Source of the DNA: Verrucomicrobiales bacterium
Lineage (GTDB): Bacteria; Verrucomicrobiota; Verrucomicrobiia; Verrucomicrobiales; DEV007
Direction of reading: 5' to 3'
Length of the DNA: 60,633 nt
NCBI GenBank assembly: GCA_030730365.1
Contig: JANQVJ010000025.1
Coordinates: 1 to 60,633, forward strand
The position numbers were made by a program, and so were the translations under genes. The notes beneath the pieces are model-generated. The model was not told the origin of the DNA. It saw nothing but the letters and a program-made list of their open reading frames with translations, and searched no databases. Shown here piece after piece: positions 1-60,633 of the stretch (the first letter of the stretch is position 1; each line of letters starts with the position of its first letter).

Positions 1-629
1 TCGCCGGCGAAGGCTTCGCCAAAGGCCAGGTCGGCTCGTCCGCGATGCCGCACAAGATGAACAGCCGCAGCTGCGAACGGGTCAACGGATTCAAAACCAT
101 CCTCAGCGGCTATCTCACGATGGCCTCGGGCCTCGCCGGGGACCAGTGGAACGAAGGCGACGTCTCCTGCTCCGTCGTGCGACGCGTCATGCTGCCCGAC
201 GCCTTCTTCGCCGCCGACGGTCTCCTCGAGACCTTCATCACCATCCTCGACCAGATGGACGCCAACCCCGCCGTGATCGAGCGGGAAAATCGCCATTATC
301 TCCCCTTCCTCCTCAGCACGACCATCATGATGACCGCCGTGAAGCGCGGGATCGGCCGCGAGACCGCACACGAAGTCATCAAAGAGCACGCCGTCGCCGC
401 CGCCCGCGCCTACCGTGCCGGCGAGAGCGCCAGCAACGACCTCATCGACCGCCTCGCCGCCGACGGCCGTCTCGGCATGAGCGCCGAGGAGCTCCAGTCC
501 TGCCTCACCGAAGGCAAGGCCAACGCCGGCGCCGTGGAGTTGCAGATCAATCATTTCATCAGCGAAACCAAAAAACTAGTCGCCAGCATCGAAGGTGCCG
601 AAGCGTATACTCCCGGTAGCATTCTCTGA
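1..629 (+). CDS. purB: Adenylosuccinate lyase, C-terminal part (gene runs in from the left)
   Basis: The reading frame is open from base 3 and encodes about 208 residues, so the N-terminal half or more lies outside the window. It contains the fumarase/aspartase superfamily signature as GSSAMPHKMN followed by SRSCE, which holds the flexible catalytic loop of adenylosuccinate lyase. The family removes fumarate from SAICAR and from adenylosuccinate in purine synthesis and acts in the cytoplasm as a tetramer. The helical C-terminal domain follows (the stretch RENRHYLPFLLSTTIMM and on) and the protein ends about 170 residues after the signature. Argininosuccinate lyase and fumarase share the fold, but the SSAMPHK form of the loop fits PurB best. 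The next gene starts 49 bp downstream on the same strand. Confidence 0.9.
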   Translation, partial: AGEGFAKGQVGSSAMPHKMNSRSCERVNGFKTILSGYLTMASGLAGDQWNEGDVSCSVVRRVMLPDAFFAADGLLETFITILDQMDANPAVIERENRHYLPFLLSTTIMMTAVKRGIGRETAHEVIKEHAVAAARAYRAGESASNDLIDRLAADGRLGMSAEELQSCLTEGKANAGAVELQINHFISETKKLVASIEGAEAYTPGSIL

Positions 630-678
630 TTCCTTCCCTGAATGCCTCAATCCCTCAACGCCTGAATTCCTTCCCCAC

Positions 679-2007
679 ATGACTCCCCAACTCACCGAAT
701 TTTTCGAGTTCCTCCGTTTCCCGAGTATCTCCACCGATAGCCGTCATCGGGAAGACGTGAGAAAATGCGCCGGATACCTTGTCGAAAAATTCAACCGCAT
801 GGGGCTGAAGCCGGAACTGCACGAGACGCCCGGGCATCCCATCATCGTCGCCCGCAGCGAGGTCAAACCGGGGCGTCCCACCGTCCTCATCTACGGTCAC
901 TACGACGTCCAGCCCGTCGATCCGGTCTCGGAGTGGAGCACCCCGCCTTTTGAACCGACCCTCGTCGGGGACAAGATCTACTGCCGCGGCGCGACGGACA
1001 ATAAGGGCCAGCATTTCTCCCACATTCTCGGCGTCGAAGAGACTCTCAAGGCCCACGGCGAACTCCCCGTGAACGTTATCTTCCTCCTCGAAGGCGAAGA
1101 AGAAATCGGCTCGCCCAACCTCGCCCCCTTCCTCGAAATGCACAAAGACTCGCTCAAGTGCGACGTCTGCGCCGTCTCCGACACCGGCATGATCGGTCCC
1201 GGCATCCCGACGATGACCTACGGCCTCCGCGGCATCGCCTGTCTCGAATTCAAAATCCACGGACCCACCCTCGATCTCCATTCGGGCGTCTACGGCGGTG
1301 CCGTGCCGAATCCGGCAACGATGGTCGCGCGTCTCGTCTCGACCCTGCACAACGAATTCGGCAAAGTGCAGATCCCCGGCTTCTACGACTCCGTCGTCGA
1401 TCTCGAACCCTGGGAGCGCGCCATGTGGGCCGCCCTCCCCGACGGGAACGCCGCCACCATCGCCGAGACCGGAGTCCACGGGCTCTGGGGCGAAGCCGGC
1501 TACACCGCCCTCGAGCAGCGCTGGGGACGCCCCACTGCCGAGGTCAACGGCATCGGAGGCGGCTACCAGGGCGAAGGATCCAAGACCGTGATCCCCCGCG
1601 AGGCCATGGCCAAGCTCAGCTTCCGCCTCGTCCCCGACCAGAACCCGCAGGAGATCCTTGCCCTCGCCGCCGCCCATTTGAAAGCGCATTGCCCCGACTC
1701 GTGCCGAATCGAGGTCGAACTCGGACACTACGGCCCTGCCTACGTCATGGACCCGCATTCGGCCCATGGGAAAGCGGCCCAGCGCGCCCTGCAGCGGGCG
1801 TTTTCAGGCGAACCAAGATTGATCCGCGAAGGCGGCAGTATTCCGATTATTCAGGCGATCAAGAACATCCTCGGTGTTGATTCGTTGCTGCTCGGTCTGG
1901 CCCTGCCCGATTGCCAGATCCATGCCCCGAACGAGAGTTTTACGGTCTCGAACTTCGAAGGCGGGATACGGTTGAACCGGGCGCTGCTGGAGGAATTGGC
2001 GGGGTGA
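679..2007 (+). CDS. M20 family metallopeptidase (dipeptidase-like)
   Basis: This 442-residue protein has the di-zinc M20 core. GHYDVQP supplies H74 and D76, RGATDNKG supplies the bridging aspartate D107, EGEEEIGS supplies the general base and adjacent metal ligand at 141-142, and HAPNES near the end supplies the last histidine. The lid (dimerisation) domain lies between roughly residues 190 and 340. This is the ArgE/DapE/carnosine-dipeptidase clan; the long lid and the HAPNE motif point to a dipeptidase rather than ArgE or DapE. No signal peptide is visible, so it is probably cytoplasmic. An upstream in-frame ATG at 595 would overlap purB and add a low-complexity leader, so the ATG at 679 was chosen. 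Substrate is not predictable. Confidence 0.88.
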   Translation: MTPQLTEFFEFLRFPSISTDSRHREDVRKCAGYLVEKFNRMGLKPELHETPGHPIIVARSEVKPGRPTVLIYGHYDVQPVDPVSEWSTPPFEPTLVGDKIYCRGATDNKGQHFSHILGVEETLKAHGELPVNVIFLLEGEEEIGSPNLAPFLEMHKDSLKCDVCAVSDTGMIGPGIPTMTYGLRGIACLEFKIHGPTLDLHSGVYGGAVPNPATMVARLVSTLHNEFGKVQIPGFYDSVVDLEPWERAMWAALPDGNAATIAETGVHGLWGEAGYTALEQRWGRPTAEVNGIGGGYQGEGSKTVIPREAMAKLSFRLVPDQNPQEILALAAAHLKAHCPDSCRIEVELGHYGPAYVMDPHSAHGKAAQRALQRAFSGEPRLIREGGSIPIIQAIKNILGVDSLLLGLALPDCQIHAPNESFTVSNFEGGIRLNRALLEELAG

Positions 2008-2023
2008 TTGGGGAGATATGCAT

Positions 2024-2140
2024 GGAGCGGGGCTTGCCTAAGCCCCGGTGCCTCGCTGCTATGATGGGGGCTTGGCAAGCCCCCTTCCTTGTTCTTTCCA
2101 TGCTCTCAAGGAGCGGGGCTTGCCTAAGCCCCGATGCCTC
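2024..2140. repeat. Cluster of three palindromic repeats, GGGGCTTG family
   Basis: Three short palindromes lie in the spacer: GGGGCTTGCCTAAGCCCC at 2029-2046, GGGGGCTTGGCAAGCCCCC at 2066-2084 followed by TTCCTTGTTCT, and the first form again at 2115-2132 preceded by AAGGAGC. The same units recur at 32.5 kb, 36.2 kb and 60.6 kb of this window. They could fold as RNA hairpins after the peptidase gene, but none is followed by a T run, so a mobile REP-like origin is more likely than a terminator. Confidence 0.85.
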
Positions 2141-2261
2141 GTTGCTGCGTCCGCGCCGACACCGTCCCCTGCCACGAGCCAAGCGCGCCCATCATTCGCC
2201 ATTGCACAAGCGGCCTTCCGCTGGCTTATTCCCCGCCTGTTGAGTAGAGAAAAATTCCCCC

Positions 2262-3230
2262 ATGGCGGTGCAGTATCGTGACTATTATGAAACCCTCGGA
2301 GTCGACAAAACGGCTTCGCAGGATGAGATCAAGAAAGCCTTCAAAAAGCTGGCGCGGAAGTATCATCCGGACGTGGCGAAAGATCTCCCCGACGCGGAAG
2401 AGCGTTTCAAGGGCGTAAACGAGGCCTACGAAGTCCTCGGAGATCAGGAAAAACGGAAAAAATACGACACTCTCGGGGCCAACTGGCAGCACGGGGCGGG
2501 CTACCCGTCAGGCGGTAGCTATTCGGGCTACCCCGGCGGCGGGCAGTATGATTACAACTTTGGCGGCAGCACGGGATTCAGCGATTTCTTTGAGAGCTTC
2601 TTCGGCGGCCGGGCTGGGGCCGGAGCGGATCCCTTCGGCGGCTACGGAGGCGCCCGACGGGGTCGCTCCACACGTCCGGCCGAAGGCGAGGACATCGAGG
2701 CAGATCTACTGGTGCGTATCGAGGAAATCATGCACGGCTCGACCCGCGAGGTCAGGCTCGCCCGCCCCTCGGCGGACGGTCGTCCCGGGAAGGAGACGAC
2801 GATACGAGTAAAGATTCCAAAAGGAATCGGCGAGGGGCAGAAGATCCGCTGTGCCGGCCTCGGATACCCAGGGAGCAACGGAGGACCGGATGGCGACCTC
2901 TACATGCGGGTGCGGATCGAGCGGCATCCGCTTTACAAACCCGACGGCCGCGATCTCGATAGTGAACTCGTCCTGGCGCCTTGGGAATTTGCCCTCGGAG
3001 CGAGTGTCACCATTCCCACTCCCCACGGCGACGTGAAGATGACGGTAAAGCCGGGAACCCAGCCCGGCACGAAGATGCGGCTCCGCGGCAAAGGCCTGCC
3101 GAAGGGCAAAGAAGAGTTCGCCGATCTCTACGTGACCCTCACCGTCGAATTCCCCGAGACGGTCAGCGAAGAGGAGAAAGAGCTGTGGAAGTCGCTCGCG
3201 GGGAAGAGCCAGTTTCGACCGCGGGCCTAG
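2262..3230 (+). CDS. DnaJ-class co-chaperone, CbpA type (no zinc finger)
   Basis: The protein has 322 residues. A J domain occupies residues 1-75 with the HPD motif at 35-37, the contact that stimulates the DnaK ATPase. A Gly/Tyr/Phe-rich linker follows (about 80-130), then two beta-barrel substrate-binding domains (about 145-310). The four CxxCxGxG zinc motifs of DnaJ are absent, which makes it a class B protein like CbpA or DnaJ2. It ends with an acidic/basic helix. It should work in the cytoplasm with DnaK in folding or nucleoid-associated roles. The ATG at 2262 begins [10 protein letters not shown], the usual start of this family. It stands alone, converging on ybaB. Confidence 0.92.
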
Positions 3231-3254
3231 GGCTGTAGGATAAGGCTGGAGTGC

Positions 3255-3270
3255 GGCCTTCCGGCCTTTT
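3255..3270 (+). terminator. Weak hairpin between convergent genes
   Basis: GGCC-TTCC-GGCC followed by TTTT lies 25 bp behind the dnaJ-type stop and in front of the ybaB stop on the other strand. The stem is only 4 bp, so this is a weak terminator candidate. Confidence 0.3.
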
Positions 3271-3300
3271 CCGAAGCACCTGAACCTTCCAATTCTCCCC

Positions 3301-3615
3301 TCAGAATCCCAGACCGGGAGGCAATCCAAGACCGGCGGTAAGTTTGCCCATTTCCGTCTGGCTCATTGCCTTGCCCTGCTCGATGGCCTGCTTCACCGCG
3401 CTGAGAACGAGGTCTTCGAGCAACTCGACATCTTCGGGATCGACGACAGCCGGATCAATCTTGATCGAGAGCACGTCACCGGCCCCACTCGCCACCACCG
3501 TGACCTTACCACCCGCGACGCTGGCCTGAACTTCCTTGGCCGCCAGCTCCTCTTGCATTTCGCCCATTTTCTTTTGCATCTGCTGGGCCTGCTTCATCAT
3601 TTTAGCGATGTTCAT
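3301..3615 (-). CDS. YbaB/EbfC family nucleoid-associated protein
   Basis: This 104-residue protein starts MNIAKMMKQAQQMQKKMGEM, the typical YbaB/EbfC N-terminal helix. It continues with the V-A-S-G-A-G-D core strand and the DPEDVELLEDLV segment of the family, and ends in the Gly/Leu/Pro-rich tail. YbaB proteins are small DNA-binding dimers. The gene lies 37 bp downstream of dnaX on the same strand, the conserved dnaX-ybaB pairing. recR, often third in this cluster, is not here. Confidence 0.93.
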   Translation of the reverse strand: MNIAKMMKQAQQMQKKMGEMQEELAAKEVQASVAGGKVTVVASGAGDVLSIKIDPAVVDPEDVELLEDLVLSAVKQAIEQGKAMSQTEMGKLTAGLGLPPGLGF

Positions 3616-3652
3616 AAGTCTTTTCGATATCGTTTAGTAGTTCTCGCGGGGT

Positions 3653-5539
3653 TCAGGATTTGATGACCCGTGCCTCGAAGGTCTGGAGCGCCTCCTTGAT
3701 AAGCGGATCGTTTTTAAAGTCCTCGACGGGGGCGGTGAGCAGTTCGGGCCCGCTCAGTTCGGGATACTCGATCACCGGCACAACGACACCCTCGACTGAA
3801 GGCTCGGGCTCTTCGTCCTCAATCTCAACTAGGGCGACAGGTTCGACCTCGTCGCTGATCTCAATGACGAGCCGGACGGGAGCCGGAGCAAAAGCGGAGA
3901 TCTGTTCCTCGATATCCTTTTCGTAACGGCTCAGCGACTCGCGGAAGAAACGCTGCGCGGGCGAGAAACCGATCACAAAACGACCGTCCCCGTGACTGAC
4001 GAAAGCCGCCGCCGAGAGCCACGTCTCGAAGAGCGGTCGCACCTCGATGAGAGCGGCGCGGGCTGCCTCCCAGAGAGCAGGCCCCTCGAGATTTCCGGCG
4101 GAACGCGGCGTCGGAGCGACCTCGACAGGCTCGACCGCGGGAATGGCAGCAGGCGCCATCTCCTCCGGAGCCGCAGCACGCTTGGCTTCGAAATTTTTGA
4201 ACGAATCCATCAGCGATCCGCCGAGATGGGTCTCGCTGTCATCGCTATCGGCGGAAGGTAGCTCTGCTGCTTCCACATCCGCTTTCACCGCGACCTCTTC
4301 GCGGGCAGCGACCGGGGCGGCAGTGGCCCGCGCCGACGCGACCGACGCGACCTCGGCCCGACTCACCACGACATCGCCGCCGGGGAGTTGCTCTGCCGAT
4401 GTCGCGGCAGCAGAGACGAGAGCGATGACGTCATCGAGATTCGGCTCGGAGACGGCCTGGATCGCTTTGATAACGCCGATCTCGAAATGCAGCTTCTTGT
4501 TCGCGGCCCACTTCATGCGCGCGTCGGTCTCGGCGAGCAGGTCGATGAGCTTAAGGATACGCTGGGTATCGATGAGAGTGGCCTGCTCGCGGATGCTCTC
4601 GCGCACCTCGGCCGGCACGTCCCCGCCGCCGGCCTTTGGATCGACCTTCATCACGAGAACGTTGCGGAAATGACCGATGAGATCGGCAAAAAGGCGAGAG
4701 AGATCCTTGCCCGATTCCGCGTGTCCGTGGACGCAGTCGAGCGCGGCCGAGTTGTCGCGGCGCAGGATCATGCCCCCGAGATCAGCGATGGCCTCATCCG
4801 AATTGAAACCGAAAATATTGAGGACGTCGGACTCCTCGATCTTTCCTCCGCAAAAGGCGACGAGCTGATCGAGCATGGACTGGGCATCGCGCATGCCGCC
4901 CTCGGAGCCTTTCGCAATGGAGTAGGCGGCGGCCTCGCTGAGTTCCAGCCCCTCTACTTTCGCGATGTGGAGGAGGTGCTCGGCGATGATATTGGTAGGG
5001 ATGCGGCGCAGATCAAAGCGCTGACAACGGCTGATGATTGTCGGGAGGATTTTCTGCGGCTCGGTTGTCGCGAAGATGAATTTTACATGAGGGGGAGGCT
5101 CCTCGAGAGTCTTGAGGAGGGCGTTGAAGGCCGCCGTTGAAAGCATGTGGACCTCATCGATATAATAAATGCGGTATTTCCCCGAACTCGGAGCGAACTG
5201 CACCGTCTCACGCAGATCGCGGACGTGGTCGACACCGTTGTTTGACGCTCCGTCGATTTCGAGGACGTCGAGGCTGTTCCCTTCGCCGATCTCTTTGCAG
5301 ATCGGATCGTCGGGATCAAAATCGGCGCTCGGTCCACCGGGACTGTTGAGCGCTTTGGCGAGGATGCGGGCGGTCGAGGTCTTGCCCGTCCCGCGCGGAC
5401 CAACGAAGAGGTAGGCCTGCGCGATGCGGTCCTGAGTAATGGCATTGCGTAGCGTCTGCACGACGTGGTCCTGCCCCAGCACATCGTTGAAGGTGCGGGG
5501 ACGGTATTTTCTGGCAAAGACCTGATAGGTGGCGCTCAC
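3653..5539 (-). CDS. dnaX: DNA polymerase III subunit gamma/tau
   Basis: The 628-residue clamp-loader ATPase has Walker A GPRGTGKT at 47-54, Walker B with DEVH at 128-131 and the SRC sensor motif (ISRCQRF). The AAA+ collar extends to about residue 370, followed by an Ala/Glu-rich, probably disordered linker and a small C-terminal tau-like domain. It loads the sliding clamp in the replisome. One oddity: the zinc module normally found after Walker A has lost three of its four cysteines; only C81 remains in the segment from 65 to 85. No slippery A-AAA-AAG heptamer was seen, so there is no sign of programmed gamma/tau frameshifting. ybaB follows at 37 bp. Confidence 0.95.
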   Translation of the reverse strand: MSATYQVFARKYRPRTFNDVLGQDHVVQTLRNAITQDRIAQAYLFVGPRGTGKTSTARILAKALNSPGGPSADFDPDDPICKEIGEGNSLDVLEIDGASNNGVDHVRDLRETVQFAPSSGKYRIYYIDEVHMLSTAAFNALLKTLEEPPPHVKFIFATTEPQKILPTIISRCQRFDLRRIPTNIIAEHLLHIAKVEGLELSEAAAYSIAKGSEGGMRDAQSMLDQLVAFCGGKIEESDVLNIFGFNSDEAIADLGGMILRRDNSAALDCVHGHAESGKDLSRLFADLIGHFRNVLVMKVDPKAGGGDVPAEVRESIREQATLIDTQRILKLIDLLAETDARMKWAANKKLHFEIGVIKAIQAVSEPNLDDVIALVSAAATSAEQLPGGDVVVSRAEVASVASARATAAPVAAREEVAVKADVEAAELPSADSDDSETHLGGSLMDSFKNFEAKRAAAPEEMAPAAIPAVEPVEVAPTPRSAGNLEGPALWEAARAALIEVRPLFETWLSAAAFVSHGDGRFVIGFSPAQRFFRESLSRYEKDIEEQISAFAPAPVRLVIEISDEVEPVALVEIEDEEPEPSVEGVVVPVIEYPELSGPELLTAPVEDFKNDPLIKEALQTFEARVIKS

Positions 5540-5591
5540 ATCGATACTTTAGAGAAGAATCGGGGAAGGAAAACGAAGAATCGCAGAAATT

Positions 5592-7025
5592 TCACCTAAC
5601 CTCCGCCCCCGCCCCGCGGTGTCGTTTAAACCTGGCGAGCGTCTCCTCGCGCTCGGTTTTGTGATCGACGAGGGGGGCGAAATAATCCGCGCAGAGCTTG
5701 GCCCCGCCCTCGGGCGCTTTCTGGAAGCGCTTCGGATCGACCTTCGCCAGCTCGGGAAGCCAGCGCTTGATATAAACTCCGTCGGGATCGTAGCTCGCTG
5801 TCTGGGTCCAGGGATTCTGAATACGGAAGTAGGGGGCCGCATCCGCTCCGGTCCCGGCGGACCACTGCCATCCGCCGTTGTTGTTCGCAATCTCCCCGTC
5901 GAGAAGATGCCGCATGAAGTGGGCCTCGCCGTGACGCCAGTGGATGTGGAGATCTTTTGTCAGAAACATCGCCGTGATCATGCGGACGCGGTTGTGCATG
6001 TAGCCGGTCTCGAGGAGCTGGCGCATCCCCGCATCGACAATAGGAAAGCCGGTGCGGCCCGTCTTCCAGCGCTCGAACTTGTCGCCCTCTTCCGGGTCAT
6101 CCCACTCGAGCCCGCGCCAGTCGGGATTAAAATCGGTCTCCAAGACTTCGGGAAAGTGATGCAAAATCGCCATGAAAAACTCGCGCCACGCGAGCTGTTT
6201 CTGAAAGGCTTGAATCGAGGTCCGTTGCGCCGCCGAGGGAGCCTGCGTGAGAGCCTCCTGCGAACGGTGATAGACCTCACGCACCGAGATCGTGCCATAG
6301 CGCAGGTCGGCCCCGAGGTGCGAGGTTGCATCGGCGGCGGGATCATTGCGAGTCTCCGCGTAGGCACCGATGGAAGTGGCGATCGCCGACTTCAGCCTCG
6401 CCCGTGCCGCCTTTTCTCCGGGCTCGAGGGCGAGAGGGCGCTCAAGCGTCAGCCCCCAGTCGCCGGGCACGGGCACTTTCCCCGGCTCCAGCCCTGCCGG
6501 AGTCCGCACCGATCGCACCGTCGGGGCGGGCTCATGCTTTCCGAGGGCAAACCAGTTCCGCGAGTAGGGCGTGTAGACCTTGTAGGGATTGCCCGCCCCG
6601 GTCAGGACCTCGTGGGGCTCGTGCAGCACGGCATCCTGAAAATCGTGGAAGGCGATGCCCATTTTGTGGCAAAGTTCACGCACCGATTTTTCCATCTCCC
6701 GACCGTAGGGATCGGGGTCACGATTCAGATAAATAGCCTCGGCACCGGACTCGCGGATCAGCTTTTCCAGCTCCACCTTCGCCGCACCACGGCGGAAAAA
6801 AAGACGCCCTCCCGCATGGGCGAGGTTGCCTGCGAGCGATTCGAGACACCCGCAAAGAAAGGCCTGACGACCCGGGCCGGTCCAGTGGTGCTGCCCTCTC
6901 CAGCTACTCTGAATGTAGACCGGCACGACCTCTTCCGCCTCGGCGACTGCCTGCGAGAGCGCGACATTGTCCGAAAGACGTAAATCGCGACGGAACCAGT
7001 GGATGACAGTCTTGTAACGGGCCAT
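5592..7025 (-). CDS. phrB: Deoxyribodipyrimidine photolyase (class I CPD type)
   Basis: The 477-residue protein opens with KTVIHWFRRDLRLSDN, the antenna-binding Rossmann domain of the photolyase/cryptochrome family. The C-terminal FAD domain carries NNNGGWQWSAGTGADAAPYF and WLPEL, the residues lining the flavin and DNA-lesion pocket. It repairs UV cyclobutane dimers using blue light. The family usually has FRIFNP after this motif; here it reads FRIQNP, a small deviation. The open frame extends 64 codons further upstream without family similarity, so the ATG at 7025 (MARYKTV) is preferred. The gene lies 52 bp upstream of dnaX on the same strand and could be co-transcribed with it. Confidence 0.93.
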   Translation of the reverse strand: MARYKTVIHWFRRDLRLSDNVALSQAVAEAEEVVPVYIQSSWRGQHHWTGPGRQAFLCGCLESLAGNLAHAGGRLFFRRGAAKVELEKLIRESGAEAIYLNRDPDPYGREMEKSVRELCHKMGIAFHDFQDAVLHEPHEVLTGAGNPYKVYTPYSRNWFALGKHEPAPTVRSVRTPAGLEPGKVPVPGDWGLTLERPLALEPGEKAARARLKSAIATSIGAYAETRNDPAADATSHLGADLRYGTISVREVYHRSQEALTQAPSAAQRTSIQAFQKQLAWREFFMAILHHFPEVLETDFNPDWRGLEWDDPEEGDKFERWKTGRTGFPIVDAGMRQLLETGYMHNRVRMITAMFLTKDLHIHWRHGEAHFMRHLLDGEIANNNGGWQWSAGTGADAAPYFRIQNPWTQTASYDPDGVYIKRWLPELAKVDPKRFQKAPEGGAKLCADYFAPLVDHKTEREETLARFKRHRGAGAEVR

Positions 7026-7150
7026 GGGGTTTGTTTTGCTTACGTCTGCGGGGACGAAGCGGACGAAAAGGTCGTTCCAGCGAAATGGATTCAGGACTTC
7101 GAGAACAGACGGAGCGTTGCCCCACCATCGATCGCAGCGAACCCAGTGAG

Positions 7151-7170
7151 GGTGGACATTCCTGCCCACC
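7151..7170. repeat. Short hairpin sharing the ACATTCCTG core with the 34.4-kb repeat
   Basis: GGTGG and CCACC flank ACATTCCTGC. The same ACATTCCTG core with a GC-rich stem appears in the inverted repeat at 34399-34476. It may be a single arm of that family. Confidence 0.4.
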
Positions 7171-7229
7171 TCTTGCTGCTCTTCCGGAACCTTCGGCCTC
7201 CTCCCTGCCGCTTGCAAACGCCTCGTTTC

Positions 7230-7258
7230 TTGACAGACCCTCGCAATGGCTTTATCTC
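7230..7258 (+). promoter_or_regulatory. Candidate sigma-70 promoter for the MATE gene
   Basis: A perfect TTGACA (7230-7235) is followed after 17 bp by TATCTC (7253-7258), a poor -10. Transcription would start near 7265 and give a leader of about 200 nt before the MATE start at 7464. The whole 7026-7463 spacer otherwise holds no convincing gene. Confidence 0.4.
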
Positions 7259-7388
7259 CAAAGAGGCCAAGGCCTCCGTTCCATGAAGTCCCGTCTCCTC
7301 CAGATTTCCACTGCCGCGCCTCTTCCTATGGCGTCTGCCTGTGGTCTCTTCTGAAGTCGGTCACTCTTTGTCTCCCTCTTCGTCGCAG

Positions 7389-7419
7389 ACCCGCCGGACT
7401 CCTCCCGCGCGGGTTTTTT
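7389..7419 (+). terminator. Intrinsic terminator or attenuator inside the MATE leader
   Basis: ACCCGC (7389-7394) pairs with GCGGGT (7409-7414), and the stem runs directly into six T residues (7414-7419). It sits 45 bp in front of the start of the MATE gene and downstream of the candidate promoter at 7230. That is where an attenuator would be placed, or it may end a short independent transcript. Confidence 0.55.
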
Positions 7420-7463
7420 GTTTCCTGCCCCGACGTATTTCCCCTTTTTCTTGCCTTTTTCTC

Positions 7464-8807
7464 ATGAATTCCCTCAGCCTCCGCGCGCTCCTTACTGAAG
7501 GCCGCGGAACCCTCCTCCTCGCCTTTCCCCTGATCTTTGGCCAGGTCAGTCAAATGCTCGTGGGACTCTCCGATACGCTCATGATCGGACGTCTCGGCGT
7601 CGTTCCGCTTGCCGCCTCGACCTTTGCGAATACGATTCTCTACCTCCCTCTCATGCTCGGGATCGGCATGAGCATGGCCGTGTCCGTCCGTGTCTCTCAG
7701 GCGCGCGGGGCCGGCGACATGCAGATGGCACGCGAGGCGTTACGCAACGGGTTGCTCATCGCCATCATCGTCGGACTTTTCACCGTCGCCGCCGCTTTTG
7801 CGGTGATTCCCTTCTTCGGCTCCTTCGGTCAGGAGCCCGATGTCTCGGATGCAGCCGGGAACTACTTTCTTATCGTGGCGGTCTCGATGATCCCCGCGAT
7901 CGGCTGCATGACGGTAAAAAATCACGCCGATGCGATGAATCATCCGTGGCCGGCCTTTTGGATCATGCTCGGCGGAGTCGCGCTCAATGTGCTGCTCAAC
8001 TGGATCCTGATCTGGGGAAAATTCGGGGCGCCCGCCCTTGGGCTCGAGGGCGCCGGAGTTGCTACCCTCGTCGCCCGGATTGCGACCCTCGTGTTTCTCA
8101 TCCACTGGTGCCGCCGCTCCCGCACGATGCACGACTGGGTGCCGCGCCACTGGTTTAAAAGACCGCACGGCCCCTCGATCCGCTCTCTGGTGAAAGTGGG
8201 CCTACCCGCCTCGGTGCAGCTCCTCGCCGAAGTCAGTGCCTTCGTGATGGCCACGATGATCATCGGAACAATTGGGAAGATCGCCCTCGCTTCGCATCAG
8301 GTCGCGATCACCTGTGCGGCGACGGTTTTTATGGTCCCGTTAGGTCTCTCCATGGCCATGACTGTTCGCATCGGTGAGGCCTGGGGTGCGCAGACCGCCG
8401 AACGGCTCCGCCCCCTCGTCGTGAGCGGCTGGATCATGGGGGCCTGCTTCACCTTCTGCAGTGCGCTCACCGTCTTGTTTTTCCCCAATGTCATTGCCGG
8501 GTGGTTCGTGACCGAGCCCGAGGCCCGCGCCCTCGCCGCGACGCTCCTCGTCGTCTCGGCAGCCTTCCAGTTTTCCGATGCGCTGCAGATCATCTCGATG
8601 GGCGCTCTCCGCGGTCTCGACGACGTCCACGGCCCCGCCTGGATCGCTGTCTTCGCCTACTGGGTCGTCTCCATTCCGGTCGGCTGGTGGTTCGCCTTCC
8701 GCCTCGACTGGGGAGCCGCCGGCATGTGGTGGGGCATCACGATCGGCCTGACCCTTACTGCGGTGCTGTTGGGGAGAAGGCTGTGGTTGCGGACGCGGGT
8801 GGCGTGA
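7464..8807 (+). CDS. MATE family efflux transporter
   Basis: The protein has 447 residues with about twelve hydrophobic segments in two related halves, as in NorM/DinF-type MATE exporters. The first half opens LAFPLIFGQVSQMLVGLSDTLM, matching the conserved helix 1 with its Q and D residues. The second half repeats the pattern from residue ~235 (LVKVGLPASVQLLAEVSAF). MATE proteins export cationic drugs and metabolites in exchange for Na+ or H+ across the inner membrane. The open frame begins at 7341, but its first 41 codons run through the terminator-like hairpin, so the ATG at 7464 (MNSLSLRALL) is favoured. Regulation by the upstream hairpin is an inference from position. Confidence 0.92.
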   Translation: MNSLSLRALLTEGRGTLLLAFPLIFGQVSQMLVGLSDTLMIGRLGVVPLAASTFANTILYLPLMLGIGMSMAVSVRVSQARGAGDMQMAREALRNGLLIAIIVGLFTVAAAFAVIPFFGSFGQEPDVSDAAGNYFLIVAVSMIPAIGCMTVKNHADAMNHPWPAFWIMLGGVALNVLLNWILIWGKFGAPALGLEGAGVATLVARIATLVFLIHWCRRSRTMHDWVPRHWFKRPHGPSIRSLVKVGLPASVQLLAEVSAFVMATMIIGTIGKIALASHQVAITCAATVFMVPLGLSMAMTVRIGEAWGAQTAERLRPLVVSGWIMGACFTFCSALTVLFFPNVIAGWFVTEPEARALAATLLVVSAAFQFSDALQIISMGALRGLDDVHGPAWIAVFAYWVVSIPVGWWFAFRLDWGAAGMWWGITIGLTLTAVLLGRRLWLRTRVA

Positions 8808-8882
8808 GACCTTGCAAAATTCAGCACCCGCGTCGGTCGGAGCTACCTCCGTATCACCCCCTGTTCGCGCTCTGGCACATTT

Positions 8883-11261
8883 TTGAAAATAATGCGATTC
8901 TATCCGCTGATTCGAATGCCTTTGCGTCCTTTCCAGCTCCTTTTCGCTACTCTCTTTCTTCCCATCGTCCTCACCTCGGCCGAACCGGGGCGCGAAGTCC
9001 TCTTCTCCCGCGACGTCCTCCCCATCCTCTCCGACACGTGCTTCCAGTGCCACGGGCCGGATGCCAACAAGGGCCGCAAGGGCGACCTGAGGCTCGACGA
9101 CGAGGCCGACGCGAAGCGCGAGCGGGACGGGCATCGGGTCATCGCGGCGGGCAATGCCGACGCGAGTGAGTTGGTGCGGCGGCTCCTCAGCGACGATCCC
9201 GAAGAGCAGATGCCGCCGCCCGATCTCGGGCGACCTCTCACCTCCACGCAGATCGCGACGCTGCGACAGTGGATCGCCGAAGGCGCGAAATGGGGCAAAC
9301 ACTGGGCCTTTGAGCGCATCGAGCGTCCCGCCGTGCCGGAAACGGCGCATCCCATCGATGCCCTCGTCCAGCGCGGCCTCGATGAAACGGGGATGCGGGC
9401 AAATCCGCTCGCTCCGCCCGAGACCCTGATCCGGCGTCTCTCTCTCGACCTCACCGGGATCCCTCCGACGCCAGGCGAGGCTGCGGCTTTCCAATCCGAA
9501 TCAATCCGCAATCCCCAATCCGCAATCCAGAATGCCGTGGATCGTCTCCTCGCCTCGCCCGCCTACGGCGAACGTTTGGCCTGGGACTGGCTCGAGGCGG
9601 CGCGCTACGCGGATTCGAACGGCTACCAGGGCGACAACGAGCGCACCATGTGGCCCTGGCGCGACTGGGTCGTCGAGGCCTACAATAAAAATCTGCCCTA
9701 CGATCAGTTCACCATGCAGCAGCTCGCCGGCGACCTTCTGCCCTCGGCAACGAAGGAGCATATCCTCGCGACCGGATTCAATCGCAATCACATGATTAAC
9801 GGCGAGGGCGGCCGCATCGCCGAGGAAAACCGCGTCGATTACGTCATGGACATGACCGAGACGATGGGCACGGTCTGGCTCGGCCTGACCCTGAACTGCT
9901 GCCGCTGCCACGACCACAAATTCGATCCCCTCACCCAAGCCGACTACTACCGCTTCACCGCGTTTTTTAATCAGACCCCCGTAACCGGTGCCGGAGGCAG
10001 CCCGCAGACGGCGCCCGTCCTCGAGATCGCCCCGCCCGAGGCGATCGCCCCGCGCGACGCCGCGAGAAAAGTCGTCGCTGAACAAAAGGCGCTCCTCGCC
10101 AAGGCGGCCGAAGGCGAAAAAGCCGCCCTCGAAAAGGCCGTCGCCGACGCCGAGGCGAAGTTGAAGTCCCTCGAGACAGCCGTCCCGAAAGTCATGGTGA
10201 TGGCCGATCAAAAGGAAAAACGCCCCACCTTCATCCTCGACCACGGGCTCTACGACGCGCCCGGCGAGGAGGTAAACGTCGGCGTCCCCGCCGCGATCCT
10301 GCCACTCCTCGGTGACGGCGAGCTGGACCGGCTCAGTCTCGCGCAGTGGCTCGTCTCGCGCGAGCATCCCCTCACCGCCCGCGTCGCCGTGAACCGCCTC
10401 TGGCAGATGCTCTTCGGCATCGGACTGGTGAAAACGGCCGAGGACTTCGGCGTCCAGGCCGAGTATCCGCTGCAGCGCGAACTCCTCGACTGGCTCGCGG
10501 CAGAATACATCGAATCTGGCTGGGACACCAAAGCTCTCCTCAAGACCATCGTCACAAGCGAGACCTACCGCCGCAGTTCTGCGATCGAGTCGCCATCGGA
10601 CTTCGAAAATGATCCCGAAAATCGCCGTCTCGCCCGCGGACCGCGCTTCCGCATGCCCTCGTGGATGATTCGCGACCAGGCCCTCGCCGCCGCCGGACTG
10701 CTGCAGCGCGGGATCGGCGGAAACCCCGTCTTTCCCTATCAGCCGGCCGGGATCTGGGACGAGGCAACCTTCGGGAAAAAGACCTATCAACAGAGCAGCG
10801 GGAGCGATCTCTATCGCCGCAGCCTTTACAGCTTCTGGAGGCGCATCGTCGGCCCGACCGAGTTTTTTGACACCGCCAAGCGCCAGGTCTGCGAAGTCAA
10901 TCCGCTGCGGACGAACACGCCCATGCATGCCCTCACCACGCTGAACAGCACGACCTACGTCGAGGCCGCGAGAGTTCTCGCGGGGGAAGTGATCAAAAGC
11001 AGCGGCGACGAGAACGCGCGTTTCACCCTGACAGGACAGCGGCTCATCGGTCGTGCGCCCGCCGCGGAAGAGGCGGCGATCTGGAAACGCAGTCTGGCGA
11101 GGGCGAAAGAGGCCTTTGCGAAAGAGACCGGTGCCGCGGCGAAGTTTCTTGCCGAAGGAGAGTCAAAAACTCCCGCCGGACTCGACCCCGCCGAACACGC
11201 CGCCTGGGCCGCCCTCTGCCTGAATCTGATGAATCTTGATGAGACGCTGACGAAAGAATGA
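8883..11261 (+). CDS. Exported PSCyt1/DUF1549/DUF1553 cytochrome-domain protein
   Basis: This 792-residue protein starts with a signal peptide (hydrophobic residues ~15-32, cleavage probably after TSA). A cytochrome c-like PSCyt1 domain has C53-x-x-C56-H57 (CFQCHGPD). DUF1549 spans about 150-390 and contains a second heme-like CRCHDHK with the usual DP. A charged Ala/Glu/Lys coiled segment leads to DUF1553 at about 480-780. Such proteins are abundant in Planctomycetes and Verrucomicrobia and are nearly always paired with a DUF1501 gene; here that gene is the next one. The family is thought to act in the periplasm in redox steps of polymer breakdown; the exact role is unproven. It is about 200 residues shorter than the paralogue at 16.2 kb. 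Starts at 8883 or 8892 are both possible. Confidence 0.9.
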   Translation: MKIMRFYPLIRMPLRPFQLLFATLFLPIVLTSAEPGREVLFSRDVLPILSDTCFQCHGPDANKGRKGDLRLDDEADAKRERDGHRVIAAGNADASELVRRLLSDDPEEQMPPPDLGRPLTSTQIATLRQWIAEGAKWGKHWAFERIERPAVPETAHPIDALVQRGLDETGMRANPLAPPETLIRRLSLDLTGIPPTPGEAAAFQSESIRNPQSAIQNAVDRLLASPAYGERLAWDWLEAARYADSNGYQGDNERTMWPWRDWVVEAYNKNLPYDQFTMQQLAGDLLPSATKEHILATGFNRNHMINGEGGRIAEENRVDYVMDMTETMGTVWLGLTLNCCRCHDHKFDPLTQADYYRFTAFFNQTPVTGAGGSPQTAPVLEIAPPEAIAPRDAARKVVAEQKALLAKAAEGEKAALEKAVADAEAKLKSLETAVPKVMVMADQKEKRPTFILDHGLYDAPGEEVNVGVPAAILPLLGDGELDRLSLAQWLVSREHPLTARVAVNRLWQMLFGIGLVKTAEDFGVQAEYPLQRELLDWLAAEYIESGWDTKALLKTIVTSETYRRSSAIESPSDFENDPENRRLARGPRFRMPSWMIRDQALAAAGLLQRGIGGNPVFPYQPAGIWDEATFGKKTYQQSSGSDLYRRSLYSFWRRIVGPTEFFDTAKRQVCEVNPLRTNTPMHALTTLNSTTYVEAARVLAGEVIKSSGDENARFTLTGQRLIGRAPAAEEAAIWKRSLARAKEAFAKETGAAAKFLAEGESKTPAGLDPAEHAAWAALCLNLMNLDETLTKE

Positions 11262-11283
11262 AGAAGCTGATGTCCAATTCCCC

Positions 11284-11362
11284 GGTAGGGACGTTTTGCC
11301 AAAACGTCCGCACCCCTACCCTTGTCCGCCCTCTGCGGACGCCTCGGCGAGGCGTCCCTACC
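11284..11362. repeat. Palindromic repeat bounded by GGTAGGGACG / CGTCCCTACC
   Basis: A 79-bp element has 10-bp perfect terminal inverted repeats and internal hairpins (ACGTTTT-GCC-AAAACGT next to the left end). A relative with the same ends lies at 55117-55187. It sits between the PSCyt1 and DUF1501 genes and overlaps the upstream open frame of the latter, which helps to exclude starts before 11382. Confidence 0.8.
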
Positions 11363-11381
11363 CAATGACGACACACGCTGC

Positions 11382-12863
11382 ATGAACGCCTCCCACTTCC
11401 TCCGACCCGATTCCCCCGCCCCGCTGCGGGAACATCAACTGGGGATCAATCGTCGCCATTTTTTCGGCCGCGCCGCGACGGGCATCGGCACGGCGGCGCT
11501 GGCCTCGCTCCTCGGACGCGATGGACTGCTCGGCGCGGACGGGGGCACCCTGCCCGCTCCTAACATTGCCCCCAAGGCAAAACGCATCATCTATCTTTTT
11601 CAGAACGGCGGACCGACTCATGTCGACCTTTTCGATTACAAACCCCGTCTTCACCAGCTCCACGGAAAGGCGGTGCCGGCGGAGTATCTCGGCGGGAAAC
11701 GCTTCAGCACGATGACGGGTGACCCGAGCGGCAAGCTGATGCTTGAGCCGGTCGAACCCTTCAAACAACACGGTCAGTCGGGGGCCTGGGTCAGTGCCTT
11801 CATGCCCCACACCGCATCCATCGCGGACGACCTCTGCTTCCTCAAGAGCCTTCACACCGACGCGATCAATCACGCCCCCGCGATTTCCTTTCTCCTCAGC
11901 GGCGCGCAGATTCCGGGACGTCCCACGATGGGGGCCTGGCTCAACTACGGGCTCGGCACCGGCTCGCAGGATCTCCCCGGCTTTGTCGTCATGACCTCGG
12001 TCAGCAAGGGCACCTCGTGCGGCCAGATCTTTTACGACTTTTACTGGGGCTCGGGCTTTCTCCCGACCCGCTTTCAGGGAGCGAAGTTCCGCGGAAGCCG
12101 CGATCCGGTGCTTTACCTGAACAATCCCGATGGTCTTTCCCCCACTTTGCGACGGGGTCTCCTCGACGACCTCGCCGAGCTCAACGGGATGAAGTTGAAT
12201 CAGACCGGCGATCCCGAGATCGAGACCCGTATCGCCCAGTATGAGATGGCCTACCGCATGCAGACGAGCGTACCCGAGCTGACCGATTTCTCCGACGAAC
12301 CCGAACACATCCTCGCGATGTATGGCCCGCAGGTGCGCGAGCCGGGGACCTTCGCCTACAATTGTCTCATGGCCCGCCGTCTCGCCGAGCGCGGGGTTGG
12401 CTTCATCCAGTGCATGCACGCCGGGTGGGACCAGCACAACAGCCTCACGACCGAGCTCTACAACCAGTGCCGCGACACCGATCAGCCGAGCGCGGCCCTC
12501 GTGCAGGATCTGAAAATGCGCGGTCTTCTCGACGACACTCTCGTGATCTGGGGCGGTGAATTCGGACGCACCCCTTTCATTCAGGGAGACCTCGCCAATC
12601 GCGAGCGATGGGGACGCGATCACCATCCCTACGCCTTCACGAGCTGGCTCGCCGGCGGCGGCGTGAAGCCCGGGATCACCTACGGGGCCTCCGACGATCT
12701 CGGCTTTAACGCGGTGGAGAATCCCGTCCACGTCCACGACCTGCAGGCGACGATTCTGCACCTATCAGGGATAGACCACGAACGTCTCACCTACCGTTTC
12801 CAGGGACGCTACTTCCGCCTCACCGACGTGCATGGCCGGGTCGTGAGAGACATCCTCGCATGA
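11382..12863 (+). CDS. Tat-exported DUF1501 protein
   Basis: The 493-residue protein has a twin-arginine signal: NRRHFF with RR at 24-25, then a hydrophobic stretch to about residue 45. DUF1501 is a member of the alkaline phosphatase/sulfatase-like fold. It shows the FQNGGPTHVDLFDYKP start, GGEFGRTPF and the D-H-H-P-Y motif that supplies metal-site histidines in the clan. In PVC bacteria it is encoded beside PSCyt1/DUF1549/DUF1553 proteins, as here (120 bp gap with a repeat). A hydrolytic role on sulfated or phosphorylated polymers is inferred from the fold, not shown. The ATG at 11382 was chosen because earlier codons belong to the repeat. Confidence 0.9.
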   Translation: MNASHFLRPDSPAPLREHQLGINRRHFFGRAATGIGTAALASLLGRDGLLGADGGTLPAPNIAPKAKRIIYLFQNGGPTHVDLFDYKPRLHQLHGKAVPAEYLGGKRFSTMTGDPSGKLMLEPVEPFKQHGQSGAWVSAFMPHTASIADDLCFLKSLHTDAINHAPAISFLLSGAQIPGRPTMGAWLNYGLGTGSQDLPGFVVMTSVSKGTSCGQIFYDFYWGSGFLPTRFQGAKFRGSRDPVLYLNNPDGLSPTLRRGLLDDLAELNGMKLNQTGDPEIETRIAQYEMAYRMQTSVPELTDFSDEPEHILAMYGPQVREPGTFAYNCLMARRLAERGVGFIQCMHAGWDQHNSLTTELYNQCRDTDQPSAALVQDLKMRGLLDDTLVIWGGEFGRTPFIQGDLANRERWGRDHHPYAFTSWLAGGGVKPGITYGASDDLGFNAVENPVHVHDLQATILHLSGIDHERLTYRFQGRYFRLTDVHGRVVRDILA

Positions 12864-12870
12864 CTCCTCC

Positions 12871-13569
12871 TCAGATCACTCCGGGCAGTTTTGCCGAGTG
12901 ATCGAAGTTGATCTCATCGGGCGAGATCGCTCCGCCCGAGACGATGAAGGTCATCGCCTCGTCGAGCGTCCAGTTCGTCGAGATCAGGTTCGCCACCGGC
13001 ACAATCTCAAGGTAGCCCGAAGTCGGGTTCGGTGTCGTCGGCACGTAGACGGCGGCAAGTTCGCGGCCGGTGTCTTTATCCCTGAACGTCCGCGTCACCA
13101 GCCCGACCGTTTTCATCTCGGGCGTGGGAAAGTTAATGAGAACGACCCGCTGGACATCCCCTTTGGGCTTGTCGCCTAGCACGGAAATGAGCTTTTTCAC
13201 CGACCCGTAGATCGTCTTTACAAAAGGAATGCGGTGAAAGACCCCTTCAAAAAACTGGAAGAGGCGACGCCCGATAATATTCGTCGTGAACCAGCCGAGG
13301 AGAAAAAGACAGCCCACCACCAGCACCACCCCGACGATGGAGAGCGTCATCTCGGACTCGAGCAGTTCTGCCACCTGGGGAAACCGGGGAGACGCCTGCT
13401 TCCCGAGCCATTTCACGACCGGAGAACCTATCCCCGAGAGCATGTTGAAGAGAAATGAGAGCACAAGCCAGGTGATCCAGAGCGGGATGATCGAGATCAA
13501 ACCGGTGATGAAATAGCGCTTCAATGTGCCGTGTTGGCGGTGTTCGTCGTGCGGAAGGGAATTTTTCAT
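12871..13569 (-). CDS. DUF502 family membrane protein
   Basis: The 232-residue protein has two N-terminal transmembrane helices (about 18-42 and 75-100). The DUF502 core follows: GRRLFQFFEGVFHRIPFVKTIY, then V-F-P-E-M-type strands and the acidic loop. DUF502 proteins occur widely in bacteria and in plant chloroplast/ER membranes; their function is not settled. Starting at 13569 gives MKNSLPHDEHRQHG; a longer frame to 13611 adds a non-conserved leader. It converges on the DUF1501 gene with 7 bp between stops and diverges from the next gene over a 150-bp spacer. Confidence 0.88.
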   Translation of the reverse strand: MKNSLPHDEHRQHGTLKRYFITGLISIIPLWITWLVLSFLFNMLSGIGSPVVKWLGKQASPRFPQVAELLESEMTLSIVGVVLVVGCLFLLGWFTTNIIGRRLFQFFEGVFHRIPFVKTIYGSVKKLISVLGDKPKGDVQRVVLINFPTPEMKTVGLVTRTFRDKDTGRELAAVYVPTTPNPTSGYLEIVPVANLISTNWTLDEAMTFIVSGGAISPDEINFDHSAKLPGVI

Positions 13570-13721
13570 TGCGAGACACGTCACTGTCCCACAGCCCTCC
13601 CTTCCCGACAAGGACTCTCCCGTTACGACGGCGCAGGAAAACGACGAAAATTCCGGGACATTTCGCCTTGAAAGACATCACTTCCCGCCGGTGTATCTTT
13701 GTAAGTCCCGACGGACGCCAC

Positions 13722-14333
13722 ATGAGCGATGCTCCCCCTCCAGCTCCCCAAGGCAATCTCCCCGACGGTATCCCGGCGCCGCCTCCGCCGCGCCCCGATC
13801 TCAAAGACATCAGGCACGAAGGCCCCACCTACGGGTCGGAAAAATCGAAAAAGAAGAAGAAGAAAGAGCGCACTCACCCCACTGATCCCTACGAACCATT
13901 GAGAAAGAAAGGCTGCGGTTGTTGTGGCTGTCTTGGCGGAAGCCTTGTCGCAGTCGTTATCCTACTGATCGCCCTCGTCGGTGCGGTCATTTACTTAGGG
14001 CCCGGTCGCTTTGTCTCCGAAGGCTACACCGTCGTGAATCTCGAGGGAGCTGAAGTGACGGTCTCCACAGCCCCTGAAGTTCCGACGCTCTACATCGGGC
14101 AGACAGTCACCTACAGCGCAACGGTCACAAGCGTAGCGGTCGCCATTGTGGCAAAAGAAGTGACTCTTAGCGGGGATTTCCTTAAAGAAGTCAGCATCAC
14201 CGGAGCGAAAGTCACCGGCCTCGCCACCGCCCGCTTTGCCGAAAATCTCGAGATCTATGCAGGTGAATTCTTTGACCAAGGCATCACCCTGAAGGGGGAA
14301 CTGACCGGTCGAGTCATGAAAAGTCTCCAGTAA
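13722..14333 (+). CDS. Single-pass membrane protein of unknown function
   Basis: I do not recognise this 203-residue protein. It has a Pro-rich N terminus (residues 4-24), a lysine tract (K42-K48), the cysteine cluster CGCCGC at 65-70 and a transmembrane helix at 73-92. The C-terminal ~110 residues are rich in V, T and G and look like repeated beta strands. The last part (TLSGDF, ITGAKVTG, ITLKGELTG) has the rhythm of bactofilin-like or passenger beta-solenoid rungs, but too few are present to be sure. The charge pattern suggests the N terminus is cytoplasmic. The OsmC gene follows after 10 bp, so the two probably share a transcript. Confidence 0.75.
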   Translation: MSDAPPPAPQGNLPDGIPAPPPPRPDLKDIRHEGPTYGSEKSKKKKKKERTHPTDPYEPLRKKGCGCCGCLGGSLVAVVILLIALVGAVIYLGPGRFVSEGYTVVNLEGAEVTVSTAPEVPTLYIGQTVTYSATVTSVAVAIVAKEVTLSGDFLKEVSITGAKVTGLATARFAENLEIYAGEFFDQGITLKGELTGRVMKSLQ

Positions 14334-14343
14334 AAAACTCATT

Positions 14344-14754
14344 ATGATTGAAATCAACGCCACTTACGAAGGTCAATTGCGCACCTCGGCAAAGCACGGT
14401 CCCTCGGGCTCCCTCGTCGAGACCGATGCCCCCGCCGACAATCACGGCCGCGGAGAACGCTTTTCCCCGACCGACCTGCTCGCTACCTCACTCGGCACCT
14501 GCATGATGACAATCATGGGAATCTTTGCCGAGCGAAACGAGATCGATCTCACCGGCACCAGGGTGAAGGTCCTCAAGGAGATGACTCCCGAACCGCCCCG
14601 CCGCGTCGCGAAGTTGACCGTGGAAATGACAATCCCCCTCCCCGGCGACCATCCCAAGGCCGGCGCGATCGAAAAAGCCGCCATGACCTGTCCCGTCTTT
14701 CTCAGCCTCCATCCCGACATCGAAAAGCCGGTGACCTTTCACTGGGTCGGGTAA
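14344..14754 (+). CDS. OsmC family peroxiredoxin-like protein
   Basis: This 136-residue protein has the OsmC/Ohr fold with FSPTDLLATSLGTCMMT, containing the first conserved cysteine in the helix after DLLA, and the second cysteine in MTCPVFLSLHPD. OsmC-type proteins are cytoplasmic dimers that reduce organic hydroperoxides. The SLHPDIEKPV end fits the OsmC/YhfA subgroup better than Ohr. Its start follows the preceding gene by 10 bp. Confidence 0.9.
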   Translation: MIEINATYEGQLRTSAKHGPSGSLVETDAPADNHGRGERFSPTDLLATSLGTCMMTIMGIFAERNEIDLTGTRVKVLKEMTPEPPRRVAKLTVEMTIPLPGDHPKAGAIEKAAMTCPVFLSLHPDIEKPVTFHWVG

Positions 14755-14762
14755 AAAGCAAA

Positions 14763-14785
14763 AAAGCTAGCGGCTAAACAGCTTT
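14763..14785 (+). terminator. Weak hairpin between convergent genes
   Basis: AAAGCT and AGCTTT enclose an 11-base loop just behind the OsmC stop and reach the stop codon of the convergent DUF1501 gene. The stem is AT-rich and only 6 bp, so the call is tentative. Confidence 0.3.
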
Positions 14786-16248
14786 CAAGCCATCACCTCC
14801 CGAATCGGATCTGCTCCTTCGACTCCGACGAGTTTGTGGTCGAGGCCTCCGAAGAAAAAGCTGAGTTCATTCGGATCGAGGCCCATCAGGCTGAGAATCG
14901 TCGCGTGGAGATTTTTTACGTGAAAACGATTGTCGACCGCCATGGAGCCTAGTTCGTCTGTCTGTCCGACTGAGACGCCGCCTTTCACCCCGCCGCCCGC
15001 CATCCACATGGTGAAGCCGTAGCTGTTGTGGTCGCGTCCGGTTCCCTTCTCGTATTCGGCGGTAGGCTGGCGGCCGAATTCTCCGCCCCAGACGACGAGG
15101 GTATCTTCGAGCATGCCGCGGCGCTTGAGGTCTTTGAGCAGTCCCGCGATAGGTTTGTCAGTCGCACCCGCGTGGAGATTGTGATTGTTCTCGAGATCTC
15201 CGTGCGCATCCCAGTTGTGATCATTGTGGGCCCCGCCCGAGTAGATCTGGATAAACCGCGTCCCCCTTTCGACGAGACGGCGGGCGAGGAGACATTTGCG
15301 GCCGAAGTCTTCGGTCTCCTTACGATCCATGCCGTAGAGGGCCTTCGTCTCTTCGCTCTCCTCCTCCACCGCGATGGCCTCGGGCGCGGTCGCCTGCATG
15401 CGGTAGGCAAGTTCGTAGCTGGAGATGCGCGCGGAGAGATTGGTGTTGTCAAAACGCGGCGAGAGATGACCGGCATTGAGATGATTGAGCGAATCGATGA
15501 GCATACGCTGCTCCCCTGCGGCCATGCCGTCGACATGCTGGAGATTGAGAATGGGATTTCCCTGTGAGCGGAAGACGGTGCCCTGGTAGCTCGCCGGCAT
15601 GAACCCCGAAGTCCAGTTCTTCGCCCCCGAAATCGGACCGCCGTTTTGATCTAACATTACTACATATCCAGGCAAGTTTTCATTCACCGATCCCAGTCCG
15701 TAGTTCACCCAAGATCCGAGCGAGGGATTCCCGCTGATGAGCGAGCCGCTGTTCATCATGAGGAGAGCCGATCCGTGGATGGGCGAATCGGCTGTCATTG
15801 AATGGAGGAAGGCGATGTCATCGACGCAGCTTCCGACATAAGGAAAGAGGTCCGAGACATACTTCCCGCATTCTCCATACTGCTCGAACTTCCACTTCGG
15901 CTCGACAATGCGCCCTTCGTTCTTCTTCCCGCCGCGGCCGAAGGTCTTCACCTCGATCGTCTTCCCGTCCATGCCGTACATGTTCGGTTTGTAATCAAAA
16001 GTATCGATGTGGCTCGGTCCGCCATACATGAAGAGGAAGATGACACTCTTCGCCTTCCCCTGGATCATGGGCGGACGACTCGCGAGCGGATTCGCCGACG
16101 AGGTCGTCGCCCCCTTCATCTCCTTGAAAAACCCCTCGCTCCCGAGCAGCCCGGTGAGGGCGAGAGCAGGAAACCCTCCGCCGACAGTGTGGAGAAACTC
16201 GCGACGGTTCACATTGCCGCAGAAATCCGGTTTGGTGCGTCTTTTCAT
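14785..16248 (-). CDS. Tat-exported DUF1501 protein
   Basis: The protein has 487 residues. A twin-arginine signal is visible (NRREFLH, RR at 15-16, hydrophobic core to about 37). The DUF1501 body contains FLFMYGGPSHIDTFDYKP, GGEFGRQPT, GRDHNSYGF and MAGGGVKGG. It is a paralogue of the 11.4-kb protein but differs in length and in the acidic insertion EEESEE. The gene begins 4 bp behind the PSCyt1/DUF1549 gene and is clearly in its operon. Confidence 0.9.
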   Translation of the reverse strand: MKRRTKPDFCGNVNRREFLHTVGGGFPALALTGLLGSEGFFKEMKGATTSSANPLASRPPMIQGKAKSVIFLFMYGGPSHIDTFDYKPNMYGMDGKTIEVKTFGRGGKKNEGRIVEPKWKFEQYGECGKYVSDLFPYVGSCVDDIAFLHSMTADSPIHGSALLMMNSGSLISGNPSLGSWVNYGLGSVNENLPGYVVMLDQNGGPISGAKNWTSGFMPASYQGTVFRSQGNPILNLQHVDGMAAGEQRMLIDSLNHLNAGHLSPRFDNTNLSARISSYELAYRMQATAPEAIAVEEESEETKALYGMDRKETEDFGRKCLLARRLVERGTRFIQIYSGGAHNDHNWDAHGDLENNHNLHAGATDKPIAGLLKDLKRRGMLEDTLVVWGGEFGRQPTAEYEKGTGRDHNSYGFTMWMAGGGVKGGVSVGQTDELGSMAVDNRFHVKNLHATILSLMGLDPNELSFFFGGLDHKLVGVEGADPIREVMA

Positions 16249-16252
16249 CGTT

Positions 16253-19228
16253 TTAGTCTAGGTAGATAAATTCGTTCAGATTCAGAGTCAGCAAAGCGAT
16301 CCGGTCGAGAGCTTGTTCGGGGGTAAGTCCCGCCTCGCGCTGAAGCGTCTCGTAAAAAGAGAGGAGATGATCGAGTTCGTCGGGCTTCGCAGGGCGCTGC
16401 AGTGCGACCCTGAGACCGCCGCCGATCTGCGCTCGCAGATCACCGCCCGCCTCGCGCATGCGGTCGGCAAAGATAGCGGCCTGCTCGTTGACGAAGGCAG
16501 AGTTCAGCATCGTGAGCGCCTGCGTCGGCACCGTCGTGGTGAAACGCACCGCACAGCTCGTGTCCGTATCAGCCTGGTCAAAGTCCGCGAGCATCTGATG
16601 GCGGAGACTGCGCTTCACATGGACATAGAGCGAGCGGCGGAAATGGTCCTCCGTGTTTTTCGAGACCGGCCAACCCGCGCCCGGACGCGAAGCGGTCGCG
16701 AGGACTTCGGGCGGCAGCGGCGGGTAGACCCATTCCCCGTGAGTCTTCAGATTCAGGTTGCCTGACACCGCCATAATCGTATCGCGCAGTTCTTCGGCGG
16801 TGAGCCGGCGCATATCCATGCGCCAGAAGTTGAGGTTGCGCGGATCTTTTGCCAAATTGCCCGACTCTGGTTCGGACGACATCCGGTAGGTGCGGCTGAG
16901 GAGGATGAGTCGATGCATCGCCTTCATGTCCCAGCCGCCGTCGCGGAACTGCGTCGCGAGCCAGTCGAGCAACTCGGGATGGGTCGGCTTTTCCCCAAGA
17001 TGGCCAAAATCCGAAGTACTCGGCGCGATCCCGCGCCCGAAATGATGCTGCCAGAGCCGGTTCACCATGACGCGAGCGGTGAGCGGATTCTCCGGATCGA
17101 CGATCCACTTCGCGAGCTCAAGGCGGCGGCCCGAAGTGGCACGCCCCTCATGCTGAACCGGATTCGCCGTAACAAAACGGGGATCCGATCCCTCACTAGC
17201 AAGCACCGCGGGCAATCCGGGATCGACCATTTCACCCTGGGCATGGGCGCTGCCGCGCTGGTGAATATGCATCGGAGCCGGGACCGCGCCCGCCTCGGTC
17301 ACCGCATTGATCGGCAGCCCCGGCGCGGCCTTGCGGGCCTTCGCGAGTTCTTCATCGAGTTTTCGCAAGCTACCGACGAGATCACGCCCCGCCGCCTCTT
17401 TCACCTGATCGGTGAATCGCTTCGAACCCGGCCCGGTGAGGAGACTCTCGATAGACCCGGCGGTATTGACGCCGGTGCGCAGAGAGAGGTCGATATACTG
17501 TCCCCCACCGGTCTGACGGCAGTAGACCGCTACGGCATTGCGCCCCGTCTGGAGCACGTCGAGGGCGGCCTTGGGCAGCACGATCGTCTTGTATCCCGTC
17601 GTGTATCCCCTGGCCTCGAATATGCGCGTCCCGTTGAGGTAGACTTCGACGTCCTCGTCGTGATGAATGTCGAGGACGAGGGACTCGGGCAGGGACTTCA
17701 GGCCGAAGTTCGTGCGCATCCAGATCTCGGGCGTCTTCCATTCGGTCTTAATGATCGATCCCGGCGGATTGGCCGCGCCGAACCCTGACATGCCCTTAAA
17801 CCACGACTTGTTAATATAACCGACATCGCGCCAGTCGTCGGTCGGTTTCGTCGTCGTGTAGAACCATTCCGCCCCGGCACCCCGGGCGTCGTCGATGAGG
17901 GTGACGGCATCGGAACCGGAGGTCTTGCCAACCAGTCCCGCCTTTTCCATGATCTCTCTGATCTCACCGACGAGAGCGGTCCGATCTCCCTCGAGCGAGG
18001 CGACTTTTTCCTTTCGGTCTTTCTCGAAGTTCGCCTTTTCTTCCGGCGAGGCCCAGTTCACGATCGTGCCCTCGGTCCTGTAATGAGTCACCCCCCGGAA
18101 AAAGGCCATGAAGGCGTAGTAGTCTTTGTGCGAGAGCGGATCAGCCTTGTGATCGTGGCAGCGGGCACAGCCGAGGCTCGTCGCGAGAAAGGTCTCACTC
18201 GTGATCTGGACATTGTCGGCGAGGACGTCGTAGACATGCTGCTCACGGTCGGCGGGCTCGTCATCCCATTGCATGAGCCGGTGATAGCCGGTCGCGATGA
18301 GCGAATCTTTCGTCGGCTCGGCAATCTCATCTCCCGCGAGTTGCTCGATGACAAACTGATCGTAGGGTTTGTTTGCGTTAAAGGCATCGACGACGTAGTC
18401 GCGGTAGCGCCAGATGTGCGGCTTGGTGTTGTCCCGCTCGAAGCCGTTCGACTCCGCATAGCGCACGAGGTCGAGCCAGTGGCGCGCCCATTTTTCGCCA
18501 TACTGCGGCCGCGTCAACAAGTCATCTACGGCGGCACGGTAGGCCGCTTCGGGATCACTTGCCGAGGCGGCCACAAAGGCAGCGACCGCTTCGGGCGTCG
18601 GTGGCAGACCGATGACATCGTAATAGAGTCGGCGGACGAGGACCTCGGGTGAAGCCGGAGGATTAGGCGTGAGACCCTCGCGATCAAGCTGCGACCTGAC
18701 AAATGCATCAACGCCATTCGCACGCCACGCCGCATCCGCAACCTCGGGTGGAGCGGCGTCGGAAATGGGGCGGTAGGCCCACCACGCGCGGTCCTCTTCC
18801 GTGACCGTAAAGCCGCGCCGCTCGGTGGTCGTGCCCTTGATCTCGAGAGCCGGATCATAGGGCGCACCCATCTCGACCCAGTTCGCGAGGATAGTGCGGT
18901 GTTCGTCGGAGAGCTTCCCCTTCGGTGGCATCTGGTGATCGGCATCCTTGTAGCTGATCATTTCGAGGAGAATGCTCGCCGCCGGATCATCGGCGTTGTA
19001 AGCGGAGCCATAGTGCCCGCCATAGAGCAACCCCTCTCGGCTCGTGAGACGAAAGTCACCCTTGAGTTCGTTTTCGCCTCCGTGGCATTTGAAGCAATTT
19101 TCCCTGAGGAGCGGGTAGACAGTTTCTCTGAAATAAGTGCGTCCGACGGCGTCATCTTCCGCCTCCGCGAAGACCGTGAGACTGACCGCCAGAAGAGCGG
19201 CGAAGGAGAAGAAGTTGGGGCGATTCAT
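16253..19228 (-). CDS. Exported PSCyt1/DUF1549/DUF1553 cytochrome-domain protein
   Basis: The 991-residue protein has a signal peptide (hydrophobic 7-21). The PSCyt1 heme motif is C45-x-x-C48-H49 (CFKCHGGE). DUF1549 covers about 150-370 and includes a second CARCHDHK-ADP motif. A central ~230-residue region with a beta-sandwich look (EVYLNGTRIFEARG) lies before DUF1553 at about 700-960. Compared with the 8.9-kb paralogue it carries this extra central domain. It should act in the periplasm, probably in electron transfer tied to polymer or sulfate-ester breakdown; that is inference from family context. The DUF1501 partner follows after 4 bp. Confidence 0.9.
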   Translation of the reverse strand: MNRPNFFSFAALLAVSLTVFAEAEDDAVGRTYFRETVYPLLRENCFKCHGGENELKGDFRLTSREGLLYGGHYGSAYNADDPAASILLEMISYKDADHQMPPKGKLSDEHRTILANWVEMGAPYDPALEIKGTTTERRGFTVTEEDRAWWAYRPISDAAPPEVADAAWRANGVDAFVRSQLDREGLTPNPPASPEVLVRRLYYDVIGLPPTPEAVAAFVAASASDPEAAYRAAVDDLLTRPQYGEKWARHWLDLVRYAESNGFERDNTKPHIWRYRDYVVDAFNANKPYDQFVIEQLAGDEIAEPTKDSLIATGYHRLMQWDDEPADREQHVYDVLADNVQITSETFLATSLGCARCHDHKADPLSHKDYYAFMAFFRGVTHYRTEGTIVNWASPEEKANFEKDRKEKVASLEGDRTALVGEIREIMEKAGLVGKTSGSDAVTLIDDARGAGAEWFYTTTKPTDDWRDVGYINKSWFKGMSGFGAANPPGSIIKTEWKTPEIWMRTNFGLKSLPESLVLDIHHDEDVEVYLNGTRIFEARGYTTGYKTIVLPKAALDVLQTGRNAVAVYCRQTGGGQYIDLSLRTGVNTAGSIESLLTGPGSKRFTDQVKEAAGRDLVGSLRKLDEELAKARKAAPGLPINAVTEAGAVPAPMHIHQRGSAHAQGEMVDPGLPAVLASEGSDPRFVTANPVQHEGRATSGRRLELAKWIVDPENPLTARVMVNRLWQHHFGRGIAPSTSDFGHLGEKPTHPELLDWLATQFRDGGWDMKAMHRLILLSRTYRMSSEPESGNLAKDPRNLNFWRMDMRRLTAEELRDTIMAVSGNLNLKTHGEWVYPPLPPEVLATASRPGAGWPVSKNTEDHFRRSLYVHVKRSLRHQMLADFDQADTDTSCAVRFTTTVPTQALTMLNSAFVNEQAAIFADRMREAGGDLRAQIGGGLRVALQRPAKPDELDHLLSFYETLQREAGLTPEQALDRIALLTLNLNEFIYLD

Positions 19229-19408
19229 CGGGTAAAGAGGATAGAACGTTGACCTTAACCGTTATCAATCTACCACACACGTGTTCAGCGGTATTGTCTC
19301 AACGGGATCCATTTTTGTAAAAATACGACATTCCACAGATCCCCTCGATAACGCGATCACGTGGAAAGGTGAAATCTACCTGAAGTCGAGTGCCTTACTC
19401 TTTCTCTC

Positions 19409-19458
19409 AAACCTTGGACAATAAATGTCGCGGCCGCGACATTTATTGTCCAAGGTTT
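19409..19458. repeat. Perfect 50-bp palindrome
   Basis: Two 25-bp arms meet without a spacer at the CGG|CCG centre (19433/19434) and match at every position; the flanks diverge at once. The element starts AAACCTTGGACAATAAATG and contains a central NotI-type octamer. It lies 16 bp behind the rhodanese stop and about 180 bp before the PSCyt1 gene start. As RNA it would be a 25-bp stem, but there is no T run on the minus-strand side. The rest of the 19229-19474 spacer shows nothing recognisable. Confidence 0.95.
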
Positions 19459-19474
19459 TCCCGCAGTCTCTGCA

Positions 19475-19912
19475 TCACGAGCACGGTTCGGTAGGCTGTT
19501 TTGCGATCTTCCAGGACATCAGTCCACGATGGAGATGGTAGATCGAGGTGAAGCCCGCCGCCCGCAGCGACGGGAGCGAGCGTCGGCTGCGATAGCCACC
19601 GTCACAGTAGACGAGGATGGGGCGGCCGCGGTCGAGGCCGTCGAGCGGGCTCACATCAAGCCGCGACCCGACGAAAGGTGCGTTGATCGCCCCCGGGAGA
19701 TGAGCCGCGAGGTAGTCGGGCACCGGGCGAACGTCGACAGGGAGCAAGTCGCTCTCGCGGAGAAGAGACGCCGCCTTTCCCGCACGCACATTCACGACGA
19801 AGTCTGTATCGTGCCGATGGCCGAAGAGCCGACGATCCCAGCGATGTTCGTAAAGATACCATGCCCCACTGAGGAGAGCGAGAGCGAGGACTATGCTGTA
19901 GAGGAGAAGCAT
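19475..19912 (-). CDS. Membrane-anchored rhodanese-like protein
   Basis: The 145-residue protein has an N-terminal transmembrane helix (residues 2-20) followed by one rhodanese domain. LLPVDVRPVPDYLAAHLPGA is the typical DxR..xxY..GHIPGA segment, and YCDGGYRSR supplies the active-site loop with a catalytic cysteine. Rhodanese domains carry sulfur as a cysteine persulfide. With the helix in front, the domain may face the periplasm or the cytoplasm; the positive-charge distribution (HRWDRR after the helix) suggests the cytoplasm. The gene is monocistronic as far as can be seen. Confidence 0.85.
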   Translation of the reverse strand: MLLLYSIVLALALLSGAWYLYEHRWDRRLFGHRHDTDFVVNVRAGKAASLLRESDLLPVDVRPVPDYLAAHLPGAINAPFVGSRLDVSPLDGLDRGRPILVYCDGGYRSRRSLPSLRAAGFTSIYHLHRGLMSWKIAKQPTEPCS

Positions 19913-20009
19913 TCTCCTCTATTCTCATGGAAAGAAAAAGACGGAGCAAGAGAATATACCCCCCTGCACCGCCTCGATTGAATGGGGCGGCCGCACGTGG
20001 CGGTCCCGA

Positions 20010-20156
20010 TCAATTGCTTACTTCGTTGATGGCGTCCTTGGTTTCTTCGCTTTCGCGCAGGTCGAAGCCGTCTTTGACGCTTTCCACCAGATCGGGTTTT
20101 TTCCGCAGGGATCGAAAATCATGCGATTTGCCCGAACCCGGGACAAGTATGTGCAT
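20010..20156 (-). CDS. Possible small protein downstream of dnaE2
   Basis: A 48-codon frame with codon use like the neighbours begins MHILVPGSGKSHDFRSLRKK, continues with PDLVESVKDGFDLRESEE and ends in NEVSN. SHDFR resembles the last residues of the preceding dnaE2 product (ASHDFH), and 11 bases (TCGCATGATTT) are shared between the two places. It may be a real small protein, or the remnant of a duplicated or formerly longer dnaE2 3' end. No database-level support is available here. Confidence 0.35.
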   Translation of the reverse strand: MHILVPGSGKSHDFRSLRKKPDLVESVKDGFDLRESEETKDAINEVSN

Positions 20157-20194
20157 CCTCCATGGAAGGACAGTGCCCCGTCACCGGCTCACTC

Positions 20195-23100
20195 TTAATG
20201 GAAATCATGCGAGGCCCCGCTCGGTAACTCCCCTGCCTCAAGCGCTTCGATGTGCTCGGCCATGACGTGGGTGGTGCCCTCGGCATGCTGGATCGTGCCG
20301 GTGATAACGAGAAAGGCCTCGGTCGTGATCGTGAGCCGATATTCCTCAAAAGTATTCGCGTAGACGATCGCATTCGACAGCCCGGTCTCGTCCTCAAGCG
20401 TAATGAAGACCACCCCCTTGGCCGTACCGGGGCGCTGGCGGCAGATCACCGCTCCGGCAGTGGAGACACGGGCGCCGTGCGGCACCCCTTGCAGGCTCGT
20501 CGCGGGGATGATGTGGTCGGACAGGGTCGCTCTCGCGAGTGCCATGGGATGTTTCCCCGTCGTTAATCCCATTCCGGAAAAATCGGCCTGGACGCGCTCG
20601 GTGTAGGACATCTCGGGGAGCGGGCACTCGGCCACTTTTAGACTGCCATACTCCCGTCGCTCCGCGAAAAGATCCCCCTGCTCCAGCACCGTAGCCTCGA
20701 CCTGCCAGAGCGCGCGGCGCCTCGACTCGGCGAGTTTCGTGAGAGCGCCGACCGAGGCGAGGTGCCGCATCTGAGTGCGGTCGAAGCGCGTCCGCTGGCG
20801 GAAGTCCTCGAGCGAACGGAAGGGCTCGCGTTCCCGCTCGCGCAGCATCGCCTCGACGGCTGCCTCTCTGAGACCGAGCACATTGATGAGCCCGAGCCGT
20901 ATCGTCGTGTCGGCGATCACCTCGCAGCGCCAGCCCGACTCAACCACGCAGGGCGCGAGAAAGCGGAGCCCGCGGCGTTTCGCCTCCTGAATGAGCGTGG
21001 CCGGGGAATAGAAACCCATGGGCTGGTTGTTGAGCAGACCGGTGTAGAACTCGGCGGCGCGATGCACCTTCAGGTAACTGCTCGCGTAAGCAAGGAGCCC
21101 GAAACTGATCGCGTGCGACTCGGGGAATCCGTAAAGGGCGAAGGACCCGATCACTTTCACAATACTCTCGACCGCCGCCTCACTCACGCCGCGTTCCTCG
21201 AGAGCCCGGCGCAGTTTCACCTCGACCTTGCGCATGCGCTCGTGGGAGCGGTGAAAGCTGAGGGCGCGGCGCAGTTCCTCGGCCTCGCTCCCCGTGAAGT
21301 CGGCCATGACCATCGCCATTTTCAGGACCTGCTCCTGGAACATGGGCACGCCGAGGGTGCGCTCAAGGGTCGGCTTCAGCTTCTCATCGATGTAGTCGAT
21401 TGGCTGCAATCCGGCACGGCGCTCGAGATAGGGGTGCGCGAGCCCACCCGCGATGGGACCCGGCCGCACGATCGCGACCTCGATGACAACGTCGTAAAAG
21501 CAGCGCGGCTGCATGCGGCGGAGAGTATTCATCTGCGCCCGGCTCTCGATCTGGAAAACACCGATGGTGTCGGCCGAGCACATCAGGTCGTAGGTCGCGA
21601 TGTCGTCCTTGGGGATCTGCGCGAGATCGACGGGATGTCCGCGCGACGCGGAGAGAATAAGGGTTTCCTGGATCACCGCCATCATACCTAACCCTAACAG
21701 ATCCACTTTAATAATCCCCATGTCCTCGCAATCATTCTTATCCCACTGCGCGACGGTGCGGCCTGGCATGCTCGCGTTTTCCAGAGGCATGACCGCATCG
21801 AGGGCCCCCTGGCAGATGATCATGCCGCCCGAGTGCTGACCGAGATGACGCGGCAGACCGTAGATTTGCTCGTAGAGGGAGGCCAGTGCCGCCGCACGCG
21901 GATGATCGGCGGTGATGCCCGACTGGGCGACCTGATCGGAGAATGCGAGAGTGTGCCGGTAGTCGCCGCTCGCGTAGAGGTCGGAAAAACGGGCGAGCAT
22001 TTCCTCGGGGAACTCAAGGACCTTGCCGATTTCGCGCACCGCACTGCGGCCGCGGTAGGTGATGACATTCGCGGTCATGGCGGCTCCGTGACGCCCGTAA
22101 CGGCGATAGACCTCCTGGATGACCTGCTCGCGCTGGTCCCCGCTCGGGAGATCGAGATCGATGTCGGGCCACGACTTGCGACCTTCGCTGAGAAAGCGCT
22201 CGAAGAGCAGCTTCGCCCCGACCGGGTCGACCGGGGTGATCCCGAGACAAAAGCAGACTGCACTGTTCGCCGCACTCCCCCGCCCCTGCACCATGATTCC
22301 GCTTTCCCGGCAATAACTGACGAGGCTCCAGACGATCAGAAAATAGCCACTGAAGCCGAGTCGGTGGATGAGATCGAGTTCTTTCGTGATCTGCGCCTTC
22401 ACCGCGGCGGAAGGTTTGCGGTAGCGTTCTTTCATTCCGCGCCACGTCATCTCGGCGAGGTAGGTGTCCATCGAGTGACCCGGCGGGACCTCGTAGGTGG
22501 GAAATTCGTAGCCGAGATTCTCGAGGGAAAAGTCTATCTCTTCGGCGAGGCGGCGGGTGTTGAGGATAGCTTCGGGGCGATCGTGAAACAGCATCGTCAT
22601 CTCCGCCGCCGTTTTGAGGTGACGTTCGCCGTTGATCGCGAGACGCCGCCCCGCCGCGTCGAGGGTGGTGTGGTGGCGCAGGCAGGTGAAGACATCCTGG
22701 ACCTGACGATTTTTTGCAAAGGCATAGGTGACGCCGTTCGTCGCGAGGAGGGGGAGCCGGTAGGCGGCGGCGAGATCGACTTTGGCGCGGAGAAGAGACT
22801 CCTCGCCACGGATCGCGTGGCGCTGGATTTCGACGCGGAGATTGCGGTCGGGCACGTGACGCAGGAGCGTCTGCAGGGCCGCCTCCATGCCGCGGCGACC
22901 GCCTTCGCGCCAGCCGAGTTCGAGCGGTCCCTCGTCGTCGCCGGTGAGCACCGCGAGGTCATCACCGACCTCGGCGAGCTCGGACCACTCGAGGAAGCAT
23001 TCGCCTTTCGCGGAGCGCAACTGCGCGCGGGTGAGGAGACGGGAGACGGCTCGGTAGGCGGGACGGTTTTTGATGAGTACGGGCACGACGGAACCATCGG

Positions 23101-23323
23101 CCATCGTCAGCTCGGTCCCGACGAGTGCACGGAATCCGTTTTCCTTCGCCCGCTGGTGAAACCTGACCGAGCCATAAAATCCGTCCCGATCGGACAGGGC
23201 GACACCGGGGAGGGCGAGCGATCCCGCCCGGTCCGCGAGAGCTTCCGGCGCCGAGGCCCCGCGAAGGAAGCTGAAGGCGCTGCGGGCGTGCAGTTCGTGG
23301 TAGTCGGAGGAAAGAGCGGTCAT
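20195..23323 (-). CDS. dnaE2: Error-prone DNA polymerase, DnaE2/ImuC
   Basis: The 1042-residue protein has a PHP domain at the N terminus (YHELHARSAFSFLRGASAPE, ALSDRDGFYG). The C-family palm carries GRGSAANSAV, PDIDLDLPSG with catalytic aspartates, and IIKVDLLGLGMM. FYTGLLNNQPMGFYSPATLI and a C-terminal OB-fold segment follow. Length and motif spacing fit DnaE2/ImuC rather than the replicative DnaE1, which is over 1100 residues. It carries out lesion bypass during SOS mutagenesis with ImuA and ImuB. It lies third in the operon, separated from imuB by a 141-bp repeat-filled gap. The protein ends in ASHDFH, close to the usual end of the family. Confidence 0.95.
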   Translation of the reverse strand: MTALSSDYHELHARSAFSFLRGASAPEALADRAGSLALPGVALSDRDGFYGSVRFHQRAKENGFRALVGTELTMADGSVVPVLIKNRPAYRAVSRLLTRAQLRSAKGECFLEWSELAEVGDDLAVLTGDDEGPLELGWREGGRRGMEAALQTLLRHVPDRNLRVEIQRHAIRGEESLLRAKVDLAAAYRLPLLATNGVTYAFAKNRQVQDVFTCLRHHTTLDAAGRRLAINGERHLKTAAEMTMLFHDRPEAILNTRRLAEEIDFSLENLGYEFPTYEVPPGHSMDTYLAEMTWRGMKERYRKPSAAVKAQITKELDLIHRLGFSGYFLIVWSLVSYCRESGIMVQGRGSAANSAVCFCLGITPVDPVGAKLLFERFLSEGRKSWPDIDLDLPSGDQREQVIQEVYRRYGRHGAAMTANVITYRGRSAVREIGKVLEFPEEMLARFSDLYASGDYRHTLAFSDQVAQSGITADHPRAAALASLYEQIYGLPRHLGQHSGGMIICQGALDAVMPLENASMPGRTVAQWDKNDCEDMGIIKVDLLGLGMMAVIQETLILSASRGHPVDLAQIPKDDIATYDLMCSADTIGVFQIESRAQMNTLRRMQPRCFYDVVIEVAIVRPGPIAGGLAHPYLERRAGLQPIDYIDEKLKPTLERTLGVPMFQEQVLKMAMVMADFTGSEAEELRRALSFHRSHERMRKVEVKLRRALEERGVSEAAVESIVKVIGSFALYGFPESHAISFGLLAYASSYLKVHRAAEFYTGLLNNQPMGFYSPATLIQEAKRRGLRFLAPCVVESGWRCEVIADTTIRLGLINVLGLREAAVEAMLREREREPFRSLEDFRQRTRFDRTQMRHLASVGALTKLAESRRRALWQVEATVLEQGDLFAERREYGSLKVAECPLPEMSYTERVQADFSGMGLTTGKHPMALARATLSDHIIPATSLQGVPHGARVSTAGAVICRQRPGTAKGVVFITLEDETGLSNAIVYANTFEEYRLTITTEAFLVITGTIQHAEGTTHVMAEHIEALEAGELPSGASHDFH

Positions 23324-23345
23324 TTTAATGACGGTTGGGCTGCGA

Positions 23346-23458
23346 CCTCCGAAGTTCTCACGAACTTCGCTACGGGACTCGGGGTAGCGAAACTCGTGAG
23401 AGTTTCGTCGCTAGCACAGGCTACGGCCTCCGAAGTTCTCACGAACTTCGCTACGGGA
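23346..23458. repeat. Hairpin repeat cluster inside the imuB-dnaE2 gap
   Basis: Two identical 32-bp direct repeats lie at 23346-23377 and 23427-23458. Each contains the hairpin GAAGTTC-TCAC-GAACTTC. Between them (23389-23407) lies a third hairpin, GAAACTC-GTGA-GAGTTTC, in which the stem differs by paired changes and the loop is the complement of TCAC. It fills the operon gap almost completely. Confidence 0.9.
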
Positions 23459-23464
23459 GTTCGC

Positions 23465-24979
23465 TCAATCATAATACCCCTCCAGCAGCCATTCCCTTCC
23501 GGTCTCGACGAGGCGGAAGACGCCGTGATTGAGCAGTTCGACGTCCCACTCGCTTCTCTCCCACTGCTGCCCCTCATGCCACCAGTCACCGCCGCTTTTC
23601 CAGGGTCCGGCCGAGGCGATGACGATACCCGAGACACGGGATGACTCGACCCGCAGAGGAACGCCGTCGCGCAGCTGCACGCTGGTGCGGAAGCCCAACG
23701 GATAGCGGCGGAGAGTAGATCCTGTAACGGGGGGCCCTGACTCATCACTATCGCCATCGCTTAGCTCGGCCGGAAGGGGCACTTTTTCAAAGAGACCGGG
23801 GCGGTGACTGTCGATGGGACGCGGCGAACCGATGCGGTCACTGCCGACGATTTTACGGAGACGCTTCAGGGTTTCTTCGTAATGATGCCGGTTTTTCAGC
23901 CCGGCGCCAAAGAGGGTCTTTTGCGAGGCGACGGGATCCGACGGTTCGAAGCGGAGCCGCAGGGCGACGACCGCAGCCTTCATTTCAAAGGCCTCGAGGT
24001 GTCCGCTGACGAGGCGGAAAAGCAGCCCGGGATCGAGGGTCGGCTCGGGCAGCGGAAGACGCTTCGCATGACAGGCGCCGTCGGCAAAGGTGAGAAGAAA
24101 GTGCACTGCCGTCGCGGCGCGTCCCGTTTGCGCGACACGTCCGGCGAGTTGTTCGAGAAAACGCTGCACGACAAAAAGGAGCGGTTCACGCTCGCTGACC
24201 TCGTAGTCGAAATCGTGATGGGCCTCGAAGAGCTGCTCCAGTTTTGCCAATCGCAGTGGACGACGGATCCGTCCGGTGAGACGCAGCCAGAGCTCCACGC
24301 CCTCGTCCCCAAGCCGGGCGGCTACTTCCTCGCGGCGAAGGCGGGAGAAGGCTCCGAGCGTTTGCAGCCCCCAGAGACGGAGCTTTTCATTCAGGCCGGC
24401 TCCGGTCTCGGCGACGATGAGGGGGAGCTGATCCAGTTTTTCGAGTCGCTCCTCGCGCCGCAAATGCCAGACATCGACCTCGCCATGGAGCGCGGCCTGG
24501 GCAGCGAGGCGGGCGAGGGCGGGCGTCTCGCCGAGTCCGACGACGACCTCGAGTCCGAGCGCGGCGAGGCGATCGTGCAGATGCGAGGCGCTCTCTTGCC
24601 ACTGCGCGGGTGCTTGCGTGGCGAGATCGAGGGTGAGAATGCCGGGCCCGGTTTCTTCAATCCCCGGCACCCAGCCGAGCGCGGTCTCGAGGAGCATACG
24701 TCCCGCCACCAGTTCGGCGGCCGGCGAGGGGCGGTCCACTTGCAACTGCGGGCACCGGGCGAGGGCCTGCACCGTCGGGATACCCGGCCCGACCCCGCTG
24801 CGGGCGGCGAGGGTATTGCAACAGAGCACGATGGACTGCCGCTGCGTGTCATCGACGAGAGCCGCGGGCACGCCGCGTCCGCTGCGCCGCTTCACCGCCT
24901 GGAGGCGGAAATCGCGGCACCAGACAACGGCATAACCTGAAAGGGTATGCCCTCCCACCTGACCCTTTTTAGTCCGCAT
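23465..24979 (-). CDS. imuB: ImuB, Y-family polymerase-like mutagenesis protein
   Basis: The 504-residue protein has the DinB/UmuC-like fold. N-terminal YAVVWCRDFRLQAVKRR replaces the catalytic D-x-D-x-F motif of active Y-family polymerases, as expected for ImuB. VPGIEETGPGILTLDLA and the LWGLQTLGAFSRLRREEVAARLG helix-hairpin region follow, then the little-finger region and the ImuB C-terminal part (GPWKSGGDWW, WDVELLNHGVFRLVE). ImuB is thought to recruit DnaE2 and ImuA to the clamp. The gene starts 2 bp behind the imuA stop, indicating translational coupling. Confidence 0.92.
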   Translation of the reverse strand: MRTKKGQVGGHTLSGYAVVWCRDFRLQAVKRRSGRGVPAALVDDTQRQSIVLCCNTLAARSGVGPGIPTVQALARCPQLQVDRPSPAAELVAGRMLLETALGWVPGIEETGPGILTLDLATQAPAQWQESASHLHDRLAALGLEVVVGLGETPALARLAAQAALHGEVDVWHLRREERLEKLDQLPLIVAETGAGLNEKLRLWGLQTLGAFSRLRREEVAARLGDEGVELWLRLTGRIRRPLRLAKLEQLFEAHHDFDYEVSEREPLLFVVQRFLEQLAGRVAQTGRAATAVHFLLTFADGACHAKRLPLPEPTLDPGLLFRLVSGHLEAFEMKAAVVALRLRFEPSDPVASQKTLFGAGLKNRHHYEETLKRLRKIVGSDRIGSPRPIDSHRPGLFEKVPLPAELSDGDSDESGPPVTGSTLRRYPLGFRTSVQLRDGVPLRVESSRVSGIVIASAGPWKSGGDWWHEGQQWERSEWDVELLNHGVFRLVETGREWLLEGYYD

Positions 24980-24981
24980 AT

Positions 24982-25674
24982 TTATCCGACGCGAAGTTGC
25001 TCTTCCCGATCTTCCGTGACCCGCTGCACCGGCTGGAACCGCGCGCGACTCAGGATCGTTTCCCTTTCCTGATGGAGATCATCAAGGGCAAGACGCGAGA
25101 CCAGTTCGAGGCGGTGTTTCGTCGCGCTGGTCACCTCGCTGCGGGCGAAGAGCACCGCGACGGCCTCGCGCTGGCGCAACTGGTTGAGGATGCGATACCA
25201 CTGCTGCGTGCGGACCGACTTCCAGTCCGAAGGCTCGCAGTCCCGTCCGTCGAGAAGAAAAAGCGGAAAATTTTCATCCCGCGTCGCGACATCGAGGGCC
25301 TCGACGGCCTGCGTCGCGGAGTCACAACCGACCCAGAGGAGCGACTCAAGATCCCGTTCGGGAAAACTCCCGATCGAAAAGCCCGCCCCGATATCGAGGA
25401 GCATGACGTAGCGTCCTTCGCTCCGCGCGCGGGCGAGGAGCGCCGCCATGATGACTCCCCCGCCCCGCGAAGGACCGCGCCCGATGATCTCGGTGAGTTG
25501 CCCCGACGGCAGACCGCCCCCGAGCGCGGCGTTGAGTCCGTCGAGCCCGGTGACAAGGCGGATCGTCTTTTGCTCGCGCTCCTGCAAGAATTCGCTCCCC
25601 GATTTGATCTGTCGGCCCAGTTGCTTGCGCAGGGACTCGAGGGCGTCGCTTTTACTGTTTCCGGTGAGGGGCAT
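24982..25674 (-). CDS. imuA: ImuA, RecA-like mutagenesis protein
   Basis: The 230-residue protein is RecA-like: TGLDGLNAALGGGLPSGQLTEI is the typical start of the ImuA/RecA core, and a Walker B-like VMLLDIG follows. The position of Walker A reads GRGPSRGGG, without the lysine-threonine pair, so ATP binding is doubtful. In known imuA-imuB-dnaE2 cassettes ImuA assists lesion bypass and interacts with ImuB. It is the first gene of the operon and has a LexA-like box 13 bp upstream. Confidence 0.88.
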   Translation of the reverse strand: MPLTGNSKSDALESLRKQLGRQIKSGSEFLQEREQKTIRLVTGLDGLNAALGGGLPSGQLTEIIGRGPSRGGGVIMAALLARARSEGRYVMLLDIGAGFSIGSFPERDLESLLWVGCDSATQAVEALDVATRDENFPLFLLDGRDCEPSDWKSVRTQQWYRILNQLRQREAVAVLFARSEVTSATKHRLELVSRLALDDLHQERETILSRARFQPVQRVTEDREEQLRVG

Positions 25675-25686
25675 GATACATTAATA

Positions 25687-25700
25687 TGTTTCGATGAACA
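25687..25700 (-). promoter_or_regulatory. LexA-like operator in front of imuA
   Basis: TGTTTCGATGAACA matches TGTTC-N4-GAACA, which I recall as the LexA motif of Verrucomicrobia, at nine of ten positions. It lies 13 bp before the imuA start codon, where it would overlap the promoter or early leader. Control of this cassette by LexA is the rule in other phyla. Confidence 0.7.
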
Positions 25701-25784
25701 GTATTCTTAAAAACACTACCGCGCAAGAAGATCCTCCATTCGGGCCGAACGTCCCTACCCGCGCTGCCGCGCGAATGGTATGGT

Positions 25785-25809
25785 AGCCCTGATCGGCCCG
25801 ATCAGGGCT
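25785..25809. repeat. 12-bp perfect inverted repeat in front of the sulfatase gene
   Basis: AGCCCTGATCGG and CCGATCAGGGCT are separated by a single C. It lies about 110 bp upstream of the sulfatase start and could be an operator, an RNA hairpin or a REP-like unit. Just before it, GTCCCTACC at 25751-25759 resembles one end of the GGTAGGGACG repeat family. Confidence 0.6.
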
Positions 25810-25916
25810 CGGCATCTTCAGATTTCGATCCCACGGGTAAGCCCGTAATGATGCTCCATATCTTCTTGACTCGCCGCACCACCCGTCTCCATACTTTTCA
25901 CATCCATCCTCTGCCC

Positions 25917-27734
25917 ATGAAATCCCTGTCCCTTCCTCTAGCGCTTCTCGCTTTTCTCTTCAGCCTCAGCACGCTGCAAGCCGGGACGACGCAGCCTAAT
26001 GTGGTCATCTTTCTCGCCGACGACGCAGGCTGGGGAGACTATTCCTTTTCAGGCAACACCCAGGTCTCGACGCCGCACATTGACACGATCGCCCGCGAAG
26101 GGGTCTCGATGGATCGCTTTTACGTGTGTCCGGTGTGCTCTCCGACGCGAGCCGAGTTTCTCACCGGTCGCTACCATCCCCGCACCGGGGTTCGCGGCGT
26201 CTCGACGGGGCAGGAGCGCCTCGACCTCGACGAAAAGACTCTCGCTGATGCCTTCAAAGCGGCGGGCTATGCCACGGGCGCCTTCGGCAAATGGCACAAC
26301 GGCTCGCAGTGGCCCTACCACCCCATGGCGCGGGGCTTCGACACCTACTTCGGCCACAGCGCCGGGCACTGGGGTGAGTATTTCGACGCTCCGCTCGAAG
26401 AAGACGGCCGCATGGTGAAGACCGAGGGCTACATCGTCGATGTCTGCACCGAAAAGGCGCTCGGTTTCATCGACAAGCACAAGGACAAGCCCTTTTTCTG
26501 CTACGTCCCCTTCACGACGCCGCACTCCCCCTGGGCGGCACCGGAGAAGAACTGGGCCCGCTTCAAGGACTTGCCCATTTCACAGCGCGCCACCGATTCG
26601 GAAAAAGAGATCGACGACGAAACCCGCTGCGCTCTCGCGATGGTGGAAAATCAGGACATGAACGTGGGCCGTATCCTGACAAAACTACATGAACTCGGAC
26701 TCAAGGAGAACACGATCGTCCTTTATTTTTCCGACAACGGACCTAACTCGATGCGCTGGACAGGCGGGATGAAGGGGAAAAAAGGCCAGACCGACGAAGG
26801 CGGGGTACGCTCGGTCTGCTACCTGCGCTGGCCCGCGAAGCTACCGGCCGGACATGTCGTGAGAGAGATAAGCGGCGCGATCGACCTGCTGCCTACGCTA
26901 ACCTCTCTCACCGGAGTGACCCAAGTCGGTGACAAGCCGCTCGACGGGCTCGACCTCTCCCCCCTGCTCCTCAAAGAGTCTGCCACCTGGCCCGATCGCA
27001 TGATCTTCTCGACCTGGGCCTCGAACATCAGCGTGCGAACGCAGACACATCGACTCGACAATACGGGACAACTCTACGACATGATCGCCGACCCGGGCCA
27101 GACCATGCCGGTCAATGCAAAGGAACCGGACCTCGCGAACTCTTTGAATGAGGCAGTAACGGCATGGCGGAAGGAAATGTACGGTTCGGGCGCCGCCGCG
27201 CCGGGCACCGGCAAAGGCAAGGGCGGCAAAGGCAAAGGCCCGGGGAACGCGGTCGACCCGCGTCCCATCCCGGCGGGCTACCGCGAGTTCCCCGTCACGA
27301 TCCTGCCCGCCCGCGACGGCGACCCGCGCGGAACGGTGCAGCGCAGCAGCAACGCACCGAACTGCTCGTATTTCGTCAACTGGACCAGCACCAGCGACAG
27401 CCTCGTCTGGAACCTCGATCTCGTCACGACAGGGCTCTACGAAGTCACGATAGACTACACCTGTCCCCTCCCCGACGCAGGATCGACGGTGGAACTCAGC
27501 TTTGGCGAAGCCCGCCTCACCGGCAAGGTCGAGCCCGGGTGGGATCCGCCTCTCCACACCGATCAGGACACCCTTCCCCGACCTCCGGCCGAGAGCACGA
27601 TGAAGGATTTTAAAACCCTCACCCTCGGCGAAGTCGAACTTACCGCAGGCAAGGGACCACTCGTTCTACGTGCGCTCGAGATTCCCGGAAAGTCGGTCAT
27701 GGACCTGCGGAGATTGACCCTGACATTGAAATGA
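25917..27734 (+). CDS. Exported sulfatase with C-terminal extension
   Basis: The 605-residue protein has a signal peptide (hydrophobic 3-20, probable cleavage after LQA). The sulfatase domain has LADDAGWGD with metal-binding D35-D36 and the formylglycine motif C74-S-P-T-R with AEFLTGR after it; GKWHNG and DNGPNS are the later metal and sulfate motifs. It should desulfate a polysaccharide or similar ester in the periplasm after C74 is oxidised by a maturase not in this window. From about residue 420 a Gly/Lys linker (GTGKGKGGKGKG) leads to a ~150-residue beta-rich domain that may bind carbohydrate. An upstream ATG at 25848 would spoil the signal peptide, so 25917 was used. Confidence 0.92.
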   Translation: MKSLSLPLALLAFLFSLSTLQAGTTQPNVVIFLADDAGWGDYSFSGNTQVSTPHIDTIAREGVSMDRFYVCPVCSPTRAEFLTGRYHPRTGVRGVSTGQERLDLDEKTLADAFKAAGYATGAFGKWHNGSQWPYHPMARGFDTYFGHSAGHWGEYFDAPLEEDGRMVKTEGYIVDVCTEKALGFIDKHKDKPFFCYVPFTTPHSPWAAPEKNWARFKDLPISQRATDSEKEIDDETRCALAMVENQDMNVGRILTKLHELGLKENTIVLYFSDNGPNSMRWTGGMKGKKGQTDEGGVRSVCYLRWPAKLPAGHVVREISGAIDLLPTLTSLTGVTQVGDKPLDGLDLSPLLLKESATWPDRMIFSTWASNISVRTQTHRLDNTGQLYDMIADPGQTMPVNAKEPDLANSLNEAVTAWRKEMYGSGAAAPGTGKGKGGKGKGPGNAVDPRPIPAGYREFPVTILPARDGDPRGTVQRSSNAPNCSYFVNWTSTSDSLVWNLDLVTTGLYEVTIDYTCPLPDAGSTVELSFGEARLTGKVEPGWDPPLHTDQDTLPRPPAESTMKDFKTLTLGEVELTAGKGPLVLRALEIPGKSVMDLRRLTLTLK

Positions 27735-27801
27735 CGGAAAACGGCTCCGCGACAATTCAAATTCGAAGAAAGCACCGATGCCTCATCGTATCGGCGATTC
27801 A

Positions 27802-29106
27802 TTACCCCGCCTCCAGCCCCGTTAGCGTCGTGCGACCACTCCCAAAGGAATCTGTCTCGACGTTCATTCGCTGCAGCATCGACACAAAGAGATTACACAA
27901 AGGCACGTTCCTAATACCATCATAGGCAAGATGCTGCCCGTGCCGGAATCCTCCGCCCGCGAGCAGAACGGGAAGATTGTCGGTGTTGTGCACATTCGCA
28001 TCGCCGAGGTTGCTGCCATAGAGCACCATGGTGCGGTCGAGGAGACGACTCCCCTCTTCGCTTCGGTTGGAAAGGCGCTCAAGATGGGTGCGCAAGACCT
28101 CCATCTGCCGGCGATCGACACGCTCGAGCTGCGCGATCTTTTCCTTTGATTGACCGTGATGGCTGAGGTTGTGATAGTCGTTGAGCGACTTCTCCTCTGC
28201 GCTTATTTGAAAAGCGGGCGTGGCAAAGCCGTCGACCATGAGAGTGACGATGCGGGTCGAGTCACTCTCGAAGGCGAGGCGCGCCATCTCGAGCATGAGG
28301 GAAAATTTGTCGAAGAAACGGGCCGGATCGGTGATGTCCTCGGGCTCGGTCTCGGTCGTGGATGGCTTCGGCTTTTGCTCCCACTCACCGGCGGTGTGAA
28401 GACGGTCTTCGAGCTCCCTGACAGACGTCAAATACTGATCGAGCCGCGAGCGGTCGCCGGAACCGAGCTGCTTTTGAAATCCCTTCATGTCCGAGGCGAT
28501 CGTGTCGAGGACACTCCCACGCTCGCGCAGCCGGCGCAGTTGCCCCTCGACCTCGGCGGGGGTTCCCTGCACGAACATGCGCCGAAAGAGCGCCGACGGT
28601 TTGTCCTCGGCGGGCAGGAGGACACCGTCACGTGTCCACGAGAGACTGCGGTTCGCCTTGTCGATATTGACCCCGAGATTCAGCGAAGGAAAACGCGTCT
28701 GCTGCCCGAGACGCTCCACCGCAAACTGATCGAGCGAGATCGTGTTGCGAAACCCGCTCCCCGTCGGATCCATCGCCGCGGTGAGGAAGCAGTTCTCCGT
28801 CGAGTGCCCGCCCGTCACGTTCGGATGTGAAAGACCGCTGAAGACAGAGAAGTCTTTCCGGAAAGGCGCGAGCAGTTCGAGGTAGGGCGAGGCCACGTAG
28901 TCCGGACCGGCACCCTTCGGGAAAAAATGCCACGGCAGGACCCCGAGGTTGTTCGAAATCAGGAGCATGCGCTGCGGCGGCTCTGTCGTCTCTTTTGCGA
29001 TGAGTGCCCGCATCCCCTCGAGCCAGGGCAGAGCGAGAGTGACGCCCGCTCCGCGCAGGAAGCGACGGCGATCAAGGGCTGTGGAAGCAATGTGGGGAGA
29101 CTTCAT
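27802..29106 (-). CDS. Tat-exported DUF1552 protein
   Basis: The 434-residue protein has a Tat signal (LDRRRFLRGAGVTLALPWLE). DUF1552 features follow: NNLGVLPWHFFPKG, SGLSHPNVTGGHS and, near the end, VLYGSNLGDANVHNTDNLPVLLAGG. DUF1552 proteins are related to DUF1501 and the alkaline phosphatase fold and accompany DUF1587/1592/1588/1585 cytochromes in PVC bacteria. Here that partner is the preceding gene, 5 bp away. The substrate is unknown. Confidence 0.9.
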   Translation of the reverse strand: MKSPHIASTALDRRRFLRGAGVTLALPWLEGMRALIAKETTEPPQRMLLISNNLGVLPWHFFPKGAGPDYVASPYLELLAPFRKDFSVFSGLSHPNVTGGHSTENCFLTAAMDPTGSGFRNTISLDQFAVERLGQQTRFPSLNLGVNIDKANRSLSWTRDGVLLPAEDKPSALFRRMFVQGTPAEVEGQLRRLRERGSVLDTIASDMKGFQKQLGSGDRSRLDQYLTSVRELEDRLHTAGEWEQKPKPSTTETEPEDITDPARFFDKFSLMLEMARLAFESDSTRIVTLMVDGFATPAFQISAEEKSLNDYHNLSHHGQSKEKIAQLERVDRRQMEVLRTHLERLSNRSEEGSRLLDRTMVLYGSNLGDANVHNTDNLPVLLAGGGFRHGQHLAYDGIRNVPLCNLFVSMLQRMNVETDSFGSGRTTLTGLEAG

Positions 29107-29111
29107 GGGAT

Positions 29112-31628
29112 CTATGGTTCGGTTGGAAGGCCGGTGAAAAGTTCGCTGACGACAAGTTCCTCGATGAGATCACGGACACGGTAGCCTTGATCCGCCGTCC
29201 GGTCGAGGATCGCTTCGACTTCCGGACGATCCGCAAACCGCACCGGAGTGCCGGTGGCGTAGAGCGCAAGATGATGGACGAGATTGCGGGCGAGGAGACG
29301 GGGTTCGTTTCTCAGGATCGCCTTCAGCTCCCTGACATTACCAAACTTGGAGCCATCGAGGAGTTCCCCCGAAGGATCGACGGGCTGTGAAATGTAGTAG
29401 GTGTAGGGGTGCCCCGCCCGGTCGATTCCGGTGACCTTTTCGCCCTTCTCCATCCCGCGGTAATCATCGCGCCACGCCCCCATGATATCGAAATTCTCGA
29501 GGGCGAAACCGACCGGATCAAAATGGGCATGGCAGGCGGCACAGGACTTCACCTCGGTGTGTTTCGCGAGCAACTCCCGCACCGTCGTGGCGCCGCGGAT
29601 GTCGGGCTCGATTGCCGGAATCGATTTCGGAGGCGGCGGCGGCGGACTGCCGAGGATCTTCTCCATCGTCCAGACGCCCCGCACCACCGGAGAAGTTGTC
29701 GTCCCGTTCGAAGTGATCTTGAGCACCGAGGCCTGGGTCATGATGCCACCATAGGGGCTCGCTTCGGGCAGCGCGACCCGGCGCATCGTCGAGCCCTCCA
29801 CCGGAGGCAGCCCGTAGTGCCGCGCCAGCCTGTCATTGACGTAAGTGAAATCCGAATCAACGAGAGTGGTGACAGGCAGATTCTCCTTCACCATCGCGGT
29901 GAAAAAGGCCCGCGTTTCCTTTTCCATCGAACCGACGAGATAGTCGTCCCTGCGATATTCGGGATAGAGTCTGTCGTCGGACTGATCCCGCCGCAGGCGG
30001 CGCAGATTGAGCCACTGGTCGGTGAAGTCGACGACAAACCGGTCGAAACGATCATCCCCGATCAGTCGCGAGACCTCGGCCCGCAGGACATCGGGTTCCG
30101 ACGCTCGCCCCTCGTTGGCAAGTCGGCGCAGCGTCTCATCGGGGGCGGTGCCGGTGAGAAAATGGGAAAGCCTCGCGGCAATGGCATGGGCGTCCCTCTT
30201 TGGTTCTGTCAGGAAAACAAAATGGCCCGAAGAAAGGAAGGCCCCATAGCCGTGTCGCATCGCTTCGGCGAAGGTAGCGCCGGCGGCAAGTTGCTCGTGG
30301 ATGCGCGCCTCGTAGCCGGCGATTACCTCCTCAGGGACCGGAGCCACGGCGGCGCGTTCGACAAAGCGCCGCAGCAGTCGCGGCACATCGACGGCGGGAT
30401 TTCCGGACGTCACCCCGCCCTTCGTAAGCGGGAGGTCATCGTAGAGGACGCGGTGCGAAGCGGGAGGCCACTCGCCCTCGACGACCGGACCCGCCACCTC
30501 GAGCCACTGAATCGCGATTCCAGGATGCCCGTCGGGCGGCATGGGCGGGAAGGAGTAGAAAAATCCGCCGTCCGTTCGAATAAAGGGCACCGGCAAACCG
30601 AGCGGGCTGTATTCAAAGGTCTCACCCTTTTTTAATCGTATCGTTGTCTCGAACACTTTCGGCTCAGCTCCGAGATCCAGCCAGCCGCCCGTCTCGCGCA
30701 CATCCCCCGAGACATCCGGGCCCGAAGGCTGTCGCGAACGAAAACTCATCGCGACCGACTCGGTGGCCGGGACGAGGCGGAATTCATTGAGCTGCCGTAC
30801 TGCCCGTCCTGAAAAGCGGACGTGATAGGCCCCGTCGTGCGGAGCACGGAAGCCGCGCGGGTAACCATAGTAGGGCCAGGTCGCGGAACGAAAAAGCGCC
30901 ATCTCCAGCTCCGGGTCGCGACGCTCTTCGGGCGTCATTTCCTTGAACCGATTTCCGTCGATGGGCACCATCCGGTCCTCTTTCGCGAAGAACATTGCCT
31001 GCCGCTCGCCAAAGGTGTCGAGCCCGGGGAAAAGATCCGTTCCCGTGAAGCGCCACGAAGTCGGGGGGACCGGCGCGTCGCTCACGGCCGTCGCCGCCAG
31101 CAGCGCCGCCTCGGCGGCATTGAGCCAGGCCTCGAGCTGCACCCGGGAAAGATCGAGCAGACGCGAGACCTTCGTGAAGCCGTGCGAATCGCGGTCCTCG
31201 GGCAGCTTGTCACGAATGTCGAGATGCGGCATCGCGAGAAGATCGCGGAGACGGTTTTCATACTCCACCCGGGTGAGCCTCCGCAGGGGCCCCCGCCCCT
31301 TCACCTCGATCTCGGTACGATCGGCGACATGGAGTTCACCGCCTAACAGATGCACTAGTTTTGCACGATCCTCTTTTGTGAGCCCATCCGCCTTCTCCGG
31401 CGGCGGCATCTCGCCCGAGGAAATGCGGTCGTGAACCCGCACCCATCGTGCGCGATTGGCCGCGTCATCGGGAGCGAAGGCGAGATCGAGGAGATTGAGA
31501 TCGCCCTCGCTCGTCTGCTCGTCGTGGCATTCCATGCAATGACGATCGAGAAAGGCGACGATGGCCTGCTCTTCCGCCATGGAAAATGTGGCCCCGAAGA
31601 AGAGAGCAATGGCGCAGACCTCTCTCAT
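29112..31628 (-). CDS. Exported DUF1587/DUF1592/DUF1588/DUF1585 cytochrome-type protein
   Basis: The 838-residue protein starts with a signal peptide (residues 3-18). The PSCyt heme motif is C31-M-E-C34-H35. DUF1587 follows (LRRLTRVEYENRLRDLL), then a ~200-residue beta domain, DUF1595 (about 420), DUF1592 (about 490-620, with FLTGTAPDETLRRLA), DUF1588 (CAACHAHFDPVGFALENFD, a second heme motif) and DUF1585 at the end. Its ATG overlaps the TGA of the IclR gene as ATGA, so the regulator and this gene are translationally coupled. The open frame extends 88 codons further upstream without family similarity. The role is inferred as redox enzyme or carrier in the periplasm. Confidence 0.9.
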   Translation of the reverse strand: MREVCAIALFFGATFSMAEEQAIVAFLDRHCMECHDEQTSEGDLNLLDLAFAPDDAANRARWVRVHDRISSGEMPPPEKADGLTKEDRAKLVHLLGGELHVADRTEIEVKGRGPLRRLTRVEYENRLRDLLAMPHLDIRDKLPEDRDSHGFTKVSRLLDLSRVQLEAWLNAAEAALLAATAVSDAPVPPTSWRFTGTDLFPGLDTFGERQAMFFAKEDRMVPIDGNRFKEMTPEERRDPELEMALFRSATWPYYGYPRGFRAPHDGAYHVRFSGRAVRQLNEFRLVPATESVAMSFRSRQPSGPDVSGDVRETGGWLDLGAEPKVFETTIRLKKGETFEYSPLGLPVPFIRTDGGFFYSFPPMPPDGHPGIAIQWLEVAGPVVEGEWPPASHRVLYDDLPLTKGGVTSGNPAVDVPRLLRRFVERAAVAPVPEEVIAGYEARIHEQLAAGATFAEAMRHGYGAFLSSGHFVFLTEPKRDAHAIAARLSHFLTGTAPDETLRRLANEGRASEPDVLRAEVSRLIGDDRFDRFVVDFTDQWLNLRRLRRDQSDDRLYPEYRRDDYLVGSMEKETRAFFTAMVKENLPVTTLVDSDFTYVNDRLARHYGLPPVEGSTMRRVALPEASPYGGIMTQASVLKITSNGTTTSPVVRGVWTMEKILGSPPPPPPKSIPAIEPDIRGATTVRELLAKHTEVKSCAACHAHFDPVGFALENFDIMGAWRDDYRGMEKGEKVTGIDRAGHPYTYYISQPVDPSGELLDGSKFGNVRELKAILRNEPRLLARNLVHHLALYATGTPVRFADRPEVEAILDRTADQGYRVRDLIEELVVSELFTGLPTEP

Positions 31629-32416
31629 CGCATGAACTCCCCGCGCAAGGCTGAAGAGGCAAGACGCCCCGCTTCTTTCACGACCGGAGCAAGTTCCGCG
31701 AGACGCTCCTCCGGAAGACGCTGACTCGGACCCGAGATCCAGAGACTCGCAATTGCATTCCCCTCCGCGCCCATGATCGGAGCGCCAAGGCAATGATGCC
31801 CCTCGAGATGCTCGCCGACATCCACGGCAAAACCCCGCGCACGAACCGCATCGAGGCACTCGAGAAAGTCTTCGCGATTCGAGATCGTCCATGGGTGGAA
31901 GCGCTCGAAGCTCATTCCCGCGACCACTGCGTCCCGCTCCGCTTCCGGCATGAAAGCCAACATCACCTTGCCGGGACCGCTCGTATGGATGGGAAAGCGG
32001 GTCCCCCGCTCCACATAAAACTTAATCGGAGCGGTCCCGATGACCCGTTCGAGGACGAGGCCCTCGTTTCCGACGAGGATCCCGAGATGCGAGGCCTCCC
32101 CGGTTTGCTCACTGAGCCATCGCATCGCTGGCAAAGCCGCCTCGGCGAGAGGGACATCGTCGAGGACGGGCTGGCTGAGTTGCAGCAGTTTCCCGCTGAG
32201 CCGCAGCCGCTTTTCCTGATCGCGAATCAGATAGCCATGGGCGGTCAGCGCCTGGGTCGTGCGAAAAACAAAATTCGCCGTCAGACCCAGTTCGGCGGCA
32301 ACCTCCGTCTGGGTCAATCCGTCGGACCGCTTCGCGAGGCACTCCAGCACCGCGAGGGCGCGGTCCAGACCGGGGGTGCTGTAGCCCGAATCAATGATCT
32401 CTGCGTCGATACTCAT
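31625..32416 (-). CDS. IclR family transcriptional regulator
   Basis: The 263-residue protein has an N-terminal winged helix-turn-helix (GLDRALAVLECLAKRSDGLTQTEVAAELGL, about residues 12-75) and an IclR effector domain (HLGILVGNEGLVLERV, FPIHTSGPGKVMLAFM, FAVDVGEHLEGHHCLGAPI). IclR proteins sense small carboxylates, aromatics or sugars-derived metabolites. It is the first gene of an operon with the DUF1592 and DUF1552 genes. The start at 32416 (MSIDAEII) was chosen because the upstream extension lies in the divergent promoter region. Autoregulation is likely by analogy. Confidence 0.9.
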   Translation of the reverse strand: MSIDAEIIDSGYSTPGLDRALAVLECLAKRSDGLTQTEVAAELGLTANFVFRTTQALTAHGYLIRDQEKRLRLSGKLLQLSQPVLDDVPLAEAALPAMRWLSEQTGEASHLGILVGNEGLVLERVIGTAPIKFYVERGTRFPIHTSGPGKVMLAFMPEAERDAVVAGMSFERFHPWTISNREDFLECLDAVRARGFAVDVGEHLEGHHCLGAPIMGAEGNAIASLWISGPSQRLPEERLAELAPVVKEAGRLASSALRGEFMR

Positions 32417-32538
32417 TTCTATAACCGTAATGATTCGCGTATATAGAAAGCCGATAAGGATTCGTATGCAAAGCGAAAATTTGCCGCAATCGCGTTCGGA
32501 GAGCCGCCCCAGAGATTGCCTGTCCCTTTCCTCAGGGT

Positions 32539-32605
32539 GGGGGCTTGGCAAGCCCCCTTCCTTGTTCTCCAGACACTCAAGGAGCGGGGCTTGCCTAAGC
32601 CCCGT
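32539..32605. repeat. Two palindromic repeats of the GGGGCTTG family
   Basis: GGGGGCTTGGCAAGCCCCC at 32539-32557 followed by TTCCTTGTTCT, and GGGGCTTGCCTAAGCCCC at 32586-32603 preceded by AAGGAGC. The pair has the same order and spacing as the last two units at 2066-2132. It lies in the divergent spacer between the IclR and GntR genes. Confidence 0.85.
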
Positions 32606-32687
32606 CTTTTCAGGTTCCGCAAATTCCCGATGGCCCCTTGCCGTTGTGTGATATTATTGCTAACACCCCGACGCCCCCACCGTTTCC

Positions 32688-33377
32688 ATGTCTTCTCTCA
32701 CCCCTCACACCCCGAGCCCGCAGCCGCGCTCTGCTGGCAAACATATCGTCGTGCGCGGATTACTTGCTGGACTACTCAAGGGCGAATGGGTCGGCGGGGC
32801 CCGTCTCACCGAAGCGGAAGCAGTGGAAAAATTCGGCGTCAGCCGCACCCCCGTCCGTGAGGCACTCCTCGAATTGCAGGGGCTGGGGCTCATCGAACTG
32901 CGGCGGAACTGCGGCGCGGTCTTCCTCCCCTTCGGCTCCGATCAATTGCGCGAGATCTACGACGTGCGCTCCCTCCTCGAGGTCGAAGCCGCGCGACTTG
33001 CGGCAGGCCGCGTCGACGCGGCAACGCTGCGATCTCTCTTCGACTCCTTCACCGCGATCCGCGAGTCGGGCGGGATCGACCCCGACTGGAAACACGACCG
33101 CACCCTTCATCGCACCATCGCCGCCGCCTCGGGCAATCACCGGCTCAGTTCGGAAATCTCGCGATACGGCGAAGTGATTCAGTCCGTCCGCGAAATCGTC
33201 GGCGAGCAGAGCTACGGCATCCACGAAAAGACGGCCGATGAGCATCTCGCCATTCTTGAAGCGATCCGGCAGGGAGACGCTGACGCCGCCGCCGCCGCGA
33301 TGAAGGCCCACCTCGCACAGGCTTCGGGCTCCGCCGCGAAAGCTGCGGGACTGATGCGCCTGCTGGAGCGCGAGTGA
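32688..33377 (+). CDS. GntR family transcriptional regulator (FCD/FadR type)
   Basis: The 229-residue protein has a GntR winged helix (GGARLTEAEAVEKFGVSRTPVREALLELQGLGLIEL, about residues 36-75) and an all-helical FCD effector domain with the metal-binding D-x-x-x-R, H and H pattern (LREIYDVRSLLEVEA, HRTIAAASGN, HLAILEAIRQGD). FCD regulators respond to organic acids or sugar acids. It is divergent from the IclR gene with a 270-bp spacer carrying repeats. No partner gene follows in the same direction. Confidence 0.9.
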   Translation: MSSLTPHTPSPQPRSAGKHIVVRGLLAGLLKGEWVGGARLTEAEAVEKFGVSRTPVREALLELQGLGLIELRRNCGAVFLPFGSDQLREIYDVRSLLEVEAARLAAGRVDAATLRSLFDSFTAIRESGGIDPDWKHDRTLHRTIAAASGNHRLSSEISRYGEVIQSVREIVGEQSYGIHEKTADEHLAILEAIRQGDADAAAAAMKAHLAQASGSAAKAAGLMRLLERE

Positions 33378-33397
33378 ACGAGGCCCGAGGCCTGAAC

Positions 33398-33988
33398 TCA
33401 CTTCAGCTTCAGCAGGACCTCGTTCCGCCGCATCGGCCCCGGAGTCCAGGGTGGGTCGTAACCGGCGTAGACGGGATCACCGACTGACTCGAGTCCTTCT
33501 TTGGCGATTCGTTCGCGCAATTCGACAAGCTTGGCGGCGCGATCCTCCGCTCCGCTGCGTCCGCTGTAGCGGATCACAGCATATTTGCCGCCGCTCATTG
33601 TCGAGAGTTTCACCGAAGAATCCGCAGGGGCCGGCGCACCCGCTTTGGCGACATCAGCCGGGACGACGAACTGCATCTCTCCCGGAGTTCCCTCGCCCGA
33701 TGCCGGCATAAAGACAGGCGTCGTCATCGCTATCTTTTGCTCCGATGCGTTCTCTCCCGAGATGTATTTAAAGAGCCGACCAAAGCTGCCGTTCTGCTCC
33801 CCTCCCTTCATCGGAGTAGAAACAACAAGGTGCGGTTCGTAGTCACGAATCTCGAAAGGACCGTCCTTTTTCACCAGCTCAAAACTCGCCGTTTCATACC
33901 CGGCGCGGGAGGTCGAGACGAAGACCGTGCCGACGAGAACAAGGATCACAACAGCGCTGATCCAGAGGGAGAGACGGAGCTTTTTCAT
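33398..33988 (-). CDS. SOUL heme-binding family protein
   Basis: The 196-residue protein has an N-terminal hydrophobic helix (about 8-27), either signal anchor or signal peptide. The SOUL/HBP core follows: YETASFELVKKDGPFEIRDYEPHLV, ISGENASEQKIAMTTPVFM, and the closing RNEVLLKL. SOUL proteins bind tetrapyrroles. A role in heme handling would fit the nearby HemQ gene, but the two are not co-transcribed. Confidence 0.88.
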   Translation of the reverse strand: MKKLRLSLWISAVVILVLVGTVFVSTSRAGYETASFELVKKDGPFEIRDYEPHLVVSTPMKGGEQNGSFGRLFKYISGENASEQKIAMTTPVFMPASGEGTPGEMQFVVPADVAKAGAPAPADSSVKLSTMSGGKYAVIRYSGRSGAEDRAAKLVELRERIAKEGLESVGDPVYAGYDPPWTPGPMRRNEVLLKLK

Positions 33989-34025
33989 GCAAAAAATACG
34001 TGTATTGACCCGATCGGGACTCGGC

Positions 34026-34385
34026 TCAGACGTGTTCGCGAGCTCGCGTGATCAACACACTGACGCTTTCGCAATCGGGCAGGATGAACTTCACGACCTC
34101 CAGCGTCACCGCACAGACACCGTCGAAGGAGATCACCGCCGCAGCGAGGTCCTCGGCGAGCGTCTCGATCAGCTTGCGTTCTCCCGTCGCGGCGACTTCG
34201 CGGAGACGCAGGGAGACCTGATAATAATCGATCGTGTGCTCGATGCAGTCGTCGAAGCCTTTGAAGGACTTCGAAAGGGTGATCGTGACATTGACCGCGA
34301 CGCTTTGCGGCACGGCACGCTCCTCATCGGGCACTCCCACCCAGGTGACTAGACGCAGGCCTTTGATGTGAATGTGATCGCTCAT
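34026..34385 (-). CDS. folB: Dihydroneopterin aldolase family protein
   Basis: The 119-residue protein has the FolB tunnelling fold: MSDHIHIKGLRLVTWVGVPDEE, DDCIEHTIDYYQV, RKLIETLAEDLA with the conserved glutamate, and VVKF near the end with a conserved lysine. FolB converts dihydroneopterin to hydroxymethyl-dihydropterin in folate synthesis. The GVPDEER variant of the substrate loop (GxxxxER in most) and the replaced Q/L residues leave open a related epimerase or FolX role. Confidence 0.82.
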   Translation of the reverse strand: MSDHIHIKGLRLVTWVGVPDEERAVPQSVAVNVTITLSKSFKGFDDCIEHTIDYYQVSLRLREVAATGERKLIETLAEDLAAAVISFDGVCAVTLEVVKFILPDCESVSVLITRAREHV

Positions 34386-34398
34386 GGTAGTTCTAAAA

Positions 34399-34476
34399 CA
34401 AGGAGGGGCGACATTCCTGTCGCCCGACTGACGGTTGACGATGAAACGAGAGGGACAGGAATGTCTCTCCTCCTTG
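34399..34476. repeat. Imperfect inverted repeat with 27-bp arms
   Basis: Arms 34399-34425 and 34450-34476 match at most positions (CAAGGAGG...ACATTCCTGTC against GACAGGAATGT...CCTCCTTG) around a 24-bp loop. It lies in the spacer upstream of folB and behind DUF721. A shorter relative is at 7151-7170. Confidence 0.75.
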
Positions 34477-34505
34477 GGGAGCTATCGGAGTCGTGGAGCA
34501 TTGGT

Positions 34506-34874
34506 TTACCCCAACCGGAAGCGGATGTCGCGAATGTTATCGGCGCCGAAGCGCTCCTGCATACGGCGGAGGAGCTGGCCTTTCATGCGCTCGAGCTCGT
34601 AGTGCACAGTCGAGTGGAGGACCTGGATGCTGAGGACCTTCTTCTCGAGCACGACAGGACGCGCGTTGCTGCCGATGAAGTTGTCAACCATCTCGTTCCA
34701 CGCCTCGAAGACCTGCTCTTCGTTGAAGCGGTCCTTCAGCCCGAGGCCTTTCATGGCCTTGCCGACGACGGATTCGATCTCTTGCTCGTATTTCGAGACA
34801 TCCTGCGGTTCCCAGTAGCCACGCCATTCGGCGAGGACGCGGTCTTTAAGCGGACGTCGTGGGCGGTAGCGCAT
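34506..34874 (-). CDS. DUF721 (DciA-like) protein
   Basis: The 122-residue protein has the DUF721 pattern: a basic N terminus (MRYRPRRPLKDRVLAEWRGY), then VFEAWNEMVDNFIGSNARPVVLEKKVLSIQV and LERMKGQLLRRMQERFG. DUF721/DciA proteins are the common loaders of the replicative helicase DnaB where DnaC/DnaI are absent. The W..mVG..ia...P segment is present as WNEMVDNFIGSNARP. It stands alone on the minus strand. Confidence 0.85.
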   Translation of the reverse strand: MRYRPRRPLKDRVLAEWRGYWEPQDVSKYEQEIESVVGKAMKGLGLKDRFNEEQVFEAWNEMVDNFIGSNARPVVLEKKVLSIQVLHSTVHYELERMKGQLLRRMQERFGADNIRDIRFRLG

Positions 34875-34913
34875 ACGGATGACAGGCTAGTGCCGGACGA
34901 ACCAAAACTCCAT

Positions 34914-34948
34914 AAAAAAACGGCACCACCCCGGGGGAAGCACCGTTT
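34914..34948 (-). terminator. Intrinsic terminator of the ferredoxin gene
   Basis: Read on the minus strand, AAACGG and CCGTTT enclose an inner CCCC/GGGG stem, and the hairpin runs into seven T residues. It lies 23 bp behind the ferredoxin stop. Confidence 0.75.
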
Positions 34949-34970
34949 CCAGTCCCGCGAGGGGAAAAAA

Positions 34971-35210
34971 TCAAACGTCTTTGCCGTTATTTCCGATCGC
35001 TTCGACGGGACAGCCTTCCATGGCCTCTTCGCAGAGGGCTCGCTCTTCGGGCGTGGTGGGCTGTTTGTAGACATAGGAATAACCGCCGTCTTCGTTCCGG
35101 GTGAAGTTGTCCGTCGCGGTTTCGCGGCAAAGGTCGCAGTCGATGCACTGGTCATCGACGTAGAACTCCCCTGCCACGTTGTCGTCGTATCTATTTTCGA
35201 GATCTGCCAT
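34971..35210 (-). CDS. Single-cluster [4Fe-4S] ferredoxin
   Basis: The 79-residue protein has C22-x-x-C25-x-x-C28 (CIDCDLC) and C67-P (GCPVEAIG), the four ligands of one [4Fe-4S] cluster, plus C60 that could form a disulfide or be free. The acidic N terminus fits a small soluble electron carrier. It is similar in layout to the one-cluster ferredoxins of Thermotoga and of many PVC bacteria. It is divergent from the HemQ gene (134-bp spacer) and ends in its own terminator. Confidence 0.9.
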   Translation of the reverse strand: MADLENRYDDNVAGEFYVDDQCIDCDLCRETATDNFTRNEDGGYSYVYKQPTTPEERALCEEAMEGCPVEAIGNNGKDV

Positions 35211-35344
35211 ACTGTTTTTCTACGTGAGTGACCCTTTCGAGGCGCGCAAAACTAGGATTTTTTTTGATTGGACGCAAACGATTTCGTTGGCTTGTTGAAG
35301 AGCTTGTCATCCCCCGAGCAAATGGCACCATAAGTTCCTTTTTT

Positions 35345-36190
35345 ATGAATCCCCACGCCTCAGCACCGAACCCTGCCGACACCGACCGCGTCATCCCCCG
35401 CGAGGGCTGGCACGTCATCCATCTTTTCTACCACATCGAGCAGGCCCAGTGGTCCCTCTACAGCGACGAGGAAAAACTCGAGGCCAAAACGCACCTCGCC
35501 GAGCTCGTGCAGGAGATCCGCTCGACCGAGTCGGCTCAGCTGCTCACCTTCTCCATGGTCACACCCAAGGCCGACCTCGGGTTCATGATCCTGACCGACG
35601 ACCTCCACAAGGCGAACGACTTCGAAAAACGCCTCGGCCGCGCCCTCGGTCCCGACATCCTTACGCCCGTCTACAGCTACCTCAGCATGACGGAGCTCAG
35701 CGAATACACGACAACCGAGGAGCAGTATGCCCTTAGCGTCACCGAAGAGGACGGCATCGCCGCCGGCACGCCCGAGATGGAAGCGAAGCTGGAGGACTTC
35801 CGCAAACGGATGGCCAAGTACAACAGCGACCGGCTCTACCCAAACATGCCCGACTGGCCGGTCTTCTGCTTTTACCCAATGTCGAAAAAGCGCGGCGAGA
35901 CGCACAACTGGTACTACCTCGACTACGAGACCCGCCGCAAGCTCATGGCCGGCCACGCCAAAGTGGGCCGCACCTACGCGGGCCGCGTCCGCCAGCTCAT
36001 CACCGGCTCGACCGGCCTCGACGAGTCCGAGTGGGGTGTCACCCTCTTTTCCCACAACACCCAGGACATCAAGGAAATCGTCTACGAAATGCGCTTCGAC
36101 GAAGTGAGTTCCCTCTACGGCGAGTTCGGTGATTTCTACATCGGGTTGCAGCTGCCGCTCGATGAGTTGTTCCGGCGCGTGGGGATCTGA
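35345..36190 (+). CDS. chdC: Coproheme decarboxylase (HemQ/ChdC)
   Basis: The 281-residue protein has the dimeric alpha/beta-barrel of the chlorite dismutase family. FYPMSKKRG with Y177 is the catalytic tyrosine segment of coproheme decarboxylases, HAKVGRTYAGRVRQLITGS has the proximal H204, and GLDESEWGVTLF closes the site. The enzyme converts coproheme to heme b with peroxide in the coproporphyrin-dependent pathway. The distal arginine of true chlorite dismutases is not expected in this sequence, and context supports heme synthesis. The upstream frame (from 35228) has no family similarity, so the ATG at 35345 was chosen. Confidence 0.93.
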   Translation: MNPHASAPNPADTDRVIPREGWHVIHLFYHIEQAQWSLYSDEEKLEAKTHLAELVQEIRSTESAQLLTFSMVTPKADLGFMILTDDLHKANDFEKRLGRALGPDILTPVYSYLSMTELSEYTTTEEQYALSVTEEDGIAAGTPEMEAKLEDFRKRMAKYNSDRLYPNMPDWPVFCFYPMSKKRGETHNWYYLDYETRRKLMAGHAKVGRTYAGRVRQLITGSTGLDESEWGVTLFSHNTQDIKEIVYEMRFDEVSSLYGEFGDFYIGLQLPLDELFRRVGI

Positions 36191-36215
36191 AAAGGAGTCT
36201 CAGGTTTCAGCTTAG

Positions 36216-36282
36216 ACTTAGGCAAGCCCCGTTCCTTGGGCGGCGGTAGAGAACAAGGAGAGGGGCTTGCCAAGCCCCTGCA
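36216..36282. repeat. GGGGCTTG-family repeats
   Basis: A half unit (CTTAGGCAAGCCCC, ending at 36230) with GTTCCTTG behind it and a full GGGGCTTGCCAAGCCCC at 36262-36278 preceded by GAACAAGGAG. Orientation of the flanks shows that the two units face each other. They fill the 160-bp convergent spacer. Confidence 0.8.
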
Positions 36283-36350
36283 GTGGTGTCATGGAGACGC
36301 AGAGCTCCCCCGATACGAAAACCATCCTAACGCCCGGCTTTTCCCCCGCC

Positions 36351-39300
36351 TCAAAGACTCTTCAAATACGCCGTGATGTCCGCGATGGACTGGGCGGTGA
36401 GGCCGAGGTTCGCGGGGTCGTACATCAATGACCGGCCGAGCGGCTCGACGGACTTGATGCGGTCTTTCGGGATCGTTTGCACCACGCCGCCCATGGACTT
36501 CATGATAAGCGGATCCCCGCTCGCGAGGACCATGCCGGTGACGACGATGCCGTCGTTCATCGTGACTTTGGATCCCTCAAACCCGTGCGAGATATCAGCC
36601 GAGGGATTGGCGAGAGCGTCGACAATGACCTCGGTCGGCTGCTGGCGTCCGTAAGTGGTGAGGTCAGGGCCAAAGTCGATCCCCGCCTCGCCCACTTTGT
36701 GGCAAGTGTAGCACACCGCGATGGCCGCCTGGCCCCGCGCGACATCGCCACTGAGTTTAACGATCTCGGCAGTGGCCGGGAGCGGCGCGGCGCCCTCGAC
36801 CGGAGCAGGCATCTCGATGGCGGTGATCTTGACGGTGGCAGGATCGTAGAGACCGAGCGCCTTCATTCCGCCTTCGACGTCGTAGGCTTTCCAGTCGTTC
36901 CCCTTGCGATTGAGAAGCCACCAATTGGCAAGGTCTTTCATCGGAAAAGCCTCGGTGTGGGCGAGGGCTATCATGTGACCGGCGGCCTCACGGCTTTTCA
37001 CAAAGGCGAGAGCGGTGAGCATGAGCTTGCGCTGGTCTTCGGAGAGATCGGGGAGGAGCGCGCGGGCCTTGAAATCGGCGGCGGCCTCGTCCGGGTGAAG
37101 ACGCCAGGCGATCCAGGCAAAGGTGTCACTCCAAGAGGCAGCCGGGCCACCCATCGTTTTGGCGAGAGCGGAGTAGACTTCTTTTTCCTTACCCATGCTG
37201 CCGAGACCGAAGGCCTCGAGGTAGCTGCGATCTTTCCCGTCGAACTTCGCCGCGACTTTCGCGAGGATAGGCACACTCTGCTCAGCGGGGACATCGCGCA
37301 GAGTCAGGGCGACTTCGGCACGCACGGCGGCGGACTCGTCATCGGCCATGCGGTCGGCCATTGCGAGGACATCATGCTCAGCAAAGCGCAGGGCCCGGTA
37401 GGCCACGAGCCGGGTTGCGGCGTCTTCGGAATCCAACAGGGTTGAGACCTTGACCTGCCCCTCTTTCCCCAGTTGGGCGAGCAGCCAGATGGCGCGGACG
37501 GCGAGGTAGGCGTTTTTCTCTTCGAGCAAAGCGGTGAGCACGGGAATGGCGGCGGCGCCCTGTGCTTTCAGCCGATTGAAGCCGGCGTGACGGACGTTGA
37601 CGGTGGGGCTCTTCAATGCCTCGATCTGACCCTCGGTCGTGGCGAGATCGATCTTCGGCACGACGGATTTAAAGCCTTTCGGGGCAATGCGGTAAATGGT
37701 GCCGCTCATGCCTTCGTCAAGAGTTCCGTGTCCGCCGACACGACCGTCGAACCAGTCGGCGACATAAATCGCGCCGTCGGGTCCTACCGTGACATCACTG
37801 GGGCGGAACATCGTCTTGAGTTCTCCGCTCGGTTTGCCGCCGAGGAAGTCGGAGCCGGCCCATTCCTTCGCCTCGTTTGAAGTCATGAAATCGAAACGCT
37901 CCAGCTTGAAGCCCGCTCCATCGGGAGCTGGGAGATAACCGAAGACGACGTTTTTCCCGGCCTCGCAGGCGAGGAGGAGACCCTCCCATTTTTCCCCGAG
38001 AGCGCCGTTCTCGTAGTAGGCAACGCCGGTGGGCGAACCGCCGCCGTAGATGTCGCCGGCCGGCATGGTGCCGGGATCTTCCTGACGCCACTCGGCAGTG
38101 GGAGTGTCCTGTCCGGGTCGTTTGTCCGCCCCCCACGAGCGCAGGCCGTCGGCGGAGGAGAAACCGGCATTGCCGCCCTCGAGCAGGTGCGAGACGCGGC
38201 AGGCGGGTGGGTCGTCGTTGTCACTCTGGAAGACATCACCGAAGGAGGTCACGGCCTGCTCGTAGCTGTTGCGGAAATTGTGCCCGATGATGGTGACATT
38301 GGTGCCGTCGGGATTCATGCGGGCGGCAAAACCTCCAACCCAGATGTGGCCGTCATCGCTCTTTTTGCCGGCGGCTTCCTGGGTCATGTAGGAACTGCCC
38401 ATGAAGAACTGTTTCCCCGACTTGTCGGTGAAGACGGCCCCGCAATTACCCTGATTCCAATACCACTGACCGTTCGGCCCGGCCGTGACGCTGTGGAGAC
38501 TGTGATCGTGCTGGCGGCCGGTGAATCCACTGAGGAGCACCTCGCGGCTATCGACGGCGGGATCGAATTTGCCGTCCCCGTCTTTGTCGATGTAGACGAG
38601 CATCTCGGGCGGCTGCGAGACGATGAGGCGGTCGTCGAGCACGGCGACGCCGAGGGGAGAGGCGAGGGCCGTTTCCTGCACAAAGACGGAAGTCTTGTCG
38701 GCGCTGCCCGATCCGTCGGTGTCTTCGAGGATGACGATGCGATCGCCTTCAGGACGACGCCCGCCTTTGCCCCGGTAGTTGACGCCCTCGGCGACGTAGA
38801 GACGCCCCTGCGCGTCGAAGTCGATGTTGGTCGGGTTCGCGAGCATCGGCGAGGTCGCCCAGATCGTGACCTCGAGACCCTCGGGCACGGTAAAAAGGTC
38901 GGTCGGGACCACCTTGGGCGCGTCGGGATCAAACGCACCGGTCGCGGAGACGGGCGGCTTCTGCGTGTAGATGCGAAAGCGCAGACTCGCCGAACTCGGC
39001 TTGCCGTCGCGCTCCATCCCGCCATCGTCGATCGCGAGACTTGCCTGGAAGCGGTCCACGCCCTCGGGAAGGGCATACTCGAGCAGGGCAGGAGCGTGAG
39101 TACCGATTCCCTTTTCGTAGGTTTTGCCTGCAGCGGTGAGGGCTCCGCCCATGACGTTTTTGTTCTTCTGGGTTTTGCCGTAACCGGCCTTTGCTTCCTT
39201 CCACTCGAGCTCGGTGAAGTCCCGGACGCTGCCGTCTTTCATGACCAGCTTCGGCTCAAGCCAGTTGGCCCAGTCGCAGGCCAGACCTCCCTCGTCGGAG

Positions 39301-39479
39301 ACGACGAGGTGCAGTTCCTTCGCCCCATTGAGTGGCACATCGACGGAGACGAGGCGCTCTCTGCTCTTCGGTGTAAGGACCTCTGTTTCAAAGACGGGTT
39401 TTACCGGCGTCTGCGCCGACAGAGGAAGCGCGGCGGCGAGGGTGCTGATGAGGACGAGTGAGAGTAGTCTGGTGCGCAT
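36351..39479 (-). CDS. Exported NPCBM / propeller / HEAT / cytochrome c fusion protein
   Basis: The 1042-residue protein starts with a signal peptide (MRTRLLSLVLISTLAAALPLS). Residues ~25-180 form an NPCBM-like beta-sandwich (GIGTHAPALLEYALPEGVDRF). About 195-590 is a PVC-type propeller dehydrogenase-like domain (FTVPEGLEVTIWA, ANPTNIDFDAQGRLYVAEG, RPSDVTVGPDGAIYVADW). About 600-860 holds HEAT repeats, and a C-terminal cytochrome c domain carries CYTCH with a putative distal methionine region. This layout is common in Planctomycetes and Verrucomicrobia and is inferred to be a membrane-associated or periplasmic oxidoreductase for carbohydrates. The ATG at 39479 gives a clean signal peptide; the longer frame to 39551 does not. 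Confidence 0.9.
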   Translation of the reverse strand: MRTRLLSLVLISTLAAALPLSAQTPVKPVFETEVLTPKSRERLVSVDVPLNGAKELHLVVSDEGGLACDWANWLEPKLVMKDGSVRDFTELEWKEAKAGYGKTQKNKNVMGGALTAAGKTYEKGIGTHAPALLEYALPEGVDRFQASLAIDDGGMERDGKPSSASLRFRIYTQKPPVSATGAFDPDAPKVVPTDLFTVPEGLEVTIWATSPMLANPTNIDFDAQGRLYVAEGVNYRGKGGRRPEGDRIVILEDTDGSGSADKTSVFVQETALASPLGVAVLDDRLIVSQPPEMLVYIDKDGDGKFDPAVDSREVLLSGFTGRQHDHSLHSVTAGPNGQWYWNQGNCGAVFTDKSGKQFFMGSSYMTQEAAGKKSDDGHIWVGGFAARMNPDGTNVTIIGHNFRNSYEQAVTSFGDVFQSDNDDPPACRVSHLLEGGNAGFSSADGLRSWGADKRPGQDTPTAEWRQEDPGTMPAGDIYGGGSPTGVAYYENGALGEKWEGLLLACEAGKNVVFGYLPAPDGAGFKLERFDFMTSNEAKEWAGSDFLGGKPSGELKTMFRPSDVTVGPDGAIYVADWFDGRVGGHGTLDEGMSGTIYRIAPKGFKSVVPKIDLATTEGQIEALKSPTVNVRHAGFNRLKAQGAAAIPVLTALLEEKNAYLAVRAIWLLAQLGKEGQVKVSTLLDSEDAATRLVAYRALRFAEHDVLAMADRMADDESAAVRAEVALTLRDVPAEQSVPILAKVAAKFDGKDRSYLEAFGLGSMGKEKEVYSALAKTMGGPAASWSDTFAWIAWRLHPDEAAADFKARALLPDLSEDQRKLMLTALAFVKSREAAGHMIALAHTEAFPMKDLANWWLLNRKGNDWKAYDVEGGMKALGLYDPATVKITAIEMPAPVEGAAPLPATAEIVKLSGDVARGQAAIAVCYTCHKVGEAGIDFGPDLTTYGRQQPTEVIVDALANPSADISHGFEGSKVTMNDGIVVTGMVLASGDPLIMKSMGGVVQTIPKDRIKSVEPLGRSLMYDPANLGLTAQSIADITAYLKSL

Positions 39480-39593
39480 GAGAAAGAGCGGGAGCAGACT
39501 GAGAGTAGTCAAACGCAAGCCGGAGAGCAAATGCGAGTACGCGTGATACACGATGCCTGAAGTGGATCTGTTCCCCCCGCGTAGAGTGGCCCC

Positions 39594-40832
39594 TTACCCT
39601 CCCGCCGCCGCCGACTCGCCCGCGATGTGGCCGGTGGTCCAGGCGGATTGGAAATTGAAGCCTCCGGTGACGCCGTCGATGTCGATGACTTCGCCGGCAA
39701 AGTAGAGTCCGGGGGTGCGGCGGCTCTGCATCGTCTTAAAATCGATCTCTTTCAGGGCGACGCCGCCGGAGGTGACGAACTCGTCTTTGTTGAGGCTCTG
39801 CCCCTGCACGCGAAAGCGTCCGGCGGTCAGCTCGGCGACGAGGCGCTGGCGGGCGTCACGGGTGAGATTTGACCACGTCAGCTCGGCGGGGATTCCGGAA
39901 TCCTCGGCGAGGCGGTGCCAGAGGCGCGACGGCATCGTCAGGCCGGGAAGCCCGTTACGGACCCGGCGCTTCGGGGCGCTCTCCCGCGCCTCGAGAAGGA
40001 TCGCGTCGAGCTTTTCCCCCGACATCGGGCCGCACCAGTTGATGACGATTTCGAACTGGTAATCCTTATCCGCCAGCTCGCGGGCGCCTCGAGCAGAGAG
40101 CTTGAGAATAGCGGGACCGCTCAGGCCCCAGTGGGTGATGAGACAGGGTCCATCACTACGGAGCTTCGTCCCGGGAATGCTCACGGCGGCCTCCTCGACG
40201 GCGATGCCCGAGAGCCCCTCGAGACGCCGGTCGGGAATTTTAAAGGTAAAAAGCGACGGGGCCGCCGGGACGATCTCGTGTCCAAGGGTGCCGGCGAGGC
40301 GGACTCCGGCATTGTTGCGGGTCCCGCCAGTGGCGATGAGAACGGCCCGGCTGGAGACGGTCGAACCGTCTTTCAAATCGATGAGCCAACGCTCGCCCGA
40401 TCGGCAAAGGCGATCGACTTCGCTGTGATAACGCACCTCGATCCCGAGTTCGCGCGTAGCGGACATCAGGCAATCAATGACAGTCTGCGAGTCATCCGTC
40501 ACGGGGAAAACGCGGCCGTCGCTCTCGGTTTTGAGGGAAACGCCACGTTTCTGAAACCAGTCGACGGTATCCTGCGCTCCGAATCGGTGAAAGGGCCCGA
40601 TAAGATTGCGTTCGCCGCGCGGGTAGTGAGTGGTGAGCCGCTTCGCGTCAAAGCAGGCGTGGGTCACGTTGCAACGTCCGCCCCCGGAGATCTTCACCTT
40701 GCCCAGCACGGTCGAGGTTTTCTCGAGAATGCAGACACGGGAGCCCGGTGCCTTTTCCGCAAAGGCGATCGCGCCGAAGAAGCCGGCGGCACCTCCGCCG
40801 ACGGCGACAAAATCATATTCGGGATGGGACAT
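39594..40832 (-). CDS. FAD-dependent oxidoreductase, HI0933/BaiN family
   Basis: The 412-residue flavoprotein has DFVAVGGGAAGFFGAIAFAEK (dinucleotide-binding start), KISGGGRCNVTHA (family signature) and, at the C terminus, GLYFAGEVIDIDGVTGGFNFQSAWTTGHIAGE. HI0933/YhiN/BaiN proteins reduce unknown substrates with NAD(P)H; one member acts on bile-acid intermediates. Nothing in the neighbourhood suggests a specific substrate. It is divergent from the TPR gene with a 137-bp spacer. Confidence 0.9.
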   Translation of the reverse strand: MSHPEYDFVAVGGGAAGFFGAIAFAEKAPGSRVCILEKTSTVLGKVKISGGGRCNVTHACFDAKRLTTHYPRGERNLIGPFHRFGAQDTVDWFQKRGVSLKTESDGRVFPVTDDSQTVIDCLMSATRELGIEVRYHSEVDRLCRSGERWLIDLKDGSTVSSRAVLIATGGTRNNAGVRLAGTLGHEIVPAAPSLFTFKIPDRRLEGLSGIAVEEAAVSIPGTKLRSDGPCLITHWGLSGPAILKLSARGARELADKDYQFEIVINWCGPMSGEKLDAILLEARESAPKRRVRNGLPGLTMPSRLWHRLAEDSGIPAELTWSNLTRDARQRLVAELTAGRFRVQGQSLNKDEFVTSGGVALKEIDFKTMQSRRTPGLYFAGEVIDIDGVTGGFNFQSAWTTGHIAGESAAAGG

Positions 40833-40969
40833 CAGTGGAGGAAGGGGGGCGAAGAAATCCGACCCGCAGCAAAGCCTCCCCTCCCCCGCTTGTAAAGAGC
40901 TCCTTCTGCGGCGCGGGAAATCCGAAAATTTCCTTTTTCACGGGACCGGGATTGCTTAGTTTATAGAAG

Positions 40970-41464
40970 ATGCTTCGCGACTACTACAGCAGCGTGATCC
41001 GCTGGCTCTTCGGCGTCGGCCTCCTCGGGCTCGCCTATCACTATGCCACGACGGGATACGAGGACGGGCAGTTCGGCCGCATCCTCGGCGGAGCCGGGCT
41101 CTTTGTCCTGGGAATCCTCTTCCTCTGGAAAACGATCTTCCATCTCGCGACGAGGCCTCTCACCCGGCTCGTCGACTCGCTCTTTTTCCCCGGCGGCAAG
41201 CTCGGCAAGCCGCTCCTGAATCTGAAGCTGCCCGCCTACTACATTAACGAAGGCCGCTACGACGAGGCCCTCGTGGAATACCGGAAGACCCTGAAACATT
41301 ATCCCGACGAGATCGAGGCCTATGAAAAAACGATCTGGCTGCTTCACGATGTTTTTCAGGACAAGAGCGCGGCAGAGAAATTAATCAGAAAGGCGAAAAG
41401 GCGGAATCTCCCCCTCGACGAACGCGTCGTCCGCAGTGTCCAGTCGGAACCCCTGAACCCCTGA
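40970..41464 (+). CDS. Small membrane protein with TPR-like segment
   Basis: The 164-residue protein has two hydrophobic segments (about 10-27 and 37-55) followed by a soluble part with one TPR-like pair (YYINEGRYDEALVEYRKTLKHYPDEIEAYE). I know of no named family. The gene ends in a tandem repeat of CCCTGAAC (41449-41474) that includes the stop codon, and a bidirectional terminator follows. Confidence 0.75.
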   Translation: MLRDYYSSVIRWLFGVGLLGLAYHYATTGYEDGQFGRILGGAGLFVLGILFLWKTIFHLATRPLTRLVDSLFFPGGKLGKPLLNLKLPAYYINEGRYDEALVEYRKTLKHYPDEIEAYEKTIWLLHDVFQDKSAAEKLIRKAKRRNLPLDERVVRSVQSEPLNP

Positions 41465-41490
41465 ACCCCTGAAAGCCTCCCCCCAAAAAC

Positions 41491-41526
41491 AAAAAACGCC
41501 GCAGTCGTGAAACTGCGGCGCTTTTG
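41491..41526. terminator. Bidirectional intrinsic terminator
   Basis: CGCCGCAG (41497-41504) pairs with CTGCGGCG (41513-41520) over an 8-base loop, flanked by AAAAAA on the left and TTTT on the right. It serves the convergent TPR and glutamine synthetase genes. Confidence 0.85.
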
Positions 41527-41554
41527 TTAGTGCGGAACGCCTGTCGTTATAAGA

Positions 41555-42574
41555 TCAGGGAGTCGGGACGGTCGCGATCGTCTTGGAGACGCGCGAGACG
41601 ATCTGATACGGATCGGCCTGTGAGTTCGGGCGGCGATCTTCGAGGTATCCCTTGTAACCGTTGTTCACGAAGGAGTGGGGAACGCGGATAGAAGCACCGC
41701 GGTCGGCCACGCCGTAGCTGAACTTGTCGATCGACTGGGTCTCGTGGAGACCGGTGAGGCGAAGGTGGTTGTCGGGGCCGTAGGCGGCGATGTGCTCTTC
41801 GCAAAGACCGGCAAATGCGGCCATGAGGGACTCGAAGTATTCTTTGCCCCCGGTCTCGCGCATGTAATCGGTCGAGAAGTTACAGTGCATGCCGGAACCG
41901 TTCCAGTCGCCCTGGAAGGGTTTGCAATGCAGCTCAACGTCGACTCCGTATTTTTCACAAATACGGGCGAGGAAGTAACGGGCCACCCAGATCTCGTCGG
42001 CGGCCTTTTGAGCGCCCTTGCCGAAGATCTGGAATTCCCACTGGCCTTTGGCCACCTCGGCATTGATGCCTTCGTGGTTAATGCCGGCGTCGAGACAGAC
42101 GTCGAGGTGCTCTTCGACGATGGCGCGGGCGAGGTCACCCACGGCCGAAGCACCGACCCCACAGTAGTATTCACCCTGCGGATCGGGGTAGCCGGAGTCG
42201 GGCCAGCCGAGCGGGCGGCCGTCCTGGAAGAGGAAATATTCCTGCTCGAGACCAATCCAGAGACCGGGATCTTCCGTGATGGTGGCACGACCGTTCGACG
42301 GGTGGGGGGTAACCCCGTCGGGCATCATGACTTCGCACATCACAACAAAACCGTTGCTCCGAGTCGAGTCGGGATAAAGTCCCACGGGCTTGAGCATGCA
42401 ATCTGAGCTCTTGCCTTCGGCTTGGCGGGTCGAACTCCCGTCGAATCCCCACATCGGGCAATCAGCGAGGGTGAACGCGTCAGGGTCCCCGTCCGCAATT
42501 TTCGTTTTGCCGCGGAGGTTCGGCACGGGCTCATAACCGTCGAGCCAGATGTATTCCAATTTCAGTTTAGCCAT
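41555..42574 (-). CDS. glnII: Glutamine synthetase, type II (eukaryote-like)
   Basis: The 339-residue enzyme has the GSII length and motifs: LEYIWLDGYEPVPNLRGKT, PMWGFDGSSTRQA, GLEQEYFLF and ELHCKPFQGDWNGSGMHCN. It forms glutamine from glutamate, ammonia and ATP in the cytoplasm. GSII is smaller than GSI (about 470 residues) and lacks the adenylylation tyrosine loop, so control is expected at transcription. Here the leader carries an excellent sigma-54 promoter, matching nitrogen control. A terminator follows at 41491-41526. Confidence 0.95.
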   Translation of the reverse strand: MAKLKLEYIWLDGYEPVPNLRGKTKIADGDPDAFTLADCPMWGFDGSSTRQAEGKSSDCMLKPVGLYPDSTRSNGFVVMCEVMMPDGVTPHPSNGRATITEDPGLWIGLEQEYFLFQDGRPLGWPDSGYPDPQGEYYCGVGASAVGDLARAIVEEHLDVCLDAGINHEGINAEVAKGQWEFQIFGKGAQKAADEIWVARYFLARICEKYGVDVELHCKPFQGDWNGSGMHCNFSTDYMRETGGKEYFESLMAAFAGLCEEHIAAYGPDNHLRLTGLHETQSIDKFSYGVADRGASIRVPHSFVNNGYKGYLEDRRPNSQADPYQIVSRVSKTIATVPTP

Positions 42575-42677
42575 TTTAACTTGTTGTCGTTTTGTATTTT
42601 ACATTCGAAGCCCTGCAACTGCCTGAGCATCCTGCGCCTACGGCACGAACTTCGGGTTGGGAAACCACGAGCAAGGG

Positions 42678-42694
42678 AAGCAAGCTCCGTGCCA
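42678..42694 (-). promoter_or_regulatory. Sigma-54 promoter of glnII
   Basis: The minus strand reads TGGCACGGAGCTTGCTT, a full match to TGGCACG-N4-TTGC(T/A). The -12 element ends about 100 bp before the glnII start, so transcription should begin near 42667 with a leader of roughly 90 nt. The enhancer sites and the NtrC-like activator are not identified. Confidence 0.88.
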
Positions 42695-42756
42695 TTTGTC
42701 AACGAAGGCCCGAAAATATTATTCAAAATCGGAGCCGCTCTTAGAGAATGAGGAAC

Positions 42757-43773
42757 TTACTGACGGCACCCTTCGAGGAGGACACTGAGGAAAGTCGTAA
42801 TGCCCATGAGGGCGGCCTTGTGCTCGCTCTCCTCGAGTAGGGCGAGGCATTCACGCCCTTTTTCCACGAATTCCTGACCGGTATCGATGGAGGCCTCGAT
42901 CGAGCCGACATAGTCCGCGATGTTGGCGAGGGCCGAGATGTCGATGGGCTCTTTCTGGATGAGGAGCCGGTTCAGCGTCTCCCTCTGGCGTTCACTGGCC
43001 CCGGCGAGGAGATTGAGGATGGGCAGGGTGAGCTTGCCTTTGTTCAGGTCGGTCCGCAGGGTCTTGCCGTATTCCTTTTCCTCTCCGATTAAGTCGATGC
43101 AGTCGTCGTAAATCTGATAGGCAGTACCAATGTGGAGGCCGAAATCGTGGAGGGACTCACAGACGTGCTCGCTCTGGCCGTTGAGCCGCGCGCCCAGCTC
43201 CATCGCGGCGGCGAAAAGAGCGGCGGTCTTTTTGCGAATGATATCGAAGTAGTCCTCTCGCGTCAGTTGCAGATCGAAACGGCGTTGCGTCTGGATGATC
43301 TCCCCACTGCACACTTCGTTTGCCGAGATCGCCACTTTCCGCCCGATGATGGAATCTTCGAACTCGGTCGAGAGCATGAGCGCGTGCGAGAAGAGACAGT
43401 CGCCCAGCAGCACACTGAGGGCATTGCCCCACTTCGCGTTTGCGGTGGGTGCCTGTCGCCGGATCTCGGCTCCGTCGATGATGTCATCGTGCACAAGCGT
43501 GGCGACATGGATAAGTTCGAGGATGACGGCGAGCTTGTGGTGATCATCCCCGATCCCACCCGTCGCGCCCCCGGCGAGAAAGGCAAGAGCGGGGCGGATT
43601 CGCTTTCCCGAAGTGTTGAGAATGTAGGCCACGTAGGGCTCCACCGCCGGATCAAAAGCCTCAGCCTGCGCCCGGATGCGGGACTCGACCCGATCCAATT
43701 CCGGACGAAGGAAGGCGAAAGGCGAGAGTTCGCTCTCGCTCACAGGATCCAGAAAGGGTGGGTTCGAAGTCAT
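42757..43773 (-). CDS. Polyprenyl diphosphate synthase
   Basis: The 338-residue protein is a trans-isoprenyl diphosphate synthase: LVHDDIIDGAEIRRQ holds the first aspartate-rich motif and YQIYDDCIDLIGEEKEYGKTLRTDLNKGKLTLP the second. Length and the small residues before the first motif (ELIHVATLVHDD) fit a long-chain (C35-C50) enzyme that makes the quinone side chain. It lies 182 bp upstream of glnII on the same strand, but glnII has its own promoter. Confidence 0.92.
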   Translation of the reverse strand: MTSNPPFLDPVSESELSPFAFLRPELDRVESRIRAQAEAFDPAVEPYVAYILNTSGKRIRPALAFLAGGATGGIGDDHHKLAVILELIHVATLVHDDIIDGAEIRRQAPTANAKWGNALSVLLGDCLFSHALMLSTEFEDSIIGRKVAISANEVCSGEIIQTQRRFDLQLTREDYFDIIRKKTAALFAAAMELGARLNGQSEHVCESLHDFGLHIGTAYQIYDDCIDLIGEEKEYGKTLRTDLNKGKLTLPILNLLAGASERQRETLNRLLIQKEPIDISALANIADYVGSIEASIDTGQEFVEKGRECLALLEESEHKAALMGITTFLSVLLEGCRQ

Positions 43774-43975
43774 GTCAGTGAGTTACGATCAAAACGGAGG
43801 GCAGTTCGCACAGCCTCGCCCATGGGTTATTACGACCGCAGCAGCGCGACAGCATCATTTTTGACCTCATTATCGCGGGATTCCAGTCATTTTCCGACTC
43901 GCCGGGAACAAGCTTGCGCCTCTGAGAAGAAGAAAGGAATTTCGCCCTAGTGATTCTATGCCACAACGGCAAATT

Positions 43976-44294
43976 ATGATCATTTCTATAGATACCAAAG
44001 CGGCCCCCGCCCCGCGGAGAAGAAACCGGCAAAATCGCCGATCTCTGCCTTACTGACCGCAGCGAAATATTCCGACCGCAAGGTCTCCGCGGAAAAAGAA
44101 CGGGGAATCTTTACGAGGCTATTTTCAACCTCGAGCAATACCTCGCCCCTGCCGCCGATCCGCGGGCCTCAGAGTGGAGCAAATTGGTCGGCCTTTATCC
44201 TTCGGCCGGCCCCGAGAAAGAGACTCTCCGCACGCAGATGCCGGGCATAGGAAGTCGTTGCGCCCCTGCCCCCCCCGATTCCGTGATAGCGTGA
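43976..44294 (+). pseudogene. Possible frameshifted small gene in a long spacer
   Basis: The 43774-44361 spacer (588 bp) holds no intact gene. A frame open from 43992 to 44294 encodes a coding-looking stretch (GKIADLCLTDRSEIFRPQ, NLYEAIFNLEQYLAP, EWSKLVGLYPSAGPEKE) but has no usable start. An ATG at 43976 leads into it only if one base is lost in the C-rich run at 44001-44015. This could be a decayed gene, a sequencing error or chance; a second frame of the same strand is also open over part of it. Confidence 0.25.
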
Positions 44295-44361
44295 TCGCGC
44301 CACACAATCAAGTTGGGAAATACTCATTGCACGGGTCATCTCTCACGCATAGCTTTGGGCT

Positions 44362-44601
44362 GTGAACACTTACTATTTAGCTTTCGGTTTGGGAATGCAG
44401 GAGATGGTCGTCATCTTTCTGATCGTCCTCCTCCTCTTCGGTGCGAAAAAAATCCCCGAGCTGGCACGAGGCGTGGGTAAAGGCATGGGCGAATTCAAAA
44501 AAGCCAAGCACGAGTTCGAGCGTGAGATCAAAATGGGTGAAGAAGAGGGCAAGCGTGAGTGGGACAAGCCCGCCAACGACGACACCCACTCGAAGGATTG
44601 A
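44362..44601 (+). CDS. tatA: Sec-independent translocase TatA/E family protein
   Basis: The 79-residue protein begins with GTG ([15 protein letters not shown]) and has the transmembrane helix [12 protein letters not shown] with the FG turn at 26-27, then the amphipathic helix [24 protein letters not shown] and a charged tail. TatA assembles the pore for folded Tat substrates; the DUF1501 and DUF1552 proteins in this window carry Tat signals. An internal ATG at 44395 would remove the first conserved residues, so the GTG start was chosen. TatC is not in the window. Confidence 0.9.
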
Positions 44602-44626
44602 TCGTTTCCGGAAGAATCGTTCCCCG

Positions 44627-45574
44627 ATGATACCAAGGAAGACCGCTTTGCTCTGCACAGTGGTCTTTTTTTGTGCCCCGAGCTCTTTTCGCCCCCCTCT
44701 GGGAGCGCAGGAAGCGACGACCGATCCGGTTACCGTCGTCTTTTACAATCTCAGGAATTACCTCTCCATGGAGCGCCGCGTCGAGGGGAGGGTCATCGAA
44801 GATGCCCCGAAACCCGAGAGCGAAATCGCGGCGGTGATCGAGGGAATCGCCGCCATTCAGCCCGACGTTCTCGGACTCTGCGAGATCGGCGGCGCCACTT
44901 ACATCACTGATCTGCAAACACGCCTGAAAGCCGTCGGAATCGATCTGCCTCACATGGAAATGGTGAAGGACTCGGCGGGATGGGATCGCAACCTCGCACT
45001 TCTTTCCCGTTTTCCCCTCGTCGGTCGCTACTCGCGCGACGATTATGGCTACGAACTCGCCGGGACAAAACATGCCTTTCAGCGAGGGGTCCTCGACGTG
45101 AAAATCGCGTTCAATCCGCAGTATCATCTCCGCTACATTGGCCTCCACCTGAAGTCGAAACGCGAGGTCCCGGAAGGCGACGAGGCGCTCATGCGCCTCA
45201 ACGAGGCCCGCATCGCCCGCGAGCACATCGACCGCATCCTCAAGGAAGAGCCGGGGACCAATCTCCTCGTGATGGGCGACCTCAATGACATCCGCATCGA
45301 GCCTCCCATCAAGACCTTGCAGGGCGGCTTCGGAGGGGGCCGCTACCTCAAGGCGCTCGGACTCTCTGACGAGGAGGGCTTCACCTGGACCCATTACTGG
45401 TCTTTTGCAGATGTCTATTCGCGCTTCGATTACGCCCTCTACAATGAAGGGCTCGCGGGTGAGTTGAACCCCGCGCTCTGCCGCATCCATCACTGGAAGG
45501 ACTGGGAAAAGGCGAGCGATCACCGGCCTCTCGTGATCTCCATCTTACCCATCGACAAGCCGGTCAAACGGTGA
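44627..45574 (+). CDS. Exported endonuclease/exonuclease/phosphatase family protein
   Basis: The 315-residue protein has a signal peptide (residues 4-26, FRPPLGAQE after it). The EEP fold is marked by VVFYNLRNYL, GLCEIGGATYI, GLHLKSKRE, VMGDLNDI and ASDHRPLV, which contribute the metal and catalytic Asn, Glu, His, Asp and SDH residues. Substrates in the clan range from DNA to phosphoinositides; the export suggests an extracellular phosphodiesterase. It follows tatA after 25 bp and may share its transcript. Confidence 0.88.
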   Translation: MIPRKTALLCTVVFFCAPSSFRPPLGAQEATTDPVTVVFYNLRNYLSMERRVEGRVIEDAPKPESEIAAVIEGIAAIQPDVLGLCEIGGATYITDLQTRLKAVGIDLPHMEMVKDSAGWDRNLALLSRFPLVGRYSRDDYGYELAGTKHAFQRGVLDVKIAFNPQYHLRYIGLHLKSKREVPEGDEALMRLNEARIAREHIDRILKEEPGTNLLVMGDLNDIRIEPPIKTLQGGFGGGRYLKALGLSDEEGFTWTHYWSFADVYSRFDYALYNEGLAGELNPALCRIHHWKDWEKASDHRPLVISILPIDKPVKR

Positions 45575-45584
45575 AGGGCGACGC

Positions 45585-45710
45585 TCAGCGGGAGTAGCGC
45601 CCCGCGAGATAGTCCATGAGTTTTTTCAGCCCGTCGGTCGAGGGGACGCGCTCGAAAAGAATTTTCTCTGATGGTGCATCGTAAGAGTCGCCAAAACCGC
45701 ACCTGCCCAT
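45585..45710 (-). CDS. Hidden small frame behind the kinase gene
   Basis: A 41-codon frame starts MGRCGFGDSYDAPSEKILFE and ends VPSTDGLKKLMDYLAGRYSR. Its codon use is like the neighbours. It is in the same frame as the upstream kinase and is separated from the kinase TAG by 11 codons that are also open (DKPDPASATIP). It may be a separate small protein, a C-terminal part of the kinase lost through a nonsense change, or a gene remnant. I do not recognise it. Confidence 0.45.
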   Translation of the reverse strand: MGRCGFGDSYDAPSEKILFERVPSTDGLKKLMDYLAGRYSR

Positions 45711-45743
45711 CGGGATGGTCGCCGAGGCCGGATCAGGCTTATC

Positions 45744-46979
45744 CTATCCTCTGCCGAAGCTAAGATAAAAAACAAGACCGAGAAGAAGGGCCACAGCGGT
45801 AAGTCCTGCGGCAAGCCATCTCCAGTTCCCCTCCGGAAAATTGGCCTCTGATTTTTTTTCCGCCCGCCCGCTCGGGGACGGACGGCAGTATACGGGACCC
45901 GTTCCGGCCATGTGGGAATGACGGCCGCTTCTTATCGACGGCAAGTCCGGCCCCGGGCCCGACGCGCTACTCACCGGGCCGGTCGCGCGAGGCCCGACGG
46001 GGATCGGGCCGCTGGCTGTTCTGATCACCCTGGTCACCGGGCCGGTCGCACGAGGCCCGAGGGGCCCCGTCGCGGGCGGCCCCACCGGCGCCATCGAAGC
46101 GACAGGAATATCCTCGTCAAAGTCATCCTCCTTTACCGGATAAACAAAAGGGATTCCTTGCAGCGCCTGATGAAATTCTTTGAGCGCCTCCCTCGCATTA
46201 TCCGGACGATCCGACGGCCCTCTTGAGATCAGTCGCATGAGCCAGTCGGCTACAAGCGGCGGAAGGTCGGTTCGGATCTCGCCAATGGGCTTGCAACGGT
46301 GCCGGAGGTGGTTCATCGACGTCTCGGCAGGGTTGCCGCCGGCAAAAGGCGACTCCTGCGTCAGCATGTAGTAAAAAACACAGCCCAGCGAATACAGATC
46401 CGTACGTTGATCGAGCGGTCTCAGTTCGAGCTGCTCGGGGGCGATGTAATCGATCGAACCGAGGAAAGAGCCGCGCTGGTCCAGCGTCTGGACAGAGGGT
46501 TGCTGGCTGAACTTGGCTAGACCAAAATCGAGGAGCTTCACCAGAAAACGGCCCGAAGGCGTCACCGTGAGCATGATGTTCCCCGGCTTGATGTCCCGGT
46601 GAAGCAGGTTGAGATCGCAGGCAGCGACGAGCGCCTCAAGGCACTGCCCGGCCACAAAGCTGAAGTCTTCCCACGAGAGGGCTCCGGATTTCATGATAGA
46701 GTGCAGGTCCTCACCCTCCACCAGTTCCATCACCACAAAGGGCCCCTCGGCATCCTCTTCGATCGCGAAAACCGTTACCACATTTGGATGCTGGAAACAG
46801 GCCAGCGCCGTCGCTTCACGGGCGAGTGATTCGCTCGAGGCCTCGTTTAGGTTCGTTTCCTCGACAGGGAGCAGTCTTTTCAGAGCAACCTCACGGCCCA
46901 TGACGGTGTCGTAGGCGCGATAGACGGCGCTCATGCCGCCTCTGCCCACTCTCCCGCGAACCTGATATCGTTCTGACAT
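45744..46979 (-). CDS. Membrane Ser/Thr protein kinase (PknB/Pkn1-like)
   Basis: The 411-residue protein has a Hanks-type kinase domain at residues 5-270: G-rich loop GRVGRGGMSAVY, K34, HRDIKPGN with catalytic D129, DFG at 151-153, IAPEQ and DLYSLGC. A Gly/Pro/Thr-rich juxtamembrane part repeats GPRATGPV (about 300-370) and leads to a transmembrane helix at 386-407; almost nothing remains outside it. Kinases of this type phosphorylate cytosolic partners. An open in-frame extension of 52 codons follows the stop. It is not in an operon with the type VII-like genes at 49.5 kb. Confidence 0.9.
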   Translation of the reverse strand: MSERYQVRGRVGRGGMSAVYRAYDTVMGREVALKRLLPVEETNLNEASSESLAREATALACFQHPNVVTVFAIEEDAEGPFVVMELVEGEDLHSIMKSGALSWEDFSFVAGQCLEALVAACDLNLLHRDIKPGNIMLTVTPSGRFLVKLLDFGLAKFSQQPSVQTLDQRGSFLGSIDYIAPEQLELRPLDQRTDLYSLGCVFYYMLTQESPFAGGNPAETSMNHLRHRCKPIGEIRTDLPPLVADWLMRLISRGPSDRPDNAREALKEFHQALQGIPFVYPVKEDDFDEDIPVASMAPVGPPATGPLGPRATGPVTRVIRTASGPIPVGPRATGPVSSASGPGPDLPSIRSGRHSHMAGTGPVYCRPSPSGRAEKKSEANFPEGNWRWLAAGLTAVALLLGLVFYLSFGRG

Positions 46980-47150
46980 GTTTGATGCGGACTTACTTGC
47001 AAATCAGGCCTCCGGGGCCCTTCTTATCTGCATTCTTGACTGCCTTGAATGTCCAACATTTCCTGAGCATATCCACGTAAAACCGGCAGTCGCCCAAGAC
47101 AATTTACGCCCCCCCTCTTTTCCCACGCCACATCTCCTCCCTTCCCGCCC

Positions 47151-48062
47151 ATGACATCCACTCCTCCACTCCTCGCCGGCATCGAAGCAGGCGGCACCAA
47201 GTATGTCTGCTCGGTCGCCTATGACCCGCGCGAGCCGCTTCTCGAGAGCCGTTTCCCCACCGGCTCCCCGGCTGAGACACTGGCACAGGCAATCGAATTT
47301 TTCCGTGACGCCGTCGCCACTCACGGACCTATCGCGGCGATGGGTATCGCCACCTTCGGCCCCGCCGGGCTCAGCCCCGACACGACCGACTATGGCACCA
47401 TCCTCACGACTCCGAAACAGGGCTGGACCGGCTACGGAGTCGTTGCCGCGATACGCGAGGGCATGGGAGAAGATCTCCCCATCGCCTTCGAGACCGACGT
47501 TAACGCCGCGGTTCTTTCCGAAGCGGCCTATGGCGCCGCCCGCGGGAAACGCCATGTCGCCTACATCACTATCGGGACAGGCATAGGCGGCGGATTTCTT
47601 ACCGATGGCAGACTCCTCCACGGCCGCATGCATCCCGAGATCGGTCACCTCATCGTGCCCGACCTCGACGGGACTTTCGGAAAAGCGGGTAGTGTCTGCC
47701 CTTTCCACGAATCATGCCTCGAAGGACGCGCGAGCGGCCCCGCCATCGAGGCCCGCTGGGGCACACCGGGGCACAAACTCCCCGACCATCACCCCGCCTG
47801 GGAACTCGAGGCGAAATATCTCGCCTTCGGCTGCGTCAATCTCACCGCCGCCTGGTCTCCCGATCTAATAATCCTCGGCGGAGGTGTTTCGCAAAAGCCG
47901 GGCCTGATTGAGCGCGTCCGACGCGAGTTCACGATCCTCGCCGGAGACTACTGGTCCCTGCCTGATCCCGGAGACTACCTGCGCCTACCCGAACTCGACC
48001 AGCAAGCCGGGATCGTGGGAGCGCTCCTGCTCGCTCAGCAGCAGATCACGCCAGCTGACTGA
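47151..48062 (+). CDS. ROK family sugar kinase (fructokinase type)
   Basis: The 303-residue kinase has the phosphate loop AGIEAGGTK at 9-17, ETDVNAAVLSEAAYGAARG with the catalytic aspartate region, TIGTGIGGGFL, and the zinc-binding HPEIGH...CPFHESCLEG typical of ROK fructokinases. It phosphorylates a hexose with ATP. Its 3' end overlaps the convergent DUF1552 gene by 17 bp. The 46980-47150 spacer shares the divergent promoter region with the kinase gene. Confidence 0.92.
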   Translation: MTSTPPLLAGIEAGGTKYVCSVAYDPREPLLESRFPTGSPAETLAQAIEFFRDAVATHGPIAAMGIATFGPAGLSPDTTDYGTILTTPKQGWTGYGVVAAIREGMGEDLPIAFETDVNAAVLSEAAYGAARGKRHVAYITIGTGIGGGFLTDGRLLHGRMHPEIGHLIVPDLDGTFGKAGSVCPFHESCLEGRASGPAIEARWGTPGHKLPDHHPAWELEAKYLAFGCVNLTAAWSPDLIILGGGVSQKPGLIERVRREFTILAGDYWSLPDPGDYLRLPELDQQAGIVGALLLAQQQITPAD

Positions 48063-49404
48063 GGCGGCCGGTCGAGTCACCAAAGCGCTCCTCCTTCACC
48101 CCGGTGCGGTCAATCATGCTGAGGAGCACATTGCTCATCGGCGTGGGCTCGGCGAGGACGGTGTGGAGACCGGTCTTAATCGTGCCCCCCCCCTGGCCGG
48201 CGACGATCATGGGCAAATTGGTGTGGCTGTGACGATTCGGATCGGCGAGACCGCAGCCCCAGACAATCATGGAATTGTGCAGGAGCGATTTACCATCGAC
48301 GTCTTTCTTCGACTTCAGTTGCTCGAGGAAGTAGGCAAACTGCTGCGAGTAGAAAAGGTCGATCTTCGCGAGCTTTTCGAGAGCCTCGGGGGCATCCTGA
48401 TGGTGCGAGATGGAGTGGTGGCCATCGGGAACACCGACCTCTTTGAAGCTACGATTGCTGCCGTCGTGGGCGAGGAGGAATGTCGCGACGCGGGTCGAGT
48501 CCGTCTCGAAGGCGAGCACGAGCATGTCCATCATCAGGCGCACATGGGCCTCGTAGCTCGAAGGCACGCCGTTCGGCACCTCGATGCCCGGGTCTTCGGG
48601 GAGACCGAATTTCTCCGCCTTCTCGATGCGGCGCTCGATTTCACGGACGCCGGTCATGTATTCGTCGAGCTTCAACTGGTCATTGCGACCGAGCTGCTTG
48701 TTGAGCATCTTCGCGTCCTCCATCACGAAGTCGAGGATGGAGCGCTGGCGCAGGTTGCGAAGCTCGAAACTGCGCTTGCGATCCTCTTTCGAGCCCGAAC
48801 CGAAAAGACGCTCGAAGACGTGGCGGGGATTCGACTCGGGCGTCATCGGAGTCGTGTCCGACCGCCATGAGAGATTGAACTGGTAGGCGCAGGAGTATCC
48901 CGAATCACACACGCCCGCCTTGCGGACACCGTCACAGGAGAGTTCGAGCGAGGAAAAACGGGTCTTGTCGCCAACATGATTCGCGATCACCTGGTCGGCG
49001 GAAATGCCGAGCTTGATGTCCGCCCCGGCCGTCTTGCGCGGACGCGCGCCGGTGAGGAAAGTGGCGTTGGCGCGGGCGTGGTCGCCGCCACCGTCCCCGC
49101 CGGCCGTGCCGTTCTTGTGCTCGAGATTGCCGATGATGTGGAGGTCGTCGCGGAACTTCGCGTAGGGCTCGTGAGTGGACCCTAAGGTGAACTCTTTCCC
49201 CGTCCCTGTGACCGCCCACTGGCCCATGTTCATCCCGTTGGGCTTGTAGAGGAACGCGGTCCGCAGCGGAGCGCCCGAAGCAGTCGTGGCAGCAGCGCCC
49301 TCGCCGGCAGCAAGTTGGCGGGGCGAGAAAGTCTCGAGGGCAGGGAGCGCGACTCCGGCTCCGAGGCCCTTGAGAAACAAACGTCGATTGACTTTGGGGT
49401 TCAT
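48046..49404 (-). CDS. Tat-exported DUF1552 protein without an adjacent partner
   Basis: The 452-residue protein has a Tat signal (NRRLFLKGLGAGVALPALE) and the DUF1552 body (FLYKPNGMNMGQWAV, VWGCGLADPNRHSHTNLPMIVAGQGGG). It is a paralogue of the 27.8-kb protein. Unlike that one, no DUF1587/1592 cytochrome gene lies beside it: upstream is the type VII-like locus, and downstream the gene overlaps the ROK kinase gene head-on by 17 bp. Function is unknown. Confidence 0.88.
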   Translation of the reverse strand: MNPKVNRRLFLKGLGAGVALPALETFSPRQLAAGEGAAATTASGAPLRTAFLYKPNGMNMGQWAVTGTGKEFTLGSTHEPYAKFRDDLHIIGNLEHKNGTAGGDGGGDHARANATFLTGARPRKTAGADIKLGISADQVIANHVGDKTRFSSLELSCDGVRKAGVCDSGYSCAYQFNLSWRSDTTPMTPESNPRHVFERLFGSGSKEDRKRSFELRNLRQRSILDFVMEDAKMLNKQLGRNDQLKLDEYMTGVREIERRIEKAEKFGLPEDPGIEVPNGVPSSYEAHVRLMMDMLVLAFETDSTRVATFLLAHDGSNRSFKEVGVPDGHHSISHHQDAPEALEKLAKIDLFYSQQFAYFLEQLKSKKDVDGKSLLHNSMIVWGCGLADPNRHSHTNLPMIVAGQGGGTIKTGLHTVLAEPTPMSNVLLSMIDRTGVKEERFGDSTGRLSQLA

Positions 49405-49553
49405 GAGAAAGGCGATAGAAAAGAGATTCTATACTTTTTGTAAGGTTACGTCAGTCAATCGTTCAAACAATTAACGTATTCAAGGAAGTCCAAAGGGGAC
49501 ATTCGGGCCATTCCGCGGCTTCGACGGAGTCGTGAGCGACACGCCTTTTCGAT

Positions 49554-52500
49554 TCAAAGCCCCGCATTCGTTCCCCGGGGGGAATCGGTGAACCACTCCG
49601 GCTCCGGCCAGGCGAAAGGCCGGAAAAGTTCCGCCGTTCCCGTCGGTTCGTCATAGAAAAGCGCCCGGTTCAGCCCGAGATCGGCCGCCTTTCCCGTATC
49701 GATAAGGCTCGCCGAGTCGGACGCGCTCATCTGGAAGAGGACCTTTTTCTCGAACTCCCCTGCCGCCTTCCGTCCGAGACAACGCGCCACGTTGTTGTAG
49801 GAATCGAGCGAAACAACGAAGTGATACCCCCAACCCGGCCCCTCGCAGATCAGTTCGTGGAGCGAGTCCGACGGTTTCGCCGCGGCTTCGGCATCGAGGC
49901 CAAAGCGGTAGTCCTCCTCGTAACGCAACTTCTTGTAGCGATGCAGATTCGGGATGAAAATCAGGGTGCGGCGACCGGGGTCGGGAGCCTCACCCTCCGC
50001 GATCGCTTTCATTTCAACCGCGAGATCGTTCAGGAGCGCCCCCATCTCGTGCACCGTCGGGCACTCGACTCCCCCCACTGCCGCAATGGCCCGGCGATAA
50101 GGGCTCGTCGCATCATCATCGCCGCAGCGACTGTCGATCAAGACGAGACGCACCCCATCGCCGAACTGCGCCCGCAGCAGCCGCAGGCCGATCGCAACGA
50201 TGGCATCGACGATATCCTCGCGCTGCCCCACGACGAGCAGATTGCTTCCACTCTGACGGGAAAAACTCACCTCGGTCGGTCCCTTGATCGCATTAGGCGC
50301 ACCGAGGAAGAGACGCGGCGATTCACCGGGAGCGGCGACAGAACCCTTTGCGAGGAGCCGATTGATACAGGCATCGTCCGCCACGCCGGCCGGAGCATTC
50401 CCCTCAAAAACGACCCTACCGCGATCCGTCATTGTGCGGTGGTCGGCCAGCGACGCGACATCAGCGAGCAGTTCATCACGCTCCCCTTCATTCATCCAGA
50501 CGACCTGGAAAGGCGAGTTCGCCTCCGCCGCACCGGCCCGGTCGTTGTAGATCCCCTCACCCGGACGCGTCAGCAGGCGCGGCGCTGGATTTGAATCATC
50601 CATGATGAGATAGGCATCGGCCTCGTTGCATGCCAGGGCGATTCGCACCGTCATCTGCCCCAGTGTAGCCCTTGCAAGAGTGAAGGCGCCGCCGAGCGTC
50701 TGCGATCCTAACACGGCATGAATCCCGAAGGCGCGTCCCTGTCGCACGATGCGGTCGAGTAAAACCGCCGCCTGCTGTGAGATCTGATCGTCTTCGGTGA
50801 AAAACTCCTGAAACTCGTCGATCAACAGCAGCGTACGCGGCATCGCCGGAGCCCCCGGACGGGCACGGTAGCCCGCGACATCCTGGACACCCGCCGCGCG
50901 GAAAAGTTCGCCGCGATGTTTCAGCTCCTCGTCGAGACGCTGCAGGACACTGAGACCGAACTCCCGGTCGCTCTCGATCGCGATGACGCGCGCATGCGGC
51001 AAATGATGATCCGCGTAGCACTTGAACTCGACCCCCTTTTTAAAATCGATCAGGTAAAACTCCACTTCCTCCGGATCACACCAGAGCGCGAGATTCGTGA
51101 TGATGATGTGAAAGAGCGTCGATTTTCCCGAGCCCGTCTTTCCCGCGATGAGCGCGTGCTGGCAGGTTCCCTTGCCGAGAGAGAGGTATTGCAGCTTCGT
51201 CGCCCCGCTGCGCCCGATGGGAACGCGAAGTTCCTGCGAGGTATCGACACTCCAGCGATCACCCTCTTTCGGAGCGATAAACGAAAAAGGAACCTCGATG
51301 CGGTTGGAATCGCGATTGGCCTCCCCGAGCCGATGGACCCAGCGCACAAAGACCTCCGTCGGCGGCGGGGCGAGCAGAGCAAGGGCGGTGCCTTTGACCG
51401 GATTCTCCCGTATCGTAAAACCCTCATCAACCGCGCGGAGACAGAAGCAGGCGTGACGGAGATCCTCCATCGAGAAACCCTGCGGCACCTCGGCGCGTTC
51501 GTCCCGATGGATGAGGAGAAAAACCCCGCACCGCGCCCCTGACGCCGCGATGCTCATAAGCCGTCGCGCCGCCAGTTCGGTGAAACCCTTCGGAAAATCC
51601 GCCACGACGAGAAAGTGGTATCGCTCCGCGATCGTCCCCGCCGCCTCGTTGTATTGCGTGATCGTCTCGAAATCACTCCGCAGATACATCTGGATCACCT
51701 TTTCCATGTGATCGCAGAGCTCTCCGAGGCGCCGCTCGATCTGCTCGGGCTGGGTGCGAATGCGAGTGTTGATGAGGATCTCCTCGTAATCGGCGAGGTG
51801 CATCAGTCCGGCGAAACTCTCTCCCAGGCCAACCGGATCAATGAGCGAAAACGAGAGCCGCCCCGCCGGTGATCCCGCCAGCCACGCGAGGACGAGATAG
51901 TTCAGATGCGCGATCGCCTCCTCGCGTCCTTTCTGTTTCGTCTCAATCAGGAGAGAAGCCGCCCCCGGGATTTTCAACCGCAATGGCAAATGAAAATCAA
52001 TTTCGCCCGGCAAAGCCAAGCGCTCCGACTTCGGGCGGACCGTCGCCTCCTCGCCCCCTCGCCACAGGAGGGAACCAAAACACCGGGTCGCGGCCATCGT
52101 CACTGGGGGAGACCAATGCCCGGGCGCTTCCTCCGCGAATCCGCTCTCGGCAGGCTTCATCAACGATTCCTCGCGGAGACGCTCTGCTGCAGGGATAATC
52201 TCCTCCGCCCATTGCCGCACGATCATTTCGAATTGCTCGCCCAGATCACTCTGCACCACGCCTGCCTCGCCACCCGCCGCCGCTGTCGCGAGTTTCTCAT
52301 CGCGCCCCTCCTCGAGCAGGGCGATGCTGTCGGCGAGGCGTTGGTTGCACTGATCGACCCGCGCCTCTCGCAAGGCCACGAGCCGCTGCTTCAATTCCTC
52401 GGCCCGTTTCTCAACATCGTCGGGTCCCTCGTAGCGATGGTGGCCACGCGCTCCGCGCGGTGTGGCCTTCAGGCCGTGTTCAAACTCCGACTTGCCCCGT

Positions 52501-53432
52501 GCGTATTCCTCTTCGATCTCGTCGACCGCGACGCGGTAGGCAATCTCGACTTCCTCGCGATGACGCATCCGCATGCCCTTCGCCTCGACGAGGGATTCGA
52601 GATATTCCTCCAAATAACGCACCGCCGTCTTCCTCGCGACCGACCAGAGCAAGACTAACAAAATTACCATCGCCCCCCCCGCCGCAAGACCCGTTACCCA
52701 CGTGACCTGCATCCCGAACGAGGGCAACACAAGCGGAGCCGCCCCCGCCGCGCCCAGCACAAGAAAAAGCTGCAGGATGAGCGGAAAACCGCTGAACCAG
52801 GCCACCAGCGGCGAGCGAGCGAACTGTCTCGTGGCCTGCGAGAGCGTCTCGTGCCGCGTGTTGAGGTCCGCTTCGGAAACACCCGCACTGACCGGAGCCT
52901 CCACCTCTTTCAGCGAAACAAGGAGCCGCCCTTGCAGGCTCCCGAAACCGCGCAGGGCCGAGGCCACCGCTTTTTCCAGCTTCACAAAACGCGCCTGAAT
53001 CCTTTTCGAAAGCGCCTGCCCTTCCTCATAGGCCGCCGTCACTTCCGCGAGGCGACTTTCCCGCTTGCGCCCCGCGTTCATGTAGGACCGCTGCAAGGCG
53101 GCCCGATGCTGCCCCTCGGTCGCCTGGATTCCCGCGATGACCGCGTTCCGAACGCTGATCTGCGCCTTCTCGATCCGAGCCTTCCGAGTGCGGGAGACAT
53201 TTGTGATGGCCTCGCACGAAGCGACCGCTTCCTCACGAAGACGGGCCACCGCCCTACCGTGCTCTCGTTCGATTTCCGCCCCCTGCTCCTCGCACGTCTG
53301 GCGCAGACTCGAATCCCGCAGCTGGCGAGCGCGGTCGAGGCCTTTTTCACGATCCGCAAACGAGCGCACTCCGCCCGAGAGTTGCTCGAGCAGCTTCAGT
53401 GTTTCCGGTGCGGAGAGTTTTTCAGATTTCAC
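49554..53432 (-). CDS. EssC/FtsK-like membrane ATPase of a type VII-like locus
   Basis: The 1292-residue protein has an N-terminal coiled coil (about 25-205), two transmembrane helices (about 211-236 and 243-265), a second charged coiled region (270-425), and three consecutive FtsK/SpoIIIE-like modules. The first (about 480-700) has no Walker A. The second (735-985) is intact: GKTGSGKST at 764-772, LLLIDEF at 867-873 and an FtsK-type GSQTLGG segment. The third (1040-1265) has VVGQREDI in place of Walker A and LIFIP in place of Walker B. Three modules on a membrane anchor with small WXG-like genes in front match EssC/EccC of type VII secretion, but FHA domains are absent and the coiled N terminus is different. 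Start overlaps the previous gene by 11 bp. Confidence 0.85.
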   Translation of the reverse strand: MKSEKLSAPETLKLLEQLSGGVRSFADREKGLDRARQLRDSSLRQTCEEQGAEIEREHGRAVARLREEAVASCEAITNVSRTRKARIEKAQISVRNAVIAGIQATEGQHRAALQRSYMNAGRKRESRLAEVTAAYEEGQALSKRIQARFVKLEKAVASALRGFGSLQGRLLVSLKEVEAPVSAGVSEADLNTRHETLSQATRQFARSPLVAWFSGFPLILQLFLVLGAAGAAPLVLPSFGMQVTWVTGLAAGGAMVILLVLLWSVARKTAVRYLEEYLESLVEAKGMRMRHREEVEIAYRVAVDEIEEEYARGKSEFEHGLKATPRGARGHHRYEGPDDVEKRAEELKQRLVALREARVDQCNQRLADSIALLEEGRDEKLATAAAGGEAGVVQSDLGEQFEMIVRQWAEEIIPAAERLREESLMKPAESGFAEEAPGHWSPPVTMAATRCFGSLLWRGGEEATVRPKSERLALPGEIDFHLPLRLKIPGAASLLIETKQKGREEAIAHLNYLVLAWLAGSPAGRLSFSLIDPVGLGESFAGLMHLADYEEILINTRIRTQPEQIERRLGELCDHMEKVIQMYLRSDFETITQYNEAAGTIAERYHFLVVADFPKGFTELAARRLMSIAASGARCGVFLLIHRDERAEVPQGFSMEDLRHACFCLRAVDEGFTIRENPVKGTALALLAPPPTEVFVRWVHRLGEANRDSNRIEVPFSFIAPKEGDRWSVDTSQELRVPIGRSGATKLQYLSLGKGTCQHALIAGKTGSGKSTLFHIIITNLALWCDPEEVEFYLIDFKKGVEFKCYADHHLPHARVIAIESDREFGLSVLQRLDEELKHRGELFRAAGVQDVAGYRARPGAPAMPRTLLLIDEFQEFFTEDDQISQQAAVLLDRIVRQGRAFGIHAVLGSQTLGGAFTLARATLGQMTVRIALACNEADAYLIMDDSNPAPRLLTRPGEGIYNDRAGAAEANSPFQVVWMNEGERDELLADVASLADHRTMTDRGRVVFEGNAPAGVADDACINRLLAKGSVAAPGESPRLFLGAPNAIKGPTEVSFSRQSGSNLLVVGQREDIVDAIVAIGLRLLRAQFGDGVRLVLIDSRCGDDDATSPYRRAIAAVGGVECPTVHEMGALLNDLAVEMKAIAEGEAPDPGRRTLIFIPNLHRYKKLRYEEDYRFGLDAEAAAKPSDSLHELICEGPGWGYHFVVSLDSYNNVARCLGRKAAGEFEKKVLFQMSASDSASLIDTGKAADLGLNRALFYDEPTGTAELFRPFAWPEPEWFTDSPRGTNAGL

Positions 53433-53637
53433 AGTCGTCTTTCAGTTTCTTCAACACCTTGTCAAGATCCTCGATCGCCGTGGTCGCATGATCCACCGCA
53501 TCGAACATGGGCTGCATGTAGGCGCTGTCAAATTCCCGCCCCTTCTGATCGCGCCACGATTCCTGCGTCTCCTGCCAGATCCGGAGAAGATCGCGCGACA
53601 AGCCGGTGAGTCGTCCCTTGCTGTGATTCAGGCTCAT
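53422..53637 (-). CDS. Small W-x-D helical protein, WXG100-like
   Basis: The 71-residue protein is predicted to be two helices joined at the turn S27-W28-R29-D30, with QKGREFDSAYMQPM after it. This is the W-x-G/D turn and the A/F spacing of WXG100 proteins, in a shorter chain. It ends in the acidic-basic tail KKLKDDCEI. It lies between the coiled-coil gene (6 bp) and the ATPase gene (overlap 11 bp). Assignment to the WXG100 superfamily is from pattern and context only. Confidence 0.7.
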   Translation of the reverse strand: MSLNHSKGRLTGLSRDLLRIWQETQESWRDQKGREFDSAYMQPMFDAVDHATTAIEDLDKVLKKLKDDCEI

Positions 53638-53643
53638 GATTGA

Positions 53644-54114
53644 TCAGACATCCTCCGAATACGCCCGCAACTGCTTCACCGACTCGGTCAGAGAGGTCAC
53701 CGCTCTCGCCATCTCGATGTCAATCTGCTGGCGCAGCTTTTCCGCCTTGCGGGCCTCGGTCTCGACGACGGAGTCGAAGTTCCGCAGCCAGCCCTTCACC
53801 GCCCGGATTTTTCCCTCGAGCTCCAGGATCTCGCGGCGCTTTTTGTTGATCTGCATCTGCATGCCCGTCTTTTTCTGGGCCAGATCGGAAAGCCGTGCCG
53901 TGAACATCTCCTGCTCCAATTGCTCGAGCTCGCGCTGGCGGCGTTTCATCTCGTGCCCCAGCTTCATGGACTGCTCTGTCTGCAGCCAGATCCGGGTGCG
54001 CTTTACCTCCTCGCTGACTTCGTCGAGGACAAAACCGGCCCGCTCGAGAAAGAGAACGAGGCTCGAACGAAAACGCTCCAGCGCCTCGATATTGGTGACA
54101 TTTGCTTCGGACAC
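53644..54114 (-). CDS. Coiled-coil protein of the type VII-like locus
   Basis: The 156-residue protein is all helical: FRSSLVLFLERAGFVLDEV (residues 15-33), an aromatic RIWLQTEQSM and a long heptad region (about 50-145, with MKRRQRELEQLEQEMFTARL). No enzyme motif or signal peptide is visible. By position it could be a substrate or chaperone related to LXG or Esp-like secreted helices; this is inference. Gaps to its neighbours are 7 and 6 bp. Confidence 0.75.
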   Translation of the reverse strand: MSEANVTNIEALERFRSSLVLFLERAGFVLDEVSEEVKRTRIWLQTEQSMKLGHEMKRRQRELEQLEQEMFTARLSDLAQKKTGMQMQINKKRREILELEGKIRAVKGWLRNFDSVVETEARKAEKLRQQIDIEMARAVTSLTESVKQLRAYSEDV

Positions 54115-54121
54115 AGGGAAA

Positions 54122-54394
54122 TCAGCGCTGGTTCAGATAGTCCTCGATCCGCTGGGCCTTGCGCAGGAGAAAGGGTGACTGCTGGCTCGAGCTCTCCATG
54201 AAGCGCCGCAGCACCTTCATCGTTTCCTGAAACTCCTGCGCGAACTTCGCGTGCTCGGCGTCCTGCCAGGTATCGCTCAAGCCTGCAAAGCGCGCCTGCA
54301 GCGAGGATAGCGAATTCTGGAGATCGCCATTGAACCGCTTCAACTCCTCGGCAAACCGCCGCAACTCATTCGGATCCACTATCGCCTTTGACAT
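54122..54394 (-). CDS. WXG100-like protein, first gene of the type VII-like operon
   Basis: The 90-residue protein has two helices around the turn T42-W43-Q44-D45, followed by A46 and F51 (WQDAEHAKF, FAQEF). WXG100 proteins are about 100 residues with W-x-G near residue 43, A two or three residues on and F a turn later; here D replaces G, a known variant in this superfamily. They dimerise and are exported by FtsK/SpoIIIE-type ATPases. The encoding of such an ATPase three genes downstream in the same operon supports the call. Confidence 0.8.
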   Translation of the reverse strand: MSKAIVDPNELRRFAEELKRFNGDLQNSLSSLQARFAGLSDTWQDAEHAKFAQEFQETMKVLRRFMESSSQQSPFLLRKAQRIEDYLNQR

Positions 54395-54454
54395 GGGAGA
54401 ACGCTATCAGGCGCGGCTGGCGATCACAAGGCCAATGTGCGGGATGGGGGGTGG

Positions 54455-54470
54455 CTTCGTGATCACGAAG
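54455..54470. promoter_or_regulatory. 16-bp perfect palindrome in a divergent promoter region
   Basis: CTTCGTGATCACGAAG lies between the divergent start codons of the WXG100-like gene (54394) and the small gene at 54529. Position and symmetry suggest an operator for a dimeric regulator controlling one or both sides. No regulator gene is adjacent. Confidence 0.5.
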
Positions 54471-54528
54471 ACAAAATCCGCGCAGCCTTTCTCATCGGAA
54501 AACCCGCTGCCCATCCGTTATTAGAGTC

Positions 54529-54726
54529 ATGAACCCCCAAGAATCTCCCGCCACCCGACTCATCCACTCGCTCAACCGCCGCGTCGACGAACTTATCGTG
54601 CAGCTCAGCCTCGGAAAATCCGAGGCCGCTGATCAGGTCGAAGTGACCAAAAAAAGCCTCCACGAGAAGCTCGGCAAGGTGCGTGCATCCCTCATTCCCG
54701 GCGGCAGCAAACTTCCTTGCATGTAA
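54529..54726 (+). CDS. Small helical protein divergent from the type VII-like operon
   Basis: The 65-residue product (MNPQESPATRLIHSLNRRVD at the start; then QLSLGKSEAADQVEVTKKSL) is amphipathic and helical with no cysteine-rich or enzyme motif apart from a C-terminal cysteine. Codon use is typical of the genome. It shares the upstream region and the 16-bp palindrome with the WXG100-like operon. Function unknown. Confidence 0.6.
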   Translation: MNPQESPATRLIHSLNRRVDELIVQLSLGKSEAADQVEVTKKSLHEKLGKVRASLIPGGSKLPCM

Positions 54727-55116
54727 TCGACGCCACTTCGATGTCCTTCCACCTCCATCGCCAGGCCTTGACATCCGACGCATCGCGGCTTTGGGATGCT
54801 GTGCCTGCGGCGATGGACTTTACCGGCTGCAACCCCATGGAAATGCGCGGCGCCAGCCTGCCGTCGCATTGTCCCGTTTGCCGCCACGGCAAAAGCACGA
54901 TCGAAAAGGGAGGGGCATTCCCTGCCGGAGATCTATTCTCATTTTAACCCACTTAACTCTTTTATTTCTCTGGATAAAAATCACAGGCCGGGAAGTCCCG
55001 ACCCGGGATTCCTATTCCCGGATACCCGGAGCATTACTGGTGCCTGCCAGGAATGGCACGGGGTTAAGGGCATGGTTCGGAGTGGATCGGGTGACGTCCA
55101 ACCTGACGCGAAGTGT

Positions 55117-55187
55117 GGTAGGGACGGTTCGATGAACCGTCCGCCGTTGGATACTCAAGGCGGACGCCCCGGCGGTGCGTCCCTACC
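55117..55187. repeat. Palindromic repeat bounded by GGTAGGGACG / CGTCCCTACC
   Basis: This 71-bp element shares its 10-bp terminal inverted repeats with 11284-11362. The hairpin next to the left end reads ACGGTTC-GAT-GAACCGT, in contrast to ACGTTTT-GCC-AAAACGT in the other copy: the stem bases differ, but pairing is kept. CGGACGCC near the right end is also shared. Confidence 0.8.
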
Positions 55188-55273
55188 GCGGAACCTGGAA
55201 CATTCCCCCAGAGACTCCGATAAAACGCTTCATCCCGTGCCATTCGTGCCTGCCACCACTTATCCCCTTCCTA

Positions 55274-55338
55274 TTGATCGTGTTGTAAGAGTAGCCTCTC
55301 ACCTTCTGACGGTGACGGTGCGAGTCCCGTCGATCAGT
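55274..55338 (+). other. tRNA-like relic
   Basis: TCACC and GGTGA enclose the 7-base loop TTCTGAC, which has a T at the U33 position and CTG as anticodon (Gln). Behind it, GTGCGAGTCCC resembles a T arm, and TGATCG/CGATCA could be an acceptor stem of 6 bp. The variable loop is missing, the D arm does not form, and the T stem overlaps the anticodon stem, so it cannot be a working tRNA. Confidence 0.25.
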
Positions 55339-55529
55339 TCCCTTTATCTTGCTCCGTGGCCAAATAGCGGGTGCCTGTTTAAAAATCCCGGACCGAAAGA
55401 CTGCGAGTCATTTTGCTTTTCAAAAAACTCACCGCATTTCAACGAAATTCCGGCAGAGCGGTCACAACTCTAATTCTTTCAAAAACGTTTCTTTTATGGG
55501 ACGGAGAAAAGCGACACACTCACTCCTCG

Positions 55530-56108
55530 ATGAGCATCCTGAATCAGAACATCGTTCTCGTCCTCAACCGGAACTGGCAGGCGATCAACATCAAGACGCC
55601 CGCGGATATCTTTTGCCAGATGGCCACCGACGTCGCCACGGCCCTCGACATCAAGGGGAGCGACTGGATGGTTCCCACAAAATGGGATGACTGGATGAGA
55701 CTGCCCGTGCGCGAAGAAGACCTCAGCATCGGAACGGCGCACGGTCTCATCCGCGTTCCTACGGTTGTCGTCCTCTCGCGTTTTTCCCGCGTGCCGATGA
55801 AGCGGCCGAAGTTCAATGCGCGCAACCTCTGGGCCCGCGACGGCGGACGCTGCCAGTACACGGGACGTGAACTGCGCCCCGGCGAAGGCAACATCGACCA
55901 CGTCATCCCTCGTTCCCGCGGCGGCACGACGAGCTGGGAAAACTGCGTCCTCTCGGCCCGTGAGGTGAACAACCGCAAGGCCAACCGCACGCCTGAAGAG
56001 GCCGGTCTCGTGCTCAAAAAGATCCCGACCGCTCCGCCCGAGCTGCCCGTGACGATGTTGCTCAAAAACGTGCATGCCATCCCGGACTGGGAGCCGTTCC
56101 TGAAGTGA
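55530..56108 (+). CDS. HNH endonuclease
   Basis: The 192-residue protein has an N-terminal domain starting SILNQNIVLVLNRNWQAINI, typical of a widespread HNH subgroup, and the HNH motif in LWARDGGRCQYTGRELRPGEG followed by IDHVIPRSRGGTTSWENCVLSAREVNNRKANR. The first cysteine pair of the zinc-bound type is reduced to one cysteine (C in GRCQYTG). These stand-alone HNH proteins are common in Bacteroidetes, Planctomycetes and Verrucomicrobia; their role is unknown. The start at 55530 (MSILNQNIV) excludes a 39-codon non-conserved extension. Confidence 0.88.
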   Translation: MSILNQNIVLVLNRNWQAINIKTPADIFCQMATDVATALDIKGSDWMVPTKWDDWMRLPVREEDLSIGTAHGLIRVPTVVVLSRFSRVPMKRPKFNARNLWARDGGRCQYTGRELRPGEGNIDHVIPRSRGGTTSWENCVLSAREVNNRKANRTPEEAGLVLKKIPTAPPELPVTMLLKNVHAIPDWEPFLK

Positions 56109-56193
56109 TTTTTTTCATTTCGGAGCGTTGTTATACCGCGGGAATCGCGTCACGCCTCTTGCCAGTTTCACCTGGAACTGCTTAGACTCCCGC

Positions 56194-58854
56194 ATGCCCC
56201 GATTCTTTTCCGTTCTTTGTCTTCTTTCCCTACTCGTGAGCACGCCGATGCTGCGGGCCGAGTTGCACCTGCATCGCAGTTGGGAACTCTGCGCCTGCAA
56301 GAGCCACCTCGGCAAACGATTCCCCTTCGATCCCGATGCCGCCCATACCGGGAACGGTCGCCAGTATGCGCCCGATCGTGTCATCGATGTGAAGCACGTC
56401 CTCCTCGATCTCACGCCCGACTTTGTGAAACGCGACCTCGCCGGTGCGGCGACGCTGACCTTTTCCCCCATCGCGAAGCCGCTGCGTCAACTGCGTCTCG
56501 ATGCGATCGATCTCCAGGTCAGCAAGGTCGAGTCGTCCGCCCCGATCGAGGCCTGGGACGCGGGCAAAAAGGCGATCACGATCACCTTTGCCGATCCTGT
56601 TCCCGTCGATGCCGAGACGACCGTGACGGTAACCTACTCCGCCCATCCGGAGGGCGGCTGGTATTACCGCACCGCCGCGATGGGCTACCCGCAGGGCGAC
56701 GATCATTTTTGGACCCAGGGCGAACCACAGACCCATCGTCACTGGTTCCCGGGCTATGATTATCCCAACGAACGTTTCACCAGCGAAGTGATCTGCCGGG
56801 TCCCCAAAGGCATGACCGTGCTCTCGAACGGACGCCTTATCAAAGAGGGGCAGGAGGGCGACCTGACCCTCTTTCATTGGATCCAGGAAGAGGAGCATGT
56901 GAACTACCTTATCTCCGTCGTCGGCGGTTATTTCGAAAAGCTCGAGTCCAAACACGGCGAACTTCCCCTCGCCTTTCTCACCCCTCCCTCAGAGTTCGCC
57001 GTGGCGGAAAACTCCTTCCGCGACACCGCCGCGATCCTCGCCTTTTTTGAAAAGGAAACCGGAGTCAAGTTCCCCTGGGCGAAGTATTACAGTGTCTGCG
57101 TGACCGACTTTGTCGCCGGCGGCATGGAGAACACGAGCATGACGACGCTGACGACCAACACGCTCTTCTCCGCCGATTCGGAAAACCTCCGCAGCTCGCA
57201 CCAACTCGACGCCCATGAGGTCGCGCACCAGTGGTTCGGCAATCTCCTCACCTGCAAAGACTGGTCCCATCTCTGGCTCAACGAAGGCTTCGCGACCTAC
57301 TACACGCATCTCTACGACGCGGAAAAATCCGGCACCGACGAGATGCTCTATCAGCTCCACACCGACGGTCGTCAGGTCATCGACAACCCTGATGAAAAGC
57401 CCATCGTCTGGCGCGGCTACGTCGATCCCTTCGAGCAATTCGACTACCGCGCTTATCCCAAAGGCGGCTGGGTCCTCCACATGTTGCGCAGCCAGACCGG
57501 CCCCGAACTTTTCCGCAAGACAATCACGACCTACCTCGAACGCCATCGCAACAGCAGCGTCGTAACGCAGGATCTCCTCGCCGTCTTCGAAGAGACGACG
57601 GGCCGGTCATGGGACGAGTTCTTTGACCAGTGGGTTTTCCACGGCGGCGAACCGCTCCTCAAGGTCGCCTACGCCTGGGATCAGGAGCGCGGGCAGGCGA
57701 AGCTCACGATCCAGCAGACGCAGAAGACGAGTGACAAGGTCCTCCTTTTTGACTTCCCCCTGCCCGTGCGATTCGTCGATGAAAAGGGCACCGTCTCCGA
57801 CTTCAGCGTCCGCATCCACGAGACGAGCGAGGACTTCTATTTTACCCTGCCCGCGAAGCCTGCCATCGTGCGCCTCGATCCCGACCTCACCGTGCTGACC
57901 TCGATCGACCTCGCCCTCCCCAATGCGATGCTCTATGCGCAGCTCGAGCGCGGCGACGACATGATGGGACGTCTCCTCGCCGCGAAAGCCCTCGGCGGGA
58001 AGAACGACAGCGAAAGTCTCAAGCGTTTGCAAAAGACCCTGACCGGCGATCCATTTTACGGCGTCCGCATTGAGGCGGCGCGGTCCCTCGCGAAGACGCG
58101 CACTCCCGAGTCACTCGCCGTTCTTCTCGCTTCGACGACACAGGATGACGCCCGCGCCCGTCAGGAACTGGTCGCAGCGATCGGGAAATTCTATACCCCT
58201 GAAGCCTTCACCGCCCTGAGCGGCGTCGTCGCTTCCGAGAAGAATCCCGACATCGTCGTCACCGCGCTCGGCGCCCTCTCCGCCTATTTACAGGGGGAAG
58301 CCGGCCCCGTCCTCCTTGGCGCGCTCGAGCGCGAGAGCTACCGGCACCGCATTGCCGCCGCCGCCATCTCCGGGCTGCGCAGCCGCGGCGAGGAGAGCGT
58401 CGCCGATCCGTTAATGGAGCACATGCGGAAAAACGAGGCCCGCTTCACCACCGGTGACTTCGGGCGCGCCCTCGACAGTCTCGCCTATCTCTCCCGCACC
58501 CGGGACGACAATGGCCGTGCGGGCACGCAGCAGTTCATCGCCGGCTACCTCGATCATCCCAAAGAAAATCTGCGCCGCGCCGCCATCGGCGCCCTCGGCA
58601 CCCTCGACGACCGACGCTCCCTCGGCGCGCTGCAGACCTTCGTCGACGCCGGCGATCCCGACTCCCCCGAGTCCAAGTCAGCCACCGAAGCGATCCGGAA
58701 AATTACCGCCGCACGGGGCCAGGCCGACGAAGTAAAAGAACTCCGCCGCGAACTTCTCGAACTCCAGAAAGAACTCAAAACCGTCCGCGACGGCCTCGAG
58801 ACGGTGAAAAAGCAGACCACTCCTGCCCCGACCGAGGAGAAGGCGAAGGAGTGA
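56194..58854 (+). CDS. Exported M1 family aminopeptidase with HEAT repeats
   Basis: The 886-residue protein starts with a signal peptide (MPRFFSVLCLLSLLVSTPML). The M1 domain has GGMENTSM (substrate anchor) and HEVAHQWFGN (zinc site, H341) with WLNEGFATY supplying the third ligand E364. After about residue 600 a HEAT-like repeat domain (LAAKALGGKNDSESLKRLQ onward) and a C-terminal coiled coil (ELRRELLELQKELKTVRD) follow. M1 enzymes trim N-terminal residues; this one should act outside the cytoplasm. The upstream frame to 56128 was rejected because the signal peptide starts at 56194. Confidence 0.92.
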   Translation: MPRFFSVLCLLSLLVSTPMLRAELHLHRSWELCACKSHLGKRFPFDPDAAHTGNGRQYAPDRVIDVKHVLLDLTPDFVKRDLAGAATLTFSPIAKPLRQLRLDAIDLQVSKVESSAPIEAWDAGKKAITITFADPVPVDAETTVTVTYSAHPEGGWYYRTAAMGYPQGDDHFWTQGEPQTHRHWFPGYDYPNERFTSEVICRVPKGMTVLSNGRLIKEGQEGDLTLFHWIQEEEHVNYLISVVGGYFEKLESKHGELPLAFLTPPSEFAVAENSFRDTAAILAFFEKETGVKFPWAKYYSVCVTDFVAGGMENTSMTTLTTNTLFSADSENLRSSHQLDAHEVAHQWFGNLLTCKDWSHLWLNEGFATYYTHLYDAEKSGTDEMLYQLHTDGRQVIDNPDEKPIVWRGYVDPFEQFDYRAYPKGGWVLHMLRSQTGPELFRKTITTYLERHRNSSVVTQDLLAVFEETTGRSWDEFFDQWVFHGGEPLLKVAYAWDQERGQAKLTIQQTQKTSDKVLLFDFPLPVRFVDEKGTVSDFSVRIHETSEDFYFTLPAKPAIVRLDPDLTVLTSIDLALPNAMLYAQLERGDDMMGRLLAAKALGGKNDSESLKRLQKTLTGDPFYGVRIEAARSLAKTRTPESLAVLLASTTQDDARARQELVAAIGKFYTPEAFTALSGVVASEKNPDIVVTALGALSAYLQGEAGPVLLGALERESYRHRIAAAAISGLRSRGEESVADPLMEHMRKNEARFTTGDFGRALDSLAYLSRTRDDNGRAGTQQFIAGYLDHPKENLRRAAIGALGTLDDRRSLGALQTFVDAGDPDSPESKSATEAIRKITAARGQADEVKELRRELLELQKELKTVRDGLETVKKQTTPAPTEEKAKE

Positions 58855-58947
58855 TCTCGGCTCCGGCGGGTGCGTCCAAGAGGGCCATTCTTAATCCGCT
58901 TTCAGTTTGCGGAAAAGGAAGACTCAGCTATGTAGGAAGGCCCAGCC

Positions 58948-60555
58948 ATGCTCACTATCCGGAATCTCAAAAAATCCTACGGCGGAAGCTCTCTTTTCGA
59001 AGAAGCCGACCTGCAGATCAATTACGACACCCGTGCCGCTCTCGTGGGGCCCAACGGAGCCGGTAAATCGACCATTTTCCGCATCATCCTCGGCCAGGAG
59101 GAAGCGGACCAGGGCACCGTCGACCTCGACGAGTGGTCCCTCGTCGGATATCTGCCGCAGGAGAGCGAAGATGTCGGTGATTTCAGTGTTCTCGATATCG
59201 CCACCGGCCGGGCCGGAACGATCGAGGAGTTGGAGAAAGAGTTGAAGGCGATGGAGGAAGCGGGCACCGTCGATTCGCGCGCCTACTACGAAGCCCAGAC
59301 GAAATTCGACGCCCTCAACGACCCCACGGTCGAGGCGAAGGCAAAGAAGATGCTGCGCGGACTCGGCTACCCGGCAGAGAACTTCGATCGCCCCGCGAAG
59401 GAAATGAGCGGTGGCTGGATCATGCGGGCGCACCTTGCCCGTCTTTTGGTGATCGAGCCCAGCCTCCTCATGCTTGATGAGCCGACGAACCACCTTGACC
59501 TGATGTCTCTGCTCTGGTTTCAGGATTACCTGAAGACCTACAACGGCGCTATCCTCATGATCTCGCACGACCGCGAGTTCATGAATGCTATTGTCAACGA
59601 AGTCCACGAGATCTCCGAGCGGCGCCTTCTTCATTACTCCGGCAACTACTCTGATTTCGAAAAGCAGCGTTACGACAACTACGAGCGCCAGAACAACGCC
59701 TACAAAAATCAGCAAAAGCAGATCGGAGAACTCCAGGCCTTCGCCAACAAATTCCGCTCCGTTTCCTCAAAAGCTTCGCAAGCCCAGTCCAAGCTCAAGG
59801 AAATCGAGCGCATCGAGAAGATCGAAAAACCCCAGGCGCCGAAGAAGCCCTTCCGCTTCCAGATCCCCGATCCTCCTCGGGGAGGACAAAAGGCCGTCAC
59901 TCTTGAGGCCATTCATTTTGCCTACGGCACGCACAAAGTCTACGAGGGGATCGATCTCACGATCGAACGCGGCGAGCGAACCGTGCTCGTCGGACCCAAT
60001 GGATCGGGCAAATCGACCCTGCTCAAGCTCCTCGGCGGCGAACTGACGCCACAGCAGGGCAAGGTCATCCAAGGCCACAACGCCAAGATCGGTTATTTCT
60101 CGCAGCACCGCTCCGCGACTTTAAACCCGAACAATTCCGTCCTCACCGAAGTCCTCGAAGCCGCACCCACCCTGCGCGAAGATGAGGCCCGCGGTATCCT
60201 CGGGTCTTTCATGTTCCGCAAAGAGGAAGTCTACAAAATGACCCGCGTCCTCAGCGGAGGGGAAAAGAGCCGCCTCAACCTTATCAAATTCCTCGTCGAT
60301 CCGCCTAACATTCTCCTCATGGATGAGCCCACGACGCACCTTGATATCCTCACGGTCGAGTCGCTCATCCTCGCACTCGAAAACTACGCCGGCACCCTCG
60401 TCTTCATCTCGCACGACGTGCACTTCATCAAGAAGCTCGCCAAAGACGTCATTCACGTCGCCAACGGCAGCGCGAAGCGCTTCAACGGCGACTGGGATTA
60501 TTTCATCGAGAAGTCCGGTTCAGGGAATGAACGCGCCGCGCTGACGGCGGAGTGA
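58948..60555 (+). CDS. ABC-F family ATPase
   Basis: The 535-residue protein has two ABC domains and no membrane part. The first has GPNGAGKST (about 34-42), the signature MSGGWIMR and SHDREF; the second has GPNGSGKST, LSGGEKSRL and SHDVHF. A linker rich in charged residues (the YKNQQKQIGELQAFANKF region) joins them. ABC-F proteins bind the ribosomal E site and modulate translation. The length and the linker fit the EttA/Uup/YbiT group, but not one particular member. The ATG at 58948 (MLTIRNLKKSYGG) is the natural start. Confidence 0.92.
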   Translation: MLTIRNLKKSYGGSSLFEEADLQINYDTRAALVGPNGAGKSTIFRIILGQEEADQGTVDLDEWSLVGYLPQESEDVGDFSVLDIATGRAGTIEELEKELKAMEEAGTVDSRAYYEAQTKFDALNDPTVEAKAKKMLRGLGYPAENFDRPAKEMSGGWIMRAHLARLLVIEPSLLMLDEPTNHLDLMSLLWFQDYLKTYNGAILMISHDREFMNAIVNEVHEISERRLLHYSGNYSDFEKQRYDNYERQNNAYKNQQKQIGELQAFANKFRSVSSKASQAQSKLKEIERIEKIEKPQAPKKPFRFQIPDPPRGGQKAVTLEAIHFAYGTHKVYEGIDLTIERGERTVLVGPNGSGKSTLLKLLGGELTPQQGKVIQGHNAKIGYFSQHRSATLNPNNSVLTEVLEAAPTLREDEARGILGSFMFRKEEVYKMTRVLSGGEKSRLNLIKFLVDPPNILLMDEPTTHLDILTVESLILALENYAGTLVFISHDVHFIKKLAKDVIHVANGSAKRFNGDWDYFIEKSGSGNERAALTAE

Positions 60556-60592
60556 GGAGTTGACGGGTCATGAGTCATGAGCCCAAAGGGGC

Positions 60593-60633
60593 AACAAGGA
60601 AGGGGGCTTGCCAAGCCCCCAAGCGAAGCAAAG
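60593..60633. repeat. GGGGCTTG-family repeat cut by the window end
   Basis: AACAAGGA leads into GGGGGCTTGCCAAGCCCCC at 60602-60620, the reverse complement of the unit at 2066 with its TCCTTGTT flank. It lies behind the ABC-F gene. Confidence 0.8.

What the first reader, a model, noticed from the sequence alone, without database searches (positions are those of the whole stretch)
49554..54394. Compact type VII (WXG100/EssC)-like operon in a diderm PVC bacterium
Seen: four minus-strand genes with gaps of 7 and 6 bp and an 11-bp overlap encode, in order, a 90-residue helical protein with W43-Q-D45 in the turn, a 156-residue coiled-coil protein, a 71-residue helical protein with W28-R-D30, and a 1292-residue two-TM ATPase with three FtsK/SpoIIIE modules. 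Known: WXG100 proteins are exported by EssC/EccC ATPases of this layout in Gram-positive bacteria, and WXG100 homologues have been reported in some Gram-negative genomes. Inference: this is a minimal, divergent type VII-like export or contact system. EccB/EccD/EsaA/EssB/YukD-like genes are not in the neighbourhood, so how cargo would cross two membranes is open.
Basis: partly seen in the sequence, partly recalled or inferred. Interest (0 to 1): 0.85.

Follow-up and report, generated by a model that had tools for sequence, protein, structure and literature searches.

The report
Four-gene WXG100–ATPase operon in Verrucomicrobiota
A fixed set of four genes, which pairs the small proteins that mark a known bacterial export system with a motor protein related to that system's motor, is inherited in a phylum of two-membraned bacteria, and because several lineages have cut the membrane anchor out of the motor yet kept all four genes, its shared job may not be export at all.

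Summary
The operon is real and exactly as described. The 90-aa protein is a WXG100 member (Pfam, above cut-off) with W-x-D in place of W-x-G; the 71-aa protein is a diverged relative of it. The ATPase is EccC/EssC-related; only its middle module keeps Walker A. ATPase and WXG100 co-occur almost perfectly in 387 Verrucomicrobiota genomes (19 of 19 with the ATPase; 1 of the other 368, beside a divergent ATPase). In 6 of 6 examined genomes with a broken operon all four genes persist. No fifth neighbour (80 aa or longer) is conserved. In 20 genomes EssB is absent and YukD found once; canonical export motifs are missing from the WXG100 protein. Unexpectedly, 21 of 147 distinct ATPases lack the transmembrane hairpin (4 changes on the tree); sampled TM-less genes are under purifying selection. 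So the conserved activity probably does not need a membrane pore made by the ATPase. The kind is in print: a 2012 footnote and a 2024 account of nuclease-carrying, TM-less relatives. Not seen in print (open-access searches only): this nuclease-free, vertically inherited four-gene form and the repeated anchor losses. 'Type VII-like' is right by homology; 'export system' is unproven and weakened. No structure could be predicted (tool off).

The parts
54122..54394 (-). Gene 1: WXG100-family protein, 90 aa, with W-Q-D in place of W-x-G
   Evidence: PF06013 36.3 bits against cut-off 27.3; 33 of 33 aligned orthologues match PF06013 at E 0.01 or better; mean pairwise identity 69%, the most conserved of the four
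54260..54268 (-). W43-Q44-D45 motif in the predicted turn of gene 1
   Evidence: W-x-D in 79 of 79 collected proteins (78 WQD, 1 WKD)
53644..54114 (-). Gene 2: coiled-coil-rich protein, 156 aa, no recognised domain
   Evidence: collected homologues 115-200 aa, some cut by the end of the fetched stretch; no Pfam family above cut-off; exactly one per genome in 20 of 20 genomes
53422..53637 (-). Gene 3: second, diverged WXG100-like protein, 71 aa, W-R-D motif, invariant Cys near the C-terminus
   Evidence: PF06013 only 13.6 bits, below cut-off; its profile ranks WXG100 proteins next after its own family: 196 of the next 220 hits among 38326 ORFs; W21, W28, D30, F36, C69 invariant in 35
53548..53556 (-). 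W28-R29-D30 motif in gene 3
   Evidence: W-x-D in at least 82 of 85 collected proteins (one search lists the 8 commonest types only)
49554..53432 (-). Gene 4: EccC/EssC-related FtsK/HerA-type ATPase, 1292 aa
   Evidence: PF01580 115.5 bits; PDB hits include EccC5 and YukB; TIGR03924/03925/03928 matched far below their cut-offs
52818..53432 (-). ATPase N-terminal coiled-coil-rich region, about residues 1-205; no FHA domain found
   Evidence: no FHA family in the Pfam and NCBIfam listings; region kept in TM-less orthologues
52635..52781 (-). Transmembrane hairpin, residues 218-236 and 248-266; no hydrophobic segment here in 21 of 147 distinct orthologues
   Evidence: hydropathy; alignments showing the deletion
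51258..52070 (-). ATPase module 1, degenerate, no Walker A
   Evidence: PF01580 stretch above cut-off; no GxxxxGK[ST] in 34 of 34
50427..51257 (-). ATPase module 2, the only one with Walker A
51120..51143 (-). Walker A GKTGSGKS, residues 764-771
   Evidence: invariant in 34 of 34
50805..50834 (-). Walker B region TLLLIDEFQE, residues 867-876
   Evidence: D872 and E873 invariant in 34 of 34
49575..50345 (-). ATPase module 3, degenerate
   Evidence: profile match to module 2, E 8.4e-10, and no GxxxxGK[ST]; EccCb-type alignment reaching residue 1109

Best explanation
The operon encodes a closed four-part WXG100 machine. SHOWN by sequence: the four genes behave as a unit; gene 1 is a WXG100 protein; gene 3 is a diverged relative of it; gene 2 is a coiled-coil-rich protein without a recognised catalytic domain; gene 4 is an EccC/EssC-related motor in which only the middle of three FtsK modules keeps Walker A. 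INFERRED mechanism: gene 1 and gene 3 form a helical-hairpin pair (or a set with gene 2) that is the dedicated client and activator of the motor. It docks through the strongly conserved C-terminus of gene 1 on a degenerate ATPase module, and ATP hydrolysis in the middle modules of a ring-shaped motor pulls, unfolds or remodels this complex. In most lineages the motor is held at the inner membrane by a two-helix hairpin, but the conserved working step happens on the cytoplasmic side and does not need a pore made by the ATPase. Export may be an added ability of anchored versions. This is a chromosomal, nuclease-free branch of the EssC-like WXG100 cassettes that elsewhere carry nuclease and putative immunity genes.
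For: Co-occurrence: the same 387 genomes of the phylum were searched with ATPase and WXG100 profiles; 19 have an ATPase orthologue at 998 bits or more, all 19 have the WXG100 gene, and of the other 368 one (G362) does, beside a divergent ATPase. Broken operons keep all parts: G102, G105, G122, G012, G024, G263, 6 of 6 examined, with breaks at each of the three junctions. No fifth partner among flanking ORFs of 80 aa or more: 146 distinct loci (111 with over 2.5 kb upstream, 107 downstream), commonest flank family in 15, on either side. Relation of genes 1 and 3. Dispensable anchor: 21 of 147 distinct ATPases have no hydrophobic segment at the site, 4 changes of state on a FastTree tree (read as losses, which the count itself cannot tell from gains); 16 of those 21 loci hold all three partner genes, and for the other 5 genomes the WXG100 gene was found elsewhere. 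TM-less genes sampled in genus code g21 are under purifying selection (median dN/dS: ATPase 0.11, WXG100 0.04). Export motifs: YxxxD/E in 0 of 79 WXG100 and 0 of 85 gene-3 proteins, HxxxD/ExxhxxxH in 1 of 79 WXG100. EssB over cut-off 0 of 20, YukD 1 of 20 (unlinked, not in the window's genome), B. subtilis ringing as a control in both.
Against: 126 of 147 orthologues keep at least one hydrophobic segment, at the place where EccC/EssC has its TM helices. A relative on a Helicobacter plasmid carries a nuclease-coil fusion followed by an SUKH immunity-type gene, the usual signature of an exported toxin. Membrane partners in trans are plausible: relatives on Deinococcus and R. pseudokoreensis plasmids have, directly beside the ATPase gene, a short protein with one strong hydrophobic segment, L234 has a protein there that looks multi-TM by eye, and ten loci of genus code g21 have a divergent multi-TM gene beside the operon (9 of the 17, plus G093), although 8 other g21 genomes with the operon lack it genome-wide. 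HxxxD/ExxhxxxH was found in 22 of 85 gene-3 proteins, and the motif counts had no positive control. TM loss rests on hydropathy, not on a dedicated predictor or experiment. Docking, ring formation and remodelling are untested.
Confidence: 0.47

Rival explanations
1. A minimal, diverged type VII-like protein export system: the ATPase assembles in the inner membrane and drives the WXG100 pair, with or without the coiled-coil protein, across it; an unknown route crosses the outer membrane. TM-less versions use a membrane partner encoded elsewhere.
For: WXG100 plus EccC/EssC-type ATPase is the shared core of T7SS (PMC11217815, abstract and passages); at least one hydrophobic segment kept in 126 of 147 ATPases; some relatives have a separate small membrane protein beside the ATPase; a relative carries a WHH/colicin-type nuclease and an SUKH gene; PMC11090510 (passages) judges WXG100 cassettes of this kind likely secretory even without TM helices.
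Against: No hydrophobic segment in 21 of 147 ATPases, 4 changes on the tree, in lineages that keep the four genes; no EssB and one unlinked YukD in 20 genomes; a single PF06013 gene in 18 of 20; no conserved cargo gene beside the unit (flanks were not scanned for toxin or immunity domains); export motifs missing from the WXG100 protein.
Confidence: 0.36
2. A defence or DNA-handling machine: the motor acts on DNA like FtsK or HerA, and the WXG100 and coiled-coil proteins are structural adaptors; the nuclease of the mobile relatives has been lost or is supplied by another locus.
For: Relatives sit beside vWA, PP2C, kinase and CARF genes, and published ones beside TerY-P and McrBC-type genes (PMC11090510 and PMC4978471, passages); the active module also matches SspH (6.6e-26) and mad8 (4.2e-17) models of PADLOC.
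Against: No gene family is conserved beside 146 distinct loci; the ATPase tree follows taxonomy; among PDB chains EccC5 and YukB rank above the FtsK chains of DNA translocases (the top chain 4nh0 is deposited as FtsK/SpoIIIE and is, as I recall, an EccC).
Confidence: 0.14
3. Relic of a mobile toxin cassette on its way out.
For: Nuclease and putative immunity genes present in mobile relatives are missing here.
Against: Purifying selection on all four genes in three sampled genera, inheritance that follows taxonomy, and retention of scattered parts.
Confidence: 0.03

Closest known systems
[quoted passage not shown] passage seen)
   Same: WXG100 protein without fused toxin, three-module ATPase with only the middle module active, verrucomicrobia named among the lineages
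   Different: The footnote calls them apparently mobile versions of T7SS; here the ATPase tree follows taxonomy (10 changes of family, least possible 8, shuffled mean 48.6). The passages seen do not mention genes 2 and 3, the closed four-gene unit or the TM losses.
[quoted passage not shown] passages seen)
   Same: Three ATPase domains with only the central one active; long N-terminal coiled coil instead of FHA; two WXG100-type proteins, one lacking the motif; a coiled-coil protein
   Different: There the coil is fused to a D-ExK nuclease, a DNA-mimic protein and vWA/TerY-P genes are present, and the ATPase has no TM helices. Here: no nuclease, no DNA mimic, a TM hairpin in most orthologues, stand-alone.
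T7SSb of Bacillota and T7SSa of Actinomycetota (EssC/EccC with EsxA)
   Same: WXG100 protein and a homologous ATPase
   Different: No FHA domain found; EssB/YukC and YukD not found in the window's genome; Walker A in the middle module only; W-x-D motif; no export motif in the WXG100 protein
Helicobacter pylori HP0062/HP0066 (PMC3397514, PMC4978471; passages seen)
   Same: HP0062 is the best PDB match of gene 1 (3fx7, 44.8 bits); W-R-D motif, solved as a helical-hairpin dimer, clustered with an FtsK/SpoIIIE-domain gene
   Different: PMC4978471 lists a co-occurring cluster 'WXG100 secretion system' that also holds an HNH/ENDO VII nuclease; its genes were not compared here
WXG100-ATPase cassettes on Caballeronia and Helicobacter plasmids (L285, L286)
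   Same: Order WXG100 - coil - extra gene - 76-77 aa protein - ATPase; the ATPases (378 and 203 bits) and WXG100 proteins (80 and 49 bits) are homologous
   Different: Coil fused to a nuclease domain in Helicobacter, extra gene (SUKH in Helicobacter), no strong TM segment in the ATPase (one at 1.71 in Helicobacter); homology of the coil and of the small protein to genes 2 and 3 not shown

Membership tests
WXG100 (gene 1) | PF06013 match above the curated cut-off | tested here: met
   36.3 against 27.3 bits; 33 of 33 aligned orthologues match at E 0.01 or better
WXG100 (gene 1) | W-x-G in the turn | tested here: not met
   W-x-D in 79 of 79; the same variant is reported for HP0062 (W-R-D, PMC3397514)
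WXG100 (gene 1) | helix-turn-helix hairpin and dimer | not testable with these tools
   structure prediction switched off; best PDB profile match is the hairpin dimer HP0062
WXG100 (gene 3) | PF06013 above cut-off | tested here: not met
   13.6 bits; 2 of 35 orthologues match at E 0.1
WXG100 (gene 3) | homology to WXG100 proteins by profile | tested here: met
   196 of the next 220 hits after its own family, among 38326 ORFs (some genomes fetched twice), are WXG100 proteins, best E 3.3e-5; in reverse, 81 of 110 further hits of the WXG100 profile are gene-3 proteins. hhalign against gene 1 alone is weak (E 0.001, probability 21%)
T7SSa/T7SSb | EccC/EssC-family ATPase (curated TIGR03924/03925/03928 cut-offs) | tested here: not met
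   108, 92 and 80 bits against 509, 347 and 778: homologous, outside the curated families
T7SSa/T7SSb | ATPase anchored by transmembrane helices | tested here: inconclusive
   two segments in the window protein; none in 21 of 147 distinct orthologues
T7SSa/T7SSb | EssB/YukC | tested here: not met
   over the cut-off in 0 of 20 genomes (one match below it, in G376); B. subtilis control rings
T7SSa/T7SSb | YukD/EsaB | tested here: not met
   absent from G000; 1 of 20 genomes, unlinked; B. subtilis control rings
T7SSa/T7SSb | EccB | tested here: inconclusive
   0 of 20, but no control genome rang
T7SSa/T7SSb | EccD, EccE, EsaA, EssA, mycosin | not tested
   not searched genome-wide; no gene family of any kind is conserved in the flanks
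T7SSa/T7SSb | C-terminal export motif (YxxxD/E, recalled; HxxxD/ExxhxxxH, PMC3935865) | tested here: not met
   YxxxD/E in the last 25 residues of 0 of 79 gene-1, 0 of 85 gene-3 and 7 of 83 gene-2 proteins; HxxxD/ExxhxxxH in 1 of 79, 22 of 85 and 5 of 83; no positive control run
T7SSa/T7SSb | ATPase-dependent secretion | not testable with these tools
   needs an experiment
Solo-WXG / middle-active ATPase class of PMC3482391 | three FtsK/HerA modules, only the middle active | tested here: met
   34 of 34 aligned ATPases have a single Walker A, in module 2; the first module is the least certain as a fold
Solo-WXG / middle-active ATPase class of PMC3482391 | mobile | tested here: not met
   tree follows families; no relative confirmed in viral contigs; of 445 plasmid records with a match none covers 80% of the query, and the 30 listed are 26-33% identical
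CoCoNuT-associated WXG100 cassette | coil-nuclease fusion, DNA mimic, vWA/TerY-P genes | tested here: not met
   gene 2 has no Pfam domain above cut-off and the unit has no conserved neighbour of 80 aa or more

The most novel reading that the evidence does not exclude
The conserved job of WXG100 + EssC-type ATPase pairs in Verrucomicrobiota is intracellular: a motor that remodels a WXG100-coiled-coil complex, with membrane anchoring optional and lost repeatedly. The pair would then not be diagnostic of secretion, and type VII secretion could be one specialisation of an older cytoplasmic machine.
Probability: 0.33. Interest if true: 0.85.

Novelty: new variant of a known kind. Interest (0 to 1): 0.62.

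Why it matters
WXG100 plus EssC/EccC is commonly read as 'type VII secretion'. Diderm bacteria that keep exactly this pair plus two partners, lack the other core parts that could be tested with a control, and in several lineages have deleted the ATPase's membrane hairpin while selection keeps the genes offer a natural test of what the core pair does on its own. TM-bearing and TM-less versions exist within one family, so the question is open to direct experiment.

Tried and rejected
That gene 2 is a toxin-less version of the coils of mobile relatives, and that gene 3 equals their 76-77 aa protein: the positions match, but profile comparison did not show homology (coils E 0.013, probability 3%; small proteins probability below 1%). 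A 2024 paper reports a second WXG100-like protein in such cassettes, so the correspondence stays a lead. Viral origin: no relative confirmed in viral contigs. A fifth conserved partner: none among ORFs of 80 aa or more; flanks were not scanned for toxin or immunity domains. A divergent multi-TM gene as the replacement anchor in genus code g21: absent genome-wide from 8 of 8 other g21 genomes with the operon that were searched, so not general. EccB search: uninformative, no control rang. Promoter- and terminator-like sites in the region were near chance. PMC3482391, PMC11090510, PMC4978471, PMC3397514, PMC3935865, PMC11217815 and PMC12283558 were read as passages only; a 2011 review of WXG100 distribution is recalled and was not seen. 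That no paper describes this four-gene verrucomicrobial form rests on searches in an open-access library, of which only the top listings were seen. On re-checking, membrane partners encoded beside relatives' ATPases were added as evidence against, and the confidence was lowered from 0.50 to 0.47.

Full report
OBSERVATION. The window's genome has three PF01580 places in all: one on another contig, which I take to be FtsK proper, and two modules of this ATPase.

GENE BY GENE. Gene 1 is a WXG100 protein by Pfam (36.3 bits, cut-off 27.3), and 33 of 33 aligned orthologues match. Its motif is W-x-D in 79 of 79 proteins. Its best profile match among solved structures is HP0062 of Helicobacter pylori (44.8 bits), then EsxB (35.8). 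Gene 3 fails the Pfam cut-off (13.6 bits), but its profile, run over 38326 ORFs of the fetched loci, ranks WXG100 proteins straight after its own family (196 of the next 220 hits; some genomes were fetched twice), and in reverse 81 of 110 further hits of the WXG100 profile are gene-3 proteins; the direct profile-profile comparison with gene 1 is weak (E 0.001, probability 21%). Gene 2 is coiled-coil-rich, without a recognised domain. Gene 4 matches PF01580, and EccC5 and YukB in the PDB, by its middle module, but stays far below the curated EccC/EssC cut-offs. Comparison of its own modules supports three FtsK-type modules, firmly for the second and third (E 8.4e-10) and less so for the first (E 2.1e-4 against the third, nothing against the second), although a PF01580 stretch above cut-off lies in the first. 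Walker A occurs only in the middle one in 34 of 34 sequences.

A CLOSED, INHERITED UNIT. In the order, 103 of 189 genomes have an ATPase orthologue (my count, including one contig-end fragment). Of 239 fetched loci, duplicates, short-flank loci and unrelated FtsK hits included, 187 carry all three small genes upstream of the ATPase on its strand. In 387 genomes of the phylum, 19 have an ATPase orthologue at 998 bits or more; the WXG100 profile finds those 19 plus G362, which has a divergent ATPase beside it. Where the WXG100 gene is not next to the ATPase (G102, G105, G122, G012, G024), it is elsewhere in the genome, alone, with gene 2, or with genes 2 and 3; G263 is split between gene 3 and the ATPase in the same way. 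All four parts were recovered in 6 of 6. For L146 the WXG100 gene was not found in 6 kb upstream and the rest of that genome was not searched. Of the 22 genomes, 3 have no WXG100 hit (G135, G121, G176); they are 79-86% complete. Across 146 distinct loci, of which 111 have over 2.5 kb upstream and 107 downstream, the commonest flanking family of ORFs of 80 aa or more occurs in 15, on both sides. The ATPase tree of 95 rows needs 10 changes of family label (least possible 8, shuffled mean 48.6; FastTree), so the unit is inherited mainly vertically. None of 26 genomes of the small-genome genus coded g16 has an orthologue (my count); I take g16 to be Akkermansia from genome size alone.

NOT A COMPLETE TYPE VII SYSTEM. 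A single PF06013 gene is found in 18 of 20 genomes with the operon; G376 has a second above the cut-off and G465 a second below it. EssB/YukC is over the cut-off in 0 of 20 and YukD in 1 of 20 (unlinked), with B. subtilis ringing among the controls; the EccB search had no working control; EccD, EccE, EsaA and EssA were not searched. One gene-2 homologue is found per genome in 20 of 20. The C-terminal motifs tied to type VII export are missing from gene 1 (0 of 79 and 1 of 79); for genes 2 and 3 the counts are 7 of 83 and 0 of 85 for YxxxD/E, and 5 of 83 and 22 of 85 for HxxxD/ExxhxxxH. No positive control was run for these motif counts.

THE ANCHOR IS OPTIONAL. Two hydrophobic segments (residues 218-236 and 248-266) precede the ATPase modules in the window protein and in most orthologues; a few show only one. 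In 17 of 17 tree rows of genus code g21 there is none, and the alignment of six of them shows the stretch between the flanking coils simply missing. Over 147 distinct ATPases, 21 have no hydrophobic segment there (18 from g21, plus L091, L164 and L168), and a FastTree tree needs 4 changes of state, which I read as losses. A further group (L092, L317, L165) shows much of the same deletion but keeps one hydrophobic stretch and was counted as anchored. Of the 21, 16 loci hold genes 1-3 beside the ATPase; for the other 5 (G102, G105, G122, G185, G012) the WXG100 gene was found elsewhere in the genome. In a sample of 14 g21 loci all four genes are under purifying selection (median dN/dS 0.11 ATPase, 0.04 WXG100, 0.16 gene 2, 0.13 gene 3). 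Against this: ten g21 loci (nine of the 17, plus G093) have a divergently transcribed multi-TM gene beside the operon; it was not found in 8 other g21 genomes with the operon, in 17 g21 genomes without it, or in 5 genomes of other genera with it. It could be a partial replacement anchor. Relatives on Deinococcus and R. pseudokoreensis plasmids have a separate short protein with one strong hydrophobic segment directly beside the ATPase gene, and L234 a protein that looks multi-TM by eye, so an anchor in trans is conceivable.

RELATIVES AND WHAT IS IN PRINT. Plasmid relatives that match over two or all three ATPase modules occur in Rhodococcus, Caballeronia, Deinococcus and Helicobacter, at 27-33% identity. 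The Caballeronia cluster runs vWA - WXG100 - 436 aa coil - 113 aa - 76 aa - ATPase - CARF - vWA - PP2C - kinase. The Helicobacter cluster runs WXG100 - coil with WHH/colicin-type nuclease - SUKH - 77 aa - ATPase. WXG100 proteins and ATPases are homologous to ours; homology of the coils and small proteins was not shown. A 2012 table footnote (PMC3482391) already describes solo WXG proteins with a three-module ATPase active only in the middle, in verrucomicrobia among others, as apparently mobile T7SS. A 2024 paper (PMC11090510) describes TM-less, nuclease-carrying cassettes with two WXG100-type proteins. The passages seen do not describe the nuclease-free, vertically inherited four-gene form or the repeated loss of the hairpin.

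INTERPRETATION. By homology this is type VII-like; by membership it is not a T7SSa or T7SSb. The reading that best accommodates optional anchoring, one dedicated client set and no conserved partners is a motor that remodels its own WXG100-coiled-coil complex on the cytoplasmic side, usually tethered to the inner membrane. Export by anchored versions, or with a membrane partner in trans, remains a live rival.

Noticed in passing
L063:2729-3478 and homologues in L065, L066, L068, L069 (two copies), L072, L074, L077, L080, L318: A divergently transcribed multi-TM gene sits beside the TM-less operon in part of genus code g21 and was found in none of the 30 other genomes searched with it: possible re-anchoring partner or chance synteny.
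   Followed up: partly
L093, L225, L285: Second, divergent cassette type: vWA - WXG100 - long coil protein - short protein - small protein - ATPase - vWA - PP2C - kinase, resembling published TerY-P-linked WXG100 cassettes; in L093 and L225 the vWA, PP2C and kinase calls are by eye.
   Followed up: partly
L227 (G066:C4:73000-91000): Another divergent ATPase with two short WXG100-like genes and a 560-aa protein that looks, by eye only, as if it begins with an HNH-type nuclease domain.
   Followed up: no
L234 (G030:C12:8000-22000): In a small-genome genus (code g16) that otherwise lacks the system: two 97-aa WXG100-like genes, a protein that looks multi-TM by eye, and an 836-aa ATPase in a row.
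   Followed up: no
L287:6480-10448: Rhodococcus plasmid ATPase of this family carries an N-terminal TerD domain (PF02342), with an 87-aa WXG100-like gene downstream.
   Followed up: no
L288:7099-7527 and L289:10496-11107: Short proteins with a C-terminal hydrophobic segment directly beside the ATPase genes of the Deinococcus and R. pseudokoreensis plasmid relatives: possible anchors in trans.
   Followed up: no
L264 (G056:C1:3624397-3624609): A YukD-family gene (42.3 bits) in a genome with the operon, more than 3 Mb away from it.
   Followed up: no
window 45744-46979: Ser/Thr protein kinase gene (PF00069) on the same strand, third gene beyond the end of the operon; not a conserved neighbour.
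   Followed up: no
P0001 residues 758-911: The active module matches the PADLOC SspH model at 6.6e-26, a link to defence-associated FtsK-type ATPases.
   Followed up: no
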